From Acidithiobacillus ferridurans (GTDB taxonomy: Bacteria; Pseudomonadota; Gammaproteobacteria; Acidithiobacillales; Acidithiobacillaceae): DNA of 64,000 nt. Positions 1-64,000 of this stretch are shown piece after piece. Both the position numbers and the translations under genes were made by a program. Location of the stretch: the NCBI RefSeq assembly GCF_003966655.1, contig NZ_AP018795.1, positions 2,063,501 through 2,127,500 on the forward strand, written 5' to 3'. The notes beneath the pieces were generated by a model that did not search any database, was not told the origin of the DNA, and saw only the letters and a program-made list of their open reading frames with translations. How positions within the stretch are numbered: position 1 is the first letter of the stretch; every line of letters starts with the position of its first letter.

Positions 1-1697
1 TGGGTGATCTGTCAGAAGAGGGCGGCGGTGAGCTGGATGAACTGGCACGTAAAATCGACAAGGCCGGGATGCCGAAGGATGTACGGACCAAGGCCGACGC
101 CGAGTTGAAAAAACTGCGGATGATGAGCCCCATGTCGGCAGAGGCAACCGTGGTGCGCAACTATATCGACTGGCTGGTGGGGGTACCGTGGCGTAAACGC
201 AGCAAAATCACCAAGGATCTCAAGCGGGCCAAGGCCATTCTCGATGCGGATCATTACGGCCTGGAAGACGTCAAGGAGCGCATTCTCGAATATCTTGCCG
301 TACAGGAACGGGTCGGCAACAGCCGCGGTCCCATCCTGTGTCTGGTGGGCCCCCCCGGCGTGGGCAAGACCAGCCTGGGGCGCTCCATCGCTGCCGCGAC
401 TGGACGTAAGTTCGTGCGGATGTCCTTGGGTGGCGTGCGCGACGAAGCGGAAATCCGCGGACATCGGCGTACCTACATCGGGGCCCTGCCGGGTAAAATC
501 GTCCAGAGCCTGGCCAAGATTGCTACGCGCAATCCGCTGATGTTGCTGGATGAAGTAGATAAGATGGCGATGGATTTCCGGGGTGATCCGGCCTCCGCGC
601 TTCTGGAAGTGCTGGATCCCGAGCAGAACACGACGTTCAGCGACCATTACCTGGAAGTGGACTTCAATCTGTCCGAGGTGATGTTCGTTACCACGGCGAA
701 CACACTCAATATCCCGGCCCCATTGATGGATCGCATGGAGGTAATCCGGATCTCCGGATACACCGAAGACGAAAAGATCCACATCGCTACCAAGTATCTT
801 CTGCCCAAGCAGATAGAAAAGGCGGGGCTGCTGGACGGGGAAATGCAGCTTTCCCAAACCGTCATCCGGGATATCATCCGTTACTACACGCGGGAAGCGG
901 GTGTGCGTAATCTGGAACGGGAACTCGCACGTATTTGCCGGAAGGTGGTAAAGGAACTCCTGCTCGACAAAAAGCGCACGCGTGTGCAGGTTTCGGATCG
1001 CAATCTGGACAAGTATCTCGGGGTGCGCCGCTTCGACTTTGGCAAGGCGGAAAAGGAAAACCGTATCGGTGAAGTCACCGGTCTGGCCTGGACTGAGGTG
1101 GGTGGTGAGTTGCTGAGTATCGAGGCGGTGGTCGTGCCTGGTCGCGGCAAGCTGCTGATCACCGGTAAGCTGGGGGATGTCATGCAAGAATCCATCCAGG
1201 CGGCCATGAGTGTGGTTCGTGCGCGGTCGCGGGCGCTGGGCATTCCCGCAGATTTTTACCAGAACCATGACTTCCATATCCATGTGCCGGAAGGCGCCAC
1301 GCCAAAAGACGGACCCAGCGCAGGCATCGGTATGGCCACTGCCTTGGTATCGGCGCTGACCAATATTCCGGTACATGCCACGGTCGCCATGACCGGGGAG
1401 ATCACGCTGCGCGGCGAGGTCCTGCCCATTGGTGGGTTAAAGGAGAAGTTGCTGGCGGCACATCGCGGCGGCATCAGTACGGTCCTGATCCCAGCGGAGA
1501 ATGAAAAAGATCTGCAGGAAATCCCCAAAAACGTGCGTGATGCGCTGACCATCAAGGTGGTCCGGTGGATTGACGAAGTGCTGGCGATCGCGCTGGAGTC
1601 TTCGCCGACACCTTTGCCGCCTGAAAGCGGGGGTGACGTGCTGGTTGGTGTGGTGCCCGGCAAAGGATCTTCCGAGGACAAGGCAATGGCACATTAG
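1..1697 (+). CDS. lon: Lon ATP-dependent protease, 5' end outside window
   Basis: Cytosolic AAA+ serine protease that degrades misfolded and regulatory proteins. The reading frame is open from base 3, so the N-terminal substrate-binding domain lies outside the window. Visible in order: the end of the N-terminal helical region, a Walker A GPPGVGKT at about 348-371, a Walker B ending LLDEVDK at about 541-561, the sensor region, and a C-terminal protease domain with the catalytic serine in PKDGPSAG and the catalytic lysine in [10 protein letters not shown]. The end matches a normal Lon C-terminus plus a short tail. It lies upstream of hupB in the same direction, as in many proteobacteria. Identification is certain; the start cannot be seen. 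Confidence 0.97.
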
Positions 1698-1708
1698 AGG
1701 CGGTATGA

Positions 1709-1748
1709 GGACTCATTCCCGCAATTTTAATAATGGAGAATGAGTCCA
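1709..1748. repeat. Long inverted repeat after lon
   Basis: The arms GGACTCATTC and GAATGAGTCC are exact reverse complements of 10 bases, separated by about 19 A/T-rich bases, a few bases after the lon stop. The RNA would form a stable stem. No T-run follows the right arm, so it is not a classic intrinsic terminator. It could be an mRNA 3'-end stabiliser, a weak terminator or a protein-binding palindrome. Confidence 0.55.
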
Positions 1749-1845
1749 GAATGCGGCGATATCCAATGTTAATGTCCCTGATGGTGATGATTCCGGAGGG
1801 AAGGTCTGGCCGTCCTTTGTGACGTTAGGCATTTTATGCACTTTC

Positions 1846-1875
1846 TTGACCAGCCTTTTTTTACCCTGCTATAAC
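1846..1875 (+). promoter_or_regulatory. Sigma-70 type promoter of hupB
   Basis: A -35 element TTGACC (1846-1851) and a -10 element TATAAC (1870-1875) are spaced by 18 bases. They sit about 65 bases upstream of the hupB start in an A/T-rich stretch. The tRNA genes follow hupB after only 12 bases, so this promoter probably serves hupB and both tRNAs. Confidence 0.65.
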
Positions 1876-1940
1876 GTTTTCTGGATAGAGTTGATGCGCA
1901 GTTATACCTAGTAACCGAGTCCATAACAGGAGAAAGAAAT

Positions 1941-2213
1941 ATGAACAAATCGGAGTTGATCGAGAAGATTGCAGAAGAAGCTGGCGTGACCCGTGCCGCC
2001 GCCGGCCATACTCTGGATGCGCTTGTCAAGGTGGTTACTGACGCGCTCAAGGCTGGTGATCAGGTAACTCTGGTCGGTTTCGGTTCATTTCTTGTTTCCA
2101 GCCGTGAGGCGCGCAAAGGCCGTAATCCCGCTACCGGCGCGGAAATCATGATCGCCGCAAGTCGCACGCCTAAATTTAAGGCTGGTAAAGCATTGCGTGA
2201 TGCAGTAAACTAG
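1941..2213 (+). CDS. hupB: HU family DNA-binding protein
   Basis: A 90-residue nucleoid protein that binds and bends DNA as a dimer. It begins [15 protein letters not shown], contains the HU signature around [21 protein letters not shown] (beta arms with the conserved Arg-Asn-Pro tip) and ends with the usual [11 protein letters not shown]. Length is exactly typical. The ribosome binding site CAGGAGAA lies 7 bases before ATG. It lies between lon and two tRNA genes on the same strand. HU rather than IHF is preferred because of the lon-hup order and the arm sequence. Confidence 0.95.
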
Positions 2214-2225
2214 CGCGTCTGGTTT

Positions 2226-2301
2226 GGGCGGTTAGCTCAGTTGGTAGAGCGTCGGCTTTACACGCCGAATGTCGGGGGTTCGAGCCCCTCACCGCCCACC
2301 A
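2226..2301 (+). tRNA. tRNA-Val (anticodon TAC)
   Basis: A 76-base cloverleaf. The acceptor stem GGGCGGT (2226-2232) pairs with ACCGCCC (2291-2297), followed by discriminator A and an encoded CCA. The D-loop TTAGCTCAGTTGGTAGAGC, anticodon loop TTTACAC with anticodon TAC at 2259-2261, and T-loop GTTCGAG are all present. It starts 12 bases after the hupB stop, so it is probably processed from a hupB-tRNA transcript. Confidence 0.97.
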
Positions 2302-2312
2302 CAAATTTTATT

Positions 2313-2389
2313 GGGGTGGTAGTTCAGTTGGTTAGAATGCCGGCCTGTCACGCCGGAGGTCGCGGGTTCGAGCCCCGTCCGCCCCGCCA
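2313..2389 (+). tRNA. tRNA-Asp (anticodon GTC)
   Basis: A 77-base cloverleaf. The acceptor stem GGGGTGG (2313-2319) faces CCGCCCC (2379-2385), followed by discriminator G and an encoded CCA. The anticodon loop is CTGTCAC with GTC at 2347-2349, and the T-loop is GTTCGAG. This tRNA is the substrate class for glutamyl-queuosine modification by the GluQ-RS encoded at 13403-14293. Confidence 0.97.
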
Positions 2390-2397
2390 ATGCGAGT

Positions 2398-2426
2398 AAG
2401 GCGACCCTTTTGGGGCGCCTTTTTTT
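2398..2426 (+). terminator. Intrinsic terminator after the tRNA pair
   Basis: The stem AAGGCGACCC (2398-2407) and GGGGCGCCTT (2412-2421) has one mismatch, a TTTT loop, and a run of T through 2426. It ends the hupB-tRNA-Val-tRNA-Asp unit. Confidence 0.85.
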
Positions 2427-2555
2427 ACGTCGGTATCGCGCGGTGGCGTGAATACCGATATCCGCTAGTAGAATTGTTCAGCGTTTTCTAAAATTGGTTA
2501 TTGGAGCCGTCGTTAGCCTGTTTTTTTGGCGTTCCGGTTTTCGGGGGATATGTTT

Positions 2556-4124
2556 ATGATGGAAACATTTCGGAATTTCGGCAGATCGTGGGTGGCAAAA
2601 TCACTCATGGTTTTAATCGCGTTGTCTTTTGTGCTTTGGGGCGTAAGCGGGTATTTATTCTCCGGACACTCAGCCTCATCTGTCGTGGCGACGGTGGATG
2701 GCCAGAAGATCAGCGATGCCGCATTTCAGAAACGTATGAAAGATACCCTGGCGCGTTATAGCCATATTTTTGGCGCAACGACGGCGGCGAAGATGGCGGC
2801 GGATAGGAGTTTCGGTCTGGAGGTGCTTAATGGCTTGATTGACAACATGCTTTTGGGCAGGGAGGCGGGCCGCCTGAACTTGCAGGTGCCGGATGCTGCG
2901 TTGGCGAAAAAAATCGAATCCATTCCAGCCTTTCAGGAGAAGGGTGTTTTTTCCAAAAGCCTTTACCAGAAATTGCTGGCTGCCAATGGAATGACGCCGG
3001 CACAGTTTGAAGACATGCTGCGGGAGAGTATGCGTCTGGAGCAGTTGCAAGTCGTTCCTCAGGTTGTAGCCACGGCATCGAAGGTCGAGGCTACCCGGAT
3101 TTGGGCTTGGTCACAGGAGTACCGTGATGTCAGCACCGTAGATGTCCGGGATAGCGACTTTGCTGCGGCAGCGGGGCCAACGGCTGCCGAGGTGGCCGAT
3201 TACTACCACGCCCACATGGATCAATTCCAGTTGCCGGCGCAGGTGCAGGTACAGTATGTGGTACTGGGGCCGAAGGATTTTGTCGCCAAGAGTGGCACTC
3301 CGACCAGCCCGGCAGTCAGTTCTCCCCCTGTGGCGACCCCACATTCCGCTGTTGCCGTTAATAGCTCTGCCGAAAACGCCTTCCAGGCCCAAGTGGAGAA
3401 TTTCAAGGATCGCCTGTTCAGCAGCCCCGATGGGTTGAACGCGGTTGCCAAAGCCTATGGCCTGACGGTTCAGGAAAGTGGCGTACTTACCGCTGGAAAG
3501 GTGCTTACCCAAGGACCTTTTTCGGACGCCAAAGCGCTTGATCTAGCGTTTAGCAAGGCGGTGCTCGCCGGAAAAAATAGCACCGCGCTTACCTTGGCGA
3601 ACGGGGATTTGTTGGCGGTGCATCTGCTTCACTATACACCAGGTAGTGTCCAACCCCTGAGTGCCGTCGCAGGAACCATTACGGCAAAACTAACCACGGA
3701 AAAGGCGGAGCAACTGGCCCGGAAGAAAGCGCAGGCATTGCTGACGGCGGCGCGGCAGGCGAAGGATATGAATATGTTGACAGAGCATGGCGCCTATCCG
3801 CTGCATGCGTACCGCGATGTAACCAGACGTAATGCGCTGGGGTTGGATAAGGCGGTGTTGGAGGCGGCTTTCATGGCGCCCGCACCGGTTGGCGGTGTCC
3901 CCTCCATGGATATGGTGAAGACCGCGTCGGGCTACCGGATTTTTGCCGTTACACGCGTAACTGCCCCTGCGCCAGCGGCCATAAATCCCAAAGTGACGGC
4001 GCAAATTCGTGCCTCTCTGGAAGAGCAAAGGGGCCGTCTACTGGCGACTGCCTATCTGAAGGACTTGCGGGAACATGCCAAGGTGAAGATCAACAACGCG
4101 CAGTTGGCGCAGATTGCCCGTTGA
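2556..4124 (+). CDS. ppiD: PpiD/SurA-like periplasmic peptidyl-prolyl isomerase
   Basis: A membrane-anchored periplasmic folding factor. It begins METFRNFGRSWVAK followed by one transmembrane segment (about residues 15-37), the pattern of PpiD. A SurA_N-type helical domain follows (about 40-190), then a parvulin-like region. The central parvulin domain is weakly conserved and interrupted by a Pro/Ser/Ala-rich stretch, so isomerase activity is uncertain. At about 520 residues it is shorter than E. coli PpiD (623). The start at 2556 is chosen because GGGGGA at 2543-2548 is well spaced from it; ATG 2550 and TTG 2526 are also in frame. It lies downstream of lon-hupB, the usual location of ppiD. 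Its stop abuts the convergent PAP2 gene with no gap. Confidence 0.85.
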   Translation: MMETFRNFGRSWVAKSLMVLIALSFVLWGVSGYLFSGHSASSVVATVDGQKISDAAFQKRMKDTLARYSHIFGATTAAKMAADRSFGLEVLNGLIDNMLLGREAGRLNLQVPDAALAKKIESIPAFQEKGVFSKSLYQKLLAANGMTPAQFEDMLRESMRLEQLQVVPQVVATASKVEATRIWAWSQEYRDVSTVDVRDSDFAAAAGPTAAEVADYYHAHMDQFQLPAQVQVQYVVLGPKDFVAKSGTPTSPAVSSPPVATPHSAVAVNSSAENAFQAQVENFKDRLFSSPDGLNAVAKAYGLTVQESGVLTAGKVLTQGPFSDAKALDLAFSKAVLAGKNSTALTLANGDLLAVHLLHYTPGSVQPLSAVAGTITAKLTTEKAEQLARKKAQALLTAARQAKDMNMLTEHGAYPLHAYRDVTRRNALGLDKAVLEAAFMAPAPVGGVPSMDMVKTASGYRIFAVTRVTAPAPAAINPKVTAQIRASLEEQRGRLLATAYLKDLREHAKVKINNAQLAQIAR

Positions 4125-4706
4125 TCAATGACCTGTAGGAGGGGCGGTCAGCCGCTGTAGCAGAGCGGCCAGCGCCGCGCTGAAAATGCCGATCACGGCG
4201 CCGCCAAGCACATCGGCGGGGAAATGTGCACCGACCGCCATGCGTGACCATGCCACCAGCACGGCATACACCGCAGCGGGTATCCACAGGATTTTGGAGG
4301 CCTTCCCCAGGAGCAGGCTGCCGCCGAGCAGAAAGGCCATTGCCGCATGGCCGGAGGGAAAGCTGTGCCAATATTCCGGCCTTCCCAGCACATGTACCGA
4401 CAGAGACCCAAGTGCAACTACCGGGCGGGGGTAAGCGAGCCCTGATTTGAGCGCCACGACGATCAGCCACACGGCCAACTCACCGACGGCAAAATTCCAG
4501 ACAACAGCAAAGGGCAGCGTCAGGGGCCTTAGCCGGAAGGTCACCACGAGCAGGGCCATCCAGACAGGAAAATATGCCGGCTGGGCAACCCACGATACCG
4601 TCTCCATGACTGCGGAAAGCGTCGGCGTATCGCTCAGGTGATTCACCAGCAGAAAGATGCGGTCATTCCACCCGTACCATGTATACCATTCCGGCTGCGG
4701 GAGCAT
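4125..4706 (-). CDS. PAP2-family membrane phosphatase
   Basis: An integral membrane phosphatase of the type 2 phosphatidic acid phosphatase family, about 193 residues, with several transmembrane segments. The three catalytic motifs are visible: KSGLAYPRP (K-x6-RP), PSGH in YWHSFPSGHAAMAF, and SRMAVGAHFPADVLGG (SR-x5-H-x3-D). Likely substrates are lipid phosphates such as undecaprenyl or phosphatidylglycerol phosphates, but the sequence does not say which. An in-frame TTG at 4745 would add 13 residues and overlap the upstream gene's end; ATG at 4706 has no clear Shine-Dalgarno, so the start is uncertain. It lies just downstream of the DUF4337 gene on the same strand. Confidence 0.85.
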   Translation of the reverse strand: MLPQPEWYTWYGWNDRIFLLVNHLSDTPTLSAVMETVSWVAQPAYFPVWMALLVVTFRLRPLTLPFAVVWNFAVGELAVWLIVVALKSGLAYPRPVVALGSLSVHVLGRPEYWHSFPSGHAAMAFLLGGSLLLGKASKILWIPAAVYAVLVAWSRMAVGAHFPADVLGGAVIGIFSAALAALLQRLTAPPTGH

Positions 4707-4717
4707 CGTGGACAATG

Positions 4718-5296
4718 TCAGCTCATACCCAGGGCGACAAGCCAAAGTCCGACCCCGCCCAGAGCACTGAGCATGGCCATGCCGAAAAGCCAGACCCTTC
4801 CAGTCAAGGCCGTGACAGAGGCCAGTGAGATGGCGATTTGTAAAAAGATCATCGCAATGGCCATGTCGTTATGCGGCCTGTTCAATTGCTCCGAACGCAT
4901 ATTGGCCGCTGTGGAAAGTTGTTCCAGTTGCCGGGCTTCGGCCTGAACGGTCTTTTTCTGGCTCGTATATTTGATGATTTCCTTCTGGTATGGCTCTGCC
5001 TGTTTCTGCGGAGTCAGATCCACAGCCAGTTGCATGAGATGCTCTTTGGTGCTGATGGCCTGGTAGTAGTTCCACTGATCCGTCGCCTTGGCTTTCTCCA
5101 GCACCGCCTCGTTCTTGGCCAGCAACACCTCGTTCATCAGATGAGTCCCCTGATAACTGACAACCGCGCCGATGGTGGCCAGCAGCGCGGTGAAAATAGC
5201 CACCCACTGACTGAGGGAATGCTTGTGGGCGGGAGATTCGGCAGCCAAATGAGCGGCTTCTTCGTGCGGGGCATGGGTGTGCAGGGATTCGCTCAT
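4718..5296 (-). CDS. DUF4337 family membrane protein
   Basis: A 192-residue protein of unknown function that fits the DUF4337 family: a short acidic/His-containing N-terminus, a transmembrane segment at about 29-48 (WVAIFTALLATIGAVVSYQG), a long alpha-helical, charged middle, then two closely spaced transmembrane segments at the C-terminus. ATG at 5296 is preceded by AAGGAC with good spacing, so the in-frame extension upstream to 5359 is not needed. It is probably co-transcribed with the PAP2 gene. No catalytic motif is seen. Confidence 0.75.
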   Translation of the reverse strand: MSESLHTHAPHEEAAHLAAESPAHKHSLSQWVAIFTALLATIGAVVSYQGTHLMNEVLLAKNEAVLEKAKATDQWNYYQAISTKEHLMQLAVDLTPQKQAEPYQKEIIKYTSQKKTVQAEARQLEQLSTAANMRSEQLNRPHNDMAIAMIFLQIAISLASVTALTGRVWLFGMAMLSALGGVGLWLVALGMS

Positions 5297-5444
5297 GGAT
5301 TTTGTCCTTTTTACTGGAATGGTTGGCGTAGGGAACCGGAAGGCCCTGCGGCGCCGCAATTATCCTCTATCGCCGCAATTCTGCCTAGCAGTCACACGGT
5401 TGGTCCATATCTTCAGGAAACCTGCTCAGATAACGGTGCGCCGC

Positions 5445-5473
5445 TTGACCTGACCGGTCGGCCAGCTTATAAA
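5445..5473 (+). promoter_or_regulatory. Promoter of the NRAMP transporter gene
   Basis: TTGACC (5445-5450) and TATAAA (5468-5473) are separated by exactly 17 bases, an excellent sigma-70 pair only about 20 bases before the start codon. An 8-base perfect palindrome GACCGGTC (5452-5459) sits between the two boxes and could be an operator. AGGAGGTGAT at 5484-5493 is a strong ribosome binding site. Confidence 0.65.
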
Positions 5474-5495
5474 ACGCCCACTCAGGAGGTGATCG

Positions 5496-6866
5496 ATGTC
5501 AGTCATGCCAGAACTTCACGGAGCCTCCAGCGAGGCGGATGTGTTGCAGCAATTGCCCGAGGACGTGCGGGAGCGCATCAAGGATCGCTGGCGGATTTAT
5601 CAACTCCGCCATCACCCCTCCTGGTGGCGGAGGCTGATGCTGTTTCTGAGCCTGATCGGGCCGGGTATCCTGGTGATGATCGCCGACAACGATGCCGGAG
5701 GCGTGATTACCTATGCCCAGACCGGGGCGATGTATGGTATCGGTTTCTTCGTTCCCTTCCTGCTGCTCATGATCCCGGTGGCCTATGTGGTGCAGGAGAT
5801 GACCGTGCGTCTTGGCGCGGTGACTCACCGGGGACATGCCGAGATGATCTGGGGGCGTTATGGCGCTTTCTGGGGGGTGTTTTCGCTGCTGGATCTGACT
5901 GTGGCGAATATCCTGACCCTGGTGACGGAGTTTATCGGTATTCGGGTCGGCATGAGCGTGTTTTCTGTGCCGCCGGTTCTTTCGGTCGCTGTGGCCTGGA
6001 TCTTTCTCGCCGGGACCATGATCTTTCTGCATTATAACACCTGGGAGCGGCTGGCATTGTGGATTGCCGCAGGCAATATCGTATTTGTGCCCCTGGCTAT
6101 CGCGGCGCACCCGGACTGGGGCCAGGTTATTGCCGCCGTGGGCAACTGGCATATTCCGGTGGGGACTGCGGTAGGCGCCTTTACCTATGTCATACTCGCC
6201 AACCTCGGAACGACGATCGCGCCGTGGATGCTCTTTTTCCAGCAATCCTCGGTGGTCGACAAGGGCCTTACGGTCAATGACATCCCCAGTGGCCAGGCCG
6301 ATACCGCCTTCGGAAGCCTTTCCATGGGTATCATCGCCATTGCCATCGTCATCCTGACGGGTACTCTGGCGTATGGGCATCTCAACGCCGCCCAGTTTGA
6401 CATACAGGCGATCCTCCATCTGTTACGAGAGAGCAGCCTCGGTAGTGTCGGAACCGCACTGTTCGCTCTGGGCCTCGTCGAGTCGGGGCTGATTGCGGCC
6501 ATTGCCATTACCGCAAGTACTTCCTGGGCGGTGGGCGAAGCCCTCAAGCTGCCCCGGAGTCTGAACCTTCGGCCGCAACGGGCCTTGCCCTTTTATCTGT
6601 CCGGTATCCTGAGCGCCGGAATGGCTGCTCTGGTGGTGTTGATCCCGCAAATCCCACTGGGTTTTCTGAACCTGACCGTACAGGTGATCGCTTCCATATT
6701 CATGCCTGCAGCGATGTTGTTTTTGCTCATGCTGCTGAATGATCGCGAGATCATGGGGAGCTATGTGAACCGGCGCTGGCAAAATTATTCCGCATTCACC
6801 ATCGTTGGTTTCCTTATTCTGGCCAATGCCGTTTATGGCTATACCGTCGTCTTCCCGTCCGCCTGA
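5496..6866 (+). CDS. NRAMP-family metal ion transporter, divergent motif
   Basis: A 456-residue inner-membrane transporter with about 11 transmembrane segments and a roughly 45-residue cytosolic N-terminus. It belongs to the NRAMP (SLC11) fold: TM1 carries GPGILVMIADNDAGG where classical Mn/Fe NRAMPs have a DPGN motif, and TM6 carries TTIAPWMLFFQQS where classical members have a Met-Pro-His motif. The metal-binding Asn and Met are therefore replaced (DAGG at residues 66-69; APW), as in the NRAMP-related branch for which Mg transport has been reported. A manganese or iron role should not be assumed. It is followed after 10 bases by a 66-residue membrane protein and then an exporter gene, probably one operon. 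Confidence 0.85.
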   Translation: MSVMPELHGASSEADVLQQLPEDVRERIKDRWRIYQLRHHPSWWRRLMLFLSLIGPGILVMIADNDAGGVITYAQTGAMYGIGFFVPFLLLMIPVAYVVQEMTVRLGAVTHRGHAEMIWGRYGAFWGVFSLLDLTVANILTLVTEFIGIRVGMSVFSVPPVLSVAVAWIFLAGTMIFLHYNTWERLALWIAAGNIVFVPLAIAAHPDWGQVIAAVGNWHIPVGTAVGAFTYVILANLGTTIAPWMLFFQQSSVVDKGLTVNDIPSGQADTAFGSLSMGIIAIAIVILTGTLAYGHLNAAQFDIQAILHLLRESSLGSVGTALFALGLVESGLIAAIAITASTSWAVGEALKLPRSLNLRPQRALPFYLSGILSAGMAALVVLIPQIPLGFLNLTVQVIASIFMPAAMLFLLMLLNDREIMGSYVNRRWQNYSAFTIVGFLILANAVYGYTVVFPSA

Positions 6867-6876
6867 GGAGTTTCGT

Positions 6877-7077
6877 ATGCATTCCCAAGAAGACTTTCAT
6901 TCCGCGGCGACACCGGAATTTCTGGCGTTTCTGGAAGATGAAGTCCATCAGGAACCCAAACCACTGACCCGTGCGCCGATCCAGGGATGGATACAGGTGG
7001 CCTTCTGGGGACTGCGTATTTACATCGCGGTCATGCTGATCATGGTGGCCATCGGTTTTGCGCGCGGTATACATTGA
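6877..7077 (+). CDS. Small single-span membrane protein (66 aa), unknown function
   Basis: A 66-residue protein with an acidic N-terminal half (many Glu/Asp/His) and one hydrophobic segment near the C-terminus (about residues 39-61, WIQVAFWGLRIYIAVMLIMVAIG). GAGGAG at 6865-6870 overlaps the end of the transporter gene and is ideally spaced from this ATG. That indicates real translation and coupling to the NRAMP-like gene. No family is recognised. It could be an accessory subunit of the transporter. Confidence 0.7.
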   Translation: MHSQEDFHSAATPEFLAFLEDEVHQEPKPLTRAPIQGWIQVAFWGLRIYIAVMLIMVAIGFARGIH

Positions 7078-7108
7078 TCGAGGAGGGCAGGACAGTGCGG
7101 AGCACGCA

Positions 7109-8571
7109 ATGACATCTTCATCAACGCCCGTTTCCGCATCTACTTTTCGTCTGGACTGGTCCGCAAAAGTCATTTTATTTGCCATTCTGTCATCCATTTT
7201 TTTGGCGGCGATGGACCAGACCGTGGTCTCTACCGCCTTGCCGACCATCGCCCGCGATCTCCATGGTCTGGCCAAACTACCCTGGATTGTGACCGCTTAT
7301 CTGCTGACCTCCACCGTCTGTTTGCCGGTATATGGTAAACTGGGGGATCTTCTGGGGCGCAAGTATCTCCTGCAATCGGCAGTGTTGCTGTTTTTGGCAG
7401 GATCGGTGTTGTCCGGTCAGGCGCAAACCATTGACGAGCTGATGGTGTTTCGGGCCTTGCAGGGTATTGGCGGTGGCGGCTTGCTGGTGACCGCCATCGC
7501 CTCCATCTCGGACTTCATTCCCATTACCCAGCGCAGCCGCTATCAGGGGCTGGTGGGCGCCGCCTTTGGTCTCGCGACCTTGGCCGGGCCCTTTCTCGGT
7601 GGCTTCATCGTGGAGACCATGGGGTGGCGTTGGATATTCTATATCAATGTGCCCATCGGCATATTTGCCTTTTTCATCATCGGCTTCGCCTTTCCCAAAC
7701 CGAAAACGGCCGAAAAGGTGCGGATGGATGTGCCGGGAACGGTCCTGCTGACCACCAGCCTGAGCGCCCTGGTGTTATTCGCCAGCGTGTCCGGGACGGT
7801 GTTGCCCTGGGATTCGGCCGGACCATGGCTTCTTCTCGCCGCGGGGCTGAGCGCGTTCGGCGGATTTATACGGTCTGAGCGGCATCATCCGGAACCTCTG
7901 TTGCCGCTCGCTTTTTTTCGTTTCAGAACGTTTTCGCTGAGCGTAATCATCTCTTTTTTTGTCGGGGTGGCGATGCTCGGCTCCGTCAGCTTTCTGCCCA
8001 TTTATTTGCAGGACGTGCGTGGTTTCTCGCCGACTGCCTCCGGTCTGGAACTGCTATTTTTGCTCCTGGGCATGCTGGCCATGTCGGTGCTGACCGGGCG
8101 CCGGATCAGCCGGACTCAGCGTTATCGGGAGTTTCCCATCGCCGGCGCCCTGCTCATCACCCTGGCGCTTGGGCTGCTTTCCATGCTCGGGCAGCATATG
8201 CCCATGTGGCGCATCGACGCGGTACTGGTGCTGCTGGGACTGGGGCTGGGCACGACCATGCAGGTGCTGGTGCTCTCCGCCCAGCTTGCGGTGCCGCATC
8301 GCCACCTGGGGGTGGCGACGTCCACCGTCACCTTGTTCCGTTCCATGGGCGGCACTCTGGGGGTTGCGGCTTTCGGCGCCGTGTTTTCTGCCTTTTTGGC
8401 GGGGGATCTCACGGTGATGTCCAGGAGGGGGCGCCTGCCCTGATCGTCCAGACGCTGCATACGGACTTTTTGATCGCAGCGCTGTTCAGCTTTGCCGCAT
8501 CGGTCTGTGCGTGGTTTTTGGAGGATATGCACGTGCTCGTCAAGCGCCGGGATGCCCTCGATCGAGGGTGA
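7109..8571 (+). CDS. DHA2-family (EmrB/QacA) MFS exporter, split by a frameshift
   Basis: A drug:proton antiporter-type permease of about 14 transmembrane segments. Family signatures include LAAMDQTVVSTALPTIARDL in TM1, GKLGDLLGRKYLL (motif A) and WRWIFYINVPIG (motif C region). The main frame runs 7109-8443 and stops abruptly after GDLTVMSRRGRLP. The missing last transmembrane helix (VQTLHTDFLIAALFSFAASV) continues in the -1 frame to 8571. Adding one G to the run at 8401-8405 or at 8427-8431 joins the two parts into a normal-length protein. ATG 7109 is preferred over TTG 7058. The joined gene ends one base before hflD, which is convergent. Substrate unknown. Confidence 0.8.
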
Positions 8572-9237
8572 TCACCGAGTAAGCTGAGGATGGGTGGCGA
8601 GTAATTCTTCCGCTTCCCGGCAGAGCGCGCGCCGCTCGAGGATGGTGGCGGGCAGACGGCCGCCCGCCTGCCGCCACAGGACGGCCGCACGGACGCCGCT
8701 GAGGAGGAGGGTACGGATGCGTGCGGCATCGTCCGGGTCGCTCAGGAAACGGCTCTCTCCGCTGACGATGATGCGCGGGCGGAGAATGCCGATGGCCTCG
8801 GTGTAAGTCTGGGCGAGCCCGGCAACGATGCTGCGTTGCATCGGATCAGCAAAGTGGGCGATCTGGCGTTGGGCCTGCTCGACGCCTTCCTGAACGCGCC
8901 GGGTGGCCGAGGCGTTTTTGAGCAGGTGCTTGCCGAGGGTGGTCAGCGCCATGCTGTAGCGCAGCAGTTCGGCCTCCCGGGCGTTGCCGGGACCGCGTTG
9001 CAGCAGCGGGCAGAGCAGCGCCAGAGAGTGACGCAGGCTGTCGACATCGCCCAGGGCGCGCAGGCTGTCCTTGCTGTCCAGCGTCAGAACGCTCCTGATG
9101 CAGGTCTGCAGGAGGTCTCCGGGTTGTGCGCCATTACGCGCGATGTCTTGCACCAGCAGGGCGCTGCGCAGGACACCGGCGAGGCCCAGGGCGCGGTCAC
9201 GCCGCCGCCGGGCGTCAGGGAGAAGGAATGACCACAT
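8572..9237 (-). CDS. hflD: HflD-like protein (DUF489)
   Basis: A 221-residue mostly helical protein of the HflD/YcfC family, described in E. coli as a membrane-associated partner of lambda CII and HflB. Matching features are an early helix with LRSALLVQDIARNG, the middle segment RYSMALTTLGKHLL, and the C-terminal segment LPATILERRALCREAEELL, which resembles the family ending RRALLREAERLL. It is downstream of glnD on the same strand with 40 bases between. It usually sits near mnmA or purB, which are not present here. The cellular role outside E. coli is unknown. Confidence 0.75.
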   Translation of the reverse strand: MWSFLLPDARRRRDRALGLAGVLRSALLVQDIARNGAQPGDLLQTCIRSVLTLDSKDSLRALGDVDSLRHSLALLCPLLQRGPGNAREAELLRYSMALTTLGKHLLKNASATRRVQEGVEQAQRQIAHFADPMQRSIVAGLAQTYTEAIGILRPRIIVSGESRFLSDPDDAARIRTLLLSGVRAAVLWRQAGGRLPATILERRALCREAEELLATHPQLTR

Positions 9238-9277
9238 GGGTTTACGCCTGTCGTAGGAGAAGGGGGCAATTCATCGT

Positions 9278-11863
9278 TTAAGCGGGTTCACCATTCAAAA
9301 TGTCGCCCAAGGCATGAATCAGCGCGCCGACCTGGGTTTCGGTCAGTTTGCGCCCCCGCTCGTTGAGAATGAAAAAGGTGTCTTCCACTCGCTCACCGAA
9401 GGTGGAGACTTTGGCGCCGTGGATATTGATGTGCAATGCGCGCAGCGTCTCGCCGACCTGATAGAGCAGGCCGAGGTGATCTGCAGCGCGGACTTCCAGC
9501 AGGGTATAGCGGGGCAGGACGCCATTGTCCACGCGGATCTCGGCGGGAACGTGTGCAAAAAAACGGTGGCGCGGATCGCAATGGCGCAACCCAAAACGGG
9601 GTTTGCGCACGGCTTTCCCTTCAAGAACAGCGCGGAGTTCGGCAGCCAGGTCGGCATGGGCCTGGGCGCTGTGGGCGAAAGCGTGGCTATTGTCGATGAC
9701 CAGGAAGGTGTCGATGGCGCGACCATCCTCGCTGGTATCGATCCGGGCGTCGAGGATGTTCAGGGATTGCCGGTCGAGGGCACCGGTAATCTGCTGGAAA
9801 AGTCCCGGTCGGTCCGGGCCGTAAATCAGGACCTCACTGCCCTCGGGCGCGTGGGACCGCACCGCGACCAACGCTTTCCGGCTTTTGTGGGCAAGTATCT
9901 CCCGGCAATGCCAGAGTAGTTCGTCTTCTGTGTAACGCAGAAAATACGGGCCCGAAAGCTGCTGCCAGAGGGCGTGTACACGTGGATGGTCGGTACTGAT
10001 GATTTTCTGCAGAACAGCCTGCTGCTTATCGGAGATGATCTGCGGAAGGTCCCGGGTCTGGCGGTCTTTCCGCTGAAGTTCCGTGGCCGTCGCCCGGTAT
10101 AGTGTACTGAGCAGCAGTCCCTTCCAGTCATTCCAGAGTTCCGGGTTGGTGGCACGCATGTCGGCGACGGTGAGGAGCAGCAGATAGGCAAGATGGCGTT
10201 CATCCCGGACCAGTTGGGCAAAGTCGCCGATGACCTGAGGGTCTTCAAGGTCGCGGCGCTGGGAGACAGCGGACATTCGCAGATGTTGTTCCACCAGCCA
10301 GACGACCAGGTCTGTATCGCAGGGCGACAATCGCAGACGCCGGGCAAAACGCCGGGCTTCCTGAGCGCCGATTTTGGAGTGATCGCCGCCGCGGCCTTTG
10401 CCGATATCGTGGAAGAGACCGGCCAGCACCAATAACTCCGGTTTTTCCACCTGCCGCCGGGCGGCTTCGGCGACGGGCAGGAGTGGTGCCTCGCCAGTCC
10501 AGATCTGACCGAGGTTGCGGAGCAGAAAAAGGGTATGCTGGTCGACGGTATACGCATGGAAGAGATCGTGCTGAATACGTCCGGTGATACGTCCGAAGGC
10601 AGGGAGTATGCGTGCCAGCAGACCACATTGCTGCATCATGGCGAGGCTGCGATAGGCGCCGTCGGGCTGGGCGAGAATGGCGAGAAGTTGCTTCTGCGCG
10701 ACGGGATCTTGGTCCAGATCCCGCGGGTGAATGGCGTTCCGCAAGGCGTACAGATGGCGTTGCGTCTGTGCGTCGAGGGTGCGCCACCGGGGGTCTTCCG
10801 CCAGGCTACGGAACAGGCTCAGAATATGCCGGAGCAATTGTACATCATTGCGATGCAACGTGGGCCGGGACAGGGCCACGCGCTGGTCGGTAACCTCCAG
10901 CGCTGGGGTGCGTGCGGCCAGATGCTGCGCGATGTTTTCCTGGGCAATGGCGGCGATACGCAGAATATCGGCGAAGGCGCGATAGAGTTTCTGCATCAAT
11001 TGTTCGACGGCGGTACGTCCCGGCCGATCGGTGTAGCCTAGTTGCCGCGCCAGAGGTGCCTGTAGATCGAGGCGCAGACGGTCTTCGTGGCGTCCGGTGG
11101 CGTGGTGCAGGGCGATCCGCAGGCGGGAGAGCAGGGCCTGGGCGCGCAGGAGCTGACGATATTCCTCGCCGGTAATGATGTCCTCATCGCGCAGGCGACG
11201 CAGACTGCCCTCCCCGAAAACACTGGCCGCGAGCCATTGCAGATGATGGATATTGCGTAGCGCACCGGGACCTTCCTTGAGGTTGGGTTCGAGGTGAAAG
11301 GCCGTGTCGCTGCAGCGGGCGTGTCGGTTTTCTTGCTCCGCCAGTTTGGCAGCGAAAAAAAGCGAGGGAGGCCAGGGGGGATTTTCCCGTAACGCGTCGC
11401 TCAGTTGTTGCAATAATGGGTGCGATCCGGCCAGATAACGGGATTCCAGCAGGGTGGTGGCGATACCCAGATCCTGACGCGCCTCCTGCAGGCATTCGTC
11501 CACGCTGCGGACGCTGTGCCCCACCTGCATCTGCAGGTCCCAGAGGCAGGTCAGGAAGCCTTCGATGAAGCCCTTTTGTACCGTCGTGAGCGTCGGTGGG
11601 GTCAGAATCAGGAGATCGATGTCGGAGCGGGGGAAGAGGGTGCCGCGCCCGTAACCGCCTACGGCCGCCAGGGCGAGTTCTTGCGCCGTCGCCGCATCTG
11701 CACCCGATGTGCTCTGCCAGAGCCTGCGCAGGGTACTGTCCACCGCGCGGCAGCGCTGGTGGAGCAGAGCGCTGGCACTCTGCTGTGGCGAGGGGGCGGC
11801 TGGCGAAGACCGAACTTCGCCCAACGCAGCGGGCGTCCGGGACTGCGCGGGGTGGATCGTCAT
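9278..11863 (-). CDS. glnD: Bifunctional PII uridylyltransferase / uridylyl-removing enzyme
   Basis: The nitrogen sensor that adds or removes UMP on PII proteins in response to glutamine. At 861 residues it is near the family norm. Domains in order: a nucleotidyltransferase domain with GGYGRGTLFPRSDIDLLIL (about residues 69-87), a helical linker, an HD hydrolase domain with LFHDIGKGRGGDHS for UMP removal, and two C-terminal ACT domains (DRPGLFQQITGALDRQ and DHLGLLYQVGETLRAL) that sense glutamine. All key residues are present. The ATG follows the map stop by 2 bases, so map and glnD are probably translated from one transcript. Confidence 0.96.
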   Translation of the reverse strand: MTIHPAQSRTPAALGEVRSSPAAPSPQQSASALLHQRCRAVDSTLRRLWQSTSGADAATAQELALAAVGGYGRGTLFPRSDIDLLILTPPTLTTVQKGFIEGFLTCLWDLQMQVGHSVRSVDECLQEARQDLGIATTLLESRYLAGSHPLLQQLSDALRENPPWPPSLFFAAKLAEQENRHARCSDTAFHLEPNLKEGPGALRNIHHLQWLAASVFGEGSLRRLRDEDIITGEEYRQLLRAQALLSRLRIALHHATGRHEDRLRLDLQAPLARQLGYTDRPGRTAVEQLMQKLYRAFADILRIAAIAQENIAQHLAARTPALEVTDQRVALSRPTLHRNDVQLLRHILSLFRSLAEDPRWRTLDAQTQRHLYALRNAIHPRDLDQDPVAQKQLLAILAQPDGAYRSLAMMQQCGLLARILPAFGRITGRIQHDLFHAYTVDQHTLFLLRNLGQIWTGEAPLLPVAEAARRQVEKPELLVLAGLFHDIGKGRGGDHSKIGAQEARRFARRLRLSPCDTDLVVWLVEQHLRMSAVSQRRDLEDPQVIGDFAQLVRDERHLAYLLLLTVADMRATNPELWNDWKGLLLSTLYRATATELQRKDRQTRDLPQIISDKQQAVLQKIISTDHPRVHALWQQLSGPYFLRYTEDELLWHCREILAHKSRKALVAVRSHAPEGSEVLIYGPDRPGLFQQITGALDRQSLNILDARIDTSEDGRAIDTFLVIDNSHAFAHSAQAHADLAAELRAVLEGKAVRKPRFGLRHCDPRHRFFAHVPAEIRVDNGVLPRYTLLEVRAADHLGLLYQVGETLRALHINIHGAKVSTFGERVEDTFFILNERGRKLTETQVGALIHALGDILNGEPA

Positions 11864-11865
11864 TG

Positions 11866-12675
11866 TCAGACGGGGTCGCCGGGCAGTTGGGTCAGTATTT
11901 CATAACCATCATCGGTGACCAGAATGGTATGCTCCCACTGGGCGGAGGCACTGTGATCCTTGGTAACGATGGTCCAGCCGTCGGGCAGGGCCTTGATGTA
12001 GCGTTTGCCGGCATTGACCATGGGTTCGATGGTAAAAGTCATGCCCGGCACCAATTCAATGCCTTCACCAGGATTGCCATAATGCAGCACCTGCGGCTCA
12101 TCGTGGAATTTGCGGCCGATGCCGTGCCCGCAGAACTCCCGGACGATGGAACAGTGCTGCGCCTCGGCGTAGGACTGTATGGCATGACCGATATCGCCCA
12201 GGGTTGCGCCGGGTCGCACCTGCTGAATGCCACGCACCATGGCTTCATGAGCCACTTCCATCACCCGACGCGAACGCAACGGCACCTCACCGACGGTGAA
12301 CATTTTGCTGCTGTCTCCGTGATAGCCATCCTTGATGACCGTGACGTCAATGTTGAGCATGTCGCCATCCCTGATGACGCGCTCGCCGGGAATACCGTGA
12401 CAGATCACATGGTTGAGGGAGATGCAGACGGATTTGGGAAAGGGTGGATATTCCGGGCTGGGCTGATAGTGGAGCGGCGCGGGAATGCCCTGCAGATCGT
12501 TGACGATATAGTCGTGGCAGATGCGGTCCAGTTCATCGGTGGTAACGCCGGCTTTGACATGGGGGCCGATCATCTTCAGCACCATGGCCGTGAGCTGGCC
12601 CGCCACCCGCATTTTTTCCACTTCTTCTGCGGTCTTGATGCTGTCCTGGGGGGACGTTTTGCTGCGTTGTAACAT
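11866..12675 (-). CDS. map: Methionine aminopeptidase, type I
   Basis: Removes the initiator methionine from nascent proteins. At 269 residues it is typical for type I. The five metal ligands of the pita-bread fold are seen: Asp in MLNIDVTVIKDGYHGDSSK (two Asp), His in CGHGIGRKFH, Glu in TFTIEPM and Glu in QWEHTILV. ATG at 12675 is preceded by AGGAGA at proper spacing. In many genomes map lies near rpsB-tsf; here it precedes glnD, an arrangement also known in gamma-proteobacteria. Confidence 0.97.
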   Translation of the reverse strand: MLQRSKTSPQDSIKTAEEVEKMRVAGQLTAMVLKMIGPHVKAGVTTDELDRICHDYIVNDLQGIPAPLHYQPSPEYPPFPKSVCISLNHVICHGIPGERVIRDGDMLNIDVTVIKDGYHGDSSKMFTVGEVPLRSRRVMEVAHEAMVRGIQQVRPGATLGDIGHAIQSYAEAQHCSIVREFCGHGIGRKFHDEPQVLHYGNPGEGIELVPGMTFTIEPMVNAGKRYIKALPDGWTIVTKDHSASAQWEHTILVTDDGYEILTQLPGDPV

Positions 12676-12693
12676 GCTGTTCTCCTGAAGCGG

Positions 12694-13392
12694 CTAAAAG
12701 AGAAGCGGTTCCGCCACACTGAGGCTTATTTTATCAGGACTGAGGTGGGTCCGGTAGGCCAGAATTTCCACACCGTCGGTGCGTGCCCGGCGCAGTGCCT
12801 TCCCATAGGCCGGATCAATGGCGTCTGCGGGCGCAAAACCCCGACCGTCTTCCCGGCCGATCAGGAAAAGCATCACCGCCCGCCCGCCGCCGCGGACCAC
12901 CTCCGTCAATGCCCCCAGGTGACGCAGGGCGCGGCTGCTGACGGCGTCGGGGAAGCGGATCACACCGTCTTCCTCCAGCAGGGTGCAGGATTTTACCTCT
13001 ACGTAGCAGGGCGGCCGACCCTCGGAACTGAGCAGGACATCCACCCGTTCATGGCTGCCGTAAGGCACTTCGCGGCGCAGTTGTGCGTAGTTTCGCAAGG
13101 CGGGTATATCGCCCGCAGCGATAGCCTCGGCGACCACGGCATTGGGGCGCTGGGTGTTGATGCAGACCCAGCTGGCGCCGCTCCAGTAGAGTTCCCAGGT
13201 CCAGGGAAGTTTGCGTTTAGGGTTGCCGCTCAGGGAGATCAGGATGGGCTGGCCGGGTTCGGCGCAACTGCGCATGCTCCCGGAATTGGGGCAGTGCACA
13301 GTGATGATCTCGCCGCTGGCCAATGCGCAGTCGGCAAGAAAGCGCTTGTAGCGGCGGATCAGGGTGGCAGGGGTGAGGGACGGCAGATTCAT
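12694..13392 (-). CDS. sfsA: SfsA-like protein
   Basis: A 232-residue protein of the SfsA family (sugar fermentation stimulation protein, reported to bind DNA and to have an OB-like N-terminus plus a PD-(D/E)XK nuclease-like core). Diagnostic features are RRYKRFLADC, the segment VHCPNSGSMRSCAEPG, SHERVDVLL and YVEVKSCTLLE (the D-x-n-ExK pattern). The start at 13392 (MNLPSLTPATLIRRYK) is chosen; longer in-frame extensions upstream run over the next gene. The biological role is poorly known. It lies between gluQ and map on the same strand. Confidence 0.9.
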   Translation of the reverse strand: MNLPSLTPATLIRRYKRFLADCALASGEIITVHCPNSGSMRSCAEPGQPILISLSGNPKRKLPWTWELYWSGASWVCINTQRPNAVVAEAIAAGDIPALRNYAQLRREVPYGSHERVDVLLSSEGRPPCYVEVKSCTLLEEDGVIRFPDAVSSRALRHLGALTEVVRGGGRAVMLFLIGREDGRGFAPADAIDPAYGKALRRARTDGVEILAYRTHLSPDKISLSVAEPLLF

Positions 13393-13402
13393 GATGCTCA
13401 GC

Positions 13403-14293
13403 CTAGCGCTGTTCGACGGTGGGGGCCAGTGGGGTAATGCGATAAAGGAGTTGCCCCTCGGCCATCCGGCTGAGCGCCCAGTCGCGCCATTCTGCGGCAG
13501 GGCCGCCATGCAATCCGGCTGGCGTCATCCAGCCGAGCAGTCGCAAGGTCTCCTCCCAGGCCTGGCTGGGTTCGCCCGCCCAGGCGGGGCTGCCGAGGCT
13601 TTTGGACAGCTTGCGACCGTCGGCGTTACAGAGCAGGGGCAGGTGCCCATATTGCGGGGAGGGCAGGTCCAGCGCGCTTTGCAGATAACGTTGCGTACCA
13701 GTGAGGGCACGCAGATCGCCGCCGCGGATCACTTCGCTGATGCCCTGCTCTCCGTCGTCCACGACAGAGGCCAGGATATAGGCGAAGTAGCCGTCGGCAC
13801 GCAGCAGGATGGGGTCACCCTGTGCTGCGGGCGTATCTTGCCAGCCGTGGAAACGATCCTCCCAGAGGGGCAAGGTGTCCGGCACCCGCAGACGCCAGGA
13901 GCGGGCCCGCCGTCCGGATGCCAGGCCTTGCCGGCAGACGCCCGGATAGCGCTCGCCGAAGCCTCGGATGTCCCGGCGGGTGCAGGCACAGGGGTAGGCC
14001 ATGCCCTTGGATTGCAAAGCTGTCAGCGCTTGCTGATAGATCGCCTTGCGCGGAGACTGGGTCAGCACCGGTCCGTCCCAGTCCAGCGCCATGGCCTCCA
14101 GTTGCCGGAGAATGGCGTCGGCGGCACCCGCTCGCACGCGGCCCTCATCCACATCCTCCAGGCGTAGCCGCCAGCACCCGCCCTGACTACGGGCGCTGAG
14201 ATAACTGCCGACGGCAGCAATGAGTGATCCCGCATGGAGCGGGCCGCTGGGGGAGGGCGCAAAGCGTCCGGTGACGGCGGGGGTACTGGGCAT
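13403..14293 (-). CDS. gluQ: Glutamyl-queuosine tRNA(Asp) synthetase
   Basis: A truncated glutamyl-tRNA synthetase paralogue that attaches glutamate to queuosine at the wobble base of tRNA-Asp. At 296 residues it lacks the anticodon-binding domain. The HIGH-like motif is PSGPLHAGSL (about residues 14-23), the KMSKS-like motif is KLSKS, and a zinc site is indicated by CACTRRDIRGFGERYPGVCR with its three Cys and one Tyr. ATG at 14293 has GAAGGAAG upstream. A tRNA-Asp(GTC) gene, the substrate type, is at 2313-2389. Confidence 0.93.
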   Translation of the reverse strand: MPSTPAVTGRFAPSPSGPLHAGSLIAAVGSYLSARSQGGCWRLRLEDVDEGRVRAGAADAILRQLEAMALDWDGPVLTQSPRKAIYQQALTALQSKGMAYPCACTRRDIRGFGERYPGVCRQGLASGRRARSWRLRVPDTLPLWEDRFHGWQDTPAAQGDPILLRADGYFAYILASVVDDGEQGISEVIRGGDLRALTGTQRYLQSALDLPSPQYGHLPLLCNADGRKLSKSLGSPAWAGEPSQAWEETLRLLGWMTPAGLHGGPAAEWRDWALSRMAEGQLLYRITPLAPTVEQR

Positions 14294-14354
14294 GGCTTCC
14301 TTCAGGTGGTGACCTTGCTATAGTAGCGCAAGCAGTGGCCAAGACGGAGTGAAC

Positions 14355-15377
14355 ATGGCGGGCGGAGAGTTTGCGTTCATCGAGCGGTTGCGGTGCCGAC
14401 TGGGCAAGACGGCCAGTGGTGTGCGGCTAGGTATCGGTGATGACGCCGCCTGGTTGGACCCAGCGGGTCGCCAACTGGTGGCGACCATGGATACCCTGGT
14501 CGCCGGTCGTCACTTTTTCCCCGAGGTCAGCCCGGAAGACCTCGCCTGGAAAGCCCTTGCGGTGAATCTCAGTGACTTGGCCGCCATGGGTGCGGAAGCG
14601 CGTTGGTGTCTGCTCAGCCTGGCCCTGCCGCGGCGGGAGGAAGGCTATGGGGAGTGGTTGGAAGCATTCGCAACGGGTTGGAGCGCGCTCGCCGACCGGC
14701 ATGACGTTACCCTGGTCGGCGGCGATACAGTGGCTACGGATGGGCCGCTGACCGTCTCCGTAACCGCATTGGGACTTTCCGGCCATGGGGTGATGCGCCG
14801 TGACGCGGCACGACCGGGAGACGTGATCTGGGTTACCGGCACTCTTGGCGATGCGGCCGCCGCCCTGGACCTGGCTTTGCTGGAACGTGACCAGGAGAGG
14901 CAGGCAGTTCCCTGCTCAGCACCACAGCGGGACGCATTGGAGGCACGACGGCTGCGTCCCACGCCCCGTCTCGAATTCGGCGCGGCGGCGCTGGCGGGTG
15001 GTGTACTTTGTGCCGTGGATTGTTCCGACGGCTTTCTGGCCGACCTTGGCCATATTCTGAAGGCTTCGGGTGTCCATGCGCAGGTCGCCCTGGATGCGCT
15101 ACCCTTGAGCCCGGATCTCGCGGATCTGGCGCGGACCGACCCGGAACGCCTGCGACGCTGGCCCCTCACCGGTGGTGATGATTATGAACTGATCCTCTGT
15201 GCCGCTCCTGCCTTATCGACGGCAATGCAGGAGGCCGCCCGGTCGCTCTCCCTGCGCTTGACGGCGGTGGGCAGCATCCTGCCAGCGACCCCCGATGCCC
15301 GTGCCGCGGTCACCCTGACCTGGCGGGATGAACCGCTGTCGCTGCCCTTTTCCTGGGGGCATGTCCATGCACTCTAG
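14355..15377 (+). CDS. thiL: Thiamine-monophosphate kinase
   Basis: Phosphorylates thiamine monophosphate to TPP in the last step of thiamine biosynthesis. About 340 residues, normal length. It has the AIRS/ThiL fold: GIGDDAAW near the N-terminus, TMDTLVAGRHFF, AVNLSDLAAMGA, VGGDTV, and TGGDDYELILCA near the C-terminus for Mg-ATP. ATG 14355 has GGAG 5 bases upstream; a GTG six bases earlier is also possible. It overlaps pgpA by about 17 bases. It shares a pathway with thiC at 35574-37457 but has no riboswitch of its own. Confidence 0.95.
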   Translation: MAGGEFAFIERLRCRLGKTASGVRLGIGDDAAWLDPAGRQLVATMDTLVAGRHFFPEVSPEDLAWKALAVNLSDLAAMGAEARWCLLSLALPRREEGYGEWLEAFATGWSALADRHDVTLVGGDTVATDGPLTVSVTALGLSGHGVMRRDAARPGDVIWVTGTLGDAAAALDLALLERDQERQAVPCSAPQRDALEARRLRPTPRLEFGAAALAGGVLCAVDCSDGFLADLGHILKASGVHAQVALDALPLSPDLADLARTDPERLRRWPLTGGDDYELILCAAPALSTAMQEAARSLSLRLTAVGSILPATPDARAAVTLTWRDEPLSLPFSWGHVHAL

Positions 15378-15852
15378 GCCCTGGTATCACTGGCTGGCGT
15401 TGGGCGGCGGCAGCGGCCTGTCGCCCATTCTGCCCGGCACCATGGGTACCATCGCTGCCATTCCCTTGTATCTGCTGCTGGCCCTCGTGGTGCAGAACAA
15501 TGTGGTTTATACGTTGGTGTTGGTGGCGATCATCGCCGTAGGACCATGGCTCTGCGGGCAAACCGCGCGGGAGATGCAAAATGGCGGCGGCATGCGGGCC
15601 CTGGACCCGCCGGCCATCGTCTGGGATGAATGGGCGGGCCTGTTGCTCACCCTCTGGCTGGTGCCTTTCAGCTGGTGGACGCTACTCGCCGGGTTCCTGC
15701 TCTTCCGCTTTTTTGACATGCTCAAACCTTGGCCGATTTCCTGGCTGGATAAACATATTCATGGAGGCACGGGAATCATGCTCGATGATTTGGCTGCGGC
15801 GATCCCGGCACTGATTCTTCTGCGACTCATGCTGTGGGGAGGCTGGTTATGA
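15361..15852 (+). CDS. pgpA: Phosphatidylglycerophosphatase A
   Basis: A membrane enzyme that dephosphorylates phosphatidylglycerol phosphate to phosphatidylglycerol. About 163 residues with four hydrophobic segments. Family motifs: GGGSGLSPILPGTMGT near the start, DPPAIVWDEWAG (the conserved metal-binding DE), FRFFDMLKPWPI and GGTGIMLDDLAAA. It begins inside the 3' end of thiL; ATG 15361 or ATG 15367 are both plausible, GGGGG at 15355-15359 fitting the second better. It ends in an ATGA overlap with the next gene, so the three genes are translationally linked. Confidence 0.93.
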   Translation: MSMHSRPWYHWLALGGGSGLSPILPGTMGTIAAIPLYLLLALVVQNNVVYTLVLVAIIAVGPWLCGQTAREMQNGGGMRALDPPAIVWDEWAGLLLTLWLVPFSWWTLLAGFLLFRFFDMLKPWPISWLDKHIHGGTGIMLDDLAAAIPALILLRLMLWGGWL

Positions 15853-16694
15853 CGGATGACCCTACGGACCGTCTGCGGATATTCTTGCCCATGCGCCCCG
15901 CGGCCTTGCCCGATGCCCAGCGTCTGGCGGCCTGGGCCACGCGGGCCGGGATGGAGGTTCGGGTGGAACTCGTCGCCACATTGCCCGATTGTTCCGCCAC
16001 GGCGCTGGCCATTGGCGAGTTTGTGAACGCCGCGGACTGGATAACATCATCATCCCGCACCCATCTGCCGGCCGGCGACTGGGCCTCGTTGCGTGATTGG
16101 GCAAGCCCGTATCTGCCCGTTTGCGACGTGCCTTTTAGCCTTTTCAACGACAACGGCACCACGCCGGAAGTTTTGCCGGGCGAGTATTGGGTCGAGGCCG
16201 GAACACCGTGCGCCATGTCGCTGCACATGGCGCCGCCGGAATGGTCCTTACTCCAGCGCGCCAGTGCGCGGGACACCCGGCTCGCCCTGGCGGAGTCTTG
16301 TACCGGCGGCGATTTGGCCGCGCGGATCACCGCCCTGCCCGGCTCCTCGGCGCTGCTGCGCCACGGGTTTGTCACCTACAGTAATGAAGCGAAAATTCGG
16401 TTGCTGAAGGTGCAGGAAGCGACCCTCGCGCGGGTCGGGGCCGTAGCGGAGGAGACCGCCCTGGAAATGCTCGCCGGTGCATTGCGCGAAGCGGACATCG
16501 CCGCGGCGATCACCGGCATCGCCGGGCCGGGAGGCGCCGTGCCCGGCAAGCCGGTGGGTACCGTCTGTATTGCCTGGGGGGCACGGGGCATGGAACTGCA
16601 GGTGCGGACCGGTCACTTTCACGGAGACCGTTGGTCGGTGCAGTATGCGGCGGGTTCGGTAGCCCTGGGCGGATTGCTGGGGTTGTTGCGGTAA
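15849..16694 (+). CDS. CinA C-terminal amidase (PncC-like) with an unfamiliar N-terminal domain
   Basis: A 281-residue protein. The C-terminal half (about residues 135-281) is a CinA C-terminal/PncC domain, the family that deamidates nicotinamide mononucleotide; it carries LALAESCTGGDLAARIT, the GFVTYSNEAKIRLL segment and AITGIAGPGG. The N-terminal 130 residues are neither the usual CinA MoCF-type domain nor absent as in stand-alone PncC; they contain several Trp and Pro residues, and no family is recognised. ATG 15849 overlaps the pgpA stop (ATGA). It lies directly upstream of recA, the classic position of cinA. Confidence 0.85.
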   Translation: MTDDPTDRLRIFLPMRPAALPDAQRLAAWATRAGMEVRVELVATLPDCSATALAIGEFVNAADWITSSSRTHLPAGDWASLRDWASPYLPVCDVPFSLFNDNGTTPEVLPGEYWVEAGTPCAMSLHMAPPEWSLLQRASARDTRLALAESCTGGDLAARITALPGSSALLRHGFVTYSNEAKIRLLKVQEATLARVGAVAEETALEMLAGALREADIAAAITGIAGPGGAVPGKPVGTVCIAWGARGMELQVRTGHFHGDRWSVQYAAGSVALGGLLGLLR

Positions 16695-16853
16695 CCATCG
16701 GCCGTTTGCCCCGCCCGCCCGCTCAGGTAGAATGCCGGGAAAGGTTGTTCCGATGACCCAGCAGTACCGGATCATCAGGCCCTGCCGCGCGCTACTACAA
16801 TAAGGTGTTTTGCAAGGACGGGTTACCCCTTGATTCTGGAGAAGGAAAATATT

Positions 16854-17891
16854 ATGGATGAACAGCGCAGCAAGGCCCTTTCGGCGGCCCTGTCACAGAT
16901 TGATAAACAGTTTGGTAAAGGCGCCGTCATGCGTCTTGGTGATCATAATGCCATCAAGGACATCGAGGTCTACTCCACCGGTTCGCTGGGTCTGGATCTG
17001 GCGCTGGGTGTTGGCGGCCTGCCCCGAGGCCGGGTGGTAGAGATCTACGGGCCGGAATCTTCCGGTAAGACGACTCTCACCCTGCATGCCATAGCCAGTT
17101 GTCAGGCTGCAGGCGGCACCGCCGCCTTTATTGATGCCGAGCACGCGCTCGACCCGGGCTATGCCCACAAGCTCGGCGTCGATCTCGAAAACCTCCTGAT
17201 CTCCCAGCCCGATACCGGCGAGCAGGCTCTGGAAATCGCTGACATGCTGGTGCGTTCCGGGGCGGTGGACCTCATCGTCATCGACTCCGTGGCCGCGCTG
17301 ACCCCCAAAGCGGAAATCGAAGGCGACATGGGCGATTCCCACGTCGGTCTGCAGGCGCGTCTGATGAGTCAGGCGTTGCGCAAGCTCACCGCCAATATCT
17401 CCCGGACCAACACCCTGGTCATTTTCATCAACCAGATTCGCATGAAAATCGGGGTGATGTATGGCAGTCCGGAAACCACCACCGGTGGTAACGCCCTTAA
17501 ATTCTACGCCTCCGTGCGTCTGGATATCCGCCGCATCGGCGCGATCAAGAAGAGCGACGAAGTGGTGGGTAACGATACCCGCGTCAAGGTGGTCAAGAAT
17601 AAGGTCGCACCACCTTTCCGCGAAGCCGAATTTGCCATCTATTACGGTGAAGGCATCTCCCGACTGTCGGAACTGGTGGACCTCGGTGTGAAGTTCGACA
17701 TCGTCGAAAAAAGCGGCGCCTGGTACAGTTACCAGGGCGAGCGTATTGGTCAGGGCAAGGACAATGCCCGCCAGTACCTCAAGGAGCATCCGGAACTGGC
17801 GGCCAATATCGAGCAGCGGATACGGGCAGCGGCAGCAGGACACCCTTTGGCCTTTGCCGAAGAGGTGGCAGAGCCCGCAGCGGTCGGCTAG
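16854..17891 (+). CDS. recA: Recombinase RecA
   Basis: The central strand-exchange protein of homologous recombination. 345 residues, normal length. It shows GPESSGKTT (Walker A), [10 protein letters not shown] (Walker B), the L1 and L2 loop regions and [38 protein letters not shown] 16854 has GGAGAAGGA upstream. No CTGT-N8-ACAG LexA box is visible in the 159-base gap upstream; a TACAAT at 16796-16801 could be a -10 element. recX starts immediately after the stop codon. Confidence 0.98.
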
Positions 17892-18344
17892 TTGACGGCA
17901 GAACGCGGCGATCCCACCGCGCTGGCGCTACGGTTGCTGGCGCGCCGGGAGTATGGACGCCGGGAGTTGCGTGACAAACTGCTCCGTGCGGGATATGACG
18001 CGGGGGACGTGGCGCTGGCGCTGGAGGCGCTCGTCGCTGCCGGCTATCAGGATGATGCGCGTTATGCGGAAATGCTCACCCGTACCCGCGTGCGTCAGGG
18101 GCACGGGCCGTTGCGCTTGCGTCAGGACTTGCAGCGGGCAGGGGTGGAGGCTACCGCAGCCCTGGAGATTGACTGGCTGCAGCAAGCGCAAGCCGTCTGT
18201 CAGAAGCGTTTCGGCGACACGCCGCCGACGGACGCCAGAGATTATGCCCGGCGCGCTCGCTTTCTGGCGGGACGGGGATTTACCGGAGAGACGATTCGCC
18301 GAGTGCTGGGCGCCGGTAGAGAAAGGGATTTCTCTGCCGATTGA
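17892..18344 (+). CDS. recX: Regulatory protein RecX
   Basis: A modulator of RecA filaments. 150 residues, mostly helical with three tandem three-helix repeats: LALRLLARREYGRRELRDKLLRAGY, ALEALVAAGYQDDARYAEM, and the C-terminal RARFLAGRGFTGETIRRVLG. It appears to start at TTG 17892, directly abutting the recA TAG stop, so translation depends on coupling to recA. Gene order and sequence both support the call. Confidence 0.92.
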   Translation: MTAERGDPTALALRLLARREYGRRELRDKLLRAGYDAGDVALALEALVAAGYQDDARYAEMLTRTRVRQGHGPLRLRQDLQRAGVEATAALEIDWLQQAQAVCQKRFGDTPPTDARDYARRARFLAGRGFTGETIRRVLGAGRERDFSAD

Positions 18345-18413
18345 CAGCGGGTGAGGGGCGGAGAAACCCCGCCCGGAGACAAAAACATTTTATCTTTACA
18401 CAACGGAAGACCG

Positions 18414-21047
<2,634 letters not shown>

Positions 21048-21070
21048 TTTCGACCCTGCCACGATCCTTG

Positions 21071-21649
21071 TCAGTGAGGACCGTGGCCTTGGTCGTGACC
21101 GTTATGTCCCCGACCCGGTCCACCACGATCCTCCGGTCGCTGCGCAGGTCCGTGGCCTTCCGGTCCCCGAAAGGTGCCGGGTGGCCGCTGCTCCGGCCCA
21201 CGATACTGTGGTTGCGGACGTTCCGCCGGACGGAAATGGCGCCACTGCGGGTCGCGATAATGGCGACGGGCATCGCGCTGGACGTTTTGCCAGTCGCGAT
21301 AATTCCAGTGACGGAGCGCGGGTGGCGGCGCGGCGATGGGGCGCCATGGTCCGCGATAGCCCGGCCCGGCCCACCAGCGGTTACCGTAATAGTAATAGTA
21401 GCTTGAGCCCAGATAGAAAATGGGCTGAGGCACGCCATAGGCGGCATAAACTCCGAGGTTGCTCAACCAGATCATCAGGGGTGGCGTGGCGATCGCCATC
21501 GGCGGATAGCCCGGTGCCGCATAGATGGGTGGTGCCCCGACATTCAACTGTATGTCTACGGGGGATGCGCTGGCCCCGGTGACTGCCGTTCCGGCATACA
21601 GGATGGCGCCGGATACCAACCAGGCGATGTGACGCTGTTTCCCATTCAT
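21071..21649 (-). CDS. Small secreted YXWGXW-like protein, rich in Pro/Tyr/Trp/Arg
   Basis: A 192-residue exported protein. A signal peptide is visible (MNGKQRHIAWLVSGAILYAGTAVTGASA), then a Pro-rich segment, an aromatic stretch YYYYYGNRWW with a Trp-rich GPGYRGPWRP motif resembling YXWGXW-repeat proteins, and a basic, low-complexity Arg/Pro/Gly/His tail. The ATG overlaps the stop of the hydrogenase protease gene (ATGA), with GGAGGAG upstream, so it is the last gene of the hydrogenase operon. Its function is unknown; such proteins are usually periplasmic or cell-surface. The GC-rich repetitive tail also produces long spurious frames on the other strand. Confidence 0.7.
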   Translation of the reverse strand: MNGKQRHIAWLVSGAILYAGTAVTGASASPVDIQLNVGAPPIYAAPGYPPMAIATPPLMIWLSNLGVYAAYGVPQPIFYLGSSYYYYYGNRWWAGPGYRGPWRPIAAPPPALRHWNYRDWQNVQRDARRHYRDPQWRHFRPAERPQPQYRGPEQRPPGTFRGPEGHGPAQRPEDRGGPGRGHNGHDQGHGPH

Positions 21650-22164
21650 AAGGATGCTCCTCCAGACTTTTGTTTGGACCACATTGCTAAAGGTACCACC
21701 CCGGGTTCCTTCATGCACACCCGGATATCGTCGATGATCGTCGGCCAAAGAAGGGCCGCCAGTTCGCCGGGCGGCGGAAGGGAGGCTACATGGCCCGTTT
21801 CGATCCCGTAAATAAGCACCCGGGACGGCAGATCCTCCAGGGCGCGACCCAAGGCCAGGGCCTCGGCCACACCGAAGCCATGGCTCGACAGCAGCCCGGT
21901 GCTGTCGTCCAGTTCCAGCATATCCAGGCGCCGCACTGTGCCGGGCAGCGCGCCGCTGCGCATGGTGTCCAGGAGAATGGCCAGACGCGCGCCGCGCATG
22001 GCCGTGAGCAGGAGGCTGCCGGGGCGATCGCAGAGCGTGACGTGGACCACTCCCGCGGGGAAATGCCTGGGCAGGCCCGCCTGTTCCAGGGCCTCCGCGA
22101 GCCGCCAACCCAGATCGTCGCCCGCGACGGGCGAACCGATGCCGAGGATGCGGACCGGGTTCAC
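21646..22164 (-). CDS. NiFe hydrogenase maturation protease (HyaD/HybD-like)
   Basis: An endopeptidase that removes the short C-terminal extension of the hydrogenase large subunit after nickel insertion. 172 residues starting at GTG 22164, which overlaps the hydA stop (GTGA). Family features: the N-terminal GIGSPVAGDDLGWRLAEALE (nickel-binding acidic residue in the GxGNxLxxDDG-like motif), the LLDTMRSGALPGTV segment (second Asp) and SSHGFGVAEALALG (the His ligand). Spacing matches HybD. Its adjacent substrate ends DPCISCATH followed by nine residues that would be cleaved. Confidence 0.88.
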   Translation of the reverse strand: MNPVRILGIGSPVAGDDLGWRLAEALEQAGLPRHFPAGVVHVTLCDRPGSLLLTAMRGARLAILLDTMRSGALPGTVRRLDMLELDDSTGLLSSHGFGVAEALALGRALEDLPSRVLIYGIETGHVASLPPPGELAALLWPTIIDDIRVCMKEPGVVPLAMWSKQKSGGASL

Positions 22165-23459
22165 CGCCGTTCCACCCGAACCTTCAGGAAATGGGTGGCG
22201 CAAGAGATGCAGGGATCGTAGTTGCGGATCACCATTTCGGCATGTTGGCGCAGGGTCTCGTCGTCCCGGTCCAGACCCAGGGTCTCCAGGGAGCGACGCA
22301 GGTCCGCCTCGATACGCGCCTGGTTCTGGCTGGTGGGCGGGACGATGCGGGCATGCAGCACCTGACCTGCGGCATCCAGATCGTAGCGGTGCCAGAGTAG
22401 ACCGCGGGGGGCCTCCGTGCACCCGTACCCAATGCCGGAGCGCGGCACAGCGGGGACGAAGGGCGCCTCTGGCTCGGCGTAATCTTCCAGCAGGCGGCTG
22501 GCCTCCAGAAGGGCATAATGGATCTCTGCCGCCCGCGCGACAATGCTGTGGAACATGTTGCGGCTGGGAAAAGCGATGCCGGTACGCCCCAGGGCCTCCC
22601 GGACGGGTGTATGCAGGCGATCCAGATTGAGGTTGAGCCGCGCAAGGGGACCCACCAGGTAGGGGCGTCCGTCCAGCGCCGCATAGAGGGCGGTGGAGTG
22701 GGGTTCCTGATGCTCCCGGAAATGGCTTTCGTAGTCGGCGATGGGAATGTCCAGGCCGTCACTGGAGACGATGCGCCCCTCGTTCATGGGGTACTCATCC
22801 CGGTGGCGCAGGGCGACGCTGACAAAGTCCTGAGGGTCGTCGGGCAGGTTCAACGCGGCGGTCCAGGCCACCAGGGCCTCGGCCCCCGGCAGAGCGGCCC
22901 GCACCTGCTCCCGGAGTACCGCCACCTCCGCCCGGTTAGGCGCACGGTGAAAGCCCCCCACCCGGGCGCCCACGGGATGCACCGAGCGACCGCCGAAAAA
23001 GCGGATGATCTCATTGCCCAATGCCTGGAGGGCGAGCCCCCGGCGCACGACGTCGGGATACGCGCGCGCCATCTCGGAGACGCTGCTATAACCCAGGAAA
23101 TCGGGCGCTGCCAGCAGATGGATGTGCAGGCTGTGGCTCTGTATCCACTCGCCGCAGTAGAACACCCGACGCATGGCCCGCACCCAGGGACCTGGTGCCA
23201 GGCCGAAGACGCCCTCGATGGCATGCACGGCGCTCATCTGATAGGCCACTGGGCAGATGCCGCAGATGCGTGCCACCATGTCCGGGATCTCCTGGTATTC
23301 CCGGTCTTCCAGGAACTTCTCGAAGAGTCGCGGCGGCTCGAAAATGCGCAGGCGCAGGGTTTGAATGCGCCCGTCATGCACTTCCAGGTCGAGGGCACCT
23401 TCCCCTTCCACCCGTGCCAGGACGGGCACGCAGAGGCTGATCTCACGGCTTTGAGTCAT
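22161..23459 (-). CDS. hydA: NiFe hydrogenase large (alpha) subunit, group 3b type
   Basis: The catalytic subunit that binds the NiFe(CN)2CO centre in a cytoplasmic NAD(P)-linked hydrogenase. 432 residues. The two cysteine motifs are RICGICPVAYQMSA near residue 66 and DPCISCATH near the C-terminus, followed by the nine-residue tail FLKVRVERR expected to be removed by the neighbouring protease. The four-gene order Fe-S subunit, flavin subunit, small subunit, large subunit equals the HydBGDA order of archaeal sulfhydrogenase. The start overlaps the end of hydD by 17 bases. Physiological direction (H2 evolution or uptake, or sulfur reduction) cannot be read from sequence. Confidence 0.93.
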   Translation of the reverse strand: MTQSREISLCVPVLARVEGEGALDLEVHDGRIQTLRLRIFEPPRLFEKFLEDREYQEIPDMVARICGICPVAYQMSAVHAIEGVFGLAPGPWVRAMRRVFYCGEWIQSHSLHIHLLAAPDFLGYSSVSEMARAYPDVVRRGLALQALGNEIIRFFGGRSVHPVGARVGGFHRAPNRAEVAVLREQVRAALPGAEALVAWTAALNLPDDPQDFVSVALRHRDEYPMNEGRIVSSDGLDIPIADYESHFREHQEPHSTALYAALDGRPYLVGPLARLNLNLDRLHTPVREALGRTGIAFPSRNMFHSIVARAAEIHYALLEASRLLEDYAEPEAPFVPAVPRSGIGYGCTEAPRGLLWHRYDLDAAGQVLHARIVPPTSQNQARIEADLRRSLETLGLDRDDETLRQHAEMVIRNYDPCISCATHFLKVRVERR

Positions 23460-24240
23460 GGGCCTGCTCCCGCCAATGGCGGCCCGCCTCGGCAAAGGCC
23501 GGGGCGCCGCTGTTGATGAAGAGGAAACGCCGTGCGACGGCCTCCGGCACCAGGCCGAGTCCCTCCAACCGCCGCCCCAATGCCATGGCGTTGGGGTTTT
23601 CCGCCGGTCCATAGCAGGCGTAGCAATCGCGTCCGAAACGGGGGCACAGCGCCCCGCAGCCGGTGCGCGTCACCGGCCCCATGCACGGCAGTCCCTTGGC
23701 CACCAGTACGCAGACTGCCTGATGGCGTTTACACTCCAGGCAGACCTTGTCCTTTTCGAGCGCGGGTACGACCCCGAAAAGGAGGGCGCGCACCGCCCCC
23801 AGGACTTGGCGCCCGTTCACCGGGCAGCCCCACAGTTCCATATCCACCGGGACATGGGCGGCGATGGGGGTAGAGGTGGCCAGGCTATGGATGTGTTCGG
23901 GCTGGGCGTAGATCTCCGCAATCCAGCCGGGGCCGTCGGCCAGGTTGCGCAAGGCCTGGAGGCCGCCGGCGGTGGCGCAGGCGCCGATGGTGATGAGCCA
24001 CCGGCTGTTTTTGCGGATTTTCTGGATGCGCTCCTCATCCTCGGACGTGGAGATGCTTCCCTCCACGAAGGCAATATCCACGACCGCATCCGGGTCCACG
24101 GGGCCGGCCTCGGCGAAGTGGACGATCTCCACCAGTTCGGCAAGCCGCAGCAGGTCTTCCCCCAGATTCAGGAAGGCCAACTGACAACCGTCGCAGGAAC
24201 TGAACTTGTGCACCGCGAGGCGCGGTTTGCCAGTGGCCAT
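23443..24240 (-). CDS. hydD: NiFe hydrogenase small (delta) subunit
   Basis: The electron-transfer subunit paired with HydA. 265 residues, with no Tat signal, so the enzyme is cytosolic. It begins MATGKPRLAVHKFSSCDGCQLAFLNLGEDLL, giving the proximal-cluster CxxC, followed by GACATAGG, ELWGCPVNGRQ, and a Cys-rich C-terminal half (CLECKRHQAVC, GLPCMGPVTRTGCGALCPRFGRDCYACYGP) for further 4Fe-4S clusters. ATG 24240 lies 4 bases after the hydG stop. Lack of a signal peptide and membrane anchor supports a group 3 assignment. Confidence 0.92.
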   Translation of the reverse strand: MATGKPRLAVHKFSSCDGCQLAFLNLGEDLLRLAELVEIVHFAEAGPVDPDAVVDIAFVEGSISTSEDEERIQKIRKNSRWLITIGACATAGGLQALRNLADGPGWIAEIYAQPEHIHSLATSTPIAAHVPVDMELWGCPVNGRQVLGAVRALLFGVVPALEKDKVCLECKRHQAVCVLVAKGLPCMGPVTRTGCGALCPRFGRDCYACYGPAENPNAMALGRRLEGLGLVPEAVARRFLFINSGAPAFAEAGRHWREQAHDSKP

Positions 24241-24244
24241 GACG

Positions 24245-25075
24245 TCAAAACCCTCGCTCGCCCAGCAGGGCCTGGATCTCTGGGTAGGGGAAGACCGGGC
24301 CATCCCGGCAGACGAAGTTTCTCCCCATCTGACAATGGCCGCAATGACCGACGGCGCAGTGCATGCTGCGCTCCATGCTGAGCCACAAGTCCTCCCCCGC
24401 CACGCCGCGCCGCAGCAGCTCCTGCACGGCCGCCCGCATCATGGGTTCGGGGCCGCACATCATCACCAGTGCACCGGGATCGAACTGGGCGCGGTCGAAG
24501 AGAACCGTTACCGGCCCCACCTGTCCGAACCAGCCGGGGCTGCCCACGTCCGCCGCCAGTCCCACCTGGACATCGGGTAGCCGACTCCAGGCTTCGTACT
24601 GGTCGCGCCAGATGAGGTCGTCGGTATGCTTGACCCCTTGCAGGATGGTGAGGCGCCCAAAGCGTTCCCGCCGCCGCAGGATGTAGTGGATGACCGACAC
24701 CACCGGCGCGCAGCCCAGCCCCCCGGTAAGGAGCACGATGTCCCTGCCTTCGGCCGGTTTCAGGGGCCAGCCCCGGCCGTAAGGCCCACGCAGGCCCAGG
24801 CGGGCGCCTTTCCCCAGGCGTGTCAGCCCTTGGGTGACCAGGCCTACGGCACGGATGGTATGGTCGATGAGGTGCCCATCTTCTGGATCGGAGACGATGG
24901 AAATGGGCACCTCGCCCACCCCGTACAGATAAACCATGTTGAACTGGCCCGGCTGAAAGCGATAGCTGGCCTGCATTTCCGGGTCGGTGAAGGCGAGGCG
25001 CAGGGTGAAGATGGTGGGGGATTCCTGAATGCGCTCCAGGATCTCGACCTCGTGGGGAAGGTAAGGATCAGGCAT
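24245..25075 (-). CDS. hydG: Hydrogenase gamma subunit, FAD/NAD(P)-binding with 2Fe-2S
   Basis: The diaphorase subunit that exchanges electrons between the hydrogenase and NAD(P)H. 276 residues of ferredoxin-reductase type: an FAD domain with FQPGQFNMVYLYGVGEVPISIVSDP (about residues 40-66), a nucleotide domain starting ILLTGGLGCAPVVSVIHYIL, and a C-terminal 2Fe-2S motif HCAVGHCGHCQMGRNFVCRDGP. The start at 25075 overlaps the hydB stop by 8 bases. Whether NAD or NADP is preferred is not clear from sequence. Confidence 0.9.
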   Translation of the reverse strand: MPDPYLPHEVEILERIQESPTIFTLRLAFTDPEMQASYRFQPGQFNMVYLYGVGEVPISIVSDPEDGHLIDHTIRAVGLVTQGLTRLGKGARLGLRGPYGRGWPLKPAEGRDIVLLTGGLGCAPVVSVIHYILRRRERFGRLTILQGVKHTDDLIWRDQYEAWSRLPDVQVGLAADVGSPGWFGQVGPVTVLFDRAQFDPGALVMMCGPEPMMRAAVQELLRRGVAGEDLWLSMERSMHCAVGHCGHCQMGRNFVCRDGPVFPYPEIQALLGERGF

Positions 25076-26174
25076 GATCCCCTCCACAGACGGCCGCCGC
25101 TTCCACGCTGATGTCGATGCCCGCCGGACACCAGGCGATGCAGCGTCCGCAGCCCACGCAGCCGGAGCGGCCATACTGGTCGTGCCAGCTCCCGAGCTTG
25201 TGGGTCAGCCACTGGCGGTAGCGCTGGCGGGTGTCGGCGCGGATGACGATGCCGTGGATAGCGCTGTGGCCTTCGGTGAAACAGGAGTCCCATTGCCGGG
25301 AATGGGTACTGCTCCGACCGTCCAGGGCAGGCTCCTCCGTCTCAGCGTGGCAGAAACAGGTGGGGCAGACGGAGCTGCAGTTGGTGCAGGACAGGCAGCG
25401 TTGGGCCACATCGTCCCAGCGGGGATGGTGCAGGTTGGCAAAGAGGTCATCCCGCAGATTGCGGGACGGCAGGGCGCGTTGCTGCGCCTGGGCGGCAGCA
25501 ACGATCTCCCCGTCGGCGGCGGTCTGCTGGGCGGGATCCAGGGCCTGGAGGGGCAGTTGCCCGAGCAGTGCCTCGCCCTTGGGGCTTCCCGCCGTCGCAA
25601 TGAAGCCCTCGTCGAGTTCCGCCAGGGCCAGGTCGAAACCCGACTCAGCCCGCGGCCCGTCGCCGGTGGATGCGCAGAAACAGGTGGCAGCGGGATGGGT
25701 GCAATGCACCGCCACCAGAAAAAGGTTCCTGCGCCGGGCTCCGTAATGGGGATCCGGGAAAGGCCCTTCCAGGAAGTGCCGGTCCTGCAGACGCAGGGCC
25801 GCGAGATCGCAGGCGCGCACCCCGATGACGGCGGTGGGCGGGGCTTCCGGTATCTCGGGGTGAAAGGTGATACATCCGTCACTCTCCGCAGCGCTGGTCC
25901 AGAGGACCTCGCGGGGGGCGAAAAGCAGCGGCTTGAGGGCCTGGGGACCGTTGGCCCAAGCGAAACAGCGTGGGTTCTCGTCGCGGTGGAGCCGATACGC
26001 ACCCGGCTGCTGATGATCGTGGACCCCCCGCGGCAGATCGTCGATGCTGCCCAACTCTTCGTAGACAATGGCGCCGTCCCGCACCTTGGGACCCAGGCAG
26101 CGGTAGCCTGCCGCAGTCAAGGCAGCCAGCAGGTGCTGTAAGCGGGGGCGAGGAAGAAAACCGGGTGCGGCCAT
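25068..26174 (-). CDS. hydB: Hydrogenase beta subunit, 4Fe-4S ferredoxin type
   Basis: The first gene of the hydrogenase operon. 368 residues; the N-terminal two thirds resemble the HydB/anaerobic sulfite reductase A family ([20 protein letters not shown]), and the C-terminal third carries two cluster motifs, [17 protein letters not shown] and [16 protein letters not shown]. It passes electrons between the flavin subunit and the small subunit, and in archaeal homologues it supports sulfur reduction. ATG 26174 has AGGGAG 12 bases upstream, slightly far. About 75 bases separate it from the slt gene upstream. A TATACT on the minus strand in that gap is a possible -10, without a good -35. Confidence 0.88.
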
Positions 26175-26250
26175 GGTGATGCAGACTCCCTGTCGCCGGT
26201 AGATGACAACATAGTATAGACGGAGTGCGCCGCATGAACCGCCAAGCAGA

Positions 26251-28226
26251 TTACGGGTTGGTGCCGAGGCGCCACTCGGGCCATATGGTTTGCGGCTTGC
26301 GGTCGAGAATGGCGGCGTAGACAACCGTGTTGGTCAGTACGCTTTGCACATAGTGGCGGGTTTGCCGAAAGGGGATGTTCGCGGTGAAAATCGGACCCGC
26401 CCATGGGCCTGGTGGCGGTGTCCAGCGACCTAGCCAGCGTTGCGGTGCGCCGGGTCCGGCGTTGTAGGCCGCCGCAGCCAGCAGCTCGGAGCCACCAAAA
26501 TGCTGTTGCTGAAGGCTCAGATAGTGCGAACCCAGGGTCAGGTTGCCGTCGATGCTGTGCAGATCGGCGGTGGCGGCGCCGGCGACATGGGTTTGCAGCC
26601 ACCGGGCGGTGGCGGGCATCACCTGCATCAGGCCTTGCGCGCCGACGTCGGAGTGGATGCCGAACGCAAAACCCGATTCCTGTCGGATCAGGCCGGCAAG
26701 AAAGGCGCGGCGCAAGCCGGTTTGGGCTGCGGCGGCGCTGATTTCCTGTGCATAGGGAAGCACATAGCCTTGTCGCCAGTCTTTTCCACTGCGAATCAGG
26801 CTGCTGGCATGGATACCCAGCAGCCACGCCTCATGCTGAAAGGCCGTCCGGGCTGCGGCCTCGATTTCCGCTGGCCCGTTCAACCCCTTCAAAAACTGGT
26901 CCCATTCGGCAAGGGCGTCGAAATAGAGTCCGAGATGATAGAGTGTGATCGCGGTCCGCCCGGGAGCATTATTCACGGGAGTAACGCTCACTTCGATGGG
27001 TGCGGGCGGGTCGCCGGACTTCAGGATCAGTGGTTTGTTGAGCGTCGCCATGGCCAGTTGCCCGTAATAAGTCCACGGGGATTCCAGAGCCGCGAGCGCG
27101 GCATAGGCGGCTTGCGTCTGCCCATGCTGGAGTTGTGCGATCGCGGACCAGAATTGCCATTGCCGCTGCTGCCGTTGAACGGCACCCATCTGCCGGGTGG
27201 CCTGCTCCACCATGTTCCAGTCACCGTTGCGCAATGCTGTACGGACCATCCAGGCCAGCAGTCGGGGCCGGGGGTGGAACTGCGGATCGGCCGCGTAGGC
27301 CTGGGCATACCAGTGTCCGGATTCGGAACGAAAGGATAGCGTGGCATGATAGGCAGCGTTGTACAGCAGCAGAGATTTATCGGCAGAATCCAGGACATCC
27401 AGGGTTTGCACAAACCGTGCGGCGTCTGCGGGATGGATGGCAGCGAGGCGCAGGAGGGCGAGCACCAGTAAATGGGCCTGACCGGCTGGCCAGTTGCCGG
27501 TACCATATTGCTGAATCTGCTGAGAGATCCACGTAGCCGGTGTCGTTACCGTCTGCGCAAGCTGGCCGGATTGCGGCGGAGGCAAAAACGATGCAAAGCG
27601 CAGCGCGGCGCTGAAGGCCGAGGCCTCGTACATTTGCTGCAGGCGATGCCACAGCTCGGACGTCGTGATTTGCCCTTGTGCCAGATAGACACGCGCCATG
27701 GCGTTGCAGGCCTGATCGTTCGCCGGAGCACTGCTCCAGAGGAAATAGGGGGCAACTACCATGCTGGTGCGCAGCAGCGGGTCGCGCGCAGCATCGCAGC
27801 GCAAGGAGATCAAATCAGGAGGGCTGCCAGCCTGATACACTTGGGTGAAGTCCGGCCAGTCCTTGCGGCGCGCGAGTTCCAGCAGCCATTGCCGGCGCAG
27901 CAGATGGTGCGCCACCCCCCCGGATAGTGCAGGGTATAGCGCTGGTATTGGCGCTGGGTCATGATGTTGAGGCGGGGTTGCAGAGCCCAGTACCCTACCC
28001 ATGGTCCCATGTAGGTATTTTCCAATTCAGGCAGTGCATCGGCGGCAGGGCGGTAATCGCCCTGAGCGAAAGCGGTTGCTGCCGAGTTCAGGAGTTGTTC
28101 CTGAGCGGCACTGAGGATGCCCGCCGTCGCTACGGATGTTCCGCAACCCATCCACAGCACCAGCGACACCAGGACCGCCGCGGGACGGGAGGAGCGTACT
28201 CTCAGGGTCGCCTTAAACGCGGCCAT
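26251..28226 (-). CDS. slt: Soluble lytic murein transglycosylase, split by a frameshift
   Basis: A periplasmic enzyme that cleaves peptidoglycan to 1,6-anhydromuropeptides. The N-terminal part (28226 to about 27918) has a signal peptide (RPAAVLVSLVLWMGCGTSVATAG) and starts the helical U-domain. The rest, in another frame from about 27917 to 26251, contains the superhelical domain and the catalytic SLT domain with FLAGLIRQESGFAFGIHSDVGAQGLMQVMPATA (catalytic Glu in RQESGF) and AYNAGPGAPQRWL. The frames join if one base is added to the 7-base C run at 27915-27921 (G on the coding strand), giving about 658 residues, normal for Slt70. Either a sequencing error or a slippage mutation. Confidence 0.85.
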
Positions 28227-28389
28227 CGGCGCTGCTGCCTGATGAACGTCGCAGGGCGGCACCCCCGACGATGAAATGGTGCCATCGGTCCGCTGTCTGT
28301 GCTGTCTGCATACGCCTTGACCCCCCGGAGCTTGCTGAAGAACATCATGCCACCAAGTGTGCCGTTCAGGAAGCACTGCGGCTTCTACC

Positions 28390-31300
28390 TCAGCGCAAGA
28401 CTTCCGGTAGCGGCGCGAGCAGCGAAGCCAGATCGTCGGGGCCGAAACGGAGCTTTTCTTTTTGCGTTTTCTCCAGCACGCCGGCGGCGAGAATGGCCTT
28501 TTTCTCCTGCAGGGCCAGGATTTTTTCTTCAATGCTCCCGGCAACGATCAGCTTGTAAACAAAAACCTGACGTTTCTGGCCGATGCGGTGAGCGCGATCA
28601 GTGGCCTGATTTTCGGCGGCGGGGTTCCACCACGGGTCATAGTGAATCACGGTGTCCGCTGCCGTGAGGTTGAGACCGACGCCGCCCGCCTTGAGGCTGA
28701 TCAGAAAGAGTGGCACTTCACCGCGCTGAAAGCGGTCGATGGGCGTCTTGCGATCCTGGGTGCTGCCAGTGAGCAGCACGTAAGGGATATGCATCTTGTC
28801 GAGGCCTGCACTGATCAGGGCGAGCATCTCGGTGAATTGCGAAAACAGCAGAATCTGGCGACCTTCCGCCAGCAACTCCGGAATCATCCCCATGAGCAGG
28901 GCGAGCTTGGCGCTGTCCTGTACCTTTCGCGCCTTTTCACTCTTGAGCAGGCGCGGGTCACAGCAGACTTGGCGGAGTTTGAGCATCGCGTCCAGGATGA
29001 CGATCTGGCTGCGCTGAAAACCCTTGGCGGCGATTTCCTGGCGGATCCGTTCGTCCATGGCGCTGCGTACCGTCTCATAAAGATCGCGCTGCGCCCCTTC
29101 GATATCCATGGGGCGGATAATGATGGTCTTCTCGGGGAGTTCCTTGGCGACATCCTCCTTGCGCCGACGCAGAATGAAGGGGCGCACCCGACGGGCCAAT
29201 AAATCCAGACGCTCAGCATCTCCGTGGCGCTCGATGGGGCCGCGCCAGACCCGTTGGAAACTGCGCCGGTCGCCGAGAAAGCCCGGCAGAAAGAAGTCGA
29301 ATTGTGCCCAGAGTTCGCCGAGATGATTTTCAAGGGGGGTGCCAGTGAGGGCAAGCCGATGCCGGGTTGGAATCTCACGGATGGCTTCGGCGGCGCGGCC
29401 CTGCGCGTTCTTGACCATCTGTGCCTCATCGAGAATCAGCAAATGAAAGTGCTGATTTCTGAGCGTTTCGACGTCCCGCCAGATCAGCGGGTAGGTAGTG
29501 AGAATCAGGTCATTGTCAGGTATCTGGGCGAAACGGCTGCTGCGCTCTTTGCCGTGCAGGGAGAGCACTCGCAGGTCAGGAGTGAAGCGTGCCGCCTCTT
29601 CCCGCCAGTTGTGAATCAGTGAAGTGGGCATGACGATCAGGGCGGGATCCGTCAGGCGGCCACTTTCTTTTTCCAGCAGCAGATGGGCGAGGGTCTGGGC
29701 GGTTTTGCCGAGACCCATATCGTCCGCGAGAATGCCGCCCAAATGATGCTCGCGCAGGAATTGCAGCCAGGCAAGCCCGTCCTGTTGATAGGCGCGCAGG
29801 GGGAGGGCAAAACCTGTGGGCAGTGGGACGGGGGGGATCTCTCCGTTTTGGGGCAAAGATCTAGCCAGCGCACGCACGGCATCCATCCCCTCACTGCGCC
29901 ACTGGCTGTCGTCCACCAACCGGGCGAGGCGGGGCGCGTCAAAGGCGGACATCCGCAAAGGCCCCCCGGCGTCCAGGCTGAACAGATCGATAAGGGTCCC
30001 GACCAGAGGTTTCAGGCGATCCGCCGTGGTCTGGATGGGCACGCCCGCCGGGGTGTGCAGATGGATATACTCATCATCGGGAATGGTACCCAGACCGCCT
30101 GGATTCAGCCAGCGCGAATCACGGGCGAAGAGGGTGCCGAGCAGGGGGGCAGCGCCAGCCGCTTGCCGTCCACCACGATGCCGACATCGAGGCCCAGCCA
30201 CCCTTCCTCGGCACCATCCACCTGTACATCCCATTCATCCACCTGCAGGAAGTAGTGACGGAAGCCATCGGGCCAGCGCACCTCCCAACCCTGCTCGCGG
30301 AGGGTCTCGACGCCCGTTGACATGAACCCGTTCCAGTCGGCTTCGCTGTCCAGCCCGTAGATGAGATGAGGCAGCGGCGACAGACTGTGGAAAAGGCCGG
30401 CACTGGCCGCTTTCAGGCCTGTTTTTCCGAGTGCCTGCAGTGCCTGTTTTTCGGCTGTCCTGTCGCGTTTTATCCGAACCATCTCACCATTGTCGAGGGT
30501 CTGGATGGCACTGTCGTCATCCACGGCAACGCGTGCGGGACCATACACCAATGTGGGCTGCGCATAATCAAAGCGGCAGGTAGGACTCCATTGGCCGGGA
30601 TAGTTGCGGTGCGCCTGAATACCGAGGAGGGCCAGAGTGTCGCACCAAAGCAGCGCTTGCAGAGGCGCTTCGATCTCCCGTAAGCCCTGTCCGGGGTCGG
30701 CCACGGGCGCGGGGAGACCAGGCACCGCTTGCTCCAGCATCTCGCGCAAAAGAATGGCTTCTTGCGCATTGAGGGGCGGGGCTTGCAGCAGATCGCGCAG
30801 GACCGTGGTCGGCAGGTCCGTCTCGATCGGGCCGATGTCCCCCGTTTCCCCATCCAGGTACCAGGTCGCATCCAGGTGCAGGAAGCTGGTAGCGGGCGGG
30901 GTGGTTTCCAGTGTCGGATATTGTTCCCCGCCCCTGCTGATCTTCCAGACCAGCATGCCAGGCCGGTTATCACCGAGTCGCAGGGACGGATTGGCTGGCG
31001 AATTGGCGAAGAGGCGTCCGGTACCGGCGAGTATGGCGAGAGCTGCGGCACCGTGGCGGGGGCCGAGATCGAATTCGCCGGTCTGGCTGGCATAGGGGTC
31101 TTCCAACAGCAGACGGCGCAGGGCACGCTGGTCCGCCTCGTCGATGAAGCTCGGCGGGCGGCGCAGGGCGCCTTCGAAATTGTACCAGGGGGTGAGACCG
31201 GTACATTCTCCGTTTTTGTTCAGGCGGGCCTTACGACAACTGAGAACTGGACCGTGATGATGTCGGCTGTTCAGTTCCAGCAGCCAGTACAGGGTATGAG

Positions 31301-31730
31301 TGGTAGTCGGCGGCTTGGGTTTGGGCGGATCCAGATGCGAGCGCAGCTCGCTCAGCCATTGCATCACATGCGGACGCAAAGCCGGGGCCGGCGTCGGCGC
31401 CGTGTGGCTACGACCGGCCAGCAGCGCGAGGAGCACCGCGGTGACGTGTTTGCAGCGACTGCCTACCGGGCAGGTACACAGGGTTACCAGATGCCCTTGG
31501 CTGAGGTGGATGTCTACCCGGTATGGCGTACGTGCCGTGCCCTGCACCAGGGCACTGAGGTCGGTGCTGCCACGCTGCTCCAGATGGCTGATGGACTTCT
31601 GGTAAGGTTGGGCTTTGCGAATCTCCAGATCCCCCACCCATCTGCGGATATCTTCGTAACCGTACGTCCCCAGCGTGGGCATCGCACTGGCATCGCGGTG
31701 CCAGTTCATCCAGTCATTATTGGTAGGCAT
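28390..31730 (-). CDS. SWIM zinc-finger / SNF2 family DNA helicase, split by a frameshift
   Basis: A large ATP-dependent DNA-translocating protein of unknown biological role. The N-terminal part (31730 to 30105) contains a SWIM zinc finger, TLCTCPVGSRCKHVTAVLLAL, then a long unassigned region. The C-terminal part (about 30150 to 28390) carries the SNF2 motor: LPLRAYQQDGLAWLQFL, GGILADDMGLGKTAQTLA (Walker A), LILDEAQMVKN (DExx box), LTGTPLENHLGELWAQFDF, and the helicase C domain with ILLFSQF and RAHRIGQKRQV. Adding one base to the 6-base run at 30144-30149 joins them into a protein of about 1,114 residues, the usual SWIM-SNF2 size. The start is uncertain because several Met codons lie near 31730. 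Confidence 0.85.
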
Positions 31731-31909
31731 GGGTGTGCTCGGTGTTTTGATGATATCGGGAAATGCACCGGGGCGATGCCGCCGTGCAAACCGCCTATGG
31801 TACACAGTCGGGGGGTAGGAGGGGAAGCGGTTCGGGGTGGTCTACCGGTATCCTCGCCAGCGCCTTGCCGTTATCATGAGCGGAACGGCACACATGGAGA
31901 GGGCAGAAG

Positions 31910-33361
31910 ATGGTGGCTTTTGGCACGAGTGGGTTGCGGGGTCTGGTGGTGGATCTGTCGGATAAGGTCGTTTATGTGCATACCCAGGCCTTTCTGCGCT
32001 ATCTTGCGGAAATCGGCGAGTTTCACGCCGGGGATGCGGTGATACTGGGCGGCGACCTGCGACCCAGCACGCCGCGGATGCTGGCCGCGGCCTGGGCCGC
32101 GGTCCTCGCGGGGGGCGGGCAGCCCCGTTTCGCCGGATACCTTCCCTCGCCGGCGTTGGCGTTTGCGGGATTGGCGGTGGGAGTACCATCCCTGATGGTC
32201 ACTGGCAGTCATATTCCGTTTGATCGCAATGGCATCAAATTCAACCGCCCCCATGGGGAATTGATGAAGGCCGATGAGGCCGGGATCCTGCGTCAGGATA
32301 TGACGGTGGATACGGCCCTTTTCGACGCCGCGGACGCGCTGCGCAAGCCAGCCGTTTTGCCCGCCGCCGACCCGCACTGGCTGGCGCTCTATCAGCAGCG
32401 TTACCTGGACTTTTTCGGCACGGACAGTCTTGCCGGATGGCGACTGGGCGTCTACCAGCACTCCGGCGTCGCCCGTGACCTGCTGGTGACACTGCTGGAG
32501 TCGCTGGGTGCGGAGGTGCTGCCCCTGGGCCGCTCCGCGGATTTTGTGGCCCTGGATACCGAGGCCCTGCGCCCCGAAGACACGGTTCTGGCGCAGCGCG
32601 CAGTGGCTGAGTACCATCTCGATGCGCTCCTGACCACGGACGGCGACGCCGACCGTCCCATGATTGCTGATCATGAGGGCCGCTGGTGGCGTGGCGACGT
32701 GCTGGGGATACTAACTGCCCATGCCTTGGGCGCCCATACGGTAGTCACGCCGGTAAGTAGCAACACGGCGCTGGAGTTGTCCGGCTTTTTTCCGGAAATC
32801 CTGCGCACCAGGATCGGTTCCCCTTATGTCATCGAGGCGATGCAGGCCGCGTTGCAGGAGGGATTGATGCCCGTCTGCGGGTATGAGGCCAACGGCGGTT
32901 TTCTGCTGGGCAGCCCGCTTACCCGTGATGGCCGCACCCTGGCGCCCCTTCCCACCCGCGACGCCATCCTGCCCATGCTGACGGTGCTTGCGGCGGCGCA
33001 GGATCGTGGCGTCCCCCTGGCAGCCTTGCTGGCCGATCTGCCACCCCGTCATACCGCCAGTGACCGTTTGCAGAACTTTCCATCGGCGCTGAGCCGGCGC
33101 CACCTGGATACTTTTCGCGGTGACGACAAGGCGGCCAATCTCGTGGCCTTCAATACGGCCTTTGGAGAAATTGCGGGTGCCGCGCAGCACATGGATCTGA
33201 CGGACGGCATCCGGGTGACCCTCGCGCCGGGCGGCATCATTCATCTGCGACCTTCCGGCAATGCGCCGGAACTGCGCTGCTATACGGAGGCCGATAGCCC
33301 GGAGCAAGCCGAGACCATGCTGCGGAAGGCCTTAGAGGTCATGAATGGCTGGCGGGCCTGA
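31910..33361 (+). CDS. Phosphomannomutase/phosphoglucomutase family enzyme
   Basis: An alpha-D-phosphohexomutase, probably making hexose-1-phosphates for cell-envelope polysaccharides. 483 residues beginning MVAFGTSGLRGLVVDLSD. The phosphoserine loop reads TGSHIPFDRNGIKF rather than the more common TASHNP, the metal loop is DGDADRPM, the sugar loop is GYEANGG and the phosphate-binding loop is RPSGNAPELRCY. All functional loops are present. Substrate preference between mannose and glucose (or glucosamine) is not decided by sequence. Glucose-1-phosphate supply could link it to the glucan genes opgG/opgH. It is followed by an overlapping small membrane protein gene. Confidence 0.88.
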   Translation: MVAFGTSGLRGLVVDLSDKVVYVHTQAFLRYLAEIGEFHAGDAVILGGDLRPSTPRMLAAAWAAVLAGGGQPRFAGYLPSPALAFAGLAVGVPSLMVTGSHIPFDRNGIKFNRPHGELMKADEAGILRQDMTVDTALFDAADALRKPAVLPAADPHWLALYQQRYLDFFGTDSLAGWRLGVYQHSGVARDLLVTLLESLGAEVLPLGRSADFVALDTEALRPEDTVLAQRAVAEYHLDALLTTDGDADRPMIADHEGRWWRGDVLGILTAHALGAHTVVTPVSSNTALELSGFFPEILRTRIGSPYVIEAMQAALQEGLMPVCGYEANGGFLLGSPLTRDGRTLAPLPTRDAILPMLTVLAAAQDRGVPLAALLADLPPRHTASDRLQNFPSALSRRHLDTFRGDDKAANLVAFNTAFGEIAGAAQHMDLTDGIRVTLAPGGIIHLRPSGNAPELRCYTEADSPEQAETMLRKALEVMNGWRA

Positions 33362-33653
33362 GCGGCGGATGCGGCGCATCTTTTTTCCGCGCATCTGGTG
33401 GGTGTACATCGGCACCGGGCTGCTTATTGCGGATCTGCTGCTGATGGTGCTGCGCTATCTGGGCGTGGTGTTCAAAACCAACGCCGTGGCGGAAATGGCG
33501 GTCCACCACGGCACCGATGCCCAGGCGCAAAGTCTGCTGCGTCTGGCAGACGTGCTGAATGCGGTTCACTGGAAATGGATCGGCGAAATTTTTCTGGTCG
33601 GAATTGTTTTGCTGCTTATCGGTATATGGAAACCCTTTTACCGGAAAAAATAA
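33345..33653 (+). CDS. Small membrane protein (102 aa), unknown function
   Basis: A protein with two transmembrane segments: about residues 18-42 (WVYIGTGLLIADLLLMVLRYLGVVF) and about 78-96 (IGEIFLVGIVLLLIGIWKPF), separated by a soluble stretch NAVAEMAVHHGTDAQAQSLLRLADVLN. The start ATG 33345 lies inside the end of the mutase gene with AGAGG at proper spacing; ATG 33369 is the alternative. Overlap with the mutase gene shows co-translation. No family is recognised. Confidence 0.7.
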   Translation: MAGGPERRMRRIFFPRIWWVYIGTGLLIADLLLMVLRYLGVVFKTNAVAEMAVHHGTDAQAQSLLRLADVLNAVHWKWIGEIFLVGIVLLLIGIWKPFYRKK

Positions 33654-33665
33654 ACCCGCCGATCT

Positions 33666-35257
33666 TCACCCCATGCCCTGGCTGCGCAGATAATCCTCAT
33701 AGGTGCCCTTGAAGTCCTGAATGCCCCGCGGAGTGAATTCGATGATGCGGGTGGCCAGGGAAGACACAAACTCTCGGTCATGGCTGACAAAAAGTAAGGT
33801 TCCGTCGTATTTCTCCAGGGCCGAATTGAGAGACTCGATGGATTCCATATCCAGGTGGTTGGTCGGCTCATCGAGAATCAGCACATTGGGTTTCTGCAGG
33901 GTGAGTTTGCCGAAGAGCATTCGCCCCTTTTCGCCACCGGAGAGCACCTTGACCGAACGATTGACCTGGTCCTGCCCGAAGAGTAGGCGGCCCAGCACGC
34001 CGCGGATCACCTGGTCATCATCGCGCTCACCGCGCCACTGGCACATCCAGTCGAAAAGCGTCATATCCTCCGCAAATTCGGGGCATAATCCTGGGCGAAG
34101 TAACCGATACGCGCATTCTCCGCCCATTTTATTTCGCCGGCATCGGTGGTCAATTCGCCCACCAGGCAACGCAACAAGGTGGTTTTGCCCAGACCATTGG
34201 AGCCGATAATCGCAACCCGTTCGCCCGCTTCGACATGCAAGCGCAGTTTATGAAACAGGCGCAGATCGCCAAAGGATTTGCTCAGGTCCTTCCCATCCAG
34301 GGCATTGCGATAGAGTTTGCGTTCCTGATGAAAGACCAGATAGGGATTTTGCCGACTGGAAGGCTTCACTTCTTCAAGCTGGATTTTCTCTAACTGACGG
34401 GCGCGGGAAGTCGCCTGCTTGGCCTTGGAGGCATTGGCGGAGAAGCGACTCACAAAGCCTTGCAACTCGGCCATCTTCTCCTTTTTCTTGTCATTGTCGG
34501 CGAGCAATTGATCCCGCACCAGGGTTGAAGCCTGCATATATTCATCATAATTGCCGGGATAAATGCGTAACTCGCCATAATCCAGGTCAGCCATGTGGGT
34601 ACAGACGCTATTCAGAAAATGGCGGTCATGGGAGATGATGATGACGGTGCTGTTGATGTTGCTGATGAGTTCTTCCAGCCACTGGATGGTATGAATGTCG
34701 AGGTTATTGGTCGGCTCGTCCAGCAGCAGAATATCGGGGTCGGCGAAAAGCGCCTGCGCCAGCAATACTCGCAGTTTCCAGCCGGGGGATACCGCCGACA
34801 TCAATCCGCTGTGCTGCGCCAGCGGAATACCCACACCACTCAGCAACTCCCCGGCCCGGGACTCGGCCGCGTAGCCGCCCAACTCGGCAAACTCCACCTC
34901 CACATGCGCCACCGCCATCCCTTCTTCGTCGGTCATCTCCGGCAGGGCATAGAGGCGATCGCGTTCCTGCTTGATGCGCCAGAGCTCGGCGTGACCCATG
35001 ATCACCGTGTCCAGTACGGTACAGTCTTCAAAGGCAAACTGATCCTGCCGCAGTTTGCCGAGACGCTCGCCGCTGCTCAGGCTGACGTGTCCGGAGCTGG
35101 GCTCCAGATCGCCGCCGAGAATCTTCATCAGCGTCGTCTTGCCGCTGCCGTTGGCACCGATAAGGCCATAGCGGTTGCCATTGCCAAACTCGACGGAGAC
35201 GTTTTCAAAGAGGGCCTTGGCCCCGAATTGCATGGTGAGGTTGGCGGTGCTGAGCAA
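33666..35257 (-). CDS. ABC-F ATPase (YbiT-like), split by a frameshift
   Basis: A soluble ATPase with two ABC domains and no membrane domain, of the ribosome-associated ABC-F class. The first frame (35257 to 34061) starts at TTG with GGAG upstream and holds ABC domain 1 ([11 protein letters not shown], then [20 protein letters not shown]), the inter-domain linker, and the start of domain 2 ([18 protein letters not shown]). The second (about 34083 to 33666) completes domain 2 with [41 protein letters not shown]. Adding one base to the 4-base G run at 34080-34083 joins them into about 530 residues, the length of YbiT-type proteins. No resistance role is implied. Confidence 0.85.
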
Positions 35258-35362
35258 GATTGACTCCGAAAGGGCGGCAAACGAGGGCTGATAACGGGCG
35301 CGATGATAGCACTGATTCGCTTGGCGCGTCCTACCCTTCGTGGCGTAAGGTGGTGGACTAAC

Positions 35363-35392
35363 TTGACAGATTCACTCAGCTTCCCGTACCTT
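35363..35392 (+). promoter_or_regulatory. Candidate promoter of thiC
   Basis: A perfect -35 TTGACA (35363-35368) followed after 18 bases by TACCTT (35387-35392), which has the conserved TA and final T of a -10. It lies just upstream of the TPP riboswitch. Confidence 0.5.
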
Positions 35393-35407
35393 GCCCAGTG
35401 AATCGTT

Positions 35408-35490
35408 ATAAACGCTAGGGGCGTCCACGTCGTGGGCTGAGAGGTACCCTTGGAACCTGATCCGGGTCATGCCGGCGTAGGGAAGCGCGA
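35408..35490 (+). promoter_or_regulatory. TPP riboswitch (THI element)
   Basis: The conserved parts of the thiamine pyrophosphate aptamer are present in order: the AGGGGCG 5' strand, GGGCTGAGAGG, ACCCTTGGAACCTGATCC, and GGGTCATGCCGGCGTAGGGAAGC. It lies 84 bases before the thiC start, so TPP should repress thiC. No clear T-tracted terminator follows, so control of translation or an unrecognised expression platform is more likely than simple attenuation. Confidence 0.93.
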
Positions 35491-35570
35491 CTGCAGCATG
35501 CCTGTCCGCATCTTCCGCCCGCATCCTGATTTTGTTCCGCAGCAATCGGATAAATTTTTAGGAGGAATGA

Positions 35571-37457
<1,887 letters not shown>

Positions 37458-37478
37458 CCGTGTCGGGATCCAGGACTG

Positions 37479-37943
37479 TCAGCCAAATATTCCCCATACC
37501 CCCGCCAGGATGGCGGGGATGGCCAGCGCCAGATTGATACCAGAAATCAGCCTGATCTGTCCGGCGGCCCGGGCGGCCAACGGCCAGTCGCCAGCGGCGA
37601 TGGCCCGCCCCATGCGCAGGAATGGCACGAAGAATACAAACAGGGCTAGTATCACCATCAGGGTGCCGAGTGTCACCATGATCCGCATCGCCGTAGGGAG
37701 CGCGGTAAATCCGCCGTATACATACACCATCCAGTAGCCGGTAATCACCAGTGCCGCACCAGCCACCCATACCCAGGCAAAGAAGGGGCGAAAAATCTGG
37801 TAGAGTAATTTGCTGCGTTCTGCCTCGCTGGCTATGTTACGGCGCAGAACCGGAACGATAAAAATATCGAGCAGAAAAATTCCGCCAATCCAGGAAACCA
37901 CTGCGGTGATATGGAAAAACTGCAATACCGTAAGCACGCTCAT
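37479..37943 (-). CDS. CopD-like four-helix membrane protein
   Basis: A 154-residue integral membrane protein with four predicted transmembrane segments. The first carries FHITAVVSWIGGIFLLDIFIVP, a pattern of CopD/DUF2269-like proteins in which the His may bind copper or haem. The function is not established. It lies 4 bases after the GMC oxidoreductase gene on the same strand and so is probably co-transcribed. A role as a membrane electron-transfer partner for that oxidoreductase is possible but is inference. Confidence 0.6.
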   Translation of the reverse strand: MSVLTVLQFFHITAVVSWIGGIFLLDIFIVPVLRRNIASEAERSKLLYQIFRPFFAWVWVAGAALVITGYWMVYVYGGFTALPTAMRIMVTLGTLMVILALFVFFVPFLRMGRAIAAGDWPLAARAAGQIRLISGINLALAIPAILAGVWGIFG

Positions 37944-37947
37944 TCAT

Positions 37948-39195
37948 TCACCCAAGTAATATGCGGCCCAAATACTTCGCCAGGGATAATACCGTCAGCG
38001 TCGGGGGTAAACCCCAGGATTCGGGGATCACCGACGCATCACAGACATGGAGATTGAGGACGCGACAGGATAGCCGCTCATCCAGCAGTTCGCCCAGACG
38101 CACGCTGCCGCCGGGGTGCGCGGCCAGCCAGGGCGAGAAGAATACCCGTCTACCGCCCGCCGCCCGGAGGATATCGGCAGCCAGTCCCACGCCGTTGTGC
38201 ATGCGATTTTTATCGGCTGCGGAAAAATGTCGCCAGACGCGCCCGTCGGCGTTGATTTCACCACTGATTTCATCGCGGATTTTGACCATGATCATCATAC
38301 TATGCCGGTAATGCGCAAGCATGTCGACTCTGCCGGCTGCCCACGCAAAAGCGCGATAAAAATTGGGTGGAACGGTCATATCCGTCAGCATGTAACCGGC
38401 TTCCCGATCTACAAACCCCGCCGACATGGGGAGTTCTGTCTCCCGGTGCCCGTCTTCCTGGTTCAGCGCCACACCAATGCGCAAAGGATCGCAGAAAAAT
38501 CCCCGCCCCGCCTCGCGGATCCCGCTGCGCTGCAAAATTACGGGGCTTGCCACACCACCCGCCGACAGAATGACCGTCCCCCCCATGAACCGGCGTAACT
38601 GCCCGTTCTGAAGGGCCTCCACGCCCACCGCGCGCCCACCCTGAAAAAGCACCCTGTTCACCTGGATACCGGTCTCCAGTTTGCCGCCCAGTTGCTTTGC
38701 CTGCGCCAGCAGCGACGCCGCAGACCAGAAAGCTGCTGGTGGGCAGCCCCCATGGCCGCAGAGTTCCTGATAAATCATTTTCGGCAGCGCCCGCCAGGGA
38801 AGTCTCAAAGCGCGTGCCGCGCTGGCGATGTGTTGTACTGCGGGACCCAGAAGCGGCGCCTCCAGGGGCTGGTGCGGTAGTTCTGCAAGGACAGCCGCCA
38901 AATCCTGCGCCATTTCCACGCCATAGCGGGAAAACATCTCCAGGGGAGGAGAGACGGCCGTGTGGTAGAAAACGGTGGAACCACCCCCAACCCGCATGCC
39001 ACGGAGCAGGGCAACCCCCGGCGCGACATATAATGCCTCCTTGCGGCGCCAGAGCTTCCATAAATTCGGCGCTGACGCCGGGGTTTCTCCGCCCCGTTCC
39101 AGAATCCGCACGCTAGCCCCGGCGCGCGCCAGGTCTCTGGCCAGCATGGCGCCGGCAGGTCCGGAGCCGGCAATGATCACATCGGATGCGGACAT
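37948..39195 (-). CDS. GMC-type FAD-dependent oxidoreductase
   Basis: A 415-residue flavoprotein of the glucose-methanol-choline family. It begins DVIIAGSGPAGAMLARDLARAGASVRILERGG (FAD-binding GxGxxG and Glu), contains GMRVGGGSTVFYHTAV and VILSAGGVASPVILQRSGI, and ends HPGGSVRLG...VCDASVIPESWGLPPTLTVLSLAKYLG, the typical FAD-closing segment. It is short for GMC enzymes, with a reduced substrate domain, like alcohol or sterol/long-chain alcohol oxidases. With the aldehyde dehydrogenase gene just upstream (28 bases), it suggests alcohol-to-aldehyde-to-acid oxidation. The substrate is unknown. Confidence 0.78.
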   Translation of the reverse strand: MSASDVIIAGSGPAGAMLARDLARAGASVRILERGGETPASAPNLWKLWRRKEALYVAPGVALLRGMRVGGGSTVFYHTAVSPPLEMFSRYGVEMAQDLAAVLAELPHQPLEAPLLGPAVQHIASAARALRLPWRALPKMIYQELCGHGGCPPAAFWSAASLLAQAKQLGGKLETGIQVNRVLFQGGRAVGVEALQNGQLRRFMGGTVILSAGGVASPVILQRSGIREAGRGFFCDPLRIGVALNQEDGHRETELPMSAGFVDREAGYMLTDMTVPPNFYRAFAWAAGRVDMLAHYRHSMMIMVKIRDEISGEINADGRVWRHFSAADKNRMHNGVGLAADILRAAGGRRVFFSPWLAAHPGGSVRLGELLDERLSCRVLNLHVCDASVIPESWGLPPTLTVLSLAKYLGRILLG

Positions 39196-39223
39196 TTTGG
39201 TGAGTATTCTCCGAAGATGAACG

Positions 39224-40630
39224 TTATCCCCAGCGTGACAGCCAGGCGATGAGCAACTGCGTCCAGCGTCCGTAAGGGGGGCGCACCCATTCGCAGGCGC
39301 TCAGACGATTCTGCCTGAAGACGCCCTGGTAGTGCGAGAGGCGTTGAAACCCATAAATACCACGATACTGGCCTATACCGCTCAGCCCGATACCGCCGAA
39401 AGGAATACCGGGTTGTGCGACATGGAAAATGGTGTCGTTGATGGTGAGGCCCCCTGCGGCAATTCCCTTGCAGTGCCGCAGGGCGCGCCGCTGATCTCGG
39501 TCGAAATAATACAGCGCCAGAGGGGCGGGGTGGTCCCGCACATAATCCAGCGCCTCCTGGATGTCATCGTAGGTCAGAATCACCAGGATCGGCCCGAAGG
39601 TTTCTTCTTCCAGGATTTTCATGCCGGGCCGCACATTCCAGAGCAGTGTGGGCGGGAAGGGCCGCTGTGCGCCATCGGGCCATGCGGGTGCTGGCGAGGG
39701 CTGCCATAGTAGCGCTCCTTTCCCCCGGGCATCCTGCAGCAGGCCATCCAGACGTTCCCACAGCCGCCCGTTGGGGATGCTGGTATAGTCCGGGTTGTCT
39801 GCCCAGTGGGGATAGAGCGATAAGGTGGCCGACTGCGCCCGCGCGATAAAAGCATCACACTGATCCGTCGCCACCAGGCAATAGTCGGGGGCGATGCAGG
39901 TTTGCCCGGCATTCACCAGCTTGCCCGCCATGATGGATCGGGCCGCGGCGGCCAGGGGATAGTCACGCTGGATAATGGCCGGACTCTTGCCGCTCATGGA
40001 CAGTGTCACGGGCACCAGATTCCGCGCGGCGGCACGGGCGATCACCCGCCCGGTACGGGTGGCTCCCGAAAAAATCAGGTGATCGAAAGGCAGCCCGGGG
40101 AACGCGTGATCCACATCCGGTGATCCCTGGACCAGCGCAATGGTATCCTCAGAGGTCACATCGCGCAGGGTCTGTGCCAATAACGTCATAGCCTGAGGCG
40201 CCAGACGCGGCCCTTTGAGAATCGCCCGATTCCCTGCGGCGATAGCGGAGATCAACGGCAGCAGGGTCAGGAGCAAGGGATAATTCCAGGCGCCGATAAT
40301 GCCGACGACACCCACGGGTTGCGGAATGATCAGGCTGCGGGCCGGCAGGAATGGCCAGCGGGTATGCACGGCGCGTGGACGCACCCAGTTCCTGAGATGC
40401 CCGAGCACGTAGGCGATCTCCGCCTGCAGGGGATAGATTTCATAGATTTCCGTTTCGCGGAGGTGGCGTCTGCCGAAATCCCGGGCGATGGCTTCGCTGA
40501 GCGCCGTGCCGTGTTGCCGCAGCATCTGCGCCAGGGCCCGCAGCAGCGCTTGGCGTTGCCGGTAGTTGAGGGCGCCATTTTCCCGAAGCGCCGATTTTTG
40601 CGCAGCCAGCAATTCGTCCACAGTGCGCAA
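39224..40630 (-). CDS. Aldehyde dehydrogenase superfamily protein lacking the usual catalytic Glu
   Basis: 468 residues, nearest in layout to coniferyl/fatty aldehyde dehydrogenases, with a C-terminal hydrophobic helix that could anchor it to the membrane. Recognisable are the PVGVVGIIGAWNYPL N-terminal segment, FSGATRTGRVIA, the catalytic cysteine in NAGQTCIAPDYCL, and EETFGPILVILTYDD. The normal general-base glutamate motif (ELGGKSP) reads SMSGKSP here: the Glu position is Ser, encoded by TCC at 39998-40000. The enzyme may be slow, altered or non-catalytic. TTG at 40630 with AAGGAA upstream is the likely start. It is followed by the GMC oxidoreductase gene. Confidence 0.85.
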   Translation of the reverse strand: MRTVDELLAAQKSALRENGALNYRQRQALLRALAQMLRQHGTALSEAIARDFGRRHLRETEIYEIYPLQAEIAYVLGHLRNWVRPRAVHTRWPFLPARSLIIPQPVGVVGIIGAWNYPLLLTLLPLISAIAAGNRAILKGPRLAPQAMTLLAQTLRDVTSEDTIALVQGSPDVDHAFPGLPFDHLIFSGATRTGRVIARAAARNLVPVTLSMSGKSPAIIQRDYPLAAAARSIMAGKLVNAGQTCIAPDYCLVATDQCDAFIARAQSATLSLYPHWADNPDYTSIPNGRLWERLDGLLQDARGKGALLWQPSPAPAWPDGAQRPFPPTLLWNVRPGMKILEEETFGPILVILTYDDIQEALDYVRDHPAPLALYYFDRDQRRALRHCKGIAAGGLTINDTIFHVAQPGIPFGGIGLSGIGQYRGIYGFQRLSHYQGVFRQNRLSACEWVRPPYGRWTQLLIAWLSRWG

Positions 40631-40647
40631 TGGAATTCCTTATGAAT

Positions 40648-40669
40648 AAAAAGGGGCCCGAAGGCCCCC
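40648..40669 (-). terminator. Intrinsic terminator of the cytochrome bd operon
   Basis: On the minus strand a 6-bp GGGGCC/GGCCCC stem encloses a UUCG tetraloop and is followed directly by five T. It sits 16 bases after the stop of the 33-residue protein gene, so the operon's 3' end includes that gene. Confidence 0.9.
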
Positions 40670-40684
40670 GTGACGATACCACGT

Positions 40685-40786
40685 TTAGCGGAACCGTTTT
40701 CTGGTGTAAAGGTAAGCAAAACCTGCCAGACTAAAGTAAACGAACGGCAGAAAGAAGATGAAATCTTCCAGATCTACATAATGCAT
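40685..40786 (-). CDS. Tiny membrane peptide (33 aa) at the end of the cyd operon
   Basis: Read directly from the minus strand: starts MHYVDLEDFIFFLPF, then one hydrophobic helix, and ends YLYTRKRFR with a positively charged tail. AAGGAG at 40793-40798 is 6 bases from ATG 40786, an ideal ribosome site. It lies 17 bases after the 67-residue gene and just before a strong terminator. Its size and place match the small accessory subunits of cytochrome bd (CydX in E. coli, CydS in Geobacillus), but the sequence does not obviously resemble CydX. Translation is well supported; function is inference. Confidence 0.65.
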   Translation of the reverse strand: MHYVDLEDFIFFLPFVYFSLAGFAYLYTRKRFR

Positions 40787-40803
40787 AGACATCTCCTTGT
40801 TTC

Positions 40804-41007
40804 CTAATGAGTGGAACCCTGCTTTCGCTGCTGTTCTTCATCCTGTCTGTCAAACATGATAGCACCTGCAGCAGAGATAAGGACAATCATGGTGGTACCC
40901 ACCAGCCAAGCAAAGTACCAGGGGCCGTAGTCACCGGTAATCACCGCCAGAAAAAGGGACAACACCATGACGGCCGCCAACCCGATAAATGTGAGCAAAT
41001 TTTTCAT
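40804..41007 (-). CDS. Small two-helix membrane protein (67 aa) in the cyd operon
   Basis: A 67-residue protein with two transmembrane segments (about residues 4-24 and 32-52) and a charged C-terminus rich in Asp, Glu, Gln and Lys. GAGGAGG just upstream of ATG 41007 is a strong ribosome binding site. It starts 12 bases after the cydB stop. It takes the position of the cydX/ybgE genes in enteric cyd operons but is not clearly homologous. It may be an assembly factor or subunit of the oxidase. Confidence 0.75.
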   Translation of the reverse strand: MKNLLTFIGLAAVMVLSLFLAVITGDYGPWYFAWLVGTTMIVLISAAGAIMFDRQDEEQQRKQGSTH

Positions 41008-41019
41008 GTTCGCCTCCTC

Positions 41020-42153
41020 TTAATAAGCGTGGTCGTCTTGCGTGTCGGGCGCCGCCACCTTACCGCGCATCACCCGGAAACACCAAGTGGTGTAACTGAT
41101 GATGATGGGCAGGAAAATCAGGCCGAAGATGGTCATCCAGACCAGATTGTACTCGCTGCCGGTGCCGTTCCAGACCGTGAGGCTCTGGTCCGGGTTGTCC
41201 GTGGAAGGCATCAGGAAGGGGAACATGGAAGTGCCCACCGCACCGATCACGCCGATCCATGCCACTGCACCCATCCACCAGCCGAGAACGGGCTTGTTGG
41301 CGCGCAGTGCGAGCACACCCAGGACCATGCCAGCCAAACCCAGCAAGGGCACCAGCCAGAGAATGGGGTGGGCGGCATAGTTGGCCATCCACGCCCCGTT
41401 CGCGAGGGCGACCGTCTGGCCGCTGACCGGGTTCGCGGGCATGCCCGGATCACCGCTGATCAGTTGGAAGCCCTTCATGCCGGACACCATGAAGCCACCG
41501 ATAACGAAGATCACCAGCGCCGCAATACCGCCGACGCTGGCGTAATTCCGTGCCCGGTCATACAGCGCACCGCTACCGCGTATCATGAGCATGGTGCCGC
41601 CCTGATAGATGGCCAGGCTCAGCGACAGCACGCCGCAGAGAATCGCAAAAGGATTCAGCAGATACCAGATGAAAGATTCGGTCTGGTAATACTGGCCGTC
41701 CCAGCCGAAGTGAAAGCCGACGCCTTCCAGAATATTCCCCATGGCAGCCCCGTAAACAATCATGGGCAGGGCACCGGAAATGAGAAAGACCCAGTCCCAG
41801 GAATCGCGCCAGCGATGACTGGGCACCTTGGAACGGTATTCAAAGGCGACGGGACGCATGATCATGCTGAACAGCAGGAGAATCATGACGATGTAGAAGA
41901 CCGAAAAAGACGTCGCATAGAGGCTTGGAAAGGCCGCGAAAATCGCGCCACCGCCAAGAATGAACCACACCTGGTTACCATCCCAGTGCGGGCCAACGAT
42001 GTTCAGCGCTTCGCGGCGTTCGCCGTCGGTTTTGCCGACAAAGCGCATCAGAGCGCCAACGCCCATATCCATACCGACCATGATAGCGAGGCCCATCAAC
42101 AGGATTCCCAGAATCAGGAACCAGAATATCTTTAAATATACGTAAGCATCCAT
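41020..42153 (-). CDS. cydB: Cytochrome bd ubiquinol oxidase subunit II
   Basis: The partner subunit of the bd-type terminal oxidase, which reduces O2 to water with quinol. 377 residues with about eight transmembrane helices in the inner membrane. It begins with the typical KIFWFLILGILLMGLAIMVGMDMGVG segment, followed by ERREALNIVGPHWDGNQVWFILGGGAIFAAFPSLYA, both hallmark CydB regions. Normal length. It lies 59 bases downstream of cydA in the same operon. Confidence 0.97.
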   Translation of the reverse strand: MDAYVYLKIFWFLILGILLMGLAIMVGMDMGVGALMRFVGKTDGERREALNIVGPHWDGNQVWFILGGGAIFAAFPSLYATSFSVFYIVMILLLFSMIMRPVAFEYRSKVPSHRWRDSWDWVFLISGALPMIVYGAAMGNILEGVGFHFGWDGQYYQTESFIWYLLNPFAILCGVLSLSLAIYQGGTMLMIRGSGALYDRARNYASVGGIAALVIFVIGGFMVSGMKGFQLISGDPGMPANPVSGQTVALANGAWMANYAAHPILWLVPLLGLAGMVLGVLALRANKPVLGWWMGAVAWIGVIGAVGTSMFPFLMPSTDNPDQSLTVWNGTGSEYNLVWMTIFGLIFLPIIISYTTWCFRVMRGKVAAPDTQDDHAY

Positions 42154-42212
42154 CTTGTGCTCTCCATTCAGTCGGGGGGTAAATCAACCCCCCTTGATTC
42201 ATCACGCTGGCG

Positions 42213-43847
42213 TTACTTGCGATCCATGCTGGGTTTGGCAAACACCGGCTGACCCGCCATGCCGCCACCCGCAGGCGCAGAACCGTGATCATGATGATCA
42301 TCCTGCGGACCCAGACGGGCGTATTTGAACATCAGGTAGAGCTCCGCCGCGATGAAAGAGCTATACAGCAGGGTGAACCCGATAAGCGAGAACACCATGT
42401 AGCCGACGCTGTGGGTGGAGGCGGAGACGAAGGTAGGTAGCCAGCCAAATACCGTCCATGGCTGACGACCATTTTCGGCGGTGATCCAACCGAACTCACA
42501 AGCTACCCAAGGCAAGGGAATACTCCACATCGCCAGTTTCAGCAGGGTGGGGTGTTTCTCGATTTCGTTCTTCAGGCTGAAATAAGCCGCGAAAGCGAAG
42601 AGCACCAGCATGAAGAAGCCTGCAGCGACCATCAGGCGGAAGGCCCAGAACTCCACCCAGACATTGGGGATGGTATCCTTCGCCGTCTTGTCCAGAACGC
42701 TGGGCAGATTGGTGGCGTTGATCTTCTTGAGGTCCTGATCAGGCGCAAACCGCATGGCCAGGAAACCATAACCCATGTCGTTTTCGTACTGCTTGAAGGT
42801 GGCCAGTGCCTGGGTATTGCTGTGATCCAGGTTGTACTCCTTCAGTGCGATCATCGCCTTGATGCCATTGGCAATTTTTGGCTTGGCTTCCTGCTCCAGC
42901 TGGATGATGCCGGGAATGACCGTCGTCTCGGAGTGGGTCAGCAGCGGCGTAAGGATATACGGGATGGAAACCTCGAAGAGATTCTTCTGTTCGCTACGGC
43001 TGGGGATGGCGATGAGGTTCCAGGACGCGGACACCGTGTTGTAATCCGTGTTCCAGATGGCTTCCATGGCCGCCAGCTTGGTGGGTTGTTTCTGGCCATC
43101 AAGGTAGCCCAGGGCGTCACCCAGGGTAATTACGCCGATACTGGAAACCACGCCGAAGAGGGTGGCGATCCGGAAGGAGCGCAACGCCAAATCTTTCCGC
43201 TTGTTGGTCAGCATGTAATAAGCGCTGACGCCCATGACGAACATGGAGCCGGTTACAAAACCCGCGATGGAGGTATGGACAAACTTGGCCTGCGCATCCG
43301 GATTGAAGATCAGGTCGATAAAGCTGGAAAATTGCATCCGCATGGTATTGGGATCAAAGGTGCCGCCCCGCGGGTCCTGCATAAAACCGTTGGCGATGAG
43401 AATCCACAATGCAGAAAGGTTGGATCCAAGAGCCACCAGATAGGTGACCACGAGGTGCGCCTTGCGGCTTATGCGCTCCCAGCCGAAGAACATCACACCG
43501 ACAAAGGTGGATTCCATGAAGAAGGCCATCAGCCCCTCGATGGCCAGCGGGGTACCGAAAATATCGCCCACGAAGTGGGAGTACATGGACCAGTTGGTCC
43601 CGAATTCAAACTCCATGGTCAGGCCGGTAGCGACGCCCAGGGCAAAGTTGATGCCGAAGAGTTTGCCCCAGAACTGCGTCATTTCTTTATATATCTGTTT
43701 GCCGGTGATGACATACACCGTTTCCATGGTGGCCAGAATAAAGGTCATACCCAGGGTGAGTGGTACAAATAAGAAGTGGTAGAGGGCGGTCAGCGCGAAC
43801 TGCAGGCGCGATAGCTCCACCACCGTGGGATTGATCAACATGTCCAT
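42213..43847 (-). CDS. cydA: Cytochrome bd ubiquinol oxidase subunit I
   Basis: Carries haems b558, b595 and d and the quinol site. 544 residues. Key ligands are visible: the N-terminal helix with LTALYHFLFVPLT (His ligand at residue 24), EGLMAFFMES (paired glutamates), KFVHTSIAG (His ligand), FWAFRLMVAAG (Met ligand region) and the ENGRQPW motif. The Q-loop between helices 6 and 7 is long, and includes KQPTKLAAMEA, so it is of the E. coli-like long-Q-loop class. The C-terminus has a His-rich, Gly/Ala tail. It lies 10 bases downstream of the ETHE1-like gene and is controlled by the sigma-54 element upstream of that gene. Confidence 0.97.
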   Translation of the reverse strand: MDMLINPTVVELSRLQFALTALYHFLFVPLTLGMTFILATMETVYVITGKQIYKEMTQFWGKLFGINFALGVATGLTMEFEFGTNWSMYSHFVGDIFGTPLAIEGLMAFFMESTFVGVMFFGWERISRKAHLVVTYLVALGSNLSALWILIANGFMQDPRGGTFDPNTMRMQFSSFIDLIFNPDAQAKFVHTSIAGFVTGSMFVMGVSAYYMLTNKRKDLALRSFRIATLFGVVSSIGVITLGDALGYLDGQKQPTKLAAMEAIWNTDYNTVSASWNLIAIPSRSEQKNLFEVSIPYILTPLLTHSETTVIPGIIQLEQEAKPKIANGIKAMIALKEYNLDHSNTQALATFKQYENDMGYGFLAMRFAPDQDLKKINATNLPSVLDKTAKDTIPNVWVEFWAFRLMVAAGFFMLVLFAFAAYFSLKNEIEKHPTLLKLAMWSIPLPWVACEFGWITAENGRQPWTVFGWLPTFVSASTHSVGYMVFSLIGFTLLYSSFIAAELYLMFKYARLGPQDDHHDHGSAPAGGGMAGQPVFAKPSMDRK

Positions 43848-43857
43848 GAATTACCTC

Positions 43858-44592
43858 CTACAAAGAAGCCGGAATATTCCGACCGGGCATGTAATGGTGC
43901 ACATCTTCCTCCTGTGCCCCTATTTTGTTTACATCACTTTTACGGGTTACTTCTACTGAAGACTTCTCCGGCAGCAAGAGCGCACAACTGCGTAAGAACG
44001 CGCTCTTGCCCCGTTGATTGTTGAACCAGTTGTCCTTGCGGCGGAGTTCCTCGATGCTGGTGAGGCGCCGGCCTTTGCTTTCCAGACCGGGATAGATCAG
44101 GGTTTCCCCAGGGAAACTGAGTAAACTTTGGGTGATGCTGTGATAAAGGGTTTGCGGATCGCTCTGGCTGGTACAGGGTGCCGCGCCGGTGGCCAGCAGA
44201 GTCATCCCGGTGAACAGGCGATCTTCCCACCAATAGGTGACCGCGCAGGGGCTGAGCCCCGGCGTGTGCAGTACCCGCAGACTTTCTTCTCCGAAATAGA
44301 GGACATCACCATGCCGCAGGCGCAGGTCGATGTGCTCATCGGCGATGCTCTCGTGGGCGACGATCCGGGCGCCACTGTGTTCCTTCAATACGGTAGCCGC
44401 GGCGATATGGACGGGTTCATGGTGGGTCTGCAGTATATACCGTAGATCGAGGCCACGCTCGATCATGAACGCCTCCAGCGTGTCGACGTGTGCCGGCATG
44501 GGGTCGATGATGACGGTCTCGCGGGTAACGGGGTCGCCCAGCAGATAGCTCAGGTGGCCGCCCTTGGGGGTGCATAGTTGTCTGAAGATCAT
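43858..44592 (-). CDS. ETHE1-like metallo-beta-lactamase-fold protein with lost metal ligands
   Basis: A 244-residue protein whose beginning (MIFRQLCTPKGGHLSYLLGD) and body clearly follow the persulfide dioxygenase/ETHE1 family. However, the family's metal-binding sites are altered: THxHxDH is THHEPVH (residues 56-62), HTPGHT is HTPGLS (L113), GDTL is GMTL (M130) and YPGHDY is YPGLES (L170). Only the first and last His of the first motif remain. It should not bind iron normally, so a sensor, scaffold or chaperone role is more likely than catalysis. About 50 C-terminal residues are extra. The start is chosen from family alignment, the AGGGACGG ribosome site and the sigma-54 promoter, which rules out the longer frame to 44742. 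First gene of the cyd operon. Confidence 0.8.
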   Translation of the reverse strand: MIFRQLCTPKGGHLSYLLGDPVTRETVIIDPMPAHVDTLEAFMIERGLDLRYILQTHHEPVHIAAATVLKEHSGARIVAHESIADEHIDLRLRHGDVLYFGEESLRVLHTPGLSPCAVTYWWEDRLFTGMTLLATGAAPCTSQSDPQTLYHSITQSLLSFPGETLIYPGLESKGRRLTSIEELRRKDNWFNNQRGKSAFLRSCALLLPEKSSVEVTRKSDVNKIGAQEEDVHHYMPGRNIPASL

Positions 44593-44632
44593 ATCGCCCG
44601 TCCCTGTCGAGTATTTGGACATCAGAGTATCA

Positions 44633-44647
44633 GCAATCTCTGTGCCA
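44633..44647 (-). promoter_or_regulatory. Sigma-54 (-24/-12) promoter of the ETHE1-like/cyd operon
   Basis: The minus strand reads TGGCACAGAGATTGC, a perfect match to the TGGCAC-N5-TTGC consensus. Transcription would start near 44621, leaving about 30 bases of leader with a ribosome binding site before the ATG at 44592. The divergent neighbour encodes a sigma-54 activator, which strongly supports function. Confidence 0.85.
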
Positions 44648-44652
44648 TTATT

Positions 44653-44671
44653 TGATAATAGTCTGTTATCA
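44653..44671. promoter_or_regulatory. Palindrome TGATAA-N7-TTATCA upstream of the sigma-54 promoter
   Basis: A perfect 6+6 inverted repeat with a 7-base spacer, about 30 to 50 bases upstream of the predicted start site. It is close to the -24 box for an activator site, so it could also be an architectural-protein or repressor site. Confidence 0.35.
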
Positions 44672-44698
44672 TCGCATCCTTTGAAAGAATAAGGATAA

Positions 44699-44710
44699 AC
44701 AGGCCGCTGT
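44699..44710. promoter_or_regulatory. Palindrome ACAG-GCCG-CTGT, candidate activator site
   Basis: A perfect 4+4 inverted repeat with a 4-base centre, at about -78 to -89 from the predicted sigma-54 start. That distance suits an enhancer-type activator binding site. A short palindrome can occur by chance, so confidence is low. Confidence 0.3.
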
Positions 44711-44789
44711 ATTTTATTTATAGGGCTGTTCATGTGCTGCACCGTCGCTGTCGTGCCCTGAATCTCCGCGCAGGTGCCAAAAATGGCAG

Positions 44790-44816
44790 TTGCGGATTGG
44801 CAGGCGCTGTTATAAT
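44790..44816 (+). promoter_or_regulatory. Candidate promoter of the sigma-54 activator gene
   Basis: A perfect -10 TATAAT (44811-44816) with TTGCGG (44790-44795) 15 bases upstream, slightly short spacing. It lies 80 bases before the activator start codon and points away from the cyd operon. Confidence 0.45.
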
Positions 44817-44896
44817 TGACATGCGCGTGGTGAGGAGTGAGGATGTGCCCGTTGCACCGATCGCGGGTCCGTGTGCGGGGCGTGTGGAGGAGGGAT

Positions 44897-46252
44897 ATGA
44901 CGGATTTGCTCAGGCAGTTGCGGGCGGAAATGACATCGTTGCTGGATTGTTTCAGCGCTCCGGCTGTGCTGCTGTGTGCAGATTACTCCGTCCTCGCCGC
45001 CAACCAGGCTTATCGGCGGGTCTTCGGCGACGGCAAGCCCCTGCAGGGGCGGCGCTGTTACGAAATCATGGAGGACGCCGGCTACTCCTGTCGTCAGGGA
45101 GGCAATCATTGCCCCCTCGACGCCTGCCAAAGCTCCGGTACCGGCCAGCATGTGGTGCATAGCAATACCTCCGGAAACGCACAGATCGATCTCTACCCTA
45201 TCCGTAATGATAGCGCTAAAGTCGTCTACTTTCTTGAACTGCTGACCCTCGTGCCGCAATCGACGGCGCTGCCTGCCCCCGCCATGGTCGGCAACTCTCC
45301 CGCCTGGCGGGACGTGGCCAGGCTTATCCGCCGGGCGGCGCCCAGTGATGCCGCCGTATTGCTGCTCGGCGAGTCCGGTACGGGTAAGGAACTGGCCGCT
45401 GCGGCCGTACATCAGGCTAGTCACTGTCGGAACGGGCCTTTCGTAGCGGTGGATTGTTCCGGCTTGTCCGAAACCCTTTTTGAGAGCGAGCTCTTCGGTC
45501 ATGAAAAAGGGGCATTTACGGGCGCGCATTCGCGCAAAACCGGTCTGGTGGAGGCGGCCGATGGGGGCACTCTTTTTCTCGACGAAGTCGGTGATATTCC
45601 GCTCAGTCTACAGGTGAAACTCCTGCGCCTGCTGGAAACGGGACATTTCCGGCGGGTAGGGGGCGTGGAGCCGATTCGTTCGCAGTTCCGCCTGGTCTCG
45701 GCTACTCACCGCCCGCTTGAAAAAATGGTCGCGGAGGAGCGCTTCCGGCAGGATTTGTATTACCGTCTGAATACATTTCCTGTCACGCTGCCCGCGTTGC
45801 GGGAGCGCCTGGAGGATGTGCCCTTGCTGGCGGAAGTCATCCTGCAGCGGCTGCCGGTGGCCAGGGGGCTGCACCTTCACGCCGATACGCTGGAACTGCT
45901 GCGCCGTTATAACTACCCCGGCAACATTCGTGAACTGCGCAACATTCTCGAGCGTGCGGCGCTACTGGCCGACGATGTCTGGATTCTTCCGGAACACCTG
46001 CCTGCAAACCTTCAGCATCTGCCAGTGCAGGAATCCGGCCCGGCTCCGTCTTTGACGGGACGGCAGCCCATACCCGGTGTTGGCGAAATCATTCCATTGG
46101 CGGATCTGGAAGCACAATACCTGCGCTGGGCGCGGGGAAATTACGGTGGCGATCGCCGCGGCCTGGCGCAGCGCCTGGGGGTAAGCGAGCGAACCTTGTA
46201 CCGCAAGCTGGACGCACTGAGGAGTAATACCGGGCATGCCATTGAGTCCTGA
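44897..46252 (+). CDS. Sigma-54-dependent transcriptional activator with Cys-containing PAS-like sensor
   Basis: 451 residues. The N-terminal 120 residues look like a PAS domain ([20 protein letters not shown]) with four cysteines in the pattern C-x10-C-x6-C-x4-C (residues 54, 65, 72, 77: CYE...C...CPLDAC), candidate thiol or metal sensor. The AAA+ domain follows with GESGTGKE (Walker A), [16 protein letters not shown] (the GAFTGA sigma-54 contact), [11 protein letters not shown] (Walker B) and arginine-finger region. The C-terminus is a Fis-type helix-turn-helix ([20 protein letters not shown]). No receiver domain, so it senses directly. GGAGGAGGG precedes ATG 44897. It is divergent from the cyd operon, whose sigma-54 promoter it probably activates. 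Confidence 0.92.
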
Positions 46253-46892
46253 CATCTGGCCGGAGGGTCTGTTGACCCGCCCCGGTTGCCAAGTGGGAGC
46301 GCCTTGCATTGTGCTCCTGCACGGTCTCGGTGCCTCCATGGAAGACCTCGCCGGGGTGGCGGATATGGTGGACCCGGAGAGTCGGTTCCGCTGGCTGTTT
46401 CCTAATGCGCCGGTGCGCCCGGTGCGCGTCAACGGGAACCGGCCGATGCGGGCCTGGTATGACGTTTATGGTTTCGGCGGGCAGTCTGCCGAAGACGCCG
46501 AGGGATTACAGGACATGGCGTCGCGGCTCGGCGCACTGCTGGATCACGAGGCTGGCAGCGCACCGTCCGTCATTCTGGGTGGATTCTCCCAGGGGGGCGC
46601 CATGTCGCTCTACACCGCGCTACATGCAGGCCATGCGGCCCGCGCGGTGCTGGCCCTCAGTGCCTACCTGCCGTTGCGTGCCCGCCTGCCGGCGGCTACG
46701 CCCGAGTCGCCACCGGTATTCTGGGCGCACGGGCAGCAAGATGGCGTCCTGCCTATTTCCTATATGGAGATCGCCCGGCAGCTACTGACCGCATCGGGCT
46801 ATGCGGTCAGTACCCACCGCTACCCCATGGGCCACACCCTTTGTGAAGACGAACTGCTGGATTTGCGTAACTTTCTGTATACCCTCGATTAA
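46236..46892 (+). CDS. Alpha/beta hydrolase of the carboxylesterase/phospholipase family
   Basis: A 218-residue serine esterase of the YpfH/carboxylesterase type. The nucleophile elbow is GGFSQGGAMSL, the oxyanion region is VLLHGLGASMEDLAG, the acid is in WAHGQQDGVLP and the catalytic His in PMGHTLCEDEL. Cytosolic, no signal peptide. Its start overlaps the activator gene by 17 bases, so it may be co-translated. Its stop overlaps the convergent lpd-like gene. The natural substrate is unknown. Confidence 0.88.
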   Translation: MPLSPDIWPEGLLTRPGCQVGAPCIVLLHGLGASMEDLAGVADMVDPESRFRWLFPNAPVRPVRVNGNRPMRAWYDVYGFGGQSAEDAEGLQDMASRLGALLDHEAGSAPSVILGGFSQGGAMSLYTALHAGHAARAVLALSAYLPLRARLPAATPESPPVFWAHGQQDGVLPISYMEIARQLLTASGYAVSTHRYPMGHTLCEDELLDLRNFLYTLD

Positions 46893-48307
46893 TCAGAGGG
46901 CCCAAAAATCTGTTCTTCGAGACCCCAACGCGCCGCCAGTGTTTCGGTGGCATTTACCAGTTCTTCTGCGCGGGAAGGGTGGTTGGTGCGAGTTTCGACG
47001 ATCCTGCGCAGCATCCCGTCGTGGTCGCCGCCGTTGGCAAGCAAATGAATCAATTCGCCGGCATCCCGACCGACTATTTCACCGCCAAGCAGTTCGCCGC
47101 TATCCATATCAGCCAGAAGGCGGACAAAGCCAACGCTGTCGTCCTGCCCCAGTGCGCGCGGTGAAGTCTCAAAAGCCGCAAAACCGACCGCGGGTTCAAA
47201 ACCTGCATCCTCGGCCGCTTCGTCATCCATACCGATACGCGCGAGCTCCACTGCGGAATATACCAGTTCCGGCACCCAGAGCGGGTCGCGTTCCTGCTTT
47301 TCGGCGCTGAGCAGGTTGTGGATGACTATCCGAGCGTCGTTGAGGGCCTGGTTGGCATTCATGATCGGTCCGACAGCGTCGCCAATGGCATAGATGCCAG
47401 CCTCTCCGGTCTCCAGGGTGGCGTCAGTCTGCACAAATCCATGATCGTCCAGGGTGATACGGGTGTTTTCCAGACCCAATCCTTCGGTGTAGGCATGACG
47501 TCCGGTGGCGAGCAGTACCCAATCGCCATGGACCGACTTCCCCTGGTCGTCGAAGACCGTTACGCCCTCGGTCGTCGTCTCCATGCGGTGGATCCTGAAC
47601 CCGGACTGGGGATGGATACCGAGTCCGGCCAGCGCTGCATGGAGTGTATCCTTAGCCTGCGGCGAATACCGGGTATGGGCGAGAGGCGTGGCGTGCACCA
47701 GCCATTCCACCTGTTTGCCGAGCTGAGTAAAAATATACGCGAACTCGGTGCCGATAACCCCTCCACCCACCAGGATCACCCGGTCTCCGTGCGGGACGCC
47801 GTTGTCATAGAGCATGTCGCTGGTCAGTACTTTGCCGGCTGCCGGAACGATCCCCCGGGGCAAGGATGGCGTCGATCCGGTGGCGATGATGCTGGTTTCC
47901 GTATGGATTTCCACCACTCCGCCGACCCCTTCAACGGCGATGCGCCGGGCATCCAGGAAGCTGCCCGTGCCATCGTAAAGATGTATCCCGAGGCGCTTGA
48001 GGTAGTCCAGATAGCTGCCACGGACAGTCTCGACCACATCGTGCTGATGCTGCCAGGCTAGCGCCATATTTCCCCTCAGCGCCAGACCCACCACCCCCCG
48101 CTTTTGGAAATGCCGACTTTGCTCTATCCATTTTGCCGTTTCATGCCAGTCCTTTTTAGGAACACAGCCCCGATTGAGACAGGTTCCTCCCCAGGTCTTT
48201 CTCTCAATAATCGCGGTTCTTTTACCGCGCAGAGCCGCCAGAACTGCCGCACGATAACCGCCGGGGCCACTGCCGATAATGGTGACATCATAGTTGTCCA
48301 TACTCAT
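46889..48307 (-). CDS. Dihydrolipoamide dehydrogenase-like flavoprotein disulfide reductase
   Basis: 472 residues of the pyridine nucleotide-disulfide reductase family. It has the FAD motif IIGSGPGGYRAAVLAA, the redox-active disulfide in GGTCLNRGCVPKKDW, the NAD motif VILVGGGVIGTEFAYIF, the second FAD segment IYAIGDAVG and the C-terminal HPSRAEEL, giving the His-Glu pair. All catalytic parts are present, so activity as lipoamide dehydrogenase is plausible, possibly as the L-protein for the glycine cleavage genes at 57.6-61.9 kb. It is isolated from those genes. AGGA precedes the ATG at 48307. Exact substrate is uncertain. Confidence 0.8.
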   Translation of the reverse strand: MSMDNYDVTIIGSGPGGYRAAVLAALRGKRTAIIERKTWGGTCLNRGCVPKKDWHETAKWIEQSRHFQKRGVVGLALRGNMALAWQHQHDVVETVRGSYLDYLKRLGIHLYDGTGSFLDARRIAVEGVGGVVEIHTETSIIATGSTPSLPRGIVPAAGKVLTSDMLYDNGVPHGDRVILVGGGVIGTEFAYIFTQLGKQVEWLVHATPLAHTRYSPQAKDTLHAALAGLGIHPQSGFRIHRMETTTEGVTVFDDQGKSVHGDWVLLATGRHAYTEGLGLENTRITLDDHGFVQTDATLETGEAGIYAIGDAVGPIMNANQALNDARIVIHNLLSAEKQERDPLWVPELVYSAVELARIGMDDEAAEDAGFEPAVGFAAFETSPRALGQDDSVGFVRLLADMDSGELLGGEIVGRDAGELIHLLANGGDHDGMLRRIVETRTNHPSRAEELVNATETLAARWGLEEQIFGPSD

Positions 48308-48710
48308 AACACTTTCCTAGTCAATGTAATAGAAGTCATTCGTAAAGTTATTGATCATGTTGACGGTCGCGCGCTATTGCGTCGGTTATTCAATTCCATG
48401 GCGGAGCGAGCGCAGGTTGATGAATTATTTTGTTGTTTATCAGCGACTGTTACCCCCTAGCTATTTTATGGTCGAAAGGCATCATTTATAGAACTCGTCT
48501 ATGGGTGTCTGGCGATACTATAATACTTTCAGTGCGCTATGAAGTATGTCTTGAATCCGTGCGCGAGAGATGCGATACGGTGCGGTGGATTCTCTGGTCA
48601 TCTTCCCGATGACGTCGGGCACAAGCGACAAAAACAAGCCCCAAGAAATAATTAAAGTTGAAAAATTAGTATGTTGCAACTGTGGCATAGGTATTGCTTC
48701 CTGTTCTGTC
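48308..48710. other. Gene-free AT-richer region between lpd-like gene and opgG
   Basis: About 400 bases with noticeably lower GC than the flanks and no supported gene. It should contain the divergent promoters of the flavoprotein and opgG. A TATAAT at 48519-48524 on the plus strand is a candidate -10 but has no good -35. No tRNA, terminator or clear repeat is seen. Short frames inside it have no ribosome site. Confidence 0.5.
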
Positions 48711-50252
48711 ATGAATATTTATCATCGTCATCATCTGTCACTGAAGCCGCTTTCCGCCGTCCTGCTTGGGCTGGCCGGGTTGGCGGCAACGCTGCCCGCA
48801 TACGCCGACGAGTTCGGCATGGCTACGGTGGAGGCCAAGGCCAAATTGCTGGTGGACCGCACCTACAACCCGAAGCCCTTGCCTATCCCGGCCTTTCTCA
48901 AAGATCTCACGCCCGACCAGTATGCCCAGATTCAGGATGTTTCACCGCTCTGGAGAGGCGACAACTTGCCGTACGAGGCACAGTTTTATCTGCCTGGCTC
49001 CTGGTTCCACCGCCCAGTGGTTATCCGCAGCGTTGTGGACGGTGCGGTGCGGCCAGTTCCCTTTAAGCTGGAGCACTTCAGTTTCGGCAAACTGAACGTA
49101 CCCAAAGATATACCCGGCGCACTCGGCTATGCAGGTTTCCGTCTGCTCGCGCCGCTCGACAATCCACCGCATCACAACGAGTTCATCTCCTTTCTCGGTG
49201 CGACCTATTTCCGCGCTGTTGGCAAAGGTGCCATCTACGGGACCTCGGCCCGTGGGCTCGGGATCGACACGGCTCAGCCTTCCGGCGAAATCTTCCCCTA
49301 CTTCAAGGAATTCTGGCTGGAGCGTCCCAAACCCGGTGCGACCACGATGGTGGTTTATGCGTTGATGGACAGCTCCGTCGCGACGGGGGCCTATCGCTTC
49401 ACTATCCAGCAGGGTGACAGCACCACGGTCCATGTGGAGGCCACCATCTACCTACGCAAGCCGGTACAGGTACTGGAACTGGCGCCCCTGACCAGCATGT
49501 ACTGGCACGGGCATGGACGCGGCGTCATCGCGGGTGACTGGCACCCGGCCCAGCACGATTCCAGCGACCTGGTGATGGCCAACGGTAATGGTGAATGGAC
49601 GACCAGGCCCATCAACAACCCGCTATACGTACAGACCACGACCTACACGATGGATCATCCTGTCGGGTTCGGCCTGATTCAGCAGGATCGCCGGTTCTCC
49701 GCTTACCAGGGCATCGAAACCCAGTACCAACGGCGCCCCAGCGTCTGGGTGCAGCCCGATGGTGACTGGGGCAAGGGGCAGCTTCGTCTGGTGGAACTGC
49801 CCACCAACAATCGGGATATGGATAATATTGGCGCATTCTGGGTGCCGGAACATGAACCTGCACCCAAAACGCCCCTGCACTTCGCTTATACCCTGCGCTT
49901 TTTCCTCGATAATCACGGTCTGATCCCGCTACCCCATCCGGTGGGCACCTATCTGGGCGACGATCCAAAAGTGCCCGGCGCACGGACGGTGGTAATCGAT
50001 TTCGGGGGCGGTGCGCTCACCAAACTGCAGGACAATGCGCCCGTGCAGGTCCATCTTGACGCTGCCGACGGTGCGAAAATTCTCAGCCAGAAACTGGAAT
50101 GGGAAAAGGATGGCCATTTCTGGCGAGTGATCGCCGTCATTCAGCCGCAACCGGATTTACCCAGTAATGTACGGTGTTTTTTAACCCTGAACCATCAGGT
50201 GATGAGCAATACCTGGACCTATCTTTTACACGCGGCAAAGGAGCAGATGTAA
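48711..50252 (+). CDS. opgG: Glucans biosynthesis protein G
   Basis: A periplasmic protein for osmoregulated periplasmic glucan synthesis, recently assigned glucanase-type activity in E. coli. 513 residues. A signal peptide with cleavage after AYA (residues about 1-33) precedes the MdoG domain (FGMATVEAKAKLLVDRTYNP, WRGDNLPYEAQFYLPGSWF, SARGLGIDTAQPSGEIFPYFKEFWLERP, HPVGFGLIQQDRRFSAYQ). Length is normal. ATG 48711 has no strong Shine-Dalgarno; it is chosen because it begins the signal peptide. It overlaps the next ORF by one base (TAATG). Confidence 0.93.
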   Translation: MNIYHRHHLSLKPLSAVLLGLAGLAATLPAYADEFGMATVEAKAKLLVDRTYNPKPLPIPAFLKDLTPDQYAQIQDVSPLWRGDNLPYEAQFYLPGSWFHRPVVIRSVVDGAVRPVPFKLEHFSFGKLNVPKDIPGALGYAGFRLLAPLDNPPHHNEFISFLGATYFRAVGKGAIYGTSARGLGIDTAQPSGEIFPYFKEFWLERPKPGATTMVVYALMDSSVATGAYRFTIQQGDSTTVHVEATIYLRKPVQVLELAPLTSMYWHGHGRGVIAGDWHPAQHDSSDLVMANGNGEWTTRPINNPLYVQTTTYTMDHPVGFGLIQQDRRFSAYQGIETQYQRRPSVWVQPDGDWGKGQLRLVELPTNNRDMDNIGAFWVPEHEPAPKTPLHFAYTLRFFLDNHGLIPLPHPVGTYLGDDPKVPGARTVVIDFGGGALTKLQDNAPVQVHLDAADGAKILSQKLEWEKDGHFWRVIAVIQPQPDLPSNVRCFLTLNHQVMSNTWTYLLHAAKEQM

Positions 50253-50755
50253 TGTTTAAGGATGAATCAAGCTACAGTGTCAATCCCGCGGGTGATCTGC
50301 TGGCGGGTTGGACAGCGGAGGCCATGGTCGTCGCAAACAATGCCCCGGTGCTGGCCCGCGTGGAGCAGTACATGGCCCGCCTGTCATTGACGGATGCCCA
50401 GCGGCTGTGGGTTCGCGGGCAGGTAGTGGCGCAACTGCGCGGCGCGGATATGGAAGGTGAGGCGCTTTATGCCCGGGCCTTCGCCGGCCTACAGTTGGCC
50501 CTGGCGACGCTGGGGGACGGCGACGAGCTGGATGTGCGACTGGATCTTTCCCTCCATCTGCCCGTGGGCGACGCCCATGATGGCAAGCCCTGCCGCTGGT
50601 TGCAGCGTCAGGTAGGCCCGGCCATCGTGCGTTCCAGCATGGCCTCGCGACCCTTGAACCGCTCCTGGGGCGCAGCCTTGATGCGCCTCGCCCGGTCCCT
50701 GCTCAACCACCACACGATCCGCGCGCATCCGCGCGTACTGCCTGGAGAAGCCTGA
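50252..50755 (+). CDS. Unknown 167-aa protein between opgG and opgH
   Basis: A soluble, mostly helical protein with no signal peptide. Its ATG overlaps the opgG stop (TAATG) and its stop is 2 bases before opgH, so it is translationally locked into the glucan operon. No family is recognised. Since OpgH here is short at its N-terminus (692 residues against 847 in E. coli), this protein might supply a cytoplasmic regulatory part in trans; that is inference from context only. Confidence 0.7.
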   Translation: MFKDESSYSVNPAGDLLAGWTAEAMVVANNAPVLARVEQYMARLSLTDAQRLWVRGQVVAQLRGADMEGEALYARAFAGLQLALATLGDGDELDVRLDLSLHLPVGDAHDGKPCRWLQRQVGPAIVRSSMASRPLNRSWGAALMRLARSLLNHHTIRAHPRVLPGEA

Positions 50756-50757
50756 AT

Positions 50758-52836
50758 ATGGGTTTTGGCGGCGCCCGGCCATGGGAAGCCATCGGCCGGT
50801 ACCGGCGCTACTGGCTCAGCACTTTCATCGTTCTTCCGGCGTGCGGCGCTGGCCTGACACTGGACCAGGTATTGACAGACCGCCTGCCCTTCTGGCTGGA
50901 ACTGCCGACGTTGATCATCTTTGTATTACTGTTCGCCTGGATATCCGCAGGCTTCTGGACGGCGCTGGTAGGGTTCGTTCTGCTCATGCGTGGACGTGCT
51001 GATACCACACCCGGCAGCCCCGAACTGCACCTGGCCGAGCCGCGTCTGCAGAGCCGGGTGGCGGTACTCATGCCGATTTACAATGAAGAAGTGGAGCGGG
51101 TCGCCGCAGGTCTCCAGGCCACCTATAAATCCATACAGAAGACCGGTGCACTCGCCCATTTCGAATTTTTCCTGTTGAGCGATACTCGCGACCCTGCCAT
51201 CTGGCTGCGAGAAGAGCTGGTGTGGTCGGCGCTTTGCGAGTCTTTGGACGCTTTTGGGCGCATCCATTACCGGCGGCGGCCCATCAATAACAAGGCCAAG
51301 AGCGGGAATGTGGCAGATTTTTGCCGCCGCTGGGGTAAGGGTTACGAATACATGGTGGTACTCGACGCCGACAGTGTGATGAACGGCGAGACGCTGTACC
51401 GGATGCTGGAGATGATGGAGGGTAATCCTCAGGTCGGCATCATTCAAACCCAGCCGGTGGCGGTCAATCGCGAAACCCTGTATGCGCGCCTGCAACAGTT
51501 CGCGCAGCATCTATATGGCCCGATTTTCAGCGTCGGCCTGCGCTTCTGGCAGTTGGGCGACGGCCATTATATCGGCCATAACGCCATGCTTCGAATCGCT
51601 CCCTTCTCCCAATATTGCGCCCTGCCGGTGTTGCCGGGGCGGGCCCCTCTCGGCGGCCCGCTACTGAGCCACGATTTTGTCGAGGCCGCGCTCATGGCCA
51701 AAAGCGGCTGGGAAGTCTGGTTTGTGCCCAGCCTGTCCGGGAGTTATGAAGAAGTACCTCCGACCCTGATCGATGATCTCAAACGCGACCGCCGCTGGGC
51801 GCAGGGTAATCTTCAACATCTGCGCCTGCTGGCAGGGGAGGGCCTGCGCCCGGCGCATCGCTTTCTTTTTGTCAACGGCGCCATGTCTTTTTTGGCGGCG
51901 CCCTTGTGGGGCCTGTTTTTGATCCTGGGTGCGCTGGGCTCGCTCCACTGGGCCAATACCGCCAGTGACGGCAGCGTCATCACCCCGCTCGACTGGGACT
52001 GGCTGGTCAGTCCCATGCCCTTCTGGCTGTTTGGGATGACGGCGATTTTACTGCTGTCGCCAAAATTCATGGCGGTGCTCTGGGCGTTGCGTCAGCGCGG
52101 CCGAAAAGAGCAATTCGGCGGCGCATTCCATCTGGTGATCGGCATGTTTTTGGAGAGTATATTTTCGATACTCATGGCGCCGATCCGTATGGCCTTTCAC
52201 AGCCAGTTCGTGATTCAGACCCTGATGGGGCGCGGCGTGGGCTGGGGCGCGCAAGTCCGTGGCGATCAGGAGACGTCCTGGCGGGATGCGCTACGTTATT
52301 TTGGCTGGTGTTCGGCGCTGGGTTTGATTCTGGCAGGAATACTCTATCCCTTTCTGGGGGCGTGGCACTTCGCCTGGCTGGTACCCATACTCGGGGGGCT
52401 GGCGTCAGCGGTGCCCCTGGCGGCCTGGACGAGTCGTCCCGCGCTGGGGCGCTGGACCCAGCGGCATCATCTTTTTGTCATCCCCGAAGAAGTACATGTC
52501 CCGCCGGAATTACAATCGCTCAGCGCGGATAGGATGGCCTATATGCCCCACATAGAGGGGGACCCCTTTGTTCAGGTGGTGGTGGACCCCCGTTTCAACG
52601 CGATACATACCGCCTTGCAGCGTAACCGCACCGCCGCCTGGCCACGTGCGGCGAAACTCTGCCACAAGGCGCTGGAAGAGGGTCCGCAAGGGCTCAGCAA
52701 CCGTGAGCGCAACATACTGCTGACCGATCGCAACTCCATGCTCGCGCTGCATCGTGCGGTCTGGTCCACGGCCGATCGGACGCGTCTGGCGGCCTGGGGG
52801 TTGCAGAGCGAGGCGCAGGTGTTGTCCGACGCGTGA
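50758..52836 (+). CDS. opgH: Glucan glucosyltransferase H
   Basis: An inner-membrane glycosyltransferase (family 2) that polymerises glucose from UDP-glucose into periplasmic glucans. 692 residues. Two N-terminal transmembrane segments precede the catalytic domain: VAVLMPIYNEEVERV, KSGNVADFCRRWGKGYEYMVVLDADSVM (with the DAD metal site), the GHNAMLR and LSHDFVEAALM motifs and the acceptor motif RRWAQGN. About six C-terminal transmembrane segments and a soluble tail follow. It is shorter than E. coli OpgH, missing most of the N-terminal cytoplasmic region. Confidence 0.93.
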   Translation: MGFGGARPWEAIGRYRRYWLSTFIVLPACGAGLTLDQVLTDRLPFWLELPTLIIFVLLFAWISAGFWTALVGFVLLMRGRADTTPGSPELHLAEPRLQSRVAVLMPIYNEEVERVAAGLQATYKSIQKTGALAHFEFFLLSDTRDPAIWLREELVWSALCESLDAFGRIHYRRRPINNKAKSGNVADFCRRWGKGYEYMVVLDADSVMNGETLYRMLEMMEGNPQVGIIQTQPVAVNRETLYARLQQFAQHLYGPIFSVGLRFWQLGDGHYIGHNAMLRIAPFSQYCALPVLPGRAPLGGPLLSHDFVEAALMAKSGWEVWFVPSLSGSYEEVPPTLIDDLKRDRRWAQGNLQHLRLLAGEGLRPAHRFLFVNGAMSFLAAPLWGLFLILGALGSLHWANTASDGSVITPLDWDWLVSPMPFWLFGMTAILLLSPKFMAVLWALRQRGRKEQFGGAFHLVIGMFLESIFSILMAPIRMAFHSQFVIQTLMGRGVGWGAQVRGDQETSWRDALRYFGWCSALGLILAGILYPFLGAWHFAWLVPILGGLASAVPLAAWTSRPALGRWTQRHHLFVIPEEVHVPPELQSLSADRMAYMPHIEGDPFVQVVVDPRFNAIHTALQRNRTAAWPRAAKLCHKALEEGPQGLSNRERNILLTDRNSMLALHRAVWSTADRTRLAAWGLQSEAQVLSDA

Positions 52837-52854
52837 TCGCGATTCGGCCGAGGC

Positions 52855-53871
52855 TCAGGAACGCCGGTTGCGGATTTCCGCCAGACGCTCCGCGCGGGCA
52901 CCTTTTCCGCCCAGGTAGCCGGGTACGATACTCTCGACCGTGGTGGCCTGTATCTGGAAACGGTCGGCCAGATCATTTCTGGTACAGACGCTGTCGACGG
53001 ACAGGGAGAGCAGATTATCGCGGGTGAGTACCTTGCCCGGCAGCCTTTCCATGATGCTGGCCTGAAGATTGCCGGCGAAGTCACCGAGGGGCACGATGAC
53101 GCGATGGGTGCCGATCAGACTCTGGGTATAGGCCACCAGTTCACCGAGGGTATAGACTTTCGGACCACAAAGATCATAGGCCTGACCGTAGGTTTTTTCG
53201 TCATCCATGGATTGCACGTAGGCGCTGACCACATCTTCAATCCAGACCGGCTGCATTCTGGCTTTCGACCGAGCCAGCGGAATGAAAAAGGGGATGCGGC
53301 GCAATAACCCGGCGAAGCGGTTGAAAAAGCTGTCACCTTCACCAAAAATCACCGCTGGGCGAAAAGAAGTGGTTTTTAGCCCATGGCTCCAGAGCGGCAT
53401 GGGCTCTTCCAGATCATCAAAGTGTCCTGTTTCCGCCCTATTCCCGCCCGACTGACGGACGACTGCCTCACCAGCCCCCTTGGAGCGCAGGTAGGCGCTG
53501 GGTCCGGTGGGACTGGCTCCCAATGCACTCATGTGGAGCAGACGGGGGATGCCCAGATCATTGCAGGCGCCAACCACCAAGCGCGGGAGTTCGACGTGGT
53601 TCCTGTCGAAATCGCCTTGATGGCGTTCATTGAGGATGCCCACGAGATTGATGACGACATCTCGTCCTGCGAACTGTTTTTTTAACGCGACAGGGTCATG
53701 GACATCGGCCTCGATCAACTCCACACCGGGGAGCACCAGCAGATTTTCACGGTGGCGTTCGCGGTTGCGCGTCAGGATGCGCACGGCGTGCCCTTTCTGG
53801 CTCAACCGCTCTGCCAAGTGCCGCCCCACGAAGCCCGTGCCCCCCAGCAGACAAATTTTGTGAAGTGTCAT
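52855..53871 (-). CDS. NAD(P)-binding epimerase/dehydratase-like protein (complex I NDUFA9 type)
   Basis: A 338-residue extended short-chain dehydrogenase-like protein. It begins KICLLGGTGFVGRHLAERLSQKGHAVRILTRN (Rossmann GxxGxxG), then VINLVGILNE, RLLHMSALGASPTGPSAYLRSKGAGEAVV (with YxxxK) and FRPAVIFGEGDSFFNRFAGLL. These resemble the atypical SDR group that includes NDUFA9-like proteins and NAD-dependent epimerases. The C-terminus is lengthened. ATG 53871 has GGAGGAG upstream. Substrate unknown. Convergent to opgH. Confidence 0.82.
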   Translation of the reverse strand: MTLHKICLLGGTGFVGRHLAERLSQKGHAVRILTRNRERHRENLLVLPGVELIEADVHDPVALKKQFAGRDVVINLVGILNERHQGDFDRNHVELPRLVVGACNDLGIPRLLHMSALGASPTGPSAYLRSKGAGEAVVRQSGGNRAETGHFDDLEEPMPLWSHGLKTTSFRPAVIFGEGDSFFNRFAGLLRRIPFFIPLARSKARMQPVWIEDVVSAYVQSMDDEKTYGQAYDLCGPKVYTLGELVAYTQSLIGTHRVIVPLGDFAGNLQASIMERLPGKVLTRDNLLSLSVDSVCTRNDLADRFQIQATTVESIVPGYLGGKGARAERLAEIRNRRS

Positions 53872-53996
53872 GACTCCTCCAGACTGATACCTGCCAGCAT
53901 AGCACAGGCTTATGAACGGCGGGGCGGATGGGCCATATTTGTTCGAGGCCCTCCACATAGGCTATAAACCGGAATGGTATTCGAGGGAGGAATGAC

Positions 53997-54446
53997 ATGA
54001 CGGGATGTTCGGCAGGGCGGAAACGCGGGATGCGGGCAGGAGCGTATTTTGCCATGCTCGGGGCGCTGGTGATGGCCCTGGCGGTGATCGCCGGCGCGGC
54101 AGGAGATCATCTGGTGGCGGTGCGGGTAGGTGGCCGTGCGCTGCATATTTACGACATTGCGAATCGCTTTCAGATTTATCACGGGCTTGGGCTGCTGCTC
54201 ATCGGCGTGTTGATCCGCCAGTACGGCAGGCGGCGCCTGCTCTGCGCGGCGGGACTGCTGATGGTCCTGGGCGTTCTGCTGTTTTGCGGCGGACTCTATC
54301 TGCTGGTGCTGACCGGCTATTCGTTCTGGGCATTTTTCGCCCCCATAGGCGGGACGGCGCTGATTTTTTCCTGGCTCCTACTGGCGCTAGGTGTCTGGCG
54401 GGCCTCCAAAACGCAGGGGAATGGTGATGCTGATTGCAACGGGTAA
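53997..54446 (+). CDS. DUF423 family membrane protein
   Basis: 149 residues with four transmembrane segments. It resembles the YgdD/DUF423 family: an N-terminal segment with GALVMALAVIAGAAGDH, then FQIYHGLGLLLIGVL, the FCGGLYLLVLTGY segment and FAPIGGTALIFSWLLLAL, all typical of the family. Function unknown. GAGGGAGG precedes ATG 53997. It overlaps the next gene. Confidence 0.82.
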   Translation: MTGCSAGRKRGMRAGAYFAMLGALVMALAVIAGAAGDHLVAVRVGGRALHIYDIANRFQIYHGLGLLLIGVLIRQYGRRRLLCAAGLLMVLGVLLFCGGLYLLVLTGYSFWAFFAPIGGTALIFSWLLLALGVWRASKTQGNGDADCNG

Positions 54447-54828
54447 CGCATACGGAAAATATCTGGATTTTGCCGATGCCGAAGTGGGGGACAGGTTCTG
54501 GGTTGTGGAGCATGTGCCTTATAGTGGGACGGTAAAATCCGTGCGGGCCTATAGTGTGACGGAGATCAACTCAAAAACCGTGCTGTGCCATGCCGAAGAA
54601 GGCAAGGCGCTCAAATTGAAACGCGCTTTGCCTCAGGAAAACTGCTACCTGGATACCGATCCATATTTCCAGAATATTGCCCGCACCATGCAGATATCTA
54701 CGCAGGTACAGGAGGTGAAAAAACTGGTAAAAGAACATGAAATCATGGACTTTGACCAGGAAGTCATCGACGCGGTCATGGCGTGGCAGAAAAGGGTGTC
54801 GGCGCGGAAGGGCGCAGCACAAGGATAG
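54427..54828 (+). CDS. Unknown 133-aa protein
   Basis: A soluble protein beginning MLIATGNAYGKYLDFADAEVGDRFWVVEH with a Val/Tyr-rich beta-type first half and a charged helical second half (MQISTQVQEVKKLVKEHEIMDF). AGGGGA at 54415-54420 suits ATG 54427. It overlaps the end of the DUF423 gene by 20 bases, so it is probably co-translated. No family recognised. It is followed by an 89-base gap to the convergent sohB gene. Confidence 0.6.
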   Translation: MLIATGNAYGKYLDFADAEVGDRFWVVEHVPYSGTVKSVRAYSVTEINSKTVLCHAEEGKALKLKRALPQENCYLDTDPYFQNIARTMQISTQVQEVKKLVKEHEIMDFDQEVIDAVMAWQKRVSARKGAAQG

Positions 54829-54917
54829 CCGAGCTTATGCTGACATGGATGGAACAGTCTGGTCCATTTGCAATGGGGGTTGCGCCGTGCGGACCGGCGG
54901 GACTGGAACGAGGTATT

Positions 54918-55922
54918 TCAGGAGATGGGTGGCTGCCAGAGTTTATCCCAGCTTTGCTGGGCGGCGAGACCGAGGCGTTGGGGGAGGGTCTTTTGGCGCT
55001 GGTAATGGAGGGCGAGCACTTTGCCCTGTCGCACCGCTTCCAGGATGATCTCGTCGCTGGTGGCGAGATCATCCACCAGTCCGAGCTGGTGGGCCTTGTT
55101 GCCCAGCCAGGCTTCGCCGGTGGCGACTTGTTCCAAATCCAGTTGCGGACGGTATTGCCGGACGAAGTCGCGGAACTGGGCGTGGGTTTCTTCCAGTTCT
55201 TCGCGCAGCTTGGCGCGGCCGGTTTCGGTATTCTCTCCGAACAGGGTGACGGTGCGCTTGAATTTGCCGGCGGTGAATTGTTCCCAGTCGATGTTGCGAT
55301 CCTGCAGCCAGCGGTGGAAGTTGGGGATTTGGGCGACGACGCCGATGGAGCCGATGAGGGCGAAGGGGCTGGCGACGATACGGTCAGCGGTGACCGCCAT
55401 CATGTAGCCGCCGCTGGCGGCGACGGCGTCGACCAGCACCGTGAGATGAATCTTGGCGGCGCGCAGACGTAATAACTGGGCCGAGGCGAGACCATAGGTG
55501 TTGACCATGCCGCCGCCGCTTTCCAGGCGCAGCAGGACGGTGTCGCCGGGTTTGGCGGCCTGGATGATGGCGGAGATTTCTTCGCGCAGGGCACTGACGG
55601 CGGAGGCGCGGATGTCGCCCTTGAAGTCGAGCAGATAGGTGCAGCTTTCGGCAAGGGGGTCGTTGGCCCTGTCTTTGCGGTCTTTCTTGAGGGTCTTTCG
55701 ATGGATTTTCAGGGCTTTTTTGTCCAACCGGTATTGCTGGACGTTTTCGCCCGATTGTTCTAATTGCTTGCGCAGGTCGGTGACCTGCACCTGCCCGGAC
55801 GCGGGGCTTTTGCGTTTGTTTAGGGCGATGGCGGCGATGCCGCCCACGACGATGAGCAGCGCGACCACGATGGTGGCGGTGTCGGCGAGGAAGAGCAGGT
55901 AATGGCTGAAGAAGGTTTCCAT
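54918..55922 (-). CDS. sohB: SohB-like membrane serine peptidase (S49)
   Basis: A 334-residue inner-membrane-anchored periplasmic-type S49 peptidase. An N-terminal transmembrane segment (about 15-35) is followed by a short basic linker and the S49 domain: LLDFKGDIRASAVSALREEI, LESGGGMVNTYGLA, VAASGGYMMAVTADRIVASPFALIGSIGVV with the catalytic serine in AASGGY. The extended N-terminal linker rich in Lys/Asp is typical of SohB rather than SppA. Substrates unknown. Confidence 0.9.
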   Translation of the reverse strand: METFFSHYLLFLADTATIVVALLIVVGGIAAIALNKRKSPASGQVQVTDLRKQLEQSGENVQQYRLDKKALKIHRKTLKKDRKDRANDPLAESCTYLLDFKGDIRASAVSALREEISAIIQAAKPGDTVLLRLESGGGMVNTYGLASAQLLRLRAAKIHLTVLVDAVAASGGYMMAVTADRIVASPFALIGSIGVVAQIPNFHRWLQDRNIDWEQFTAGKFKRTVTLFGENTETGRAKLREELEETHAQFRDFVRQYRPQLDLEQVATGEAWLGNKAHQLGLVDDLATSDEIILEAVRQGKVLALHYQRQKTLPQRLGLAAQQSWDKLWQPPIS

Positions 55923-56029
55923 GGCGCCAAGATAGGCGGAAAGGCGATAGCTGTAAAGATTTGGGGTATGGTTGAACCCTGGGTGCTGGGGGCGTTATCA
56001 TTTTACCTCTTGCCGAGGTGCCTCCTTTC

Positions 56030-56272
56030 ATGATCCATGTGAAGTTTTTTGCCAGCGTGCGCGAGCGTATCGGGATCGGGGAAATATCTCTGCCGATGCC
56101 TGAAGGTGGTGCCACCGTGGCGGATGTCCTGGCGCTGGCGGAGGATGAAGCCGGCGTGGTGCTGCAGGGCGCTCATCTGCTGGCGGCGGTCAACCTACGG
56201 CACGTGCCTTTCTCCGATGTGGTTCGCGATGGCGATGAGGTGGCGTTTTTTCCTCCAGTAACAGGTGGTTAG
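56030..56272 (+). CDS. moaD: Molybdopterin synthase small subunit MoaD
   Basis: A ubiquitin-fold sulfur carrier for molybdopterin. 80 residues ending FFPPVTGG, with the C-terminal Gly-Gly that is thiocarboxylated. The start at 56030 is MIHVKFFASVRERIG; GAGGTGCC is upstream. It is followed by moaE with 2 bases between. Confidence 0.93.
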   Translation: MIHVKFFASVRERIGIGEISLPMPEGGATVADVLALAEDEAGVVLQGAHLLAAVNLRHVPFSDVVRDGDEVAFFPPVTGG

Positions 56273-56274
56273 CT

Positions 56275-56769
56275 GTGCTCGTTAAAGTTCAGCAGGAAGA
56301 CTTTGATCCAATGGCGGAGATGGCGGCCTTTCCGGCGGATGCCATCGCCGGAGCGGGCGGCTCGGTCACCTTTATCGGGACGGTGCGCGATTATAGCGAG
56401 GCGACGGATATCCTGGCCATGGAGATCGAGCACTATCCGGGGATGACGGAGCGCGAGCTGGAACGCATCAGCGCGGAGGCCGCGCGGCGCTACGATATCC
56501 TCGACAGCCTGATCATGCATCGTTACGGGCGTCTGGCGCCACAGGACAATATCGTGATGGTGGCGGTCTGGTCGCGGCACCGGGCGGCGGCCTTTGACGC
56601 CTGTCGCTTTCTGATCGATGTATTGAAAACCAGCGCACCCTTTTGGAAAAAAGAGATCACCCCGGAGGGAGCGCGCTGGGTGACCGATTGTCCCGGCTGC
56701 CGGGCCGGGAGCCGCGAGGGGCATACCCATGCGCCCCATGTTTCCCATTCCCATACACAGTTGAAGTGA
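56275..56769 (+). CDS. moaE: Molybdopterin synthase large subunit MoaE
   Basis: The catalytic subunit that inserts sulfur from MoaD to make molybdopterin. 164 residues starting at GTG 56275. It has GGSVTFIGTVRDYSE, MEIEHYPGMTERELE, HRYGRLAPQDNIVMVAVWSRHRAAAFDACRFLIDVLKTSAPFWKKE, with the active-site lysines near the end of that segment. A Cys/His-rich tail (CPGCRAGSREGHTHAPHVSHSHTQ) is unusual and could bind metal. Adjacent to moaD. Confidence 0.93.
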   Translation: MLVKVQQEDFDPMAEMAAFPADAIAGAGGSVTFIGTVRDYSEATDILAMEIEHYPGMTERELERISAEAARRYDILDSLIMHRYGRLAPQDNIVMVAVWSRHRAAAFDACRFLIDVLKTSAPFWKKEITPEGARWVTDCPGCRAGSREGHTHAPHVSHSHTQLK

Positions 56770-56775
56770 GATTTT

Positions 56776-57261
56776 ATGCCGAGTTTTGATGTGGTATCCG
56801 AAGTGGATATGCAGGAAGTGGATAATGCCCTGCATACAACGGTGAAGGAAATCACCACCCGTTATGACTTCAAGGGCAGCAAGGCGTCGATGGAGCGGAA
56901 AGAGAAGGAGATCATCCTCGTTGCCGAGGACGAGTATAAGCTGGGGCAGATGATCGACCTGCTCTCGGCGCGCCTGGTAAAGCGCGGGGTAGATTTGAAG
57001 GCCCTGGATGTGGGTAAGGTGGTCGCTGCGGCAGGCGGGATGGAGCGGCAGGTGCTGGGCCTGAAAGTGGGTCTGGAAACCGAAGTGTCCAAGCGCATGA
57101 TCAAATTTCTGAAAGACGGGAAGTTCAAGGCCCAGGGCAGTATCCAGGGGGATCAGTTGCGGGTGTCGGGCAAGAGCCGGGACGAGTTGCAGGCGGCCAT
57201 TGCCGCGCTGCGCGGTCACGATTTTGGTTTGCCGGTGCAGTTTACGAACTTTCGGGATTGA
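56776..57261 (+). CDS. YajQ family nucleotide-binding protein
   Basis: 161 residues, normal length. It begins [39 protein letters not shown], with the [46 protein letters not shown] ending typical of YajQ. Homologues have been linked to binding of nucleotides, including cyclic di-GMP, in some species. It lies 6 bases after moaE on the same strand. Confidence 0.95.
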
Positions 57262-57278
57262 GGTTTGACGGGGGTAAC

Positions 57279-57608
57279 ATGGACAAGGTGGAATTGGCGG
57301 CACTGGTTGCCGGGATGGCAGGGGTAAGTGCGGCGGCGGTGATCAGCCGTGATGGGATTCCTTTACAGGTGGAAGGGATGTCCGAAGACGTGGCGGATAC
57401 GTTGGCAGCGCTCGCTTCTGGCATGTGCGCACTGGCTAAACGCATGAACGAGGAGGGTAATGGTGTGCGTCATGTCCATGTGGTGCTGGCCGACCACGAT
57501 ATGGTGTTGCTGCCGACCATGTCAGGAGCCGTGCTGGTGGTGATGCGGCCGGGGCGGAACGACGAGTCGGGGTTTGATATATTGCGGACTGCGGCGGCGG
57601 CTTTATGA
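57279..57608 (+). CDS. Roadblock/LC7 domain protein
   Basis: A 109-residue protein with a Roadblock/LC7 fold: MDKVELAALVAGMAGVSAAAVISRDGIPL, then a helix with DTLAALASGMCALAKRM and a beta end VLLPTMSGAVLVVMRPGRNDESGF. Such domains usually work with small Ras-like GTPases (MglA/MglB type) as dimers. No such GTPase gene is in the window. The stop overlaps the gcvT start (ATGA), tying it to the glycine cleavage operon. Confidence 0.85.
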   Translation: MDKVELAALVAGMAGVSAAAVISRDGIPLQVEGMSEDVADTLAALASGMCALAKRMNEEGNGVRHVHVVLADHDMVLLPTMSGAVLVVMRPGRNDESGFDILRTAAAAL

Positions 57609-58732
57609 CGAAGGTGTCGGCACAGCATACGGCACTTCACGACTGGCATGTGGCCCACGGCGCACGTATGGTGGATTTCGCTGGCTGGGAGATGCCTCTG
57701 AACTACGGCTCGCAACTGGCCGAGCATGAGGCGGTGCGGCGGGCGGCGGGACTGTTTGATGTCTCGCACATGCGGCCTCTGGATTTGAGCGGGCCAGATG
57801 CGCGGGTGCTGCTTCGATACGCGTTGGCCAACGATGTGGCAAAGCTGGACGCGGTGCCGGGCAAGGCGCTGTACAGCACGATGTTGCAGGGCGATGGTGG
57901 AATTATCGACGATCTGATCGTCTACCATCGTGGCGGAGGCCGGTATCGGATCGTGCTGAATGCGGGGGGGGCGGAGGCGGATACGGCGCACCTGCACGCC
58001 CTTGCGGATGCCCATGGCTGGCGCGTGACCCTGCAGAAGCGGCCAGATCTGGGGATTCTCGCGGTACAGGGCCCGACAGCGCGGGCGCTGGCGGCGACGG
58101 TGCTGGCGATTCCGGCGTTGGCGGATCTGGGCGTTTTTCACGCATTGGAACAGGGAGATTTTTTTGTCGGGCGAACCGGCTATACCGGCGAGGATGGCGT
58201 CGAAATCGTCGCCGCTAACGGGCTGTTAACGGACCTGGCAGACCGCTTGCTGGCGGCGGGTGTGTGCCCTGCGGGTCTGGCGGCGCGGGATAGTCTGCGT
58301 CTGGAGGCGGGGCTGGATCTGTACGGTCAAGATATGACGACGGCGGTTTCGCCTTATGCCAGTAATCTGGGCTGGACCGTGGACTTGCGGGCCGCAGACC
58401 GGGATTTTCTGGGCCGGGCGGCACTGGAGGCGGAGTTGGCGGCTGGTGACGGTGCCAGGCTCGTCGGTCTGGCGATGCGCGAGGGGATTCCCCGCCATGG
58501 CTATGTCGTCGAAAATGCCGCCGGACAGCCTTGCGGGGTGGTCACCAGCGGTATTTTTTCGCCCAGTTTGCAGTGTGGTATTGCCCTGGCCCGGGTGGAT
58601 GCGGTGCTGGCGCCGGGGGCGCTATCTGCGGTGCTGGTGCGTGGGGTGCGGCGTCCGGCGCTGGTGATAAAACCGCCCTTCTGGCGCAACGGGGCGGCAA
58701 CCTTTTCCTTTCCTGAGGAGCATGAAATATGA
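57605..58732 (+). CDS. gcvT: Glycine cleavage system T protein (aminomethyltransferase)
   Basis: Transfers the methylene group from the lipoyl arm of the H protein to tetrahydrofolate. 375 residues. It shows HGARMVDFAGWEMPLNYGSQLAEHEAVRRAAGLFDVSHM and FFVGRTGYTGEDGVEI, and the C-terminal barrel SGIFSPSLQCGIALARVD. It starts with an ATGA overlap with the roadblock gene and ends with an ATGA overlap with gcvH. Confidence 0.96.
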   Translation: MTKVSAQHTALHDWHVAHGARMVDFAGWEMPLNYGSQLAEHEAVRRAAGLFDVSHMRPLDLSGPDARVLLRYALANDVAKLDAVPGKALYSTMLQGDGGIIDDLIVYHRGGGRYRIVLNAGGAEADTAHLHALADAHGWRVTLQKRPDLGILAVQGPTARALAATVLAIPALADLGVFHALEQGDFFVGRTGYTGEDGVEIVAANGLLTDLADRLLAAGVCPAGLAARDSLRLEAGLDLYGQDMTTAVSPYASNLGWTVDLRAADRDFLGRAALEAELAAGDGARLVGLAMREGIPRHGYVVENAAGQPCGVVTSGIFSPSLQCGIALARVDAVLAPGALSAVLVRGVRRPALVIKPPFWRNGAATFSFPEEHEI

Positions 58733-59112
58733 GCAAAATTCCGGAGACCTTGCGTTATAGCGATACCCATGAGTGGGTGGAAGACCTGGGAGGCAGACGC
58801 TACCGGGTGGGGATTACCGATCACGCCCAGGAATTGCTGGGGGATCTGGTGTTCGTAGAGGCCCCGGAGGTAGGTAAGGCGATTCGCGGTGGTGCAGTCT
58901 GCGGTGTGCTGGAGTCGGTCAAGGCGGCGGCGGATTTGTATGCGCCACTCGACGGCACGGTGGTGGAGCGTAACGACGGGCTGGGGGATAACCCGCAGTG
59001 GCTCAATGAAGATCCTTATGGCCAGGGCTGGATCATGGTGGTGGAAGCGGATGCATCCGCTGGTAACGGGCTGATGGATGCGGCGGCCTACGCCAAGATC
59101 GCGGAGGTCTGA
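58729..59112 (+). CDS. gcvH: Glycine cleavage system H protein
   Basis: The lipoylated carrier that shuttles the aminomethyl group between P, T and L proteins. 127 residues. The lipoylation lysine lies in LESVKAAADLYAP (about residue 66). It begins SKIPETLRYSDTHEWVE. Fits the family in length and sequence. Its start overlaps gcvT (ATGA) and it ends 5 bases before gcvPA. Confidence 0.97.
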   Translation: MSKIPETLRYSDTHEWVEDLGGRRYRVGITDHAQELLGDLVFVEAPEVGKAIRGGAVCGVLESVKAAADLYAPLDGTVVERNDGLGDNPQWLNEDPYGQGWIMVVEADASAGNGLMDAAAYAKIAEV

Positions 59113-59117
59113 TCGTT

Positions 59118-60460
59118 ATGCCCTATATTCCCCACGACGCAGCGGAGACGGCGGCGATGTTGGCCGCCGTCGGCGTTGAGCGTCTCGACCAGCTTTTCGA
59201 TGAAATTCCCCCAGTCCTGCAAGCGCAGGATATGGCCTTGCCGGAAGGACTGTCGGAAATGGCGCTGCAGCGTGAACTGGAGGGAAGGGCGCTGGCCAAC
59301 GCGCCACTGCGCTGCTTTGCGGGGGCGGGGCTTATGCCCATCATATCCCGGCCGTCGTCTGGGAAATTGCCGGGCGCGGCGAGTTTTATTCCGCTTATAC
59401 GCCGTATCAGGCGGAAGCCAGCCAAGGTACACTGCAGCTCATTTACGAGTATCAGAGCTTCATCACCCGGCTGACCGGGCTGGAGGTGAGTAATGCCTCC
59501 CTCTATGACGGAGCCTCGGGCTTGGCCGAGGCCTGCCTGATGGCGTTACGCATTCAGGGCGGCGACAAATCCATCCTGGTGCCGGAGAACCTGCTGCCGG
59601 GCTGGCGGCGGGTGCTGGACAGCGTGCTTGGCTTGCAGAACATCCGTTTGGTGAGCGTGCCTTATGACCGTGCTACGGGCACCCTGATATTACCCGCAGA
59701 TGCGGGAGATGCTGCGGCGCTGATCATTCTCCAGAGCAACGCCCTGGGTCTGCTGGAGCCGGTGGATGCGTTGACCGACTGGGCCCATGCCCATGGCCTG
59801 CTCGCCATAGCCGTGGTCAATCCGCTGGCGCTGGCGTTGCTGAAGGCGCCGGGGGTTTGGGGCACACAGGGTGCGGATATGGCGGTGGGGGAAGGGCAGC
59901 CGCTGGGGATTCCCCTGAGCGGCGGCGGACCTTACTTTGGTTTTCTGGCCTGCCGCAAGGCCCAAGTGCGCCAGTTGCCGGGACGCCTGGTGGCGAAAAC
60001 CGTGGATGGCCAAGGCCGCGAGGGTTTTTGTCTGACCCTGCAGGCGCGGGAGCAGCATATTCGCCGCGGCAAGGCGACGAGCAACATCTGCACCAATCAG
60101 GGCCTGATGGTGACGGCGGCGACCATTCACATGGCGGCGCTGGGCGGGCACGGCTTGCAGCAGACGGCAGTGCGGTGCCATGAGCGTGCCGTGCGACTGC
60201 GGGAACTGTTGACGGGGGTGCCGGGGGTGAGTCTGCCTTATGGCGGGGCCTTTTTCCATGAATTTGTCGTGCGCTTGCCTCATGCTGCCGTGGCGGTACG
60301 GGATGCGCTGCTGGGCTATGGTTTGCTGGCGGGACTCCCCCTCTCGGATTGGGGAATGGGCGAAGCGGGCGATCTGCTGGTATGCACCACGGAACTGCTG
60401 GAAGAGGCGGATCTGTTGGCGTATCGCGGTGCCCTGACCGCTGTGCTGGAGACTTTATGA
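59118..60460 (+). CDS. gcvPA: Glycine dehydrogenase (decarboxylating) subunit 1, split by a frameshift
   Basis: The N-terminal half of the P protein, encoded as a separate subunit. The first part (59118 to about 59330) starts [31 protein letters not shown] and reaches [11 protein letters not shown]. The rest continues in another frame: [61 protein letters not shown], then to 60460. Adding one G to the 4-base run at 59327-59330 restores GAGAY and a protein of about 447 residues. The intact flanking gcv genes argue for a sequence error rather than a pseudogene. Confidence 0.88.
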
Positions 60461-61887
60461 GCGATTCCATTTTCGATCACGATCATCATGCTCCGGCGCT
60501 GGCGTTGCCCTCCGATATTCCGGCGGCGCTACTGCGGAAGACACCCCTGAATCTGCCCAATCCGGCCGAACTGGAGGTGCTGCGCCACTACACCCAGTTG
60601 TCCCAGAAGAATTTTTCCATTGATACCCAGTTTTATCCGCTGGGTTCCTGCACCATGAAATATAATCCGCGGATTGCCCATACCATGGCCGCGCTGCCGG
60701 GCTTCGCGCGCCTGCATCCGGATACGCCGGCGCAGGGTATGCAGGGATTGTTGCAGGTGCTCTGGGAGTTGCAGGAATGGCTGGCGGCGACGACGGGCAT
60801 GGCCGCGGTGAGCCTGACCCCGGCGGCGGGCGCCCAAGGCGAACTGGCCGGTGTCGCCATGATCCGCGCCTATCATGCGGCGCACGGCGACCATGGACGG
60901 CGGAAGATGCTGATTCCCACGGCGGCGCACGGCACCAATCCGGCCAGCGCCCGGATGGCAGGTTTTGACGTGGTGGAAATCCCTAATCGGGCCGACGGTG
61001 ACCTGGATATGGCCTTTTTGGATCAGCATCTGGGGCCGGATATCGCAGGGATCATGTTGACCAACCCCTCCACCCTGGGGGTGTTCGAGCGTCGGATTAC
61101 CGAAATTGCGGCACGCGTTCACGAGGCAGGGGGGCTGCTCTATTATGATGGCGCCAATCTCAATGCCATTCTCGGGCGGGTGCGGCCGGGGCAGATGGGT
61201 TTTGATGCGATGCATCTGAACCTGCACAAGACTTTTGCCACGCCTCATGGCGGCGGCGGGCCGGGTGCGGGTGCAGTAGCGGTACAGGAACGCCTGCGGC
61301 CTTTTCTGCCCCTGCCAGTGGTCGCGCGGGAAGCGGCAGGCGCGCTGCGCTGGCTGGATGAAGGGGATTTGCCGCAGAGCATTGGCCGGCTCAGCGCCCA
61401 TGGCGGAAATATCGGCGTACTGCTGCGCGCCCACGCTTACCTGCGGCGTCTGGGGCGGTCGGGGGTGGGCCGGGTATCGGCTTATGCCGCGCTCAATGCC
61501 AATTATCTGCTCAGGGAGCTGCAGCGGGTGGGCTATCAGGCGGCCTTCCCGGAGCGGCGGGCCAGTCACGAGTTCATCCTGAGCGTCAGCGATCTGCAGA
61601 AAGCGACAGGTATACGGGCGCTGGATGTGGCCAAGCGCCTGCTGGATTTCGGGATTCACGCGCCGACCGTTTACTTTCCCCAACTGGTGCCGGAGTGCCT
61701 GCTGATCGAACCTACGGAGACCGAAAGCAAGGCGACCCTGGATCGTTTCGTGACGGTGATGGCGCAGATTCGCCGAGAGGCCCTGGAGCAGCCGGAACTC
61801 TTGCGGGAAGCACCTCACCATCTGCCGGTGGGGCGTCTGGATGAAGCCCTGGCGGCGCGGCGTCTGGATGTCGCGGAGGCTTTGTGA
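60457..61887 (+). CDS. gcvPB: Glycine dehydrogenase (decarboxylating) subunit 2
   Basis: The PLP-binding subunit of the two-subunit P protein, which decarboxylates glycine onto the lipoyl group. 476 residues. Contains [43 protein letters not shown], and the PLP lysine in [20 protein letters not shown]. It begins with an ATGA overlap with gcvPA and ends the gcv operon. Confidence 0.96.
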
Positions 61888-61899
61888 CCGTCTGAACCC

Positions 61900-63588
61900 C
61901 TATGCAGCCCCTTCCCCCTGCTCATCCGCCACGATCCGGCCGCGTTCGAGGCGGATGACCTGATCGGCGAGGCGGGTGGTGCGCGGGCGGTGTGCGATGA
62001 TGATGATGGTTTTGCGGCCGTGGAGAGCGCTGAGGGTCTCTGCGATGTGTTCTTCACTTTCGCTGTCGAGGTTGCTGGTGGCCTCGTCGAGGACCAGTAC
62101 GGGGCGATCCAGATAGAGCGCGCGGGCGATGGCAAGCCGCTGGCGTTGTCCCCCGGAAAGATTGCCGCCATTACCCTTGATCAGCGTGTCCAGCCCGCCG
62201 GTCTTGGCCAGAAAATCCCAGGTATGGGCCTGCCGTGCGGCGGCCTCGGCGCGTTCGCGATCCGGTTGCGCGTCGGCGTAGGCGATATTGCTAAGGGCGC
62301 TGCCGGTGAAAAGTACAGGCTCCTGGGCTACAAAGGCGAAATAGCTGCGGTAATCGCCGGAAGGAAGTTCGCGGATGGATTGCCCCGCCACGGTGATGTC
62401 TCCCCCACTGGGCGGCAGAAGGCCGAGCATCACCCGCGCCAGACTGGTTTTTCCACCACCGCTAGGACCGACTATGGCGGTCGTGCTCAACGGTGGTATG
62501 GTGAACTGCAGTCCGCGCAAAATCGCTTCACCACTCATCTGCAGTTGGAGGTCGTGGCACTGCCAGGTGCCCCAGGGGCGCGGGATGGCGGAACGGGTAC
62601 CGGATTCTGCGGGCTGATCCAGCCAGGCGAAAAGGCGATCTGCGGCCGAGAATCCCTGCTGCAGTTGATTGTTGGCCGAGGAAAGCTGGCGCAGCGGCTC
62701 GTAGACCATCCCGAGCGCTGTCAGGAAACTGAAAAAGGCTCCGGTCGTCATGCCGCCGTTCACCACCTGACTGCCGCCCAGATAGATGATGGCCCCGATG
62801 CCCAGTGCGGCGATCATTTCCATGATAGGGACGGTCGCCTTCTGGATACGGGCGATCTGCATCATCAGGTCGAAATAGCGTCGCGCCTGAACACCGAACC
62901 GTTGCGCCTCGAAGGCTTCACTGCCCTGACTTTTGATGACCTCGGCGCCACGCAGGCTCTGGGAGAACTGATCCATGATCTGGCCCATCTGCTCCTGCTG
63001 GCGCTCGCCGCGCTGGCGCAATTTATGCCCGAAACGAATCAGGGGATAAAATGCGATGGGCAGGGTGACGAAGCTGATGAGCGCCAGCTTCCAGCTCATG
63101 TAAAACACCACCGCCATCAGCGCGATGATCTGGAAGGTGGATAGAAAGAAGCGCGCCAGCACCGACAACCCCTGCTGCAACAAGGTCAGGTCCAGACTCA
63201 TCCGGGACAGGGTGCTGCCGTGACTGTTATCGATCAGGACGCCGAGGGGCAGACGCAGGGTGTGGGCGAACAGACGTTCGCGCAGGTGTCGCAAAATGTC
63301 TTCTTCCACCCGGGCGAGGGTGATGGCCTGCAGGTAGTCGGCGCTCCCCTTGACCGCGTAGATCGCGATGACACCCAAGGGCAGCCAGATAAGCATGTCG
63401 GCGTTGCGGTCGATGAATATCCGGTCGAGGACCGGCTTGATCATGTAGGCCACTCCGCCCGTGGCCGCGCCCGAAATCACCATGAACAGCATGGCGACGG
63501 CGACGCGTCCCCGGTACGCGCGAACCAGGCTGAGCAGGCGGTAAAAGCTGGGAGAACGGAGCGCGGCGCGCGCGCCGGCGTCACTCAC
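61900..63588 (-). CDS. msbA: MsbA-like lipid ABC transporter
   Basis: An inner-membrane half-transporter with a six-helix domain followed by an ATPase domain, 562 residues. The ATPase has [16 protein letters not shown] (Walker A), [37 protein letters not shown] (signature and Walker B) and an H-loop in [12 protein letters not shown]. It is closest in layout to MsbA, the lipid A flippase; the H-loop segment reads HRPRTT rather than the common HRLST. It starts at GTG 63588, overlapping the ferredoxin stop (GTGA). Convergent to gcvPB. Confidence 0.85.
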
Positions 63589-63908
63589 TCTTCGAGCAGT
63601 CCCCGTTTATCCTTGACGTTCAGCCAGGCATCGGCATCTTCCGGCGCGGCCTTTTTCTGGATGATGGCCGGCCAGATCTTGGCAAGACGGGCGTTGATTT
63701 CTTCAAATACTTTCTGACCATCCGGCAAGTCGTCATCGCGGAAAATGGCGCCCGCGGGACATTCCGGTTCGCAGAGGGTGCAATCGATGCACTCGTCGGG
63801 GTCGATGACCAGGAAATTCGGCCCTTCGCGGAAACAGTCCACCGGGCAGACGTCCACACAGTCCGTATATTTGCACTTGATACAAGATTCAGTCACCACA
63901 TAAGTCAT
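63585..63908 (-). CDS. fdxA: Ferredoxin with 3Fe-4S and 4Fe-4S clusters (FdxA type)
   Basis: A 107-residue 7Fe ferredoxin. It begins [56 protein letters not shown], with the typical pattern of one cluster site split by an extra Cys-containing insert and a second CxxCxxCxxxCP motif, followed by a helical C-terminal extension ending KDKRGLLEE. Length fits the FdxA family. GAGGAG lies 11 bases upstream of ATG 63908. Confidence 0.93.
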
Positions 63909-63941
63909 GGGGGCGGAGCTCCTCACGGTTGAGTCTGATGA

Positions 63942-63947
63942 ATTATA
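63942..63947 (-). promoter_or_regulatory. Candidate -10 element of fdxA-msbA
   Basis: On the minus strand a perfect TATAAT lies about 35 bases upstream of the fdxA start. No good -35 is seen at the usual distance, so only the -10 is marked. Confidence 0.4.
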
Positions 63948-64000
63948 GCCGGGTGTGCCGGCGGGTTGCGGGTCTATTCTAGCCTAAGGCGGCAGTGCTG

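Follow-up and report, generated by a model that had tools for sequence, protein, structure and literature searches.

A FisR-like sigma54 activator divergent from a cytochrome bd operon headed by a degenerate persulfide dioxygenase in Acidithiobacillaceae

The cytochrome bd genes of Acidithiobacillus ferridurans, one of a family of acidophilic sulfur oxidisers, are preceded by a gene for a protein related to persulfide dioxygenases (PDO) but deprived of the iron site, and the operon lies divergent from a sigma54 activator that looks like a FisR-type sulfane-sulfur activator. With a regulator of a sulfur-sensor family and a kept dead dioxygenase leading the oxidase genes, the arrangement points to a coupling of respiration to sulfur stress that involves an unexplained helper protein. 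We think it probable that quinol oxidases in these bacteria are under the control of a sulfane-sulfur activator of FisR type, and that the pseudo-dioxygenase has been conserved as an accessory without catalytic function. In the window, meaning the whole 64,000 nt stretch of DNA that was analysed, the order is divergent activator, -24/-12 promoter, ETHE1-like gene, cydA, cydB and two genes for small membrane proteins:

40652..40669, - strand: terminator-like hairpin and T run at the operon end
40685..40792, - strand: hydrophobic protein of 35 aa, closing the operon
40804..41007, - strand: 67-aa membrane protein, CydX/YbgT-like (weak match, under curated cut-offs)
41020..42153, - strand: cydB, cytochrome bd subunit II (PF02322; TIGR00203 above cut-off)
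42213..43847, - strand: cydA, cytochrome bd subunit I (PF01654, 6.7e-163)
43858..44592, - strand: ETHE1/persulfide-dioxygenase-like protein without iron site, 244 aa
44632..44647, - strand: -24/-12 (sigma54) promoter TGGCACAGAGATTGCT, conserved, also located by 5' RACE in A. ferrooxidans
44775..44788, no strand: candidate upstream activating sequence (UAS), palindromic TGCCAAAAATGGCA (TGYCA-N4-TGRCA), with 127 bp between it and the -24/-12 element
44808..44821, no strand: conserved block TGTTATAATTGACA (+ strand letters), overlapping a UAS-like half palindrome
44897..46252, + strand: divergent sigma54 activator, start codon from conservation
45056..45127, + strand: four-cysteine cluster C-x10-C-x6-C-x4-C of the sensor domain (C54, C65, C72, C77)
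45184..45248, - strand: counterpart of the published second, sigma70 cyd promoter, inside the activator gene, one base differing

The predicted operon, from the ETHE1-like gene through cydA and cydB to two tiny membrane proteins, was borne out; Pfam and NCBIfam matches confirmed both CydA and CydB, the subunits of a cytochrome bd oxidase. The 67-aa protein gene, 3' of cydB, and the 35-aa gene are both present in the same six loci (L031, L032, L033, L036, L154, L158); the 35-aa protein had no family match in Pfam or NCBIfam. Terminator-like sites numbered 6 in the stretch, against 4.3 expected by chance.

The promoter, TGGCACAGAGATTGC(T) at 44632-44647 on the - strand, fits the GG-N10-GC core and the TGGCAY-N5-TTGC consensus. 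The sequence TGGCAYRNNNNTTGCW occurs twice in the window, versus 0.09 expected by shuffling, and sigma54 is encoded in the genome (PF04552 match, E 1.9e-69). In A. ferrooxidans this sigma54 promoter had already been located by 5' RACE (Moinier 2017, PMC5506826), and the same paper proposed the divergent AFE_0957 as candidate activator, so sigma54 control is no new claim for this operon. The original prediction, which had placed a consensus element at 44633-44647 and deduced enhancer-dependent control of cydAB by the divergent activator, is supported on both points by conservation and by the A. ferrooxidans mapping. When identical upstream regions of the family were counted once, the -24/-12 element was found in 23 of 23 distinct regions, and so was the palindrome (0.04 expected by shuffling), which within this window alone is in no excess over chance. 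The -24/-12 elements were scored with weights chosen from the consensus, a scheme that replaced a strict regular expression which missed sites. A genome-wide -24/-12 count was too weak to define a regulon (11 versus 5 for the reversed pattern) and was rejected. A palindrome 5' of a true PDO gene (G000:C1:1115923) was dropped as chance, because no good -24/-12 element adjoins it. As for the block at 44808..44821, it probably corresponds to an extended -10 (TGnTATAAT) of the activator gene, a reading made by eye at a place where the sigma70 scan listed no promoter.

The activator, probably the orthologue of AFE_0957, combines a PAS-like sensor (weak PAS_4 match at the N-terminus), without receiver, with an AAA+ domain and a Fis-type HTH (PF02954 match under its cut-off). 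The GAFTGA motif, at 45509-45526, and the four sensor cysteines were found as predicted, and C54, C65, C72 and C77 are all invariant in 21 of 21 family activators. Relatives outside the family share the first three cysteines, the fourth being present in some only, and the C54/C65/C72 pattern is also that of a Cupriavidus metallidurans relative. The FisR-PDO-SQR regulons of C. pinatubonensis and Acinetobacter baumannii resemble this locus in activator architecture and in having a divergent sigma54 target operon, and the three cysteines may be spaced as in C. pinatubonensis FisR (C53/C64/C71). Those regulons, however, target an active PDO and SQR, whereas the target here is a quinol oxidase with a dead dioxygenase. 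According to the available part of a review, which does not number the positions, FisR senses reactive sulfur via three conserved cysteines. The A. baumannii FisR is reported to be devoid of the Cupriavidus cysteines and still to mediate the sulfide response, so the cysteines alone do not define the signal. The tree of activator relatives does not unite all the cydAB-linked ones.

The first gene is probably the orthologue of AFE_0956. By sequence its product is an MBL-fold protein (Pfam, NCBIfam), and its nearest solved relatives are persulfide dioxygenases (4ysb, 9rhq and 4chl, E from 1.8e-36 to 1.8e-22 along some 190 residues). It very probably starts at the ATG at 44592 (MIFRQLC), because relatives share that start; an upstream ATG at 44623 overlaps the expected transcription start. 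Alike in sequence to these ETHE1-type enzymes, it differs from them by the loss of two of three iron ligands and of most glutathione-site residues, and by the gain of a cysteine. The gene had been predicted to be altered, and indeed the first His is the only ETHE1 iron ligand left in the window copy. Among 22 copies, all retain the first His, only two the second and none the Asp, and other metal-site positions differ between genera. The new cysteine, C116, is present in 22/22, and dN/dS values of 0.085-0.181 in nine pairs indicate purifying selection. By eye, the residues cited as glutathione-binding in active enzymes in the available text of Wu 2017 (PMC5584763) are mostly lost, which disfavours a role as GSSH carrier. 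The 22 copies include L006 (G012) and L007 (G014), both without cydA on their contig, whereas the cyd-linked set excludes L025, L019/L028 and L024/L029/L030; in alignment A2, L021 and L023 are C-terminally shortened and L003, though among the 22, is absent. An AlphaFold2 model built from a 7-row alignment (mean pLDDT 47.8) was left unused.

Wu 2017 (PMC5584763) describes the A. caldus protein A5904_1112 (243 aa, 27.0 kDa, two metal-site His left, not beside sulfur genes), which had no SDO activity from pH 3 to 10. Size and motif suggest that it is probably what corresponds in A. caldus to the ETHE1-like protein: G017 has a cyd-linked protein of 243 aa and 27.09 kDa with THHDETH, although the computed pI differs (8.3 versus 7.09).

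A search of genomes for co-occurrence of the activator, the ETHE-like gene and cydAB, as had been suggested, revealed a set kept across the family; the outcome that would have spoken against the prediction, a gene set confined to this single genome, was thus not observed. Activator, ETHE-like gene and cydA are on one contig in 21 of the 22 Acidithiobacillaceae genomes having this cydA, and in the 22nd the set is cut by contig ends. Two genes are split over two frames in the assemblies, the activator of G026 (L020) and the ETHE-like gene of G001 (L025).

A second pseudo-dioxygenase copy was found at another oxidase. Among 30 cyoA loci, taken among the places listed, it heads 7 of the 8 operons of one haem-copper quinol-oxidase (cyo) type. 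The palindrome is present in 6 of the 7 cyo loci with a pseudo-dioxygenase versus 0 of the 23 without (Fisher P 1.2e-5), and C116 was seen by eye in 7/7 cyo-linked copies. A -24/-12-like element also precedes the cyo operon with the paralogous pseudo-dioxygenase in several relatives. Because both elements recur in front of cyo, the two quinol oxidases may be served by a single activator. A third ETHE-like group (L147, L151: CIHLDH), with no palindrome and no constant promoter, was left out.

The survey of activator relatives covered 40 stretches, mostly best-scoring activator-like places, 38 of them outside the family. In five of these 38 the relative is divergent from cydAB, when about 0.12 would be expected assuming one cydA per 3 Mb. 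Others are divergent from intact PDO genes (L102, L121, L127 and L198 of Cupriavidus metallidurans) or adjoin SQR-like genes. Such neighbours, with the three-cysteine pattern, give indirect support to the tuning to sulfane sulfur that had been put forward. The -24/-12 element is strong in L098, L099 and L101, and weak in L115 and L198. The strict palindrome was not found in L098, L101, L115, L102, L097 and L198, an N3 variant being present in L115 and L198. By eye, C116 is missing from the degenerate copies of L099 and L097; the ETHE-like copy of L099, from the sister family, is shortened and strongly diverged. G200, of the same sister family, has cydA and no close activator. In L115, the ETHE-like protein encoded 3' of cydAB retains the iron triad His/His/Asp, as judged by eye, and was therefore not counted as dead.

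From these data we infer sulfane sulfur as the signal, the palindrome as the site of the activator, and every role given to the pseudo-dioxygenase. The FisR-type enhancer-binding protein made from the divergent gene would bind TGYCA-N4-TGRCA palindromes in the intergenic region that it shares with the operon, and reactive sulfane sulfur, as persulfide or polysulfide, would modify its sensor cysteines. The modified activator would then drive sigma54 RNA polymerase at the -24/-12 element, giving a pseudo-dioxygenase-cydA-cydB-cydX-orf35 transcript, and a sulfide-tolerant quinol oxidase would be supplied during oxidation of sulfur compounds. Cytochrome bd is a sulfide-resistant oxidase, and in some bacteria cydAB expression goes up with sulfide. 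The likeliest job of the pseudo-dioxygenase would be to bind or carry sulfane-sulfur species via C116, either as a feedback to the activator or for protection of the oxidase.

A reading in which oxygen, NO or the general redox state is what the activator detects, by means of a metal or Fe-S site built by its four cysteines, the sulfur link being a matter of lifestyle, appears unlikely. Cytochrome bd is a classic low-oxygen and NO enzyme, and four family-invariant cysteines could bind metal; however, the first three, more than the fourth, are common to relatives beside PDO or SQR-like genes. The main reading is favoured by cydAB transcript in A. ferrooxidans being more abundant on sulfur than on iron. 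In the same species CydA and CydB rose in aerobic growth on hydrogen, a rise that speaks for oxygen or redox sensing and makes sulfur probably not the sole input. It is decidedly improbable that control is mainly by RegB/RegA and sigma70, as published, with a minor sigma54 part. RegA binding to the cyd region and the second, sigma70 promoter are reported for A. ferrooxidans in the available text of PMC5506826, with whose printed sequence the segment 45184..45248 was matched by eye, but it is the -24/-12 element and the palindrome that appear by eye as the best-conserved intergenic elements over four genera.

For the first gene, strong sequence similarity to PDO, purifying selection and a first His that is never lost would suit an enzyme whose metal site or substrate is a different one. 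We regard this as quite unlikely, given the loss of the Asp in 22/22 and of the second His in 20/22, the variation of other metal-site positions between genera, and the inactivity of the probable A. caldus counterpart (available text of PMC5584763). Drift of the metal-site residues, the split G001 copy and the shortened, highly diverged L099 copy could indicate instead that a dioxygenase copy became trapped in the operon and is decaying there as a passive passenger. This is very improbable in view of the low dN/dS, a new cysteine in all 22 copies, a position 5' of cydA in 21/22 genomes (contig ends interrupt the 22nd) and the further copy in front of cyo.

An extension of the favoured reading, a conserved non-catalytic accessory under a FisR-type activator, is put forward tentatively, as doubtful in its full form. 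The dead persulfide dioxygenase might be a dedicated sulfane-sulfur partner of both bd and cyo oxidases under one FisR-type activator, C116 reporting or buffering persulfide and thereby adjusting the expression of the oxidase or shielding it, and the FisR-type-cydAB wiring might recur in other Gammaproteobacteria. If true, a FisR-type activator wired to cydAB in sulfur oxidisers would supply a regulator for the cydAB response to sulfide, and a pseudo-enzyme kept at the head of both bd and cyo operons would represent a novel type of accessory protein in respiration. The bacteria concerned serve in bioleaching.

The A. ferrooxidans AFE_0957/AFE_0956-cydAB locus of PMC5506826 has the same operon, -24/-12 sequence and divergent activator. 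The available text of that paper centres on RegA, with no mention found of the cysteines or of other species, and without the words 'lactamase', 'persulfide' or 'sulfane'. Within the literature searched, AFE_0956 and AFE_0957 were mentioned in this one paper only, and the main text of a 2025 survey of Acidithiobacillia sigma factors contains no 'cyd', 'cytochrome' or 'Fis'. The ETHE-like gene may be drawn in a figure of oxidase gene neighbourhoods in a 2021 class-wide study (PMC8528912), in whose available text 'lactamase' and 'ETHE1' were not found. Sulfide also raises cydAB in A. baumannii, a response for which no regulator was found named in the accessible part of the report on it. The claim that this exact set was undescribed thus fails for the promoter, already in print, and stands for the combination of cydAB with a FisR-type activator and a dead PDO, which was not found in the titles, abstract openings and paper passages covered by the literature search. 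New are the family-wide layout, the conservation of the -24/-12 element and palindrome, the lost iron ligands and C116, the copy heading cyo, the likeness to FisR, and the cydAB-divergent relatives outside the family.

Some genomes of the family without cydA keep parts of the set. G014 has kept the pseudo-dioxygenase. G002, G003 and G004 have kept the activator, but beside it thiC has taken the place of the -24/-12 element and of the ETHE-like gene (ThiC identity confirmed for G003), a joint loss with cydA that favours the main reading. Because these three keep the activator without cydAB, it either has other targets or is a relic.

A FisR-type activator is predicted to drive the cyd operon of the window via sigma54, and this conclusion is well supported. 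The locus comprises the following elements.

44632-44647, minus strand: -24/-12 element preceding the cyd operon
Minus strand, in this order after the -24/-12 element: ETHE1-like gene, cydA, cydB, 67-aa CydX-like gene and 35-aa gene (cyd operon)
40652-40669, minus strand: terminator-like hairpin at the end of the cyd operon
Start at 44897, plus strand: sigma54 activator gene, divergent from the cyd operon

The -24/-12 promoter pattern was found twice in the window, against 0.09 expected, which is beyond chance, and a sigma54 gene is present in the genome (one contig of 2,921,399 bases). A second perfect -24/-12-like site, TGGCATAGGTATTGCT (48683-48698, plus strand), lies 12 bases 5' of the ATG at 48711 of an MdoG/OpgG glucan-biosynthesis gene. 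A lipoamide-dehydrogenase/MerA-like protein, encoded on the minus strand at 46889-48307, adjoins the activator and esterase genes in the family loci of sufficient length.

According to Moinier 2017 (PMC5506826), a sigma54-dependent promoter of the A. ferrooxidans cyd operon, whose first gene is AFE_0956, was reported from 5' RACE, AFE_0957 was named as the likely activator, and a sigma70 promoter and RegA binding were reported too. The -24/-12 sequence printed there is identical to that of the window. Higher cydAB on sulfur versus iron is stated in Quatrini 2009 (PMC2754497). What is new here is the joining of these published fragments and the conservation of the gene set, the pseudo-enzyme heading quinol-oxidase operons of two kinds, and the finding that activator-cydAB pairs recur outside Acidithiobacillaceae.

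Inspection of 23 distinct regions upstream of the ETHE-like gene revealed, in all of them, a -24/-12 element 46-55 bases 5' of the conserved MIFRQ start. The palindrome TGYCA-N4-TGRCA, a candidate upstream activating site, was also present in 23/23, versus 0.04 expected from shuffles; because the shuffles permuted single bases and the regions are related to one another, this reflects conservation rather than 23 independent events. A further conserved intergenic block resembles, by eye, TGYTATAATTGRCA in the direction of the activator, and is probably the activator's own extended -10.

When the order was searched, cydA at least 83% identical was found in 22 Acidithiobacillaceae genomes, 21 of which carried it on the same contig as the activator and the ETHE-like gene. 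These 21 include G007, where a contig end cuts the activator, and two genomes with a gene split over two frames (the ETHE-like gene in G001, the activator in G026); in the 22nd, G012, cydA is on a separate contig. An ETHE-like match of some kind was found in 27 of 29 family genomes. In G014, activator and ETHE-like gene are retained, cydA was not found, and thiC comes next by eye (L195), directly after the dead-dioxygenase gene. The activator was present and cydA not found in G002, G003 and G004, where promoter and ETHE-like gene are absent beside the activator and thiC occupies that place (L141-L143; ThiC confirmed for G003); the palindrome is retained in G003 and G004 and absent in G002. These thiC arrangements look like stages of a deletion. 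Neither cydA nor activator was found in G019, G023 and G024, the last of which carries an intact-looking dioxygenase. The full set also occurs in G054 of the sister family, where the ETHE-like protein (L099) is highly degenerate. G200, of the same sister family, has cydA without a close activator; a similar lipoamide-dehydrogenase/MerA-like protein was seen by eye near this cydA.

The 22 ETHE-like copies beside the activator (20 next to cydA) were compared with two intact dioxygenases, L026 and L027. The first His ligand of the iron was kept in all 22, a His at the second place in two, and the Asp in none. The gene is clearly under purifying selection: dN/dS in the nine pairs compared was 0.085-0.181, with dS close to saturation in several. 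Wu 2017 (PMC5584763) describes A. caldus A5904_1112 as retaining two metal-site histidines and lacking SDO activity. In G017 the cyd-linked protein (243 aa, 27.09 kDa, THHDETH) matches that description, but its computed pI differs. Position 116, three residues past the second-His place, is a cysteine in all 22 copies; this cysteine is absent in L026 and L027.

A paralogous degenerate ETHE-like gene was found directly 5' of cyoA in seven of the eight operons of the closest cyo type. In one of the cyo loci, L150, CyoA and CyoB best matched cytochrome o ubiquinol oxidase models, below the curated cut-offs. All seven ETHE-like genes have a -24/-12-like element 49-56 bases 5' of the ATG (scores 14.9-19.7 of 20.9; weak in L160), and six have the strict palindrome. 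Within the stretch inspected, neither ETHE-like gene nor palindrome occurred at the 23 other cyo loci (22 of a more distant type, and L165). The P value for the association of palindrome with ETHE-like gene (Fisher, 1.2e-5) is indicative because the loci are related. The window genome's own cyo locus, L175, is of the type without ETHE-like gene, and A. ferrooxidans cyo is given as sigma70-dependent in PMC5506826.

By eye, C116 is present in all seven cyo-linked copies and absent from the degenerate copies L099 and L097, and is therefore a feature of this family. That the dead dioxygenase is, via C116, a sulfane-sulfur binding partner of the bd and cyo quinol oxidases under one FisR-type activator is a tentative and rather unlikely reading, which the lack of C116 in L099 and L097 made slightly less probable than before.

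The activator's signal is likely to be sulfane sulfur. The cysteines of C. pinatubonensis FisR are presumably C53, C64 and C71. Sensing of reactive sulfur by this protein via three conserved cysteines is described in a review (PMC9774590). A three-cysteine pattern is common to the family's activator and its Cupriavidus metallidurans relative, which is 49.4% identical and divergent from a dioxygenase with HVHADH, preceded by a weak -24/-12-like site. Relatives were also divergent from intact dioxygenases in L102, L121 and L127, and lay beside a protein best matching type III sulfide quinone reductase in NCBIfam, below cut-off, in L103 and L112; further ones lay beside SQR-like proteins by eye.

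Across the 369 genomes of the class, the sensor profile found matches in 69, window genome and family members counted. Outside the family, 38 stretches were fetched, and five of them (L098, L099, L101, L115, L132) had cydA of this kind divergent from the activator, against 0.12 expected by chance at an assumed rate of one cydA per 3 Mb; in L132 a DUF302 gene and further reading frames intervene, and L102 and L106 had only a distant cydA (29-32% identical). Promoter scores were 19.7-20.9 in L098, L099 and L101, matched by none of 200 shuffles, 18.9 in L132 (P 0.03) and 16.7 in L115 (P 0.07). The strict palindrome was present in L099 and L132 and absent in L098, L101 and L115. In an activator tree built by a quick method, with many open forks, the family's activators grouped with full support and the cydAB-linked activators were not all joined.

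A strong -24/-12 site in L097 precedes three genes, in this order: the degenerate ETHE-like one, one for a Tll0287-like protein and, by eye, one for an SQR-like protein. The window genome encodes a second activator with this family of sensor, less closely related (L136, G000:C1:554255-554668) and divergent from a DsrE-like gene. In L101 and L115, which come from two different families, the stretch separating cydA from the -24/-12 site apparently encodes a small hydrophobic protein (by eye).
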